Assembly: GCA_024274695.1 (NCBI GenBank) | Contig: JAJSAI010000012.1 | Location: forward strand, 1 to 40,694 | DNA length: 40,694 nucleotides | Source: an archaeon | GTDB taxonomy: Archaea > B1Sed10-29 > JAJSAI01 | Direction of reading: 5' to 3' | Notes under the pieces: model-generated | What the model was told of the DNA's origin: nothing | Seen by the model: only the letters and a program-made list of their open reading frames with translations | Databases searched by the model: none | Program-made: the position numbers and the translations under genes | Shown here: piece by piece, positions 1-40,694 of the stretch | How positions within the stretch are numbered: the first letter of the stretch is position 1 | Layout: the number at the start of each line of letters is the position of its first letter

Positions 1-339
1 CGGGTTGTTAACCTTGTCTACCACCTGAGAGAGGGTCTCTATTATGGGTTTGTCCCCTTGTATTACTGTTCCGTTTCGCCAGTCCCCGCTGAAAACAAGG
101 ACCGTCGGAACTCCCGCGCCCACACGATAGTATTCAACCACCTGCAAGAACTTTTCTTGGTTTTGGGAGTTAAAGTCTAGCATGTATTTTTCAACACTCG
201 CATTTACACTATCCAGCACTCCTGAAGAAAGCACTGCGTGACAGTGAGGGCAGCTGCTCGAGTAAAAGAACCAGACCTGCGCTGAAGACAGGGCTGGCGC
301 CAGCAGTATGGCAAGTGCAAGCAAGGTCCTGATACTCAT
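1..339 (-). CDS. Secreted thioredoxin-fold protein (CPHC motif), truncated by the window edge
   Basis: Manual reverse-strand translation: MSIRTLLALAILLAPALSSAQVWFFYSSSCPHCHAVLSSGVLDSVNASVEKYMLDFNSQNQEKFLQVVEYYRVGAGVPTVLVFSGDWRNGTVIQGDKPIIETLSQVVDKVNNP; signal peptide, CPHC redox motif, cis-Pro context GVPT. Confidence 0.85.
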   Translation of the reverse strand, partial: MSIRTLLALAILLAPALSSAQVWFFYSSSCPHCHAVLSSGVLDSVNASVEKYMLDFNSQNQEKFLQVVEYYRVGAGVPTVLVFSGDWRNGTVIQGDKPIIETLSQVVDKVNNP

Positions 340-364
340 CCGGTTCACCGTGAGAGAGTACAGG

Positions 365-402
365 TGAAACCATTTATAAAAGTTGGTTTCATAAACTGAA
401 AC
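365..402. promoter_or_regulatory. Candidate operator/promoter: alternating TGAAAC motifs around a TATA box
   Basis: TGAAACCA (365-372), TTTATAAA in the spacer, TGGTTTCA (384-391), then TGAAAC (397-402) just upstream of the ATG at 404. Confidence 0.6.
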
Positions 403-403
403 T

Positions 404-880
404 ATGGGATTTTATGCCAGAAATCTTTTGCTGGGACTCTCTCTTTTCGCAGGATTCGTGTTCGTAACCTCTTTCTTAGCTCTTTTGCTGCAGTCCAGCC
501 TGCCGCCGGAGTTGTGCTCCTGCAGCCCATGGGCCTGGTTACCTTACCTGATCCCCATACTCTCCTCACTGGGAATTTTTGTTGGAGGAATGGTGTTTTA
601 TCTTACTGACACGTGGGTTAAACAGAGAAAGTGCCGGATCGAAAGGAGGTTAGCAGTGGACAAAATTTTATCCTGTTTACCAGAGAATGAAAGGAGTGTT
701 ATAAGAGCACTGCAAACAGGTCCAATGTCTCAGGCGCAGCTGGGCAGAGCAACAGGGTTGGGAAAGGTAAGGGTCCACAGGATAGTGAAGAGGCTTGAGG
801 ATAAGGGGGTTGTCCGAACTGAGACTGCTGGAAGGACTAAGAAGGTGTTCTTGACCGTACTTTCAGAAAAAGAAGAGTAA
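404..880 (+). CDS. Membrane-anchored winged-helix transcriptional regulator (two TM helices, C-terminal MarR-like wHTH)
   Basis: N-terminal TM, short loop PPELCSCSPWAW, second TM, then ENERSVIRALQTGPMSQAQLGRATGLGKVRVHRIVKRLEDKGVVRTE wHTH. Confidence 0.8.
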   Translation: MGFYARNLLLGLSLFAGFVFVTSFLALLLQSSLPPELCSCSPWAWLPYLIPILSSLGIFVGGMVFYLTDTWVKQRKCRIERRLAVDKILSCLPENERSVIRALQTGPMSQAQLGRATGLGKVRVHRIVKRLEDKGVVRTETAGRTKKVFLTVLSEKEE

Positions 881-890
881 GTAGGGGTTT

Positions 891-1199
891 TTACTTTGCC
901 AGCTTGTTAAGCTCTGACTGTATTAGGTACTGTGCTACTGGGAAGATCACTATCCACAGCAGGAAGTACAGGATAGGGCTTTCGTCCTTCTTGACGTGCT
1001 TGGTGAACTCCTCACAGTACCTCCACATGAAGTAGATATTCACCAGGGGGATTATTGCTAGGATAAACGAGGGGATGGTCCCTCCCAGACTATTTATTTC
1101 TTCTTTTGTTTTGTAGATCCAGTAAAGCCCGTACAGACCTAAGGTGACTAGGGACAATACCACAACAACAAGTGGGTTCCTTTTTTCTACCTTTGCCAT
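891..1199 (-). CDS. DUF4234-like small membrane protein
   Basis: NPLVVVVLSLVTLGLYGLYWIYKTKEEINSLGG is typical of DUF4234. Confidence 0.65.
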   Translation of the reverse strand: MAKVEKRNPLVVVVLSLVTLGLYGLYWIYKTKEEINSLGGTIPSFILAIIPLVNIYFMWRYCEEFTKHVKKDESPILYFLLWIVIFPVAQYLIQSELNKLAK

Positions 1200-1283
1200 A
1201 ATCTCACTCCTCCTTTCCGCGCTCTTGCATCCTATGACGTCTATGAAAGAAAGGATTGTTTAAAAAAGGTGCGGGCCGAAAGA

Positions 1284-1330
1284 TTTAAATACCCTTTTGA
1301 ATACTTATTCATTGAATAAATATTCAAAAG
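1284..1330 (+). promoter_or_regulatory. TATA box (TTTAAATA, 1284-1291) plus 37-bp nested palindrome (1294-1330)
   Basis: CTTTTGAATA-C-TTATTCA-T-TGAATAA-A-TATTCAAAAG; arms complementary except one C/A pair, centred at 1312. Confidence 0.75.
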
Positions 1331-1348
1331 ATTTGGAGGTGAAAGAGA

Positions 1349-1663
1349 ATGCCGTTTGGAGACAGAACAGGCCCTCTTGGACAGGGTCCGAGGACAGGAA
1401 GAGGTTTGGGGTACTGTGCAGGATATGATACCCCTGGATATACCAAACCCGGCCCTGGCTTCGGCAGAGGGCTCGGCAGAGGAAGGAGGAGGTTCTGGGC
1501 AGGACCTAGGCGAGCGTGGCAGGCACTCCCAGAATATCCTACACGGGCAGTAGAACTAACACCAGAAGACGAGAAAAGGATACTAAAATCAGAACTTGAA
1601 ACTCTGGAAGCAGAGAAGAAAGCGATAGAGAAAAGATTAAAAGACATGGAGGACAAGGGATAG
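1349..1663 (+). CDS. DUF5320-like protein (Gly/Arg/Pro-rich N-terminus, coiled-coil C-terminus)
   Basis: [41 protein letters not shown]... is the DUF5320 signature; C-terminal [27 protein letters not shown]. Confidence 0.8.
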
Positions 1664-1667
1664 ACTG

Positions 1668-1973
1668 ATGCCGAGACCAAGAGTATTCCGCAGGATAAGA
1701 TGCGTGCCTGAAGTAACGTACTTTAAGCCTGCGGGCGTGAGGATGAGGGAACTGCAGGAAGTGGTGCTAGGATACGATGAGTTCGAGGCAGTGAGGCTAA
1801 AGGACCTGCTTGGGCTTGACCAACAGACTGCTGCCAAGAAAATGGGAGTATCCCAGCCCACCTTCCACAGGCTCCTGACTTCAGGAAGAAAAAAACTGGC
1901 AGACGCCATAGTAAACGGCAAGGCCCTAAGAATAGAGGGCGGGCACGTGAAGATAGTCCGGTCAAACTCTTGA
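1668..1973 (+). CDS. DUF134 family HTH DNA-binding protein
   Basis: [87 protein letters not shown]. Confidence 0.9.
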
Positions 1974-2507
1974 GAATCGTTTTATCACTTCTTTGTTCCT
2001 GACCTCGGGATGGAAAAGGAAACCGTAAATTGGGAGTTCTTTGTGCATTATTCCATGGACGCATTTTCCGCTCTCGGCTATTTTCAAAAAACTTTCTGGA
2101 ACGGTCACGGAAAGGTTATGGAGAGCGTACGCCTTAAGCTTTCCCGCGGAAACCAGGGGAGTGTCTCTTGTCACGGTAACATCTGTCATTCCTATCTCAG
2201 GCTTTTCTGGCACAAGCTTCCCTCCAAAAGCCAGGGAGATTACCTGCATTCCCGCACATATCCCCAACAAGGGCGTCGTGTTCCCCCTGACCCAAGAAAA
2301 CTTGTTCACGTGCTCTAGGTATTCGTTGTCCCGTAGCTGGGTGCCGCAGATTATTATTTTGTCCGCATCAGCCAGGTCTCCTCGTGATAGGCGGGAGTAG
2401 TGAGTCACACGGTACTCCTGACCCTCATCCTTTAGTATATCAGTCACGGGCCTGACGAACTCGTGCTCTGCAAGCCTGTTTTTGCATACGCTCACCACGA
2501 GGATCAT
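1962..2507 (-). CDS. Stand-alone class I glutamine amidotransferase
   Basis: [17 protein letters not shown] nucleophile motif and GFLFHPEV His-Glu motif. Confidence 0.85.
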
Positions 2508-3178
2508 TCCAGAACAGCCTCCTTTACAACATACCTTCCAACATTATTCTTGTACTCTATCTCATAGTCCTTCACTACGAGTCTTTTCCTGAACATGGGG
2601 CCGTCAAGCACAAGCGTCTCAAACTCTCCTCCCTCGCCAGCAGGGTTTATTCCGTAACTTTCCTCAAGCTTGATGAGCTGCTTTACTGTCTCAGGATCTA
2701 TTTTCTTCCCAAGCCATACCCTATCAAAAGGATATGCGAAAACTCCTGAAATGATTACCTCAAAGCCTGACGCGAGCAGTTCCCGCAACACCCTGTGTGG
2801 TTTCATCTGCCACAGAGGATTGAAACACCATACACCCAGCTCGTTACAGATCCTTTGTATCCTGCTGGCCTGGTAAACAGAGTTTATGGCCCCACTCACG
2901 ACCCCCTCAATGCCCTGCTCCTCCATGGCCCGTGAGATTGCCCTTTTTAGGTCCGCGAGTTCATCCTCTTTCTCTCCTTTTGTCCTCACAGTCACCAATG
3001 GCAGTCCCAGGGCCTCTGCCTGCAATCTGGTCAAGTGTATATTCGGGGTGTGGAACATGTAGCTCTCGGGATTCTCAGACTCCAGGGTTATCAGGCACGC
3101 GACTTCGTCTGTCTGCATTGCCTTGTGCATTGCAAGACAGGAGTCCTTTCCTCCCGAGAAAAGAATCCCAAGCCTCAT
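2504..3178 (-). CDS. dph6: Diphthine--ammonia ligase-like PP-loop ATPase (Dph6/DUF71, COG2102)
   Basis: MRLGILFSGGKDSCLAMHKA PP-loop; AGEGGEFETLVLDGPMF signature; overlaps the next gene by 4 bp. Confidence 0.85.
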   Translation of the reverse strand: MRLGILFSGGKDSCLAMHKAMQTDEVACLITLESENPESYMFHTPNIHLTRLQAEALGLPLVTVRTKGEKEDELADLKRAISRAMEEQGIEGVVSGAINSVYQASRIQRICNELGVWCFNPLWQMKPHRVLRELLASGFEVIISGVFAYPFDRVWLGKKIDPETVKQLIKLEESYGINPAGEGGEFETLVLDGPMFRKRLVVKDYEIEYKNNVGRYVVKEAVLE

Positions 3179-3216
3179 TGTTTTCTTTTTCCAGAAGAAG
3201 AGTATAAAAAAGGGTT

Positions 3217-4443
3217 TCAGGAGACTCTCACGAGCCTGAGACCCTGGTTTCCTGAAGGAAAGCGTTCTCTTCTTCTGCTTTCCCTGAAACCTCCTCTGTG
3301 CACTGGCCTTCTCTGGTCCGAAGTTCTGAACCTTACTCTTCGGAAATTGACTTCTTCAGCCTTTCTTATCTTGAACCCGTGCCTGGATTTTATCCTCGCG
3401 AACTTGTCGTAGTCATCTCTGGTAATGATGTTGAGAACCTTGCCCTTGCTGCCCATTCTCGCTGTCCTGCCTATCCTGTGAACGTATTCTTTAGGGTCTC
3501 TTGGTATCCCGTAGTTGAAAACGTGAGTAAGCTTGTCAATGTCTATACCCCTGGCGGCCACGTCTGTAGCAACCAGCACACGGGTTCTTCCTTTTCTGAA
3601 GTTGTCAAGGGTCTTGTTCCTCCTGGACTGGGAAAGGCCCCCGTGCAGGGGTTCTGCCTTGATACCCTGAGCGCGCAGGTTGTCTGCCACAAGATCAACG
3701 TCCCTGCGCGTGTTACAGAATACGATCGTTTTCTCATACTCTTCTGACTTGAGCAGGTGCGCGAGCAGGGAAAACCGTTCGTTCTTCTGTGCGTCATAGT
3801 ACACCTGAGTAAGAAGGGTGTGGTCAACGTACTGTCTGGTGTTCACTTCCTCAGGATCATTCATGTGTCTTGAAACGAGCTTGTACAGTCCTCTTGACAG
3901 CGTGGCGCTGAACAAAAGAGTCTGCTTATGGGCTGGGAGTAGGTCAAGGATTCTGTTAATGTCTTGTATGAATCCCATGTCAAGCATCCTGTCAGCCTCG
4001 TCCAGGACAACTGTTTGCACTCTTGAAAGGTCAATTGTCTTTCTTCCCGCATGGTCTAGCAGTCTCCCAGGAGTGCCGACCACGATGTCTGCTTTCCTGA
4101 GGGCTCGTTCTTGGGGCTCGAGAGCAACTCCCCCATACACTGCGGTGATTTTCGCTCTCGTTCCTTTTGCCAGTTTGTTCAGGTGCGAGGATATCTGTTC
4201 CGCGAGCTCCCGCGTGGGAGCAACCACAAGAGCCTGGATTCCTTTGCCGGGAATCGTTTTCTCTATTATAGGTATTCCGAAAGCGGCTGTCTTTCCAGAC
4301 CCTGTTTCTGACTGGACCATCACGTCCTTTCCCTCCCTAATTAGAGGGATTGATTTTTCCTGAACTCGTGTTGGCTCTTTGAATCGCATTTCTTCCAGAG
4401 CATTGAGTATTCTCTCGTCTGAGACTATCTGTTCAAACCTCAT
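3217..4443 (-). CDS. DEAD-box ATP-dependent RNA helicase
   Basis: VQSETGSGKTAAFGIP, PTRELAEQ, VLDEADRMLDMGF, LLFSATL, HRIGRTARMG motifs; basic C-terminal tail. Confidence 0.95.
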   Translation of the reverse strand: MRFEQIVSDERILNALEEMRFKEPTRVQEKSIPLIREGKDVMVQSETGSGKTAAFGIPIIEKTIPGKGIQALVVAPTRELAEQISSHLNKLAKGTRAKITAVYGGVALEPQERALRKADIVVGTPGRLLDHAGRKTIDLSRVQTVVLDEADRMLDMGFIQDINRILDLLPAHKQTLLFSATLSRGLYKLVSRHMNDPEEVNTRQYVDHTLLTQVYYDAQKNERFSLLAHLLKSEEYEKTIVFCNTRRDVDLVADNLRAQGIKAEPLHGGLSQSRRNKTLDNFRKGRTRVLVATDVAARGIDIDKLTHVFNYGIPRDPKEYVHRIGRTARMGSKGKVLNIITRDDYDKFARIKSRHGFKIRKAEEVNFRRVRFRTSDQRRPVHRGGFRESRRRERFPSGNQGLRLVRVS

Positions 4444-4481
4444 CTTGTATCTTACCTCTTTCTTTTTGTGTCCCGCGGAAG

Positions 4482-5249
4482 CTAGTTCCCAAAAAGAGCG
4501 CGAAACACAACACTGGTTTCAAGCGCCTTGAGAAGTAGCCTGCGCTTGGAGCATGATAAGAACAGGGAGTATATAAAACAGTCAGTCCAGGTCACAGGAA
4601 CTTCTCCAACGAAATAAACTGTTAGGGTCCTGTCTCGTACTATTGTTTTGAACTTTACTGCCCTTATCTCAGCCCCTGCCTCCGCCGCTGTTCTCACAGC
4701 AGTGCAGAAGTCAGGGTCTGTCCCGCAGTTAAACTTGAGCTCTCTCGCGGTCGGGTGGAAAACCAGGAACAAAAGAGATCCCTTGTGCCTCGCGATCTCG
4801 AGCGCGTGCCTTGCCCCCCGGGTAGTGGGAGCGTCCGGGAAAAATGCTATTCTATCCCTGAGCAGGGTGCAGCCCTTTACTTCCAAGGGACGGTCATCCT
4901 CAAGCAGGAAGTCTATCCTGCTCCCCCCTATCTTGACTTCCCTGGCAGCAATGCCTTGTCCGAAAACGCTCGGGATCACTGCCTCCGCTACCTCGGAGTG
5001 GTACCCTGAGTTAAGGAAAACCCAGTATTTCCCGTGCTTTACGGCAAGAACATCGTGACACGTTTTCCGCTTCTTCCCACAGTTTTCAACTATGATCATT
5101 TCGGCTCCAGGAACGAGAAGCTCTTTGAGTCTTCCTGGATCATGCAAGTGCGCTCTCCTCCCGTCAGCCAGCCTCACGGTGAACCTGTTCTCCCGCTGCT
5201 GAAAAACCGCCTTTTCAACACCCCTGAATTCCAACACCTTTTTATTCAT
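4482..5249 (-). CDS. sfsA: SfsA family DNA/RNA-binding nuclease-like protein
   Basis: RFTVRLADGRRAHLHDPGRLKELLVPGAE, VFLNSGYHSEVAEAVIP, RIDFLLEDDRPLEVKGCTLL, FFPDAPTTRGARHALE. The ORF starts at 5402, but MNKKVLEF at 5249 is the likely start. Confidence 0.88.
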   Translation of the reverse strand: MNKKVLEFRGVEKAVFQQRENRFTVRLADGRRAHLHDPGRLKELLVPGAEMIIVENCGKKRKTCHDVLAVKHGKYWVFLNSGYHSEVAEAVIPSVFGQGIAAREVKIGGSRIDFLLEDDRPLEVKGCTLLRDRIAFFPDAPTTRGARHALEIARHKGSLLFLVFHPTARELKFNCGTDPDFCTAVRTAAEAGAEIRAVKFKTIVRDRTLTVYFVGEVPVTWTDCFIYSLFLSCSKRRLLLKALETSVVFRALFGN

Positions 5250-5298
5250 GTTATCACTAAAAGGGATCGAAGTTACGGGTAAAATGAGGGGAGAAACC

Positions 5299-5306
5299 TT
5301 TAAATA
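5299..5306 (+). promoter_or_regulatory. TATA box (TTTAAATA) of the rRNA operon, possibly shared with divergent sfsA
   Basis: TTTAAATA followed by a long leader to 16S; the TTTAAA core is palindromic. Confidence 0.55.
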
Positions 5307-5526
5307 CCCGTTGTTGAACAAATAGTATCTGCAGGTGAGGTGCGGATTTCTCGGGAAGCACTGATGCTTTTTGCCTGTCAAAAAAACGAGGGACGGGAAC
5401 AAGTTTTTTGACCGTCCTGATGATGGTTATGAGGTCCTGAGCAAGAGGTGTTATTGCACCTTCTCAGGCCTGATGTGAGCTCGACCCGGACAGGAAAGAC
5501 CCTGCCAATTCAAAAACAGCAGGTCA

Positions 5527-7027
<1,501 letters not shown>

Positions 7028-7163
7028 CCGTACAAAAAACTAACGGCAGGGTCGCTGTAGACCGGGATCGGGCTCGCGCAAAACCAGAACATGAGGATGC
7101 CAAGGCAACCCCTTGGTGTCTGAAGCGTAGCCGGTGAGCATTTTCATGCTCCTGCTGGCGATG

Positions 7164-7181
7164 ACGCGCTGTAGGACCCGT
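7164..7181 (+). repeat. 23S precursor processing stem, 5' arm (pairs with 10264-10281)
   Basis: ACGCGCTGTAGGACCCGT is the exact reverse complement of ACGGGTCCTACAGCGCGT at 10264-10281. Confidence 0.85.
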
Positions 7182-7220
7182 CGCTGGAGAACAGGCTAGT
7201 GTCACGCGCCTGGCCTTACG

Positions 7221-10220
<3,000 letters not shown>

Positions 10221-10263
10221 TCACGCCGGGCGCGTGGCAGCCTAAAGTTCTTCCAGCACCAAA

Positions 10264-10281
10264 ACGGGTCCTACAGCGCGT
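10264..10281 (+). repeat. 23S precursor processing stem, 3' arm
   Basis: Exact complement of 7164-7181, bracketing 23S. Confidence 0.85.
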
Positions 10282-10334
10282 TCCAGATCTTGTTCTAAAA
10301 AGATTAAAAAAAGAGTCAGGCGTAGTTCTTAAGC

Positions 10335-10976
10335 ATGACAAAGGAAATTAAAGCAATCATTTTTGACCTGGACGGTGTTCTTTCTGACACGAACCAGGAC
10401 CACTTCCAGGTAGAGCACGAGATCCTGTTAGAACACGGGATAAGCGTTAGCAGAGAGGAGATCTCAAGAAGGTTCAAGGGCACTCTTGCAAGAGACCTGT
10501 TCGGAACCCTGTTCAGGGAACACGGAGTTAACGCGAGCGTGGAACAAGCGGTCAACACCAAGTGGGAACGGTTGAAAAAAAGGATTGAGGAGAAGGGTGT
10601 TAAAGAGATTCCTGGAGCAACGGAACTCGTGAAAGAACTAAAAAGAAAAGGATTCAAGCTAGCAGTGGCAAGCAGTTCTCCCAAAGATTTTGTGGAACTG
10701 GTGCTGGAAAAACTGGGGATAAGAGAGCACTTTGACGTGATAGTTTCAGGAACGGAAGTAGGGAAAGGAAAAAGGGAGCCTGACGTGTTCTTGAAAGCAG
10801 CAGAAGAACTTGGCCTGCAACCCTCAGAATGCGTGGTCATAGAGGACAGTGTTGACGGGATGAAGTCAGCCAAGGACACTGGGTTTACTGTAATAGGCCT
10901 CGTGAAAGACCCTTCGGGCGAAACGCCTGCGGACTTCAACGTAACGTCATTAGAACAACTGCTGAACATGTTGTAA
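10335..10976 (+). CDS. HAD superfamily hydrolase (beta-phosphoglucomutase-like)
   Basis: IIFDLDGVLSDT, LAVASSSPKDF, GKGKREPDVFLKAAEELG, VVIEDSVDGMKSAKDTGFTVIGL. Confidence 0.93.
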   Translation: MTKEIKAIIFDLDGVLSDTNQDHFQVEHEILLEHGISVSREEISRRFKGTLARDLFGTLFREHGVNASVEQAVNTKWERLKKRIEEKGVKEIPGATELVKELKRKGFKLAVASSSPKDFVELVLEKLGIREHFDVIVSGTEVGKGKREPDVFLKAAEELGLQPSECVVIEDSVDGMKSAKDTGFTVIGLVKDPSGETPADFNVTSLEQLLNML

Positions 10977-10990
10977 AGAAGTGATCTGAC

Positions 10991-12295
10991 ATGGCGCGCG
11001 TTAAGCAAACTGACAGGAACCTGGGGTTCTGGAGCGCGGTCTCCATAGGCGTGGGAGGGATGATAGGAGCGGGGATATTCTCTATCCTCGGACCGGCCGT
11101 AGAGATCAGCGGCCCCATGGTTCTCGTCGCGTTCCTGATCGCTGGGATCGTCGCGCTTATCAACGCCTACAACTATTCCAGACTGAGTGCCGCGTTCCCC
11201 TCAGCAGGAGGAGCCGTAGAATTCCTGATAAGAGGCCTTGGAGACAACATCGCCACCGGAGGTCTGAACATCCTCTTGTGGGCAGGGTACATTATAGCCA
11301 TGTCCCTTTACGTCCGCGCGTTCGCCGCGTACTCTGCCGCGCTCTTCCCCGCATTATCCGGATCCCAGCATGCCATCATGATCGGGGTCATGATGTTCTT
11401 CACTTTCCTGAACTTCAAAGGGTCTAAAACAGTGGGCCGGAGCGAACTCGCAATAGTCTCCGTGAAACTGGCGCTCCTGCTGTTCTTTGGAGTGATAGGC
11501 CTGTTCTTCATAAAACCAGAACTCCTGGCTCCTGGAGAAAACGCGTCTTCCCTGAACATTGTCTTCGCCTCCGCGTTCGTGTTCCTCGCGTACGAAGGGT
11601 TCGGGCTTATAGCAAACACTGCAGAGGATATACGCGATCCTAAAAAGAACCTTTCAAGAGCGTTCTACACCAGCATTCTTATCGTGGCGGCAGTGTACCT
11701 GCTGGTGTCAGCATCAGTTGTCGGAAACCTTCCTCCAGAAGAAGTGAAAAAGGCGAGCGACTACGCGCTTGCAGAAGCAGCGAAACCTTTCCTCGGGAGC
11801 ATTGGTTTCGCCCTGATGTCCCTGGCCGCCCTCTTCAGCACGTCAAGTGCCATAAACGCAACGCTTTACGGGGGCGCCAACGTGAGTTATATCCTCGCAA
11901 AGTACGGGGAACTTCCCCGGAACTTTGAAAGGCGCCTGTGGCGCAGGGGCACGGAGGGACTGGTGATAACATCACTGCTCGTTCTCCTCCTAGCCCTTTT
12001 CCTGGACCTGAGCAGCATAGCTGTCATAGGAAGCGCGTCCTTTCTGATCATATACGCAGGAGTGGGAACAGCCCACTACATCTCCAGAAAAAGAACAGGA
12101 GGGAATGGGAGTGTGATCCTCGCCAGCATTATCGCGGACGTGCTCCTGTTCGCATTCCTGGTAGCATACCTTGGCATATCCCGGCCTTGGGTGGCCGTGC
12201 TCGTGATACTGGTAATATTCTTGAGCATGGTAATGGAGGGAGTGTACAGGGCGTTATCCGGAAGGAGGATGACGCCAAGGAAGATCAGCTTATAA
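10991..12295 (+). CDS. APC superfamily amino acid permease
   Basis: LGFWSAVSIGVGGMIGAGIFSILGPAVEISGP...; about 12 hydrophobic segments. Confidence 0.92.
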   Translation: MARVKQTDRNLGFWSAVSIGVGGMIGAGIFSILGPAVEISGPMVLVAFLIAGIVALINAYNYSRLSAAFPSAGGAVEFLIRGLGDNIATGGLNILLWAGYIIAMSLYVRAFAAYSAALFPALSGSQHAIMIGVMMFFTFLNFKGSKTVGRSELAIVSVKLALLLFFGVIGLFFIKPELLAPGENASSLNIVFASAFVFLAYEGFGLIANTAEDIRDPKKNLSRAFYTSILIVAAVYLLVSASVVGNLPPEEVKKASDYALAEAAKPFLGSIGFALMSLAALFSTSSAINATLYGGANVSYILAKYGELPRNFERRLWRRGTEGLVITSLLVLLLALFLDLSSIAVIGSASFLIIYAGVGTAHYISRKRTGGNGSVILASIIADVLLFAFLVAYLGISRPWVAVLVILVIFLSMVMEGVYRALSGRRMTPRKISL

Positions 12296-12866
12296 CCTCC
12301 CGGGGGACTGCCTGGAGGTACAATGCTGCCCCGAAGCAGAGGACCGCAATGACGAGGAAGAGCACGGCAAAGCTCGTTAGGGACACGATAATCCCTCCAA
12401 GGATCGCGCCGAAAAAGTACAGCAGGTATTCCATGGAGTTCCACACGGCCCATTCCAGACCCTGAACCTTTTCGTCCAAGTGCCGGGAGTATACTGCCTG
12501 GAATGCGGTGTACATCACAGAGTTTCCTGCACCAATAACGGCCTGCACGATGAAAAGCCAGGTCACAGAGTCCACGCCCATCATGGCAAGAAACCCTGCT
12601 CCTGAGACCGCGTAGGAGAGCGACAGCACTTCTCTCCTCTTCTCAGTCTTGTCAAGAATGAGTCCTGCAGCAAGAGCTGCCACGACGCCGGAAAAGGCAA
12701 AAACTCCTGCTGTAAAGCTCGCGTCCAGGAGGCCTCCCCCAAGTTGTTCCACGAACAACGCGTATATAGGGGCAAACATGTAACCTGACAAGAGGACCAG
12801 CGCGTTGGTGCCCAGCAGCACCCGCAGGGCAGGGTTTTTGAGGAACATTGCCTGCATGACAACCAC
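12285..12866 (-). CDS. Half-size MFS transporter-like protein (about 6 TM)
   Basis: ALVLLSGYMFAPIYALFVEQLGGGLLDASFTAGVFAFSGVVAALAAGLILDKTEKRREVL: N-terminal MFS-like half, including the TM2-TM3 GLILDKTEKRR loop. Confidence 0.7.
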   Translation of the reverse strand: MVVMQAMFLKNPALRVLLGTNALVLLSGYMFAPIYALFVEQLGGGLLDASFTAGVFAFSGVVAALAAGLILDKTEKRREVLSLSYAVSGAGFLAMMGVDSVTWLFIVQAVIGAGNSVMYTAFQAVYSRHLDEKVQGLEWAVWNSMEYLLYFFGAILGGIIVSLTSFAVLFLVIAVLCFGAALYLQAVPREVIS

Positions 12867-13343
12867 CTACGGGAACAGGCTCTTGATCCAGCGCCCGAGG
12901 TAGTAGGAAGACATAACTATCGCGAGCGTGAGAACAAGGTGCTCAAGCACTACCCTGTGCACCTTCTCGCTCCGGTCAAACGAGATCTTAACGCTCAAAA
13001 TGACTATAAGGAGCAGCCCCCAAGCGACACTGGTCCATAGTGCTGCGTTCAGGTCAAAGAGCAGCACGGGCCACAAGAAACTCAGCGCGAAAACACATTT
13101 TGATCCCGCGGTGGAGAGCGTTGACTCCCAAACCTGTTTCAGGGTGCTCTCCTCTTCGGATTCTTTGGACATGTGCATGGCAAGCGCGTCAGAGAGCGAG
13201 TCCACCACTGCTATTATTAGTATACCTCCAACAACGGCTGCCTTGGACCCTATCCCCTCTGCCAGGCCTATGACCAGACCGAGAGTGGTTATGACCGAGG
13301 ATGTCAGACCAAAGCTCACTCCAGCCTTCACTGAACCGTCCAT
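12867..13343 (-). CDS. VIT1/CCC1-like (DUF125-type) membrane protein
   Basis: MDGSVKAGVSFGLTSSVITTLGLVIGLAEGIGSKAAVVGGILIIAVVDSLSDALAMHMSKESEEES. The ORF extends to 13640 but upstream it runs through RNase P RNA; start at 13343 preferred. Confidence 0.7.
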   Translation of the reverse strand: MDGSVKAGVSFGLTSSVITTLGLVIGLAEGIGSKAAVVGGILIIAVVDSLSDALAMHMSKESEEESTLKQVWESTLSTAGSKCVFALSFLWPVLLFDLNAALWTSVAWGLLLIVILSVKISFDRSEKVHRVVLEHLVLTLAIVMSSYYLGRWIKSLFP

Positions 13344-13431
13344 CAGACGTACGAAGCACAAAGGAGAATAAAAAAGTTCACGGGAACCCCCGAAACCATT
13401 AAATTGTTCCTGCAACAAAATTTTATTAATG

Positions 13432-13705
13432 GGGATAGCGGGTGAGCGGCTCACGCGCCCCTTGACGGCGTGAGGAAGTTCCTCCCACTCCGTTAACGGC
13501 GTTCCCTTTCGGGAATGTTCCGAGAGGAACAGCGGCAGGAGCAGAAACGACACCCTGGCAGGAACCGCTAAAAAGGATGACCGCACAGCGTGACAAGGCC
13601 ATGCCGGGGATGAAACGGCCTGCCGCCGCCGGGAGTGCAAGGCAGTAATTGCCGCTTAGTAGAATGCCGCTTTAAAACAGAAGGAGGACTACAGCCCGCT
13701 GTCCC
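13432..13705 (+). ncRNA. rnpB: RNase P RNA
   Basis: P1 helix GGGATAGCGGG (13432-13442) with CCCGCTGTCCC (13695-13705); gaggaagttcctcccac, agcagaaacgac, gcgtgacaaggccatgccggggatgaaacggcc, aaaacagaaggaggactac conserved-region-like segments. Confidence 0.88.
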
Positions 13706-13754
13706 CTCTGGCGTGATACTACATCAAGAGAGTTGAGAGGAGAGATCCATTTTC

Positions 13755-14183
13755 ATGATAAGACAAGGTTCTGCCGAGGACATTCCCAAGATAGAAGAGA
13801 TTAACAAGGTCGTGTTCGGCGAGCCCTGTGGGATTGCCGGAAGAGCAGGGTCCCGGAAGGACTTCAGGGTCTCTGTCGCGGAAGAAAACGGCAGGATCCT
13901 AGGATACGTCTGCGGGCACGAGAGGAAAGGAAAGTACTACTTGTGGATGGGATGCGTCCTGCCGGAAGCGCGCAACAAGGGTATAGGAACCGCTCTTTTG
14001 AAGCACCAGATGAACGTTGCCGTAAAAGCAGGCTACACGAGGGTGTTCGCGAAGTCCAGCAACAAGTGGAAGCCGATGATGAGGCTCCTGCTCAAGATGG
14101 GTTTTGATGTCATAGGATACAAGGCGAGAGAATGGGGCGATGAGGCAGCAGTGTGGTTCGAGAAAGTGCTTCAGGAGGGTTAG
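13755..14183 (+). CDS. GNAT family N-acetyltransferase
   Basis: ILGYVCGHERKGKYYLWMGCVLPEARNKGIGTALLKHQMNVAVKAGYTRVFAKSSNKWKPMMRLLLKMGFDVIGY. Confidence 0.9.
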   Translation: MIRQGSAEDIPKIEEINKVVFGEPCGIAGRAGSRKDFRVSVAEENGRILGYVCGHERKGKYYLWMGCVLPEARNKGIGTALLKHQMNVAVKAGYTRVFAKSSNKWKPMMRLLLKMGFDVIGYKAREWGDEAAVWFEKVLQEG

Positions 14184-14611
14184 TAGCCCTCCCTCTTGAT
14201 TCTGTCAACTATCTTCTGCGTGTTATCTATTAGGCGCTTGACCTCTTCCTTAAGCCTGGTGAGTTCTTCCCGCACGGCTTCCGCTTCCTGTGGACTGATC
14301 AGGTTCCTCTTTTTGAGTATGACCTCTTCCCTGACCTTCCTGGACAACTCGGAAATGAGCAGATCCAGAGAATGTTTGGACAGAGCGACTCTATCACAGT
14401 CCAGTATCAGGGAGACTACCTTCTCCTGGATCCCTTCCTTTGGAGGGAAGTTGTCAAGATAGTAGTGCAGGACCTCGTTGCACGCGGCTATCGCGTTCTC
14501 CACAGCATTAAGTTCTTCTTGGGTTATCCCAACTTCCTTCAAAAAGATCCTCTCTATCTTTTCCTCGCTTGTCTCTTCCGCCTTCTTTTTTCTTTTCTTG
14601 TCACCTGTCAC
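14180..14611 (-). CDS. Hypothetical helical/coiled-coil protein
   Basis: ORF translationally coupled to the upstream HIT gene (4-bp overlap); C-terminal EELTRLKEEVKRLIDNTQKIVDRIKREGY. Confidence 0.6.
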   Translation of the reverse strand: MTGDKKRKKKAEETSEEKIERIFLKEVGITQEELNAVENAIAACNEVLHYYLDNFPPKEGIQEKVVSLILDCDRVALSKHSLDLLISELSRKVREEVILKKRNLISPQEAEAVREELTRLKEEVKRLIDNTQKIVDRIKREGY

Positions 14612-15009
14612 TCAATCTCCTCCAGAGCGCTCACTATCTTCTGCCTGACCTCCTCAAGCTCGGCGTCAGACGGCTTCGGGAGGGGCTTGAACTCAAGCCG
14701 AGGTTCCTTGGTCGGGTGCAGTCTCACGTGCACGTGAGGGACCAGGAACCCTTCTACCACCACGCATGTCCTGACAGGGTTCAGGGCCCTGTCTATCGCT
14801 CTCGCGACCTTCTTGGACGCTTTGAAGAGCTTGCAGAGTTCCCCGTCAGGCATGTCAAAAACATAGTCATAATGTTTTTTAGGGATCACCAGGGTCTGGC
14901 CCTCGTGCATCGGGTTAATATCAAGAAACGCGAGAACATCCTCGTCCTCGTACACCTTTTTAGAAGGGATTTCTCCTTTCACGATCTTGCAGAATATGCA
15001 TTCATCCAC
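14608..15009 (-). CDS. HIT-family protein with altered triad (HVHVR)
   Basis: MDECIFCKIVKGEIPSKKVYEDEDVLAFLDINPMHEGQTLVIPKKHYDYVFDM...VPHVHVRLHP. Confidence 0.9.
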   Translation of the reverse strand: MDECIFCKIVKGEIPSKKVYEDEDVLAFLDINPMHEGQTLVIPKKHYDYVFDMPDGELCKLFKASKKVARAIDRALNPVRTCVVVEGFLVPHVHVRLHPTKEPRLEFKPLPKPSDAELEEVRQKIVSALEEIE

Positions 15010-15061
15010 AGGTCCTCACCCCCTGCACTGAGTTTTTGGAGGAATGGGAAATAAAAAGGTT

Positions 15062-15226
15062 TCAGGCCTCCAGCCTCTGGATTATTTCGTCAATGAGCCC
15101 TGGAGAACGGCTGAACAGAGGGTGTTTTTTCAGGCTGACAAACTCCTTTCGTTCCACGCAGTAGTCCCCTCCAGAGGACAGGGCCTGCCTCACGAGAAGG
15201 ATTGCGGGCATCTGGTGCGCGTTCAT
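15062..15226 (-). CDS. Small hypothetical protein (54 aa)
   Basis: MNAHQMPAILLVRQALSSGGDYCVERKEFVSLKKHPLFSRSPGLIDEIIQRLEA; preceded by AGAGGTGGTTGATC-ATG Shine-Dalgarno. Below the 60-aa ORF-track cutoff. Confidence 0.55.
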   Translation of the reverse strand: MNAHQMPAILLVRQALSSGGDYCVERKEFVSLKKHPLFSRSPGLIDEIIQRLEA

Positions 15227-15353
15227 GATCAACCACCTCTTGAAGGATTAGGGTCTTCTGGACAAGACTGTTTTCGGACGGGAAGAGCGCGAGTGTCGAG
15301 TAATAGGGCGGTGCCCCTTCTTTATATTCCCCTGAGAGGATAAAGTAAAACGG

Positions 15354-16229
15354 ATGCCGCGCAGGAAAAGGCCTGACATGGAAAAAATAAGGAACATGAT
15401 GAAGATAATCACCCCAGGGTTGTCAGGAATGTGGGCGAAAGAGCCCGCAGCGCACAGCCTGGAGCAGAGGCACAGGGTGAAATTGATTCTGAACGGTCTG
15501 GAAGAGCTCAGGAAGGTGCTTTCTCATGATAAAGAAGCGGTTCAGAGGATAGACGCGCTTGTTGAAAGAATCAGGAAAGAGGGCTGGAATGCCCTGGCAG
15601 ACCACGGCCGTAGGACCGTGTTTGAGATAAAAGAGCTTGAGTCAAGAGCAAGGTACTCTGCATCTGATCTTCCCCCAGATCTAAAAAAAGAGGAGGAGTA
15701 CGGCGTGGGAGTCAGCGACGTGGGAGGAAAGGCAGTGTCCGACACATCCAAGGAGCTGGGACCTCTTGCAACAGATACTGAAAGGGCCGAGGCAAAAAGG
15801 CTCTCAAGCGAGGGAAAAAAGAAGGCTGTGCTGGTAAAGCCCACGGGACAGTTGTACGCGTACTTTGCTCCTGACGGGAGCGTGGTCCTCAGAAGGGCGT
15901 CCGCGCAGGAGATCGCGGAACACGAAAAAGCACACTTACGGTATCCCGCTGAAGACTCAAGGTTCTCTGAAGCGTTTGCATACCTTGAAACCTATCCTCC
16001 TGAAATCCTGTCCAGCCACGAGAAGTTCAGCGAGGTCGCGGGTCCAGAGCCTCATAAAGTGGGCTGGAGGATAGCGGGCGTGTGCGCCAGCCTGGGGATA
16101 ACAGCAGAAGAACTATTCCAAGCGTACCAAAAGCTGGGACCGAAAGAATTGTACGCGCGGATAAAAAAGGCAGGGGAACTTAAGGGAAAGGAGGACAAGA
16201 AAAAACTCAAAAAGATGGTGGTGGGATAG
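15354..16229 (+). CDS. Uncharacterised protein with HExxH motif (putative zinc metallopeptidase)
   Basis: RRASAQEIAEHEKAHLRYPAEDSRFSEAFAYLETYP; HEKAH encoded at 15921-15935. Confidence 0.6.
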   Translation: MPRRKRPDMEKIRNMMKIITPGLSGMWAKEPAAHSLEQRHRVKLILNGLEELRKVLSHDKEAVQRIDALVERIRKEGWNALADHGRRTVFEIKELESRARYSASDLPPDLKKEEEYGVGVSDVGGKAVSDTSKELGPLATDTERAEAKRLSSEGKKKAVLVKPTGQLYAYFAPDGSVVLRRASAQEIAEHEKAHLRYPAEDSRFSEAFAYLETYPPEILSSHEKFSEVAGPEPHKVGWRIAGVCASLGITAEELFQAYQKLGPKELYARIKKAGELKGKEDKKKLKKMVVG

Positions 16230-16296
16230 GCCGGATTTGAACCGGCGACCTCCCGGTTATCAGCCGGGTGCTCCAACCAGGCTAAGCTACTATCCC
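16222..16296 (-). tRNA. tRNA-Ile (anticodon GAT); CCA apparently encoded (16219-16221)
   Basis: Reverse strand GGGATAGTAGCTTAGCCTGGTTGGAGCACCCGGCTGATAACCGGGAGGTCGCCGGTTCAAATCCGGCCTATCCCA; full cloverleaf. Confidence 0.97.
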
Positions 16297-16392
16297 GCAC
16301 GCGAGTAGTAGAACAGCACTTACTGCTAATCTTTTTTCTCTTTCGCGTTTAAAAAGGTTAGGTTTAAATTCTTCCGAAGCCCTCCTTAGATC

Positions 16393-16938
16393 ATGCTAGC
16401 AGCGAAAAAGACGAAAAGGAGGGGGACAAGAAAACCGGTAAGAGAAGCCATCCGAAACAAGCTTTTTAAGAGAGCAGAGAAAGAAGCGTGGAACGCCGTA
16501 TCAAACTGGAGGGCTCTCGGCGGGACTGACGAAATGCTGCAGTCCATCCTTGAGAGCGCGGGAGCCAAGGAGGACTTGATAAGAAAAGTGATGGACCGTA
16601 AGGCAAAGGGGACGCTTACGGACGAGTTCCTAGCGGGCATACTAGCAGGGCTGAAGTTCCAGCGCATGGAAGCAGAGAGCAAGCTGTTAGCAAAAAGCGA
16701 GGCCACTGCCAAGAAAATGGAGGAGATTATTGAAAAGGGCAGGGCAAAAAAGAAGGAAGTGAAGGAAACAGTAAGCAAAAAACTGGAGGAGATTGAGAAA
16801 AAAGCAACAGAGAAGGGAGCTGCGGAAGTGAAGGTTGAAGGCCCTTCCCCCATGTTCATCGGGTACCACAAAAAGCTTGCGATCCTGATCGTGGTACTTG
16901 TCCTCCTGGCCTTGATAGTAAGTCTCCTGAGAGGATGA
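16393..16938 (+). CDS. Hypothetical coiled-coil protein with C-terminal TM anchor
   Basis: Lys/Glu-rich helical body, C-terminal LAILIVVLVLLALIVSLLRG; TTTAAAT TATA box at 16363-16369. Confidence 0.65.
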   Translation: MLAAKKTKRRGTRKPVREAIRNKLFKRAEKEAWNAVSNWRALGGTDEMLQSILESAGAKEDLIRKVMDRKAKGTLTDEFLAGILAGLKFQRMEAESKLLAKSEATAKKMEEIIEKGRAKKKEVKETVSKKLEEIEKKATEKGAAEVKVEGPSPMFIGYHKKLAILIVVLVLLALIVSLLRG

Positions 16939-16941
16939 CTG

Positions 16942-17376
16942 ATGAGAGTAAGGCAGCTTAGATCAAAGGAGATAAAAGAGCTTCGTAAAAAATTTTCTTG
17001 GCTGCCTGCAAAAGGGCTTGTAGAGGAGGAACTGCAGGGGGACCTGCTGGTTATAACGGACGGCAGCACACCCCTTCTCGCTAGGAAAAAGGGTGTGCTC
17101 TTCCCTACACTGTTCTCTGGAGCGGACCTTCCTGAAGTCACGATAGACATGGGCGCCGTGAAGTTCGTGGCCAACGGGGCTGACGTGATGGCCCCCGGAG
17201 TCGTTGAGAAACCGCCATTCAAGGAGGGGGATTTACTGTACGCGGTTGACGAAAGGAACAGAAAAAAGATCGCAGTGGTGATGGCGCTCGTGGATTCCGA
17301 CTCTTTCCCTGAAAAAGGGAGGGCTTTCAAGAACCTCCATCACGTGGGAGACAGGATCTGGCAGTCAAAAGAATGA
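16942..17376 (+). CDS. PUA domain RNA-binding protein (archaeal MCT-1-like)
   Basis: GDLLVITDGSTPLLARKKGVLFPTL...VKFVANGADVMAPGVVEKPPFKEGDLLYAVDERNRKKIAVVMAL. Confidence 0.85.
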   Translation: MRVRQLRSKEIKELRKKFSWLPAKGLVEEELQGDLLVITDGSTPLLARKKGVLFPTLFSGADLPEVTIDMGAVKFVANGADVMAPGVVEKPPFKEGDLLYAVDERNRKKIAVVMALVDSDSFPEKGRAFKNLHHVGDRIWQSKE

Positions 17377-17401
17377 ACTCTAAAAAACAGGAGGGAGAAT
17401 C

Positions 17402-18112
17402 GTGACAGAACTATTGTACATGGACGACGCTTACCTAAGGGAGTGGACCGCAAAGGTTTTGGAATCTGTTGGAGAGAAAGTCGTGCTTGACAGGACCGCG
17501 TTCTATCCTCGGGGAGGAGGACAGCCCAGTGATACAGGGAAGATTAACGAGGACGGGGAAGAGTATAACGTCCTTGAGGTTAAGAAGGAAAACGGGAGAA
17601 TAGTCCACATCCTGGACAGAACAGGCCCAAGCAGGGGAGAAGAGGTCAGGTGCACTCTTGACTGGGACAGAAGGTATACTCTCATGAGAATGCATACTGC
17701 CGCGCACCTTCTTTCAGCACTCATCAACAAAAGAACAGGAGCCATGATAACTGGCAATCAGCTGGGAACAGAAAAATCCCGCATAGACTTCAGCCTTGAA
17801 GAATACTCTCCTGAACTGCTCGCTAGTATCGTGAAAGAAGCCAACGAACTAATCAGCAAAGGCGCGGAGGTAAAGGTATACTACCTGCCGAGAGAGGAAG
17901 CACTCCGTATCCCCGGCATAGTGAAACTGGCTGACAAGCTCCCCCCAAACGTCAGCAGGCTCAGGATAGTGGAAATAGAAGGGATAGACACTCAGGCCGA
18001 TGGCGGAACTCACGTAAAGAACATTAGAGAAATAGGGAACATAGTCGTCCTGAAGACAGAAAACAAGGGTAAGAACAACAGAAGACTCTACTTTGGCCTG
18101 GAAAAGGCCTGA
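17402..18112 (+). CDS. alaX: Alanyl-tRNA editing protein AlaX (GTG start)
   Basis: DRTAFYPRGGGQPSDTGKI, RMHTAAHLLSALI, DTQADGGTHVKNIREIG. Confidence 0.93.
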   Translation: MTELLYMDDAYLREWTAKVLESVGEKVVLDRTAFYPRGGGQPSDTGKINEDGEEYNVLEVKKENGRIVHILDRTGPSRGEEVRCTLDWDRRYTLMRMHTAAHLLSALINKRTGAMITGNQLGTEKSRIDFSLEEYSPELLASIVKEANELISKGAEVKVYYLPREEALRIPGIVKLADKLPPNVSRLRIVEIEGIDTQADGGTHVKNIREIGNIVVLKTENKGKNNRRLYFGLEKA

Positions 18113-18195
18113 GACCGCAAGAGAATCTTTGTTTTATAAATCCCGAAAGGTATAAAAACCAGAAGCAACCCTATTGTTACCACTGGTGAGTTGTT

Positions 18196-19185
18196 ATGAG
18201 GCTTGGGTTGGTGTTGTTTGGGCTCCTCGTGCTATTGGGAGCAGCCCTTGCAAGCACGGCGGTAGTGTATTCTCCCGACAAGGATTTTGGTTCTGCGAAG
18301 ATGCTTGAAGAAAACGGGTATAGTGTGAAAACCTTCAGCCAAAAGTTCGGGCTGGAGGAACTCAGGGATGCGGAAGTGCTCTTCGTAGACGCGGGAATAA
18401 ACGATATACCCCCGGAAATGTATGTGATATTCAGGGAATACGCGGTGCAAGGGGGAAAGGTGATTATCGCGCTTGACCCTGTGTCCGTAAAAAGCTACTC
18501 CACGTTTGATGAGATCAGCAGAATAGACCCGAGCCTCTGCTATTCAGAACCTTCTCCCACAAAAAAATTCCAGTACTGTACAGAAACAAAAATCTTCGGG
18601 CAGGACCTCGTGACCGGAAAAGCGTATTCCCCAATATCAGAATACATCGGGAAAATAGAGGCAGTGCCCCTGGAAAGCAGTGGAGCACCCCTCGCGTACG
18701 TGGATGGCCAGGAAACCGCCGTGAGAAACTACGTCGGACAAGGGGAGATGATAGTGGCGGGATTCAGGTACTCTCCAGAAACAGAAAAGTTCTTTGAGCA
18801 GCTCATGTTCCCGGGAAAAGCAACAGAACAGACTCCTGTACAGGCCCAGGCAGAAAACCAAGAAAACACGGGCATAATTGCAAGGCCAAAGCCTCCTGAA
18901 ACCGAGAAGAAGATAACCGGAGAAACAATAGCAGTACTGCCTGGAAAAACGCAGGAAGGAGGAAGCATAGTACCAACTGTCGTTGGGCTTGTGTGTCTTG
19001 CAGGAATCCTCGGCTACTTTATCATAACCAGACCGCCACAGCAAAAGCCAGGGCCTAAGAAGACCATCAAAGAACCGGCAAAAACCCCTCCCAGCCACGC
19101 GTCACAAACAACCCTAGTAGACCTCCAGGCACAACAACCTAGGATAACACTACCTCCAAAAGAAAAAGACGAGTTCATCTACTAG
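18196..19185 (+). CDS. Secreted/membrane-anchored hypothetical protein with GATase-like fold region
   Basis: Signal peptide, EVLFVDAGINDIPPEMYVIFREYAVQGGKVIIALDP, C-terminal TM VPTVVGLVCLAGILGYFIITRPP. Confidence 0.6.
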   Translation: MRLGLVLFGLLVLLGAALASTAVVYSPDKDFGSAKMLEENGYSVKTFSQKFGLEELRDAEVLFVDAGINDIPPEMYVIFREYAVQGGKVIIALDPVSVKSYSTFDEISRIDPSLCYSEPSPTKKFQYCTETKIFGQDLVTGKAYSPISEYIGKIEAVPLESSGAPLAYVDGQETAVRNYVGQGEMIVAGFRYSPETEKFFEQLMFPGKATEQTPVQAQAENQENTGIIARPKPPETEKKITGETIAVLPGKTQEGGSIVPTVVGLVCLAGILGYFIITRPPQQKPGPKKTIKEPAKTPPSHASQTTLVDLQAQQPRITLPPKEKDEFIY

Positions 19186-19257
19186 TAAGGACGCCTTCCC
19201 CGCCCTTACGAACCCATCCGCTTCTCTTTTTAAGCAGTTTACCCATTAGAGGACTGC

Positions 19258-19482
19258 ATGTTTGACTGGGAATACTTTAACAAGGAAGTGGACTGGATAA
19301 TAGAGATCCCGAGCGGAAAAAAGATAAGGGACCTCGGGATCCTGCAGAACGTGGAGGTTAATGAGGAGGAGAAAAGAGTATACGTTACCCTCAAGCACCA
19401 CCGGATGGAGCAGTACTTTGAGGAAAGAATAAGGGATATAATCCGGAACATGGGCTACGATCCTGAGGTCGTGTTCGTGTAG
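19258..19482 (+). CDS. Small MIP18/DUF59-like domain protein
   Basis: IPSGKKIRDLGILQNVEVNEEEKRVYVTLKHHRMEQYFEERIRDIIRNMGYDPEVVFV resembles DUF59 without the usual Cys. Confidence 0.5.
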   Translation: MFDWEYFNKEVDWIIEIPSGKKIRDLGILQNVEVNEEEKRVYVTLKHHRMEQYFEERIRDIIRNMGYDPEVVFV

Positions 19483-19985
19483 TTTCCAGGCCCAGGCGGG
19501 GGACTGAAAGACTCAGGAGGGTATTTAACAGGAGCTGGGCTCGCTCCCTCTGCTATCGTGCTTGCTTTTTCTGGGACAACCAGTTTTTCCCCAGCTTCTG
19601 GAACCTGTTGTCCTGGAACTCTTGTCATCTGAGCGCCTGGCTGCTGCAGGTACACGGTCAGAACGTACAAGAACGAAAGCGCAAACAGCGCGAGCAGTGC
19701 AAACGTGATCATTCTTCGCTTAACCCTTCCTCCGACCACCGTTTCTCCTTTTTCGGTAAGAGAGTAGTACACCCATTTTCTGCCAGTATCCTCCCTGGCC
19801 ACCAGTCCCGCATCAAGCAAGAGCCCCAAGTGTTCTGACACTGTACTCGGAGAAAGACCTGTCTCCCTAGCCAGCTCTGAGAGGGTCTTACGCCTTTCCC
19901 GCAGTGCCTTAAGAATGTTTATCCTGCTGGACACTGCCAAGGCGTTCAGTGCTTTTCTGTCAATAGTGATTTCCTCGCCCTCCAC
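19455..19985 (-). CDS. ArsR-like winged-helix regulator with C-terminal TM helix and extracytoplasmic tail
   Basis: SSRINILKALRERRKTLSELARETGLSPSTVSEHLGLLLDAGLVAREDTGRKWVYYSLTEKG; TM MITFALLALFALSFLYVLTVYL; Pro-rich tail ending PGPGNYTNTTSGS. Confidence 0.85.
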   Translation of the reverse strand: MEGEEITIDRKALNALAVSSRINILKALRERRKTLSELARETGLSPSTVSEHLGLLLDAGLVAREDTGRKWVYYSLTEKGETVVGGRVKRRMITFALLALFALSFLYVLTVYLQQPGAQMTRVPGQQVPEAGEKLVVPEKASTIAEGASPAPVKYPPESFSPPPGPGNYTNTTSGS

Positions 19986-20051
19986 GATAGCAGGTATTAC
20001 AACAGAAAATATAAATACCTACGCTTTTTCTTCGGTAGCGGTGAAAACAAG

Positions 20052-21215
20052 ATGAGGGACATTAGGGTATTCGCCGAAAGAGCCGAAAAAAGGCCTTTGG
20101 TGGAGATAGTGGAAAGAAAGGGCCTCGGGCACCCTGACACGATAATGGACAGTGTTTGCGAGGAGATAGCTGTAAAGTTTTCACAGGAGTACGTGAAGAG
20201 ATTCGGCAGGATATACCATTTTAATGCTGACAAGGGCCTTCTCGTGGCAGGAGACGCTGAGATAGAGTTCGGGGGAGGAAGAATAACAGAGCCAGTGAGA
20301 ATGATAATAGGGGACAGGGCTACTATGGAAGTGCACGGCGAGCCCTTCCCCGCAGCAGAAATCGCTGAAAAAACAGTGAAAGAATGGCTGCGTGAGAACA
20401 TACCTCTCCTCGCGGATCATGTTATTGTAGAACCCGCGTTCTCACCCGGGTCTCCTGAGCTCGTGAGCATATTCGAAAAAGAAGGTGTCCTGGGATCTAA
20501 CGACACCAGCGCGGCAGTGGGATACTATCCCCTAACCCCCCTGGAAGAACTGGTCATGAGCACAGAGAAGATGATTAACTCCAGAGAGTTCAAAAAAGAG
20601 TTTCCTGAGACGGGCACTGACGTTAAGGTCATGGGCGTGAGAAGAGGGGACGACATCAGCATCACCATAGCCCTCGCGTTCATCTCAGGAGAAATAGGCT
20701 CTGAAAAAGAGTACTTCAGGAGAAAAAAAGAGGTTGTCTCAAGAATCAGAGAGAACATCGGCGAGAACGTCCACCTGCAGGTTAACACCCTTGACGAGCC
20801 AGGAAGAGGAGTGAAGGGAGTATACCTAACGGTAACAGGAACCTCCGCAGAGTCAGGGGACAGCGGAGAAGTCGGCAGAGGAAACAAGGTGAACGGGCTC
20901 ATATGCCTGAACAGGCCCAGCGGGTCAGAAGCGGCTGCTGGAAAAAATCCTGTCTCGCACATAGGAAAGATATACAACGTCCTCTCTCACGTGATCGCCA
21001 AAGAGATCTGTAAAACCGTTCCAGGAGTGGAGTCCGCGCAGGTCTGGATGATAACCAGGATCGGGAACAGGATAGACGAGCCGCTTGTCTCGGTAAAGGT
21101 AGTGTCCGAGAAAGGGTTTGACCCAGGCGAGGTGGAAGAAGTTATTAACAGGAGGCTTGACAACATCACAGGATTCTGTTCAGAACTGGCCGCTGGAAAG
21201 TACAGAGTATGCTGA
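20052..21215 (+). CDS. mat: Archaeal-type methionine adenosyltransferase
   Basis: MRDIRVFAERAEKRPLVEIVERKGLGHPDTIMDSVCEEIAVKFSQEY... archaeal AdoMet synthetase signature. Confidence 0.96.
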   Translation: MRDIRVFAERAEKRPLVEIVERKGLGHPDTIMDSVCEEIAVKFSQEYVKRFGRIYHFNADKGLLVAGDAEIEFGGGRITEPVRMIIGDRATMEVHGEPFPAAEIAEKTVKEWLRENIPLLADHVIVEPAFSPGSPELVSIFEKEGVLGSNDTSAAVGYYPLTPLEELVMSTEKMINSREFKKEFPETGTDVKVMGVRRGDDISITIALAFISGEIGSEKEYFRRKKEVVSRIRENIGENVHLQVNTLDEPGRGVKGVYLTVTGTSAESGDSGEVGRGNKVNGLICLNRPSGSEAAAGKNPVSHIGKIYNVLSHVIAKEICKTVPGVESAQVWMITRIGNRIDEPLVSVKVVSEKGFDPGEVEEVINRRLDNITGFCSELAAGKYRVC

Positions 21216-21228
21216 AGGAGTGTCGCGC

Positions 21229-21990
21229 ATGAGAGTGCTTTTCCTGGGAACAGGAGGGGGAAGGTACGTGACCTCCTCCCAGAAACGGGCTACTGGAGGT
21301 ATCGTCATAACTTCTGGAGAAATAAGCTTGATCATGGACCCCGGGCCCTGCTCTTTGTGCAGGATCCTTGAAAGAAGGGTCAACCCGAGGTTTGATGCCA
21401 TGCTCATCTCGCACGGTCACACGGACCATTCTGCGGGAGCAAACCCTGTGATAGAAGCAATGACTGATGGGACAAGGAACAAAAGGGGCGTACTCATCTG
21501 CCCTGAAGGAGTAGTGGGAGGAATGGTTACAGAGTACCACGCCAGCCTGCTGGAAGAGGTAGAGATCGTCTCCCCTGGGGACGTGGTGAAGGTGAAGGAC
21601 ACGACCGTAAGGACCGTGAAAGCAGTCCATTCTGACTCCATGAAGTGCGTGGGGTTCGTGATCAACGAAACAATAGGTTACACAGGAGACACAGGATACT
21701 ACCAGGGCATGGGAAAAGAGTACAAAGGCCTGGACACCCTGATAGTCAACGTGATAAACCCTACAGACAATATCTACGACACGATCATGTCGGTGAAGGG
21801 CGCAGAACTGCTGGCAGGAGAAGCAAGGCCCAAAAGGATGGTGATCACCCACTTTGGGAGGAACATGCTCAGGGCAGGTCCTGAGAACATTGCCGCAAGA
21901 ATCCAGGAGAGGACAGGGGTCAGAACTCTCGCGGCAAAGGATGGCCTGGAAGTAGACCTCTCCAAACGGAGCGTGCTGGAATGGTCCTGA
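21229..21990 (+). CDS. MBL-fold metallo-hydrolase
   Basis: MRVLFLGTGGGRYVT...LISHGHTDHSAGANPVIEAM...GYTGDTGYY...MVITHFG; start chosen at 21229 rather than the ORF start 21118, which overlaps mat. Confidence 0.88.
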   Translation: MRVLFLGTGGGRYVTSSQKRATGGIVITSGEISLIMDPGPCSLCRILERRVNPRFDAMLISHGHTDHSAGANPVIEAMTDGTRNKRGVLICPEGVVGGMVTEYHASLLEEVEIVSPGDVVKVKDTTVRTVKAVHSDSMKCVGFVINETIGYTGDTGYYQGMGKEYKGLDTLIVNVINPTDNIYDTIMSVKGAELLAGEARPKRMVITHFGRNMLRAGPENIAARIQERTGVRTLAAKDGLEVDLSKRSVLEWS

Positions 21991-22481
21991 GCCCGGAGCA
22001 AAAAAAGAAGTTCCTGAAAATCGCAAGACCAAGACTAAACAAATGCATTTCGTGCGACGAAGAGGTCAGGAACGAGATCAGGAGAGGGCTCAAGAACGGG
22101 CGTGTTGACGAGAAGGTGCTGTCACTCTTTCCAGACGCGTACCCTGGCGTGTTACGCAGAGTAAAACGAGGAGACCCTGAACCCGTGCTCTCCTATTTCC
22201 TAACAGAGCATAACCTGAAAAGACTTGTCCTCTACAAGCAGACAGGAAGAGAAGAGTACCGGAAGTGCCTCGTCGTCCCAGGAGAGGTGGTCGGAGAAAA
22301 GGACGGCATGCTGCTGATAAGGGCTCCCGACGGTGTTCACACTACCAGAAAGCGGAAGGGATTCAGCAAGGGATCCAAGGTCCTCATACACGACGGAGAA
22401 GTTGTGGACATTCTCACCGAGAAAGAGTACTCTAAGATCAAGAGGATGTACGAAAGAACCCTGAAGTCACTTGAGTCTTGA
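21981..22481 (+). CDS. Hypothetical protein with C-terminal beta-rich domain
   Basis: ORF overlaps the MBL gene by 10 bp (coupled); CLVVPGEVVGEKDGMLLIRAPDGVHTTRKRKGFSKGSKVLIHDGEVVDIL. Confidence 0.6.
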   Translation: MVLSPEQKKKFLKIARPRLNKCISCDEEVRNEIRRGLKNGRVDEKVLSLFPDAYPGVLRRVKRGDPEPVLSYFLTEHNLKRLVLYKQTGREEYRKCLVVPGEVVGEKDGMLLIRAPDGVHTTRKRKGFSKGSKVLIHDGEVVDILTEKEYSKIKRMYERTLKSLES

Positions 22482-22925
22482 CAGGATCTCGTCCCTGACT
22501 TTCTCAGGATCCTTAAGGCCCCTGAGCACAACAGCGGGCCGGGAGTAACTGGACCTGGAAAAGACCCTTATGCTCTTGATCCCCAGCATTCTCTCGAACG
22601 GGCCCTCCACCAGCACCACCTCTGTTATTTTACTGTACGGCACTGTCTTCTGTACTCTGAAGACTATACCCTGACTAACCTCAATCCCTCTCCCGGTAAG
22701 CTTGTAGGAGACTGTTTTCACGAAAAAGAAGGCCCAGAGGTACGCGGCAAAAGGAGGGATAGTAAAGCATGCTACGAACAAAAGCAGCGCGGTGCCAAGA
22801 TCAGCGTGCTCAAGCGCCAAAGCCATGACAAGAGGGAGGGAAAAGACTATGAGCACGAGACCGAGGTAAGATCCCAGCTGCTGGAACAGCAGGTCATGCC
22901 TTACAGGCACCTCTTTCTCCCTCAT
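22467..22925 (-). CDS. PH-domain (bPH2/DUF304-like) membrane protein
   Basis: SYKLTGRGIEVSQGIVFRVQKTVPYSKITEVVLVEGPFERMLGIKSIRVFSRSS; two TM segments; likely start MREKEVPVRH at 22925. Confidence 0.8.
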   Translation of the reverse strand: MREKEVPVRHDLLFQQLGSYLGLVLIVFSLPLVMALALEHADLGTALLLFVACFTIPPFAAYLWAFFFVKTVSYKLTGRGIEVSQGIVFRVQKTVPYSKITEVVLVEGPFERMLGIKSIRVFSRSSYSRPAVVLRGLKDPEKVRDEILSRLK

Positions 22926-22976
22926 GCATAACAGGAGGAGAGTAATCTTTTTAAGCATTGTCTTCCTTTGGTTTTT

Positions 22977-23146
22977 GTGAGCCGTAAAAAGGCAAAAGCG
23001 AAGGATCTTGACAGGATCCTGCAAAAAGACAAGCTCGGAAACTGCTGAAGTCACAACTGGAAAAGGAGCTTGAAGAGATTCTGGAAAGGGATCCTGACGC
23101 GCTCAAAAAACTGCTTGAAAAGATTAAGGAGGAGGAAAAGGAATGA
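22977..23146 (+). pseudogene. Small Lys/Glu-rich ORF interrupted by an apparent frameshift near 23036-23042
   Basis: GTG-started MSRKKAKAKDLDRILQKDKLGNC* then in the alternate frame KLLKSQLEKELEEILERDPDALKKLLEKIKEEEKE*, whose stop overlaps the ATG at 23143 (ATGA). Confidence 0.5.
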
Positions 23147-23487
23147 CTGAAGAAAAGGAATCCAGGGAAAAAGAGGAAACCCTTGTGTTCCCAAATGCTG
23201 TTATCGTGAGGGAGCTCAGAAAGTACATAGACAGGGACAAGATAATAAAAAAAGAGGTCAAAATCGCCGTGAACAAGTTCCTTGAGGAAGTGCTTGCAGA
23301 CATCGCGAAGAAAATGAACGAGTTCCCGTACGCTACCGTGGACTACCGGATGTTTCAGGAAGCGATAAGACCGTACAAGAAAGTAGGAGAGCTGGACAAG
23401 GAAAAGGAAAGGCTAAAAGCACACCTTGACGTTATAATCAAGGACTGCCAGAGCATTCAAAGGGACTTGGACGAGAAGCTCTCGTGA
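23143..23487 (+). CDS. Histone-fold protein with C-terminal helical extension
   Basis: VFPNAVIVRELRKYI-DRDK-IIKKEVKIAVNKFLEEVLADIAKKMNEF-PYATVDYRM-FQEAIRPYKKV matches alpha1-L1-alpha2-L2-alpha3 of archaeal histones, followed by a ~40-aa charged helix. Confidence 0.65.
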   Translation: MTEEKESREKEETLVFPNAVIVRELRKYIDRDKIIKKEVKIAVNKFLEEVLADIAKKMNEFPYATVDYRMFQEAIRPYKKVGELDKEKERLKAHLDVIIKDCQSIQRDLDEKLS

Positions 23488-23501
23488 AAACCCTCTCTTT
23501 T

Positions 23502-23972
23502 TTACACCGTTTTCAGCATTGAGTCCAGACGCTCTAAAATTTTTTCTCCGGTACTGGCATCAAACTCAAGTATTATAACATCAAGGGAGGCTGTAAAACA
23601 CGCTACTCTCCAAACAGGACTCTCCTCCTGGTGAATTGATATTATTTCCTTGGTTATCCTCCTCTTGTATCCCCTGGCTATCCTCCTGGCCTCCTCCAAG
23701 ATCTTTGAAGAAGACGTTCTTACTTCGCTGACTTCCAGCCGTGTCCTGCTCGCGGAAGGGTTTTGAACACCTTCTCTGACCTTGACCTCGCCGGAGACAA
23801 ACACGTTGAGAACATCAAAGGATCTCGGCAGAGAGTAGATGAGCGTCCACGCGTCAGTGCGCTCCCCGTCTGAAGTAATGCACACCGCAGAGGAAAGGTA
23901 GTACCCCCTCTCAAGCCTTTCCCCCAGTTCTTCGTTCTTCTCCGCTTTTTCTAAGGCCTCTTGGAATTCCAT
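23502..23972 (-). CDS. Hypothetical protein (PepSY-like C-terminal strand pattern)
   Basis: ORF, WRVACFTASLDVIILEFDASTGEKIL. Confidence 0.5.
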   Translation of the reverse strand: MEFQEALEKAEKNEELGERLERGYYLSSAVCITSDGERTDAWTLIYSLPRSFDVLNVFVSGEVKVREGVQNPSASRTRLEVSEVRTSSSKILEEARRIARGYKRRITKEIISIHQEESPVWRVACFTASLDVIILEFDASTGEKILERLDSMLKTV

Positions 23973-24027
23973 GGTATATGGAATAGCATGAAATCATTTT
24001 TATACTTACCCTGAATATACAACGATC

Positions 24028-25842
24028 ATGAGCCAGAAGACGCATGCGGACATAAAAGCAATGAAAGCCACACAGTACCTCAAAGAACTTCCCAGCACCA
24101 GGTTCTCTCTGGCCGGCACTGTTCTCGTTTCTCTTGCTGCCGGGGCTGCTGCCGGCTGGACGTCAGGACTCGGAGTATGGTGGGGAATCAAGGCCAGCGC
24201 CTGGATAGTAATGCTGCCCGCGCTCCTGTCCGCATTCTTTTCCAGCCAGGCTTCCAGGCTCGCCAGCAAAAGACTTAGGACAAAAAGATCCGCGTACCTC
24301 GCGTTCTTCTCGTCACTCATAATCTCCGCGTTTCTACTGCTCGGATCTGTGATCCTTCACCAGGATCCCTGGACAGGAACCAATGTTATACTTTACGGTT
24401 TCGTGTTCGTGCTCGCGTTCAGGGTATTCGTACTAAGGGTAACCCACCCTTACAACATATTCCAGATAATGGGCCTTTCCAGCATTCATTTTTGCCTGGG
24501 GATCCTGGCACTGTACACCTCCCCCCTTCTGGGGGTGATGGCGTGGAACATGCCCGCGCTGACGATACTGGTAAAGTCAGTGGTGTCCCTTCTGGTAATA
24601 TTCGGCGGCATGGTCTTCTTTTTCGCGCTGATAAACGCTCCGATGAAAAGGAACTTCGGAGTGACCTCAACCAGCCTCATAATGTCCTTCATAGAACACT
24701 GGTTTGACAAGACAGACCTGCTGGAAAAGAACCTCAAACCATTGTCAGAAAAAACAGACACTCTTGTGAGCGTTCTCCACTTCAAAACCCGCAGCGGAAG
24801 AGAGGCTGTCCTGCTGACCCCAATCTTGCACCCCGGCCCCTTCGGGTTCGTCGGCGGGGGCAAGCTCACGAAGCACCTGACGGAAAGAATAGAAAAGAGA
24901 ACAGGAGCGACTGTCATAATAGGCCACGGGACTGCAACACACGATCTCAACCCTGTGGACACAGAATCGCTGGACAAGGTGGTCAGGGAAACGTTACAGC
25001 GGCTGAAAAAACTAGAGTACTCCGCTAAAGCAACAGGGCCTGTAAGGGTAAAAGAGGGAGACTATAATCTTTTGGGAATAAAGTTTGACGGCATGATACT
25101 CGGGATTTCAACATTCTCCCCCAAACCCACGGAGGACATTGACACTTCCGTAGGACTCGCGCTAGCGTCCAACATAGGGGGGAACGCGCATAAGGTCATG
25201 TACATTGACGCGCACAACTGCTACAAGACAGGAAAGTACGCGATATTCTCCGGAAGCTCTAAAGTGTTTATGATGCTGAAGGGCGCGAAGAAACTGCGCG
25301 AGAAGATACTAAGAAAGAGACCTGGGAAACTGCGTGTCGGATGGCACGTGGACCCGCTGGAAGGATACACGCTGAAAGACGGTGTGGGGCCCACTGGCCT
25401 TAGGGCGATCGTGATAGAGTCGGGCGGAAAGAAGACCGCGCTGATCGTGTTCGACGCAAACAACATGAAAAAAGGGCTCAGGGAGAAAATCCTCTCCCGC
25501 TTGAAGGAGGAGGGGTTTGACGAGGCTGAAGTGATGACCACAGATTCCCACTGTGTTAACAACGTCCAGGGAGGGGAAAATCCTCTCGGGGAGAGAATAC
25601 CCGAAGAGGAGATCATTGAAAAGAGCGTGAACGCGGCCCTGAAAGCCGCAGAAAACCTTGAGGAAGCAGTAGTGGGAGGAGATGTTTTCAGGGTCAGGGG
25701 CGTGAACGTGTTCGGCCCTCAGAAGGCACCCCAGCTAACAGCCACGATAAACTCTGTTATCGCGATAGCGAAGGTGGCCGGACCTGTTATACTCACCCTC
25801 TCGCTTGCGGTGTCTCTCCTTGCGATAATACTCTTAGGGTGA
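24028..25842 (+). CDS. DUF2070 family membrane protein
   Basis: About 6 N-terminal TM, then VLHFKTRSGREAVLLTPILHPGPFGFVGGGKLTKHL...YIDAHNC...VMTTDSHCVNNVQGGENPLG; typical archaeal DUF2070. Confidence 0.9.
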   Translation: MSQKTHADIKAMKATQYLKELPSTRFSLAGTVLVSLAAGAAAGWTSGLGVWWGIKASAWIVMLPALLSAFFSSQASRLASKRLRTKRSAYLAFFSSLIISAFLLLGSVILHQDPWTGTNVILYGFVFVLAFRVFVLRVTHPYNIFQIMGLSSIHFCLGILALYTSPLLGVMAWNMPALTILVKSVVSLLVIFGGMVFFFALINAPMKRNFGVTSTSLIMSFIEHWFDKTDLLEKNLKPLSEKTDTLVSVLHFKTRSGREAVLLTPILHPGPFGFVGGGKLTKHLTERIEKRTGATVIIGHGTATHDLNPVDTESLDKVVRETLQRLKKLEYSAKATGPVRVKEGDYNLLGIKFDGMILGISTFSPKPTEDIDTSVGLALASNIGGNAHKVMYIDAHNCYKTGKYAIFSGSSKVFMMLKGAKKLREKILRKRPGKLRVGWHVDPLEGYTLKDGVGPTGLRAIVIESGGKKTALIVFDANNMKKGLREKILSRLKEEGFDEAEVMTTDSHCVNNVQGGENPLGERIPEEEIIEKSVNAALKAAENLEEAVVGGDVFRVRGVNVFGPQKAPQLTATINSVIAIAKVAGPVILTLSLAVSLLAIILLG

Positions 25843-26981
25843 AAAGAATGAGGATAGGCTTCTTCACCGAAACATTCTATCCTCAGTCCAACGGGGTTGT
25901 CACGAGCATAGAGTCTTTCGGAGGAGAGCTCGTAAGAAGAGGGCACAGAGTGCACGTGTTCTGCCCGTTCCAGGGGGATGGGGAGCGGCTGGGAATGAAG
26001 GTTCACGGGTTCCCTTCAGTCACCTTCAAGCCCTATCCTGAGTTCAAGGTCGCGCTCCCGGTGCTGAAAAGGATCCCTGAACTGGATATAGTGCACACCC
26101 ACGGGCCTTTCACGATGGGGTCCCTTGGGCTCGCTGTCGCCAAAAAGAGAAAAATCCACGCCATAAGCACCTTCCACACATTGCTGCCGGAGTACGTTGA
26201 CTACGTGACCAAAATAGACTACCTGAAAGGAGTGCTTGAGAAAGTCATGTGGTCGTACCTCAAGAGGCACTACAGATGGTACGATCTCGTGATCTCCCCG
26301 AGCAATGCGATAAAAAGAATACTGGAAGAGAAAACTGGCCTTGAGAGAATAGAGGTGCTGCCCACTGGGGTTGATGTGAAAAAACTTAAGCCGACGCCCA
26401 GGAAGAAGGCAAGAGAAAAACTGGGGATACCAGAGGAAGAGAACGTCCTGTTGTTCCTGGGAAGGCTCTCCTATGAGAAGAGCATAGATGACGTGATAAG
26501 GGCTGTCAGGGGACACGAGAGTATAACCCTGTACATTGCAGGAAGAGGGCCAGCAGAACCAGACCTTAAGACACTGGCCAGGAAGCTGAGGGTGAAGAAC
26601 GTGAAGTTCCTTGGCTTCGTCCCGGAAGAGGAGAAGGCGCTATACTATTCTGCCGCGGATGCCTTTGTAATGCCCAGCAGGACGGACACGCAGGGTCTTG
26701 TGGTGCTGGAGGCCATGGCGTGTGGTTGTCCTGTCATAGCTGCTGATGCCCTCGCCCTGCCTGAGTTCGTAGACCATGGGAAGAACGGGTACTTGTACGA
26801 TCCGGAAAAACCTGAGGAGATCGCTTCCCTCTTCCTGGAGAACATTACGATGCTCAGGAGGATGAGAAAAACGGCCAGGATGACCGCGGAGGAGTACTCG
26901 GTGGAAGCGCAGACGAGCAAGCTGGAAAAGGTGTATGAAGAGGTACTAGCCTCCCCTGTCAGAATAAGAGGTGGACGCTGA
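25839..26981 (+). CDS. Glycosyltransferase family 4
   Basis: RIGFFTETFYPQSNGVVTSIESFGGELVRRGHRVHVFCP...FLGRLSYEKSIDDVIRAV...MPSRTDTQGLVVLEAMACGCPVIA. Confidence 0.95.
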   Translation: MKRMRIGFFTETFYPQSNGVVTSIESFGGELVRRGHRVHVFCPFQGDGERLGMKVHGFPSVTFKPYPEFKVALPVLKRIPELDIVHTHGPFTMGSLGLAVAKKRKIHAISTFHTLLPEYVDYVTKIDYLKGVLEKVMWSYLKRHYRWYDLVISPSNAIKRILEEKTGLERIEVLPTGVDVKKLKPTPRKKAREKLGIPEEENVLLFLGRLSYEKSIDDVIRAVRGHESITLYIAGRGPAEPDLKTLARKLRVKNVKFLGFVPEEEKALYYSAADAFVMPSRTDTQGLVVLEAMACGCPVIAADALALPEFVDHGKNGYLYDPEKPEEIASLFLENITMLRRMRKTARMTAEEYSVEAQTSKLEKVYEEVLASPVRIRGGR

Positions 26982-27644
26982 CTTCAGAAGGTATACTTCA
27001 AGGTATGCCTTCCAGAACTTTAGGGTCATTCGGAGGTAGCCGTTCTTATTGAACCTCCGGGTGCTGGAGAACACGACAAGCTTCGGATCCCAGACCACTC
27101 TCCCGTACTTTCTCGCCCTGTTACCCAGCTCGTTGTCCTCAAGGGCCATAAGGCCTGGTCTGAATCCTCCCATTTTAAGGAACGTTCTTTTCCGGAAGAT
27201 CATGTTAGGCCCTTGGAACTGGTAGAACCCGAAAGCTGCGGTGATCCTCGGGAAAAGGTTCGCGGTCAGCAGGTACATGATCTCGTGCTTTAATCCGTCT
27301 TCCAGGGGGCGCAGGGGACCGCTGGCCGCCACGGTCTCAGGGTCAGAGAAGATTCTGCGGACCCTTTCAACCCATCCTTTTCCCAGCACCGCGTCAGCGT
27401 CAACAAAGCATAGGATGTCTCCTTTCGCTTTCTCCGCTCCCTTGTTCCTGGCAGGACCTGCTCCCCTCGGTTTTTGTAGTAGTACTCTTGCCCCGTACTC
27501 TCTCGCGATTTCCCTGGTGCGGTCCTTACTGTAGGCGTCAACGACTATGACCTCGGCGTCCGGCGCCTGAGCCCTTATTTCTTCCAGGCACGCGCTTACG
27601 TGCTCTTCCTCGTTCATGGTTGGTATTATAAAAGAGAGTTTCAC
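26946..27644 (-). CDS. Glycosyltransferase family 2
   Basis: MKLSFIIPTMNEEEHVSACLEEIRAQ...EVIVVDAYSKDRTREIAREYGARVL...FVDADAVL. Confidence 0.94.
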   Translation of the reverse strand: MKLSFIIPTMNEEEHVSACLEEIRAQAPDAEVIVVDAYSKDRTREIAREYGARVLLQKPRGAGPARNKGAEKAKGDILCFVDADAVLGKGWVERVRRIFSDPETVAASGPLRPLEDGLKHEIMYLLTANLFPRITAAFGFYQFQGPNMIFRKRTFLKMGGFRPGLMALEDNELGNRARKYGRVVWDPKLVVFSSTRRFNKNGYLRMTLKFWKAYLEVYLLKSASTSYSDRGG

Positions 27645-28804
27645 CCGAGCACCTCTTTATAGAAGCTGAAGGTCTTGTCCGCGATTATGTTCCACTCAAA
27701 CTTTTCCTCCGCGATTCTCCTGCTCTCCGCGCCCATCCTCCTGCGGAGGCTCTTGTCTGACAAGAGGGTGTTAATGTAACGCACCATTGAGTCAACGTCC
27801 CTCATCCTGAACACGTACCCGTTCCTCTCGTGCTCCACGATTTCAGGGTTCCCTCCCGCGTTGCTGGCTACGAGGGGAACCCCACAGGCCAGTGCTTCAA
27901 GCAGGGATATTGGCAGAACCTCCCAGAGGGATGGGAGAACGTAAACGTCACTCGCAGAATAGAGCGCGGGAAGCCTTTCTTCCGGGACGAACCCTGTGAA
28001 CTTGACGTTCTCCTGCAGGCCAAGTTTTCTGACCATCTTCTCAAGGACGGGCTTTGATTTTCCTTTCCCTGTGATCAGAAGAACCGTGCTCGGATGCTCC
28101 TGAAGTATTTCAGGCATCCCCCGGAGCAGGTACTCTACTCCTTTCTGTTTTATGAGCCGTCCTAAGAAGAGTATCACGTTATCATAACCTGAAGCGAGTT
28201 CTTCCCTCATCCCATCATCAACTGGTCTGAAGAAGGAGGTGTCAACACCATTGTGTATCACGGTTATCTTGGACTCGTCCACCTCGGGGTAGTGGGTTAT
28301 GTCTTCCTTCACGGCGTGACTCACTGCTATTATGTTGTCAGCCTCCCCTAAGACCTTGGCCCCGTGAAGCCTATCAAACAGCGTGCCTATAACGCTTATG
28401 GCAGGGGAGATACCCAAAGGCCTCTGGTTGTGGAGGGTCATGAAAAACTTTTTCCCGTTCGCGTGAGCATGCTTTCGGCAGTACGAGAAGTCAGGGAACC
28501 ATCTCCCGTGCAAGTGGAACGCCTGAAAATCAAACTCCGCGTCTATTTCCTTTATTCTCTTCTTGGCTTCGGGTGCAAGTGTCAGAGGTGGAGGGTATAT
28601 GAGAGGCGCTTTTATGAACTTTGCCCGGACCCGGTGAACATGCATTCCTTCCACGTTTTCCTCCACATCAGTCCCGTCCAGGCGGGACGTGAGAACGTGC
28701 ACTTCCATTCTCTTAGCGAGCCTTCTTCCAAGCTCGTACATGTGCTTTTCTACGCCGCCCGTGTAGGGATAAAAAAAGGCGTTGACGAGACAGACCCTCA
28801 TCAT
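27641..28804 (-). CDS. Glycosyltransferase family 4
   Basis: MMRVCLVNAFFYPYTGGVEKHMYELGRRLAKR...ILFLGRLIKQKGVEYLLRG...PSLWEVLPISLLEALACGVPLVAS; 4-bp overlap with the GT2 gene. Confidence 0.95.
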   Translation of the reverse strand: MMRVCLVNAFFYPYTGGVEKHMYELGRRLAKRMEVHVLTSRLDGTDVEENVEGMHVHRVRAKFIKAPLIYPPPLTLAPEAKKRIKEIDAEFDFQAFHLHGRWFPDFSYCRKHAHANGKKFFMTLHNQRPLGISPAISVIGTLFDRLHGAKVLGEADNIIAVSHAVKEDITHYPEVDESKITVIHNGVDTSFFRPVDDGMREELASGYDNVILFLGRLIKQKGVEYLLRGMPEILQEHPSTVLLITGKGKSKPVLEKMVRKLGLQENVKFTGFVPEERLPALYSASDVYVLPSLWEVLPISLLEALACGVPLVASNAGGNPEIVEHERNGYVFRMRDVDSMVRYINTLLSDKSLRRRMGAESRRIAEEKFEWNIIADKTFSFYKEVLG

Positions 28805-28811
28805 AACCGGT

Positions 28812-29642
28812 TCACCATCCTAGAGCGTATCTTATTATGGAGTATATGAACGCGAGTATTATTAGTATGAACAGCAGCTTGAAGAAGAACTGGGGGACTT
28901 CAAGCGGCTGGTACTTCCTCACAACAGTTACCTTTCTACCGGAGGCCGCTGCAGCCCCGCTCCTTCCCCCACCCCCGTTATCGGGGCCTGGAGGTTCGGG
29001 TCCTGGGGGTTCAGGTTCTGGGCCTGGGCCGGGAGGTTCTGGCTCGGGCTTGTTCTTATCTTCGTCTCGCTTTTTCCGGGACTTTAAAGGCTTTGCTTCC
29101 ACCAGCCTGGCCAGCAGACCCTCTTGAGCCAGCCACTGGAGCGTGTTTTCAAGGGCCTTCCTCGCCTCCTCAGACCCTGCGGGTATCGGGATCCATGCCT
29201 TGACGATCTCGTACTTCCTCTCTTTTCTTTCGCCTTTTTCTGTCTCTCTCAACAGTTCAACAGAAGCGCCGCGAATGTTGAGCTCGTTAAACTTTTCCTT
29301 AATCCGCTCGAAAACAGACGGGGGCATTAAAACGACGTAATACTTCTGCCCTTCTCTCTTGACAGTGATCTTTTTCAGGAAAGTCTGCATTTCCTTGGAG
29401 TGTTTTTCAGGCAAGAATTCTGAAAAGCGCACGCCCGTGCTAAGGCCCTGCGAGTGATAGTATTCATAAACTCTTTTCCTGAATTCTTTTGACTCTGATT
29501 CAAGGTTCTCCAGTTCCACCCCAAACTGCTTCTTCCATTCCGCGAGCTTTTTCTCAAGAGTCTTCCTTCTCTCGTATCTTTTCCTGAGAGTTTCCCTCAC
29601 ATCAGCAGAGGGACCTTTGGAGATTGTTTTTTTCTTTACCAT
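28812..29642 (-). CDS. Tail-anchored hypothetical protein with Pro-Glu-Gly linker
   Basis: Helical N-terminus, NKPEPEPPGPGPEPEPPGPEPPGPDNGGGG linker, C-terminal TM FFFKLLFILIILAFIYSIIRYALGW. Confidence 0.7.
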   Translation of the reverse strand: MVKKKTISKGPSADVRETLRKRYERRKTLEKKLAEWKKQFGVELENLESESKEFRKRVYEYYHSQGLSTGVRFSEFLPEKHSKEMQTFLKKITVKREGQKYYVVLMPPSVFERIKEKFNELNIRGASVELLRETEKGERKERKYEIVKAWIPIPAGSEEARKALENTLQWLAQEGLLARLVEAKPLKSRKKRDEDKNKPEPEPPGPGPEPEPPGPEPPGPDNGGGGRSGAAAASGRKVTVVRKYQPLEVPQFFFKLLFILIILAFIYSIIRYALGW

Positions 29643-29704
29643 CAGCTTTTAATACAAAGTTCGTCCTTTAAAACTCTTGGGGGAGACCCCTGGGAGATGG
29701 CAGC

Positions 29705-30028
29705 ATGAACGAACTGCAGGAGTTAACAAAGTCCCTGATGCACAGGTCAAGAGCGTGTTACCTTACCATAATGGGCAACCAGAGGATCCACGCTTATTCT
29801 ATGATAGCTGGCTTGGCCGACCTTGAGTCCAGACTCTACGCTTGGAACATGGGGTACCTGGCGAAGAATGTTGAAAAAGCGATAGATACGTGCGAGAGAT
29901 GCATTAAGACAACCCTTCTCACAGGAAGATGCTATAAGTGCTCAAGAGCACTAATAGAAGAGATAGACAGGGAAGTATCCCAGATTCCTCCGTCCAAGTG
30001 GGAACACATGAAAATGAGTGAAGAGTGA
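29705..30028 (+). CDS. Small hypothetical protein with CxxC...CxxC (zinc-binding-like)
   Basis: DTCERCIKTTLLTGRCYKCSRALIEEIDREV. Confidence 0.6.
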   Translation: MNELQELTKSLMHRSRACYLTIMGNQRIHAYSMIAGLADLESRLYAWNMGYLAKNVEKAIDTCERCIKTTLLTGRCYKCSRALIEEIDREVSQIPPSKWEHMKMSEE

Positions 30029-30985
30029 ATGCTGGGACACGCGGTCCTGTTTGCGCTGGGCGCGTTAGGTGTTTTCGCGTTCAGTAGCCTGGTCATACGC
30101 GAGGCATCAAAGGTTGCGGAGATGCTGGGCAGGAGTCTTGCGGCGGTCGGTTTTTTGCTCTTGGCCGTGAGCACTAGCCTGCCCGAGCTTCTCGTGAACG
30201 TGTTCACCGCGGCAGAAGGCCAGGTCATGGTCGGGATAGGTAATGTTATCGGCTCCAACATCGCTAACATCTGTTTAGTGTTCGGCATAGCGGCTGTCAT
30301 AGCCAGGGTCAGGGTGCCGTACGAGTCACTGGTGACCAACGCGGAGATCCTTCTTTTTATTTCCGTAGCCCCCTTGACATTACTGCCGGTGCAGTCAAGC
30401 GTGCTGGCTACCGGGATAGTCCTCTTATCCGCGTTCAACGTGTACGTGTACTACATACTCTCCAGGGAAAAGAAAACCGCAGTGTACTACCTTCACGTGC
30501 CGGAAGGGGACATGAGGGAAGTGCACGTGCGCGAGAGAGCAGAGCTCGCTCCAGTCGCATTATTCCTGGTAGGAGTGGCGGGCACAGTACTCTCCAGCAG
30601 GATTCTGGTAGACCACGGGCTCGCGATCGTGCAGGAGTTGGGCGTGCTGCCATCGTTTTTCGGGGCGACGGCCATCGCGGTAAGCACAAGCCTGCCTGAA
30701 ATAGTTATAGACACGCGGGCAATCAGAAGGGGAATGACAAGCCTTGCTGTCGGGGATATTCTCGGAAGCTGCGTGGTTAACATGAGTCTCGTTCTGGGCG
30801 TAAGCCTGCTAATCGGGAAGAGTGTTCAGGGAGCTATCCTCACTCCGCTGCTAGTAATGTCAATGGTGCCTCCAGTAATACTCTGGTATTCCCTGGTCAA
30901 GCACGAGGGCGTTCCAAGGAACGTTGGACTCGTGCTTCTCGGGTACTATGCCCTGTTCCTGGCGAGGCAGTTCTCCTGGGCTTGA
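30029..30985 (+). CDS. CaCA-family sodium/calcium exchanger-like protein
   Basis: Two alpha-repeats: LAVSTSLPELLVNVFTAAEGQVMVGIGNVIGSNIANICLVFG and IAVSTSLPEIVIDTRAIRRGMTSLAVGDILGSCVVNMSLVLG. Confidence 0.93.
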   Translation: MLGHAVLFALGALGVFAFSSLVIREASKVAEMLGRSLAAVGFLLLAVSTSLPELLVNVFTAAEGQVMVGIGNVIGSNIANICLVFGIAAVIARVRVPYESLVTNAEILLFISVAPLTLLPVQSSVLATGIVLLSAFNVYVYYILSREKKTAVYYLHVPEGDMREVHVRERAELAPVALFLVGVAGTVLSSRILVDHGLAIVQELGVLPSFFGATAIAVSTSLPEIVIDTRAIRRGMTSLAVGDILGSCVVNMSLVLGVSLLIGKSVQGAILTPLLVMSMVPPVILWYSLVKHEGVPRNVGLVLLGYYALFLARQFSWA

Positions 30986-31033
30986 GGCACGGCCGAGGTA
31001 ATGCTTTAAAACCCTAACGCTGTTGTTTATCCC

Positions 31034-31330
31034 ATGGAAAGTGATGTGATCCTGCTGGCGGCAGTCAACCTATTCCTTTTGATCATACTCCTGGTGACCG
31101 TCAGAAAGTACCTGGGCCTAAAGCCGACTGAACAACCGAAGGCAGTTCACACGAGCAAGCTGGAGAGGATAAAGAGAGTCATCTCAGAACCTGAAGAAGA
31201 AGACAACTTGAAAGCGTTCGTTCTCGGTATGATCGCCGCGGGCAAGACCGATGAGGAGATCGTCTCAGCCCTCCGGAACAAGGGGCTTAGGGAAAGGGAT
31301 ATTAGGAGCCTGCTGGAGGAGACCGAATGA
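31034..31330 (+). CDS. Small single-TM hypothetical protein
   Basis: N-terminal TM and C-terminal helical segment; 4-bp overlap with downstream gene. Confidence 0.6.
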   Translation: MESDVILLAAVNLFLLIILLVTVRKYLGLKPTEQPKAVHTSKLERIKRVISEPEEEDNLKAFVLGMIAAGKTDEEIVSALRNKGLRERDIRSLLEETE

Positions 31331-32649
31331 AGAAAAAGAGGAATGTTCTGATACTCGGGGCGGCTGGAAGAGATTTCCACAACTTCCTGGTGTTCTACAA
31401 GAACAACCCGAGGTACAGAGTAGTCTGTTTTACAGCAACCCAAATCCCTTTCATAGAAGACAGGATTTTTCCGAAGGAACTCGCTGGGAAAGGATACCCT
31501 CGAGGAATACCAATATACCCTGAGTCAGAGATGCCCCGGATAATAAAGGAAAAGAAAGTGGACGAGGTCGTGTTCTCTTACAGTGACGTGTCTCACGAGT
31601 ACGTCATGCACAAGGCGTCAGAAGCAGAAGCGGCTGGAGCGAGTTTTGTGCTGCTCGGCCCGAACGACACCATGCTGAAGAGCAGAAAACCCGTGATAGC
31701 CGTGACCGCTGCGCGCACGGGGAGTGGTAAGAGCCCTGTCACCAGGGCAGTGTGCACGATCCTGGAAAAGAAGGGCAAGAAACCGGTCATAATCAGGCAC
31801 CCGATGCCCTACGGTAACCTCAGCAGGCAGGCAGTGCAGAGGTTTGAAACAGAACAGGATCTGGAGCTGGCCAACGCAACTATAGAGGAAAGGGAGGAGT
31901 ACGAGCAACACCTTAACGAGGGAAGAGTAGTATACGCAGGGATAGACTACAAGAGGATCCTGAGGGCTGCTGAGAAAGAGGCTGACTTCATAGTATGGGA
32001 CGGTGGCAACAATGACTTTCCATTCGTGCGCCCGGACCTGATGATAACCGTCGTGGACCCGCTTAGGCCGGGCCACGAGCTAAAGTACCATCCTGGAGAA
32101 ACGTGCGTGAGAATGGCTGACGTGATAGTCATAAACAAGGAGAACACGGCCCCGAAACGGAATATCACAAGGGTAAGAAAAAACGTGAAAAAGATCAACC
32201 CGGACGCGATTATAATAGACGCGGAATCAAGGATATCCGTTGACAATCCTCAGGTAATAGCCGGAGGAAAAAGGGTGCTCGTGATAGAAGACGGGCCTTC
32301 AATAACTCATGGAGGAATGCCTTACGGGGCAGGGTACGTTGCCGCCAAAGAGTTCAGGTGCAAGATAGTGAACCCGAAGAAGAAGGTCAAGGGGAGCATA
32401 AAGAAAGCATACCAAAAGTACCCACACATCGGCCCAGTGCTCCCAGCCCTTGGGTACAGCCAACAGCAGCTGCTGGAACTGGAGCAGACGATAAACAGGA
32501 TAGACTGCGACGCAGTGATAATAGCCACTCCCGTGGACCTTAGGAAAATCATCTGGATAGACCAGCCTAGCGTGCACGTGTTCTACAGGATAAAAGAAAT
32601 AGGACGGCCTACACTAAAAGAGGTTATAGAAAAAAAGTTCAGACTCTGA
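31327..32649 (+). CDS. Cyclic 2,3-diphosphoglycerate synthetase-like / COG2403 P-loop protein
   Basis: NVLILGAAGRDFHNFLVFYKNNP, VIAVTAARTGSGKSPVTRAV, DFIVWDGGNNDFPFVRPDLMITVVDPLRPGHELKYHPGETCVRMADVIVINK. Confidence 0.88.
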   Translation: MKKKRNVLILGAAGRDFHNFLVFYKNNPRYRVVCFTATQIPFIEDRIFPKELAGKGYPRGIPIYPESEMPRIIKEKKVDEVVFSYSDVSHEYVMHKASEAEAAGASFVLLGPNDTMLKSRKPVIAVTAARTGSGKSPVTRAVCTILEKKGKKPVIIRHPMPYGNLSRQAVQRFETEQDLELANATIEEREEYEQHLNEGRVVYAGIDYKRILRAAEKEADFIVWDGGNNDFPFVRPDLMITVVDPLRPGHELKYHPGETCVRMADVIVINKENTAPKRNITRVRKNVKKINPDAIIIDAESRISVDNPQVIAGGKRVLVIEDGPSITHGGMPYGAGYVAAKEFRCKIVNPKKKVKGSIKKAYQKYPHIGPVLPALGYSQQQLLELEQTINRIDCDAVIIATPVDLRKIIWIDQPSVHVFYRIKEIGRPTLKEVIEKKFRL

Positions 32650-32676
32650 GCCTCCGGGCTGAGAGCCAGAAGAAGG

Positions 32677-32895
32677 TCAGAACAGTTTTTTCAGCCTGAC
32701 GTCAAGGTATGCTGCGATTTTCACAGCTTCCTCGTCAACCTCTTCTTTTCCTGAGTATTCTCTTATCTTTTCCGCGCCCTCAAGTATGTCCTGGCACAGA
32801 CTGTCCAGCGTGCTCGCCATAAGCCTGACCGCGTCCTCCGAGATTTTTATCCCCTTTTCTTCAGCATGCTTTCTGACCAGTTCCTCAGCGCGCAT
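32677..32895 (-). CDS. Histone-fold-like small protein
   Basis: MRAEELVRKHAEEKGIKISEDAVRLMASTLDSLCQDILEGAEKIREYSGKEEVDEEAVKIAAYL; start at 32895 gives AGGAGTGA SD spacing after the upstream gene. Confidence 0.6.
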   Translation of the reverse strand: MRAEELVRKHAEEKGIKISEDAVRLMASTLDSLCQDILEGAEKIREYSGKEEVDEEAVKIAAYLDVRLKKLF

Positions 32896-32902
32896 CTTCC
32901 AT

Positions 32903-33142
32903 TCACTCCTTTCCGACGATAACAATGTCCCTGACCGCTTTTACTCTCTTGTATAGGATGCTCTTCTGCTTAAGTATCTTGGGCAGTTCTTCCTTGGTCA
33001 GGCTTGCTCTCAAGGGCTCTGTGGTTATCCTGACGACCTCTCCTGTCTCAAGATTGAGTATAAGGTCATTAACCTTGCCCAGGTACTTGCCGCTGGCATC
33101 GTATATATCCAGCCCGTACATCTTAGAAGCGCGTATTGTCAT
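32903..33142 (-). CDS. PRC-barrel domain protein
   Basis: MTIRASKMYGLDIYDASGKYLGKVNDLILNLETGEVVRI. Confidence 0.88.
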   Translation of the reverse strand: MTIRASKMYGLDIYDASGKYLGKVNDLILNLETGEVVRITTEPLRASLTKEELPKILKQKSILYKRVKAVRDIVIVGKE

Positions 33143-33239
33143 AATTTTGACCTCCCTTGAACGCTAAAAGAAAGAAGGTGGGGTATAAAAAAGTTACGCC
33201 GACAGGCTTTTATTACGAGCAAGCCTTTCATTCTCTCGG

Positions 33240-34163
33240 ATGAAGTTTGAGGAGTACTACGAGCTCCTGGAGCTCGGCTCGGGAGACAGGGTCCTGGTCA
33301 CTGGAGACAATTCCCTTTTCCTGGCGCTTTACATTGCGGGAAGGGCAAGAGAAGAGGGAAAAGAGGTCATCACCAGAGCACTCCTCGGCCCGGGCTCTAA
33401 GGCGATTTCAATAAGAGAGGCTCTTGAGCACGAGAAAGAGAGTTACTCAGAGTACTATCAGACGCTGAAGAAGGGTATTGTGAACACCTCTTTTGGGAGA
33501 CACGGGCTCTTGGAGCAGATTCCCACAACCCTGTTCTCAAGGGTCGTGCTCGAGTACGAGAAGTGGGATTTCACGGTCTTCGCTGACCACCTCAAAAAAT
33601 TGTACGAGCTCTGCTCTGACGACGCCGTCCTCGTTATCAAAGACGGGCTGGACGTGTTCAGGATGCTCAAGGAAAAAGAAAAAAAAGTGTTCAGAACAGT
33701 GGAGGCCCCCCTAAGCTTTAGGGAGTACCTGAACAAAATGGGCCTGGAAGTGCTATTACAAGACCTGAAAGAAGGAGATGGGATAATAAAAGCGAGGATA
33801 GGGCTGAAGCTCAAGCAGGCTCCCAAAAACTTTAGCATTATGCCCGAGAAGGAGTGGGCTGAGAACATTGTCGCAGGAGTGGGGCAAGTGGCCCTTGCGT
33901 GCACTCCCGCCAACTTCGTCATCAAGAAGGATGATTACTATCACGTGATAGTCATGTCCCCCAGGAGGGACAACAAGGCCGTATATCGGGTTAAGTTCCT
34001 TGACTGGGAACAGACCATAGTCAGAGAGGTTCCCGAACTGTTCGCCAAAAATATTTTAATAGTAGTGCTTCCAGTTATTCCCGAGTTTGATAAAGAAATA
34101 CAAGAAAAAGGGCTCATAATAGTAAGCCCTGAAAAAGCGCTGCAACTGTTCAGACAGAGGTGA
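33240..34163 (+). CDS. Hypothetical protein (N-terminal Rossmann-like segment)
   Basis: Long ORF in operon orientation with hsp20; LLELGSGDRVLVTGDNSLFLALYIAGRAREEGKEVI. Confidence 0.6.
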   Translation: MKFEEYYELLELGSGDRVLVTGDNSLFLALYIAGRAREEGKEVITRALLGPGSKAISIREALEHEKESYSEYYQTLKKGIVNTSFGRHGLLEQIPTTLFSRVVLEYEKWDFTVFADHLKKLYELCSDDAVLVIKDGLDVFRMLKEKEKKVFRTVEAPLSFREYLNKMGLEVLLQDLKEGDGIIKARIGLKLKQAPKNFSIMPEKEWAENIVAGVGQVALACTPANFVIKKDDYYHVIVMSPRRDNKAVYRVKFLDWEQTIVREVPELFAKNILIVVLPVIPEFDKEIQEKGLIIVSPEKALQLFRQR

Positions 34164-34168
34164 ATTGA

Positions 34169-34714
34169 ATGGTCTTCAAGAAAAAAAGAAGGAAAGAGGA
34201 TGATGACGAGGACCTCTGGATAGAGGATGACCTGGAAGACTTTGACACCATGTTCACCCGGGACATGGAAGAGATGATGAGGAGGATGCAGGAAGAAATA
34301 GACAGACTCTTCCCAGGACTGCTTCGGACGCTGACCGCAGAACAGGACAAGATAATGAAGAGCATGAAAACAGGTCACGGGAAGCCCATAGTGTACGGCT
34401 TCTCCATACGAATGGGCCCTGAAGGAGTGAGAATAGACGACTTTGGGAACGTGAAACCTGAGGAGCAGAAGATCTCCAAGGAAAGAGAGCCCCTTGTGGA
34501 CGTGATACAGGAGAAAAAGGGCCTGAAGGTCGTCGCGGAACTTCCTGGGGTGGACAAGAAAAACATAAAGGTGAGCCTGAGGGGCAAGCAGGACCTGAGC
34601 ATACGCGTGGCCGGAAAATTCTACAAGAAAATAAGGCTCCCCAAGCCCGTGAAAAGGGATTACAAGATGAGGTACAAGAACGGCGTGCTAGAGCTTGACT
34701 TCAAGTACGCGTAG
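34169..34714 (+). CDS. Hsp20/alpha-crystallin small heat-shock protein
   Basis: PLVDVIQEKKGLKVVAELPGVDKKNIKVSLRGKQDLSIRVAGKFYKKIRLPKPVKRDYKMRYKNGVLELDFK. Confidence 0.88.
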   Translation: MVFKKKRRKEDDDEDLWIEDDLEDFDTMFTRDMEEMMRRMQEEIDRLFPGLLRTLTAEQDKIMKSMKTGHGKPIVYGFSIRMGPEGVRIDDFGNVKPEEQKISKEREPLVDVIQEKKGLKVVAELPGVDKKNIKVSLRGKQDLSIRVAGKFYKKIRLPKPVKRDYKMRYKNGVLELDFKYA

Positions 34715-34728
34715 GAGGCTGACATGGA

Positions 34729-35190
34729 ATGCCTGACTGCGAGCTTTGCGGAAGAAGTGCCGATGACATGTACGTGGTGGAGGTTGACGGGGTCAAAATG
34801 CAGGTGTGCCGGGCCTGCACCCGCCACGGCAAGTTCATAGGAAAGGTGAGAAGAGAACAGCCCACCCCCATAAGGAAACCTCACAAGATGACAGAAGAAG
34901 AGGAAGAAGTTGAAATGCTCGTTCCTGATTATGGGGACAGGATAAGAAAGAAGAGGAACGAGCTTGGACTCAAGAGGGAGGAGCTCGCTAAAAAGCTTAA
35001 CGAGACAGAATCTGTCATCAGACGACTGGAGCACGGGGACATGGTTCCTGACGACAAGCTCGTCAGAAAACTCGAAAAAACTCTTGGTATAACACTCAGA
35101 GAAAAAGTGGAAGTCAAGAGGCCAGAGGCCAAACACGACACCCAAGAGGGTCTTACCTTAGGGGATGTCGTCAAGATAAAAAAGAAGTAG
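34729..35190 (+). CDS. Archaeal multiprotein bridging factor aMBF1 (N-terminal zinc ribbon + HTH_3)
   Basis: CELCGRSADDMYVVEVDGVKMQVCRACTRHG; DYGDRIRKKRNELGLKREELAKKLNETESVIRRLEHGDMVPDDKLVRKLEKTLGI. Confidence 0.92.
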   Translation: MPDCELCGRSADDMYVVEVDGVKMQVCRACTRHGKFIGKVRREQPTPIRKPHKMTEEEEEVEMLVPDYGDRIRKKRNELGLKREELAKKLNETESVIRRLEHGDMVPDDKLVRKLEKTLGITLREKVEVKRPEAKHDTQEGLTLGDVVKIKKK

Positions 35191-35218
35191 AGCGTATCTG
35201 CGCTGATGGTGTATTCTG

Positions 35219-36505
35219 ATGGACGGTTTGATAACCCTGGTTTCTGGAGTAATCCTACTCGTCCTGCTCCCGGCCTGGTTTTTCAAGAGGAGAGGAGTGG
35301 AGGTTCAGGGAGTCCTTGTCCTCCTAAGGACCAAGAGGGGCCTTCGGTTTCTTGACGGTCTCGCGGTACGGCGCAGAGCGTGGATGTTCTTTTCTGACCT
35401 TGGGATCATGGTCTCTCTCGGGCTCGTTGGAGCAGTAGTATTAGGGAGGAGAACTGGAAAGTGGGCAAGGGTGCTGGCAGAGTATGCGTTAAGCACCTGC
35501 ATTTCATCTGTTCTCATCCTCCCGTTCGCGGGAAACCTACCACTGTCCCTAGCTGTCATGAGTTTTGGGGTTTCATTTTTTATTCTAGCGGCCCTCGCCC
35601 AGAACACTCTCCTGATAGTCCAGGGGTACTTTTCCGGCGCAAGACCTGCTCCAGGGGTCGTGCCGATAATTCCAGGCACGGGCAACGTACCCCTTTACGC
35701 TGTATTGTCCCTGGCGGTGCTCCTGGCAGTGCATGAAACAGCGCACGGGGTAGTGGCAAGAGCGGAGAGGATAAGGGTAAAATCTCTTGGGCTGCTGTTA
35801 CTCGGCATCGTGCCAGTAGGAGCGTTCACAGAACCTGACGAGGACCAGCTTAACAGAACCAGGAGGGAGAAGAGAATGAGGGTATATGCGGCGGGGTCCA
35901 TGGCCAATTTCGTGACCGCCGCGGTGTTCTTCCTGGTTCTCGCGGCAAGCGCGTCCGTAGTGCAGGGGTATCTTATTTACGGGGTGCCCGCGTTTGACGG
36001 GCAGAAGGGGGCCATGCTGCCCATGGTTATCTCCGCGGATCCCGCGAAGCAGGATTACTTGATCCAGTTTGTTGAGCAAGGCTCTCCGGCAGAAAAGGCG
36101 GGCCTCAGACCAGGGATGATCGTGGAGAACGCGGAGACACTTTTCAACAAAAGACCCGGCGAAACGATTACTCTGGTGGCTAACGGTACTAAGTTCACCG
36201 TGACCGCTGACGCGAAGGGGATGATAGGAGTCACAGGGAGCATAATCCCAGAGTATGACAAGTACTCCCCAGGAGACTGGGCCGGGGTTCTTTTCCTAGG
36301 ATTTTTGGCCTGGACCTTCCTCCTGAACTATCTCGTGGGAATGGTGAACCTGCTTCCTTTCGTGATGCTTGATGGGTACAAGCTCGCGGAGGATGCTGTA
36401 AGCGAGTTCGTTAAGAACAAGAAAACGCGTAAGCTGGTGACAAGAGCCCTGGCCGCAATAGTGGGTCTTCTGCTGATATTAAACGCTGTCCCATGGTTCT
36501 TCTGA
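35219..36505 (+). CDS. Site-2 protease family (M50) membrane metallopeptidase with PDZ domain
   Basis: LAVHETAHGVVARAERI (HExxH), QGSPAEKAGLRPGMIVENAE (PDZ), LPFVMLDGYKLAED. Confidence 0.92.
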   Translation: MDGLITLVSGVILLVLLPAWFFKRRGVEVQGVLVLLRTKRGLRFLDGLAVRRRAWMFFSDLGIMVSLGLVGAVVLGRRTGKWARVLAEYALSTCISSVLILPFAGNLPLSLAVMSFGVSFFILAALAQNTLLIVQGYFSGARPAPGVVPIIPGTGNVPLYAVLSLAVLLAVHETAHGVVARAERIRVKSLGLLLLGIVPVGAFTEPDEDQLNRTRREKRMRVYAAGSMANFVTAAVFFLVLAASASVVQGYLIYGVPAFDGQKGAMLPMVISADPAKQDYLIQFVEQGSPAEKAGLRPGMIVENAETLFNKRPGETITLVANGTKFTVTADAKGMIGVTGSIIPEYDKYSPGDWAGVLFLGFLAWTFLLNYLVGMVNLLPFVMLDGYKLAEDAVSEFVKNKKTRKLVTRALAAIVGLLLILNAVPWFF

Positions 36506-36567
36506 AAAACTTTAAGAAAGAGAAAGGGAGGTAGGGTTTTTCCCAAGCGGGTTGGCCTCGGGCTTTT

Positions 36568-37641
36568 TCACTTGAGGTAGCTTATGCCCAGGCTGAGGTC
36601 GCTGACCTTCTCGTTCAGACCCTCTGCCACAGGACCCTTGATGTGGGAGGACTTCACTCCTGTCATGATGCAGATTACTTCTACTCTTCCCTCGTACTCT
36701 GGAACCACTCTTGCTCCCCAGATGACCATCGCCCTGGGGTCTATTGCTTCTGTCAGCTTTTCTCCTATGTCGTTGGCCTCTTTTATGCTGAAGTCAGGCC
36801 CTGCGGTTATGTGTATGAGTGCTCCTCTTGCTCCCTCGGTGTCAACGTCCAGGAGCGCGTTGTGAAGGGTGTCTTGCACGACCTCGTCCACCCTCTGGTG
36901 TCCTCTTGCTTCGCCAACGCTGATTACTGAGACTCCTCCCTGGGTCATTATTGACCTCACGTCGGCGAAGTCAAGGTTTATCAGTGACGGGGTCATGATA
37001 GTTTCTGTTATTCCCCTTACTGCTCTTGCGATTATCTCGTCAGCCACTGCAAACGCCTGGTCCATGGGCAGGTTTGGAACCAGTTCAACCAGCTTGTTGT
37101 TGTCAATGATTATGACCGTGTCAGCCACTTTCCTGAGCTTCTCGATCGCCTCGTCTGCTTTCAGGAGCCTGCTCCTCTCGAGCCTGAACGGGTAGGTTAC
37201 CATCGCGATTACTATGGCCCCGTTTTCCTTCGCAATATCAGCTATTATTGGGGCCGCTCCGCTTCCGGTTCCTCCTCCCATTCCTGCTGTCAGGAAGAGC
37301 AGGTCAACGCCTTCCAGGATTTTTGCGATCGAGGCTCTGGAAACTTCTGCTGCTTTTGCCGCGACTTCGGGGTATCCTCCGGCTCCCAGACCGCGAGTGA
37401 CGCTTTCTCCGATCAAGAGCTTCTTTACGGAGTCATGGATTATCCCGAGGTGCTGAACGTCAGTGTTTATGGCGACCAGTTCTGCTCCTGTTATGCCTAG
37501 CCTTGCTATCCTGTTAACAGAATTGTTTCCTGCTCCTCCAACTCCCACGACCATTATTTTTGGCCCGTTAGCAGCAGTTGCTGCTCCTGCAAGATCAGAC
37601 TCTTGCGCCCGAGAAAGTGCGTTCCTTACCACTGATTCCAC
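36568..37641 (-). CDS. ftsZ: Cell division protein FtsZ
   Basis: MVVGVGGAGNNSVNRIARLG, LLFLTAGMGGGTGSGAAPIIADIAKE, DLSLGISYLK. Confidence 0.97.
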   Translation of the reverse strand: MESVVRNALSRAQESDLAGAATAANGPKIMVVGVGGAGNNSVNRIARLGITGAELVAINTDVQHLGIIHDSVKKLLIGESVTRGLGAGGYPEVAAKAAEVSRASIAKILEGVDLLFLTAGMGGGTGSGAAPIIADIAKENGAIVIAMVTYPFRLERSRLLKADEAIEKLRKVADTVIIIDNNKLVELVPNLPMDQAFAVADEIIARAVRGITETIMTPSLINLDFADVRSIMTQGGVSVISVGEARGHQRVDEVVQDTLHNALLDVDTEGARGALIHITAGPDFSIKEANDIGEKLTEAIDPRAMVIWGARVVPEYEGRVEVICIMTGVKSSHIKGPVAEGLNEKVSDLSLGISYLK

Positions 37642-37717
37642 AAGCGTTCACCTCAATACCTTATTTTGCTTGTATAAAAACACTTACTTATATATATACT
37701 TATGCCCAAAAAGACAC

Positions 37718-37995
37718 TTGGCGGGCTAGGCCGGGAGGGTAGCGGTCTCCTGTTACTGCAAAACCGCTTTACGGCAGGGCCGAAGCTCCAGGGGCGTTGG
37801 ATGCTGGCCTGCTGGAGCCTGGGGCCCAACGAGGAAGCCCTGTCTGGCAGGATCCTGGCCGCGGTGAACCTGGTCAGGCCCGGGAGGGAGCAGCCATAAG
37901 CCACGGTCAGGGTGTCTGCCAGGTAGCAGGGCAGAGGCAAGCTCCACAAGCTCCAGCTCGTCTGGCACCAGCCACCCTGGAGCGCGCCCGCCGCT
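37718..37995 (+). ncRNA. Signal recognition particle RNA (7S)
   Basis: Domain IV gtgaacctggtcaggcccgggagggagcagc; terminal helix GGCGGGC (37720-37726) with GCCCGCC (37986-37992); TATATATA box about 25 bp upstream. Ends approximate. Confidence 0.92.
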
Positions 37996-38013
37996 ACGAG
38001 ACGGTGATGTCGC

Positions 38014-38700
38014 TTGGAAAAGTTTTTCATTGGCTTGCTGTTGGCCGCATGTGTCACGTTCGCAGTCGCAGGCTATTTTTCCGCACCAGAAAAGGATGCT
38101 GGAGGATACGTAACAGTGGATATCTTGGGGGTTACTGAAGACGGTGAGGGCGTGGTAATGCCCCTCGGCATGAGCGTGAGGCCAGGGAACGGGAAAATAT
38201 TCGTGGACGTCAGCAGGCCGCTGTTCAGCCCGGATACTCAGGAAAACATGAGGACGGCGGTCAAGGCAGCGGCCGCTGCCGCAGGAAAAGATCCTGGAAA
38301 GTACGACTTCACGTTCTTCCTGGGATCAGAGGACACCACAGTACAAGGCCCTTCTGCAGGAGCGGCCATGGCGATCGGCGCGCTCGCCCTGCTCGAGAAC
38401 AAGCACATTAAGAGAGGCTACTACATCACAGGGAAGATCACTCCTGACGGGAGAATAGAGCCTGTGGGAAGCGTTCTGGAAAAAGCAGGCGCGCTGCCAG
38501 CAGGGTCTGTTCTCCTCGTGCCTGCCAACCAGTCTACTGACACCAAAAAAGTGGAGGAGTGCAGCGTTTCTACTGCGAGAGGATACTACAGGACGGACTG
38601 CAGGATAGAATACGTTCCAGTGGACGTGGAAGAAGAAACAGGGGTTAATATTATAGAAGTCAAGTCCCTTGAAGAGGCTGCTGAAATAATGCTGGAGTGA
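38014..38700 (+). CDS. Secreted Lon-like (S16) serine protease domain protein (TTG start)
   Basis: Signal/TM; TTVQGPSAGAAMAIGALALLENK (Ser), DGRIEPVGSVLEKAGALPAGSVLLVP (Lys). Confidence 0.85.
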   Translation: MEKFFIGLLLAACVTFAVAGYFSAPEKDAGGYVTVDILGVTEDGEGVVMPLGMSVRPGNGKIFVDVSRPLFSPDTQENMRTAVKAAAAAAGKDPGKYDFTFFLGSEDTTVQGPSAGAAMAIGALALLENKHIKRGYYITGKITPDGRIEPVGSVLEKAGALPAGSVLLVPANQSTDTKKVEECSVSTARGYYRTDCRIEYVPVDVEEETGVNIIEVKSLEEAAEIMLE

Positions 38701-38706
38701 GCGCTC

Positions 38707-39384
38707 ATGGTACACTCAAAGAGGTTTCTTGCCCTGTTGCTCGGGACGGGCCTCGTCTTCCTTTTGCTCGGCATCATAGTGCCACTCCCGGTGCAGAGGG
38801 TAACCGTCCCAGAGGTGGTGTACCAGAAGACCCCCTGCCTGGGCACAGAGCCCGCGGAAAAGGTTGTAGTGAACGGGATAGGCCTCTTTGGTAACACCAG
38901 CCAGGGGGAGATAGTGAAAATAGTCATAGAATCAAAGAGAGGGACTGGCAGGCTGTTCGTGGACTTCTTGTCAGGAGCGTACGCAGGAACAGACCTGCAG
39001 GCGTCAGTAGTCCTGGCCGCTGAAGTGGCCTCGGAGTACACTGGAAGGTGGCCTGATGACCTGGACTATTTCCTGACGTTTGAGTCAAGCACGGCAGAAG
39101 TTTCAGGGTCCTCAGGGACCGCTGGAATTGCCGCGGGAATGGTGGCACTCATGCAGGGAAGAAAGGTCAGGCAGGATACTGCTGTTACAGGCTTCGTTAA
39201 CGAGAGCCTGCAAATCGGAGAAGTGCTAAAGGTTTGGGACAAGGTCAGGGTGGCCCAGGAGGCTGGAATGAAGAGAGTCATAATCCCCGCGGTGCAGTGT
39301 AATCAGACCATGATCGCCAACTACACGATACAGGTGATATGCGCCGAGAACTTCTCTGACGTGGTGAACGATCTGCTTGAATGA
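38707..39384 (+). CDS. Second secreted Lon-like protein
   Basis: Signal/TM; AEVSGSSGTAGIAAGMVALMQGRKV...IGEVLKVWDKVRVAQEAGMKRVIIPA aligns with the preceding paralogue. Confidence 0.78.
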   Translation: MVHSKRFLALLLGTGLVFLLLGIIVPLPVQRVTVPEVVYQKTPCLGTEPAEKVVVNGIGLFGNTSQGEIVKIVIESKRGTGRLFVDFLSGAYAGTDLQASVVLAAEVASEYTGRWPDDLDYFLTFESSTAEVSGSSGTAGIAAGMVALMQGRKVRQDTAVTGFVNESLQIGEVLKVWDKVRVAQEAGMKRVIIPAVQCNQTMIANYTIQVICAENFSDVVNDLLE

Positions 39385-39420
39385 AAATCTTTTTATCCTG
39401 AAAACTCCTTCTGGCAATGC

Positions 39421-40446
39421 ATGGGAGTCCATATAGAGGATATCCTTGTCAAGAAAGAAATAGATCTCTCGGCCCTAAGAGGAAAAAGAATAGCCGTTGA
39501 CGCTTACAATGCAATATACCAGTTTCTCAGCATAATAAGACAGCCTGACGGAACTCCCCTCATGGACTCCCGGGGAAGAATAACATCTCACCTTAGCGGG
39601 CTCTTCTACCGGAACGTGAAACTGCTGGAGGCAGGGATCCTTCCCGCGTACGTTTTTGACGGCAGGCCGCCCGAAGTGAAGAGCAAGACCTTGGAAGAAA
39701 GAGAGAAAACCAGAGAAGCGGCTCGGGAAAAGTGGGAGGAGGCAGTGAAGGCAGGAGACCTGGAAGAGGCAAGAGTCCATGCCCAGGCGGCCGCGAGGAT
39801 AACTGACGAGGTGCTGGACAGTTCCAAAAGGCTCCTGAAGGCCATGGGCATCCCTGTAGTACAGGCTCCAGAAGAGGGAGAAGCCCAGGCCTCTTTCATG
39901 GCAAGCAAGGGAGACGTTTACGCTGTAGGATCCCAGGACTACGACTGCCTCTTGTTCGGCGCTCCAGTCCTAGTAAGAAACCTTAACCTCACAGGGAAAA
40001 GGAAACTTCCCAGGAAGAACGTGTACATCACTGTGCGCCCTGAGCTGATAACCTTGAAAGAAGTTCTTGAAAAAAACGGGATAAGCAGGGAACAACTGGT
40101 GGACATCGGCCTTTTAATCGGGACAGATTACACCCCCGGAATAAAAGGAATCGGGCCTAAGAAAGCACTTGCTCTTGTAAAAGAGGGGAAAACCGCGGGA
40201 GAGGTGTACGAAGAAAAGGGAATCCTGCCCAAAAAAGAAGTTGAGAAGATCAAGGGAATCTTCCTAAACCCTAACGTGACGGAAGAATACCATCTTGAAT
40301 GGAAGGATCCTGACGAGGAAGAGATTCTTGAGATCCTGGTCAAAGAGCATGACTTCTCAGAGGACAGGGTCACGAAAGCACTCAAGGACCTTGGAGAAAA
40401 AGTGGACACTGCCAGAGAACAGTCAAGCCTTTCGAGGTGGTTTTAA
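39421..40446 (+). CDS. fen: Flap endonuclease 1
   Basis: MGVHIEDILVKKEIDLSALRGKRIAVDAYNAIYQFLSIIRQPDGTPLMDSRGRITSHLSGLFYR; PIP-box-like SSLSRWF C-terminus. Confidence 0.97.
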   Translation: MGVHIEDILVKKEIDLSALRGKRIAVDAYNAIYQFLSIIRQPDGTPLMDSRGRITSHLSGLFYRNVKLLEAGILPAYVFDGRPPEVKSKTLEEREKTREAAREKWEEAVKAGDLEEARVHAQAAARITDEVLDSSKRLLKAMGIPVVQAPEEGEAQASFMASKGDVYAVGSQDYDCLLFGAPVLVRNLNLTGKRKLPRKNVYITVRPELITLKEVLEKNGISREQLVDIGLLIGTDYTPGIKGIGPKKALALVKEGKTAGEVYEEKGILPKKEVEKIKGIFLNPNVTEEYHLEWKDPDEEEILEILVKEHDFSEDRVTKALKDLGEKVDTAREQSSLSRWF

Positions 40447-40694
40447 GTGGACAGCACCAAAGAAAAGGGAATAGAATACCTGGAAAAAGAGAATGCTAAA
40501 AAGCTGAGGGAACTCAGCGAGAGGATAATGGACGAGGCCGTGCTTGACCAGGACAAAGAAAAGGCGGAGCTCGCGGTACTCTACTACGCCCTGTCCAAGA
40601 TCATGTCAAAAGTGCATTTCACGAGAGAGGCCAAGTGGAAGGACTTCAAAGAGCACGTGATCTCAGACCTAACTTCAGGAAAGAAGGTGAGTGA
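40447..40694 (+). CDS. Hypothetical protein (GTG start), truncated by window end
   Basis: Manual translation MDSTKEKGIEYLEKENAKKLRELSERIMDEAVLDQDKEKAELAVLYYALSKIMSKVHFTREAKWKDFKEHVISDLTSGKKVS; SD AGGTGG inside the fen 3' end. Confidence 0.65.
   Translation, partial: MDSTKEKGIEYLEKENAKKLRELSERIMDEAVLDQDKEKAELAVLYYALSKIMSKVHFTREAKWKDFKEHVISDLTSGKKVS

Follow-up and report, generated by a model that had tools for sequence, protein, structure and literature searches.

A membrane-tethered winged-helix regulator and a three-box operator at thioredoxin-CcdA genes of archaea: a probable sensor of the extracytoplasmic thiol state

Described redox-responsive and membrane-bound regulators

RexT is a cytosolic cyanobacterial protein without a membrane domain, which sets it apart from the regulator described in this study; the two are alike in coupling a winged helix with a known or proposed redox role to thioredoxin. 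RexT of Nostoc is described as a redox-sensing winged-helix regulator of the ArsR/SmtB family that senses H2O2 and regulates thioredoxin expression (PMC8960804). The bacterial proteins CadC, ToxR, and TcpP are one-component regulators that are integrated into the membrane; their DNA-binding winged helix-turn-helix (wHTH) domain is inside, and their activity is affected by a pair of cysteines or a disulfide on the outer side (CadC: PMC3096576). They have an N-terminal wHTH domain, a single transmembrane (TM) helix, and a folded C-terminal periplasmic domain, which is the opposite domain order to that of the regulator studied here, and the disulfide of CadC is linked to pH rather than to a thiol reductase of its own (PMC3096576).

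Thiol-based wHTH regulation has also been described in archaea. OxsR, a TrmB family protein from Haloferax, forms an intersubunit disulfide and acts near the BRE/TATA element; however, it consists of a single winged-helix domain without a TM hairpin, has many targets, and carries its conserved cysteine, C24, in the DNA-binding protein itself (PMC9426492). SurR and MsvR are further archaeal thiol switches, and neither CcdA nor DsbD appears in the main text of the review of such switches (PMC7278568). Archaeal one-component regulators that are membrane bound and have HTH motifs are represented by ArnR and ArnR1 of Sulfolobus, which are phosphorylated and control archaellum genes; their HTH motif is N-terminal, whereas the wHTH domain of our regulator is C-terminal, and no cysteine-loop sensor is reported in the text consulted (PMC13286277). 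The CcdA, DsbD, and ScsB conduits resemble the partner protein of this locus in having a thioredoxin (Trx) domain outside and a CcdA-like TM domain with two TM cysteines; the partner differs from them in being an archaeal Trx-CcdA fusion.

The disulfide state of outside proteins in minimal, often host-associated archaea is largely unstudied. The literature that we searched, which misses most subscription journals, yielded no dedicated membrane-bound regulator of DsbD or CcdA, no description of the present regulator family, and no archaeal transcription factor that senses thiols outside the cytoplasm.

The regulator and its partner gene

The window, that is, the whole 40,694-nucleotide stretch that was analyzed, is an entire contig (C7) of an 825-kb archaeal genome, a Micrarchaeota MAG. 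Positions 404 to 880 of the forward strand encode a membrane-integrated winged-helix regulator of 158 amino acids, arranged as TM1, an outside CxC loop, TM2 running into a stalk helix, and a C-terminal wHTH domain. Its hydrophobic segments (residues 16 to 32 and 52 to 68) enclose the loop PPELCSCSPW, in which Cys38-Ser39-Cys40 is encoded at positions 515 to 523 (forward strand). In an AlphaFold2 model built on 48 homologues (mean pLDDT, 86), residues 3 to 32 form a helix, the CxC lies at the tip of the hairpin, and an unbroken helix from residue 42 to residue 91, comprising TM2 and the stalk, leads into the wHTH domain (residues 94 to 150; positions 683 to 853, forward strand). This domain matched Pfam MarR_2 (36.7 bits; cut-off, 27; E = 5e-9) and DUF7343 (32.4 bits; cut-off, 27.6; E = 9e-8). 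The best Foldseek matches of the model were MarR regulators at a TM-score of ~0.4, carried by the wHTH part, and a profile search against solved structures returned generic wHTH proteins only; no NCBIfam family scored above its cut-off for either the regulator or its partner.

With two TM helices and a C-terminal wHTH domain, the loop must face the outside if the wHTH domain is cytosolic, and the charge bias agrees: in the members with a CxC, lysines and arginines average 3.1 ahead of TM1 and 2.7 past TM2, compared with 1.2 within the loop. The first-pass annotation of this DNA had read two TM helices, a CxC loop, and a C-terminal winged helix from the sequence and had named a cytosolic loop as grounds for doubt; the open reading frame, the hydrophobic segments, the domain matches, and the modeled hairpin all bear that architecture out, and the loop is predicted to be outside, given a cytosolic wHTH domain.

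Three family assignments were rejected. A full-length MarR protein would not have two N-terminal TM helices and would have a separate soluble dimerization domain, which is absent here. Assignment to the ToxR/CadC family failed on domain order, which is reversed (TM hairpin first, wHTH last), and on Trans_reg_C, which found no match in the regulator in the Pfam search. Assignment to the OxsR/TrmB thiol regulators failed because TrmB scored 21.0 bits, under its cut-off of 25.6, and because the conserved cysteines sit in the outside loop. The common ground with known systems is the wHTH fold only, and the regulator has the defining features of none of them.

On the reverse strand, positions 1 to 348 encode the N-terminal 116 amino acids of the partner, which begin with a signal-like or TM segment and continue into a thioredoxin domain with a CPHC active site (codons at positions 241 to 252, reverse strand). 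This reading frame is open at base 1, the start of the contig. Positions 1 to 252 overlap positions 45237 to 45488 of another contig of the same genome (G000:C20) at the contig ends (252 bp, 96% identity, two amino acid differences), and strain variation probably broke the assembly inside the trx-ccdA gene. The rest of the gene lies on C20 (43737 to 45488; locus L002), where a multi-TM domain bearing NPC and FPC motifs continues the Trx frame and a gene for a CCG-domain protein comes next. Full-length orthologues in two further genomes (G015 and G010) are the same fusion; together with the continuation on C20, they identify the neighbor in the window as a Trx-CcdA fusion.

The CcdA-like TM domain matched SfLAP at 39 to 44 bits, above the cut-off, a family that we take to be related to the DsbD/CcdA transmembrane families; DsbD_TM and DsbD_2 fell just under their cut-offs. 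Other Trx-CcdA members matched both of these, and several lie below or near the Pfam cut-offs. A Foldseek search of the PDB with the fusion returned thioredoxins at an E value of ~0.01, spurious receptor matches for the TM part, and no CcdA. Across 22 Trx-CcdA sequences, the invariant cysteines are both of those in the CPHC motif (CPHC or CSHC), C162 (NPC), and C291 (xPC). Four such cysteines are the expectation for a thiol conduit of the CcdA/DsbD family, and the fusion is predicted to conduct reductant from the cytosol to an extracytoplasmic CPHC domain. Where the partner is split into two genes, the Trx component is a lipobox-bearing protein (for example, LLLVGC in L105); therefore, the Trx domain of the fusion should likewise be extracytoplasmic.

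The neighbor had earlier been described as a divergent, secreted thioredoxin-fold protein with CPHC at a distance of 64 bp. The CPHC frame and its divergent orientation stand; a complete secreted thioredoxin does not, as the frame is truncated and its orthologues are Trx-CcdA membrane fusions. The gap is 55 bp from the GTG start and 64 bp only if an ATG at position 339 is used. A CCG-domain (HdrB/GlpC-like) gene follows Trx-CcdA both in the source genome (end of C20; L002:3-698) and in G015 (L004:1-279); its product could be the cytosolic electron donor to CcdA.

A three-box operator at Trx-CcdA genes

Divergent regulator/Trx-CcdA pairs were found in Micrarchaeota (G015, G010, and G003, the last being Micrarchaeota archaeon B47_G15, from the same order as the source), in Woesearchaeota (L056), and in Nanoarchaeota (L059), with regulator identities of roughly 30 to 54%. 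A regulator profile was used to search 371 Nanoarchaeota (GTDB) genomes, and 84 loci were inspected (L017 and L126 are one genome under two handles). Trx-CcdA or split Trx and CcdA genes lay within 500 bp of 35 of these 84 regulators.

Between the two genes of the window, and common to both, is a 38-bp element at positions 365 to 402 that is composed of three boxes: TGAAAC (box 1, 365 to 370), N15, GTTTCA (box 2, 386 to 391), N5, and TGAAAC (box 3, 397 to 402). The first-pass annotation did not include it. The TATA-like TTTATAAA lies between boxes 1 and 2 (373 to 380), in conserved columns, with ~24 bp separating it from each start codon, the ATG of the regulator and the GTG of Trx. The intergenic DNA of four Micrarchaeota has in common TGAAACCATNNATA...GTTTCA...TGAAACTA; the pattern TGAAACC-N8-18-GTTTCA-N3-9-TGAAAC occurs once per genome in these four, in the regulator/Trx-CcdA intergenic region, and has no other occurrence among 19 genomes of the phylum (reversed control, 0). 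Identical 38-bp layouts, again once per genome, are present in L059 and L056.

A matrix made from six sites (boxes only, fixed 38-bp spacing, threshold score of at least 18) detected the operator at 32 of the 35 Trx-CcdA loci versus 5 of the 49 others, and shuffled loci never scored over 14.4; the three Trx-CcdA-adjacent loci without it are L132, L134, and L135. Across the 32 sites, most positions of the boxes vary little or not at all. Viewed in the direction of the Trx gene, every site runs GTTTCA-N5-TGAAAC-(often AAAG)-TTTATA-GTTTCA-start, and in many loci the start codon lies 13 to 16 bp past box 1, which suggests that the Trx-CcdA promoter gives rise to leaderless transcripts. The orientation of the operator to the Trx-CcdA gene is constant whether the regulator gene is divergent, codirectional, or unlinked; in codirectional loci the operator lies between the regulator and Trx-CcdA genes, not in front of the regulator gene, and hence it goes with the Trx-CcdA gene.

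Scanning the DNA alone of all 371 genomes for TGWAAY-N15-GTTWCA-N5-TGAAAY returned 24 matches, spread over 23 genomes, and the reversed control returned 1. Every one of the 24 is upstream of Trx-CcdA or split Trx and CcdA genes; 20 of them are loci already described above, and the pattern had been relaxed after some of them were seen, so these are not independent. The other four sites (in G379, G220, G111, and G222) are unlinked to a regulator gene and lie directly upstream of Trx-CcdA or split Trx and CcdA genes, in exactly those genomes whose CxC or C-pair regulator (L108, L112, L130, and L109) has no adjacent Trx-CcdA gene. These four sites make the strongest case for pairing the regulator with the operator and for Trx-CcdA as the target, and control of Trx-CcdA by the regulator is strongly supported computationally. 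The 38-bp three-box operator is a new element that, as judged from the DNA, ties a membrane-tethered regulator to a Trx-CcdA gene. The neighborhood conservation on which the earlier proposal had been made to depend is found in the recurrence of the pair in Micrarchaeota, Woesearchaeota, and Nanoarchaeota, and the operator links the two genes even where they are apart.

A wider regulon was considered and rejected: additional 17-bp palindromes (GTTTCA-N5-TGAAAC) in 20 genomes numbered five, all within coding sequences, and one target per genome is the simplest reading. Trx-CcdA-like proteins are present in 188 of the 371 genomes (E ≤ 1e-60), mostly without the operator, which is present in 23 of the 371.

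The C-terminal wHTH domain is predicted to bind the TGAAAC/GTTTCA half-sites, which bracket the BRE/TATA element in the promoter of Trx-CcdA and, at divergent loci, in that of the regulator gene as well. We lean toward repression, with somewhat better than even confidence, because half-sites flank the TATA element. Activation, which is compatible with redox sensing, is a possible but distinctly less probable alternative: a dimer on boxes 2 and 3, just upstream of the BRE, would recruit TFB/TBP to the trx-ccdA promoter, and box 1 or the divergent layout would serve only to autorepress the regulator gene. Toward Trx, the 17-bp palindrome is immediately upstream of the BRE/TATA element in all arrangements, and archaeal activators bind there, as illustrated by the OxsR motif (PMC9426492); however, box 1, between the TATA element and the start codon, is conserved about as well as the other boxes and, if occupied, would obstruct the initiation complex. 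Speculatively, the shared middle box would allow two binding registers.

The loop cysteines and the probable signal

The family, topology, target, operator, single-target regulon, and fixed operator orientation of this system are supported computationally. The system is a compact candidate: the putative sensor is the 158-amino-acid product of one gene, the promoter is defined, and there is a single target, whose 38-bp operator is kept across phyla. We propose that the regulator, a one-component transcription factor built into the membrane, serves Trx-CcdA alone and probably senses the extracytoplasmic thiol/disulfide state. Redox is, with a probability somewhat above even, the signal. The earlier suggestion of such a sensor was right in direction; the link among regulator, operator, and target is well supported by comparative sequence evidence, and sensing of the outside thiol state is the likeliest function.

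Most likely, the loop cysteines would act as a dithiol/disulfide switch that equilibrates with the pool of thiols outside or is read by it. We infer that a dimer is formed and that the unbroken helix of TM2 and stalk would relay the state of the loop to the paired wHTH domains. When the outside becomes oxidized, the loop dithiol would be oxidized and DNA binding would change, most likely releasing repression, so that Trx-CcdA would be made; reducing equivalents would then pass from the cytosol through the TM cysteines of CcdA (NPC and xPC) to the outside CPHC thioredoxin domain, and the re-reduction of the outside and of the loop would restore repression.

Among the 35 regulators adjacent to Trx-CcdA, 26 have a CxC, 6 have a longer-spaced cysteine pair (L084, L085, L110, L114, L125, and L133), and 3 have a single loop cysteine (those of G010, L111, and L127). 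In an alignment of 12 homologues, the second loop cysteine is present in all 12 and the first in 11, and cysteine is the sole near-invariant feature of an otherwise variable loop. Conservation of the CxC in orthologues, another point raised at the outset, thus takes the form of a CxC or other cysteine pair in most of them (26 + 6 of 35). An intramolecular CxC disulfide cannot be universal, given the single-cysteine members, which would need an intermolecular disulfide or S-thiolation. Adjacency to Trx-CcdA was found for 26 of 32 CxC loops versus 9 of 52 other loops (Fisher, 9e-9, with ancestry ignored); a regulator tree made without the loop columns requires 8 label changes, and only 2 independent pairs lie on supported branches of this poorly resolved tree, too few for significance once ancestry is corrected for.

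An unlikely alternative is that the regulator controls Trx-CcdA as a metal sensor, the loop cysteines binding a soft metal such as Cu(I), perhaps through four cysteines across a dimer, and Trx-CcdA repairing metal-induced disulfides. Close relatives with CxHGxxCPM or C-xn-CPH loops are indeed found near HMA-DsbD_2 fusions (L144 and L149) or other heavy-metal genes in 8 of 15 cases, HMA assignments being from a motif search rather than curated annotation, and a member with a CGCHH loop (L016) has a convergent P-type ATPase neighbor. However, such metal-type loops are never near Trx-CcdA, there is no HMA gene within 2.5 kb of CxC or C-pair loops, and CxC loops are without the His and Met residues of the metal-type loops. 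Furthermore, the dedicated target is a predicted thiol reductase conduit, and the cysteine spacing varies (C-x3-C, C-x6-C, or a single Cys) while the target is kept, which is unusual for a metal site.

A further reading, and quite an unlikely one, is an ordinary tethered regulator of Trx-CcdA whose loop cysteines form a fixed, structural disulfide and which responds to something else, such as the condition of the membrane or a partner protein, for instance the Trx domain. The single-cysteine variants do retain the target and the operator; however, cysteine is all that is nearly invariant in the loop, cysteine-free homologues are never linked to Trx-CcdA (0 of 18, and the same count for HMA genes), and a CXC disulfide ring is strained and hence a poor structural staple. 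Although divergent pairs are common in compact genomes, a chance neighborhood of two unrelated genes with an incidental CxC is hardly credible, being contradicted by the cross-phylum conservation, the common operator, and the unlinked operators at Trx-CcdA.

Loop chemistry changes in step with the pathway to which the neighboring genes belong, which supports the loop as the sensor, and the family provides a ready-made set of minimal sensor loops, each paired with its own target pathway. We tentatively suggest, at rather less than even confidence, that hairpin-tethered wHTH proteins form a DPANN-wide family in which sensing falls entirely to a bare outside loop, some 10 to 40 residues long, with its chemistry tuned to the target: CxC for reductive Trx-CcdA, CxHGxxCPM for heavy-metal genes, and a single cysteine for DsbA-type oxidation. 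The CxC branch would then be a closed thiol-homeostasis loop across the membrane, in which the outside disulfide state sets Trx-CcdA output via a single promoter per genome, possibly by a switch between two operator registers.

Several relatives extend this picture. Paralogues with CxHGxxCPM or C-xn-CPH loops (L137, L141, L142, L144, L147, L149, and L159, as well as L140) lie near HMA-DsbD_2 fusions, other HMA genes, or genes for FtrD-like proteins and are candidate extracytoplasmic metal sensors. L113, with the single-cysteine loop TCPVFGW, and L058 adjoin DsbA-like genes; together with L116 and L016, they make up a set with single-Cys or CGCHH loops that are divergent from or adjoining DsbA-like thioredoxin-fold genes, and L016 has a degenerate three-box site upstream. 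The cysteine-free member L136 is divergent from a cupredoxin-CcdA pair, and it, L150, and L152, also cysteine free, have GTTTCA-N5-TGAAAC-like sites at their own starts; the DNA specificity therefore extends past the CxC branch. Two homologues with CGC or CAC loops (L007 and L008, in G052 and G030) have no Trx-CcdA neighbor and are adjacent to Fe-S/MinD-type ATPases and a membrane protein; we do not count them as members of the module, as the operator is absent from the phylum of these two genomes. Finally, three genomes have a DUF134-like HTH gene near the gene for the hairpin-wHTH protein (window positions 1668 to 1973, with DUF5320; L006:3117-3392; and L012:2007-2312).
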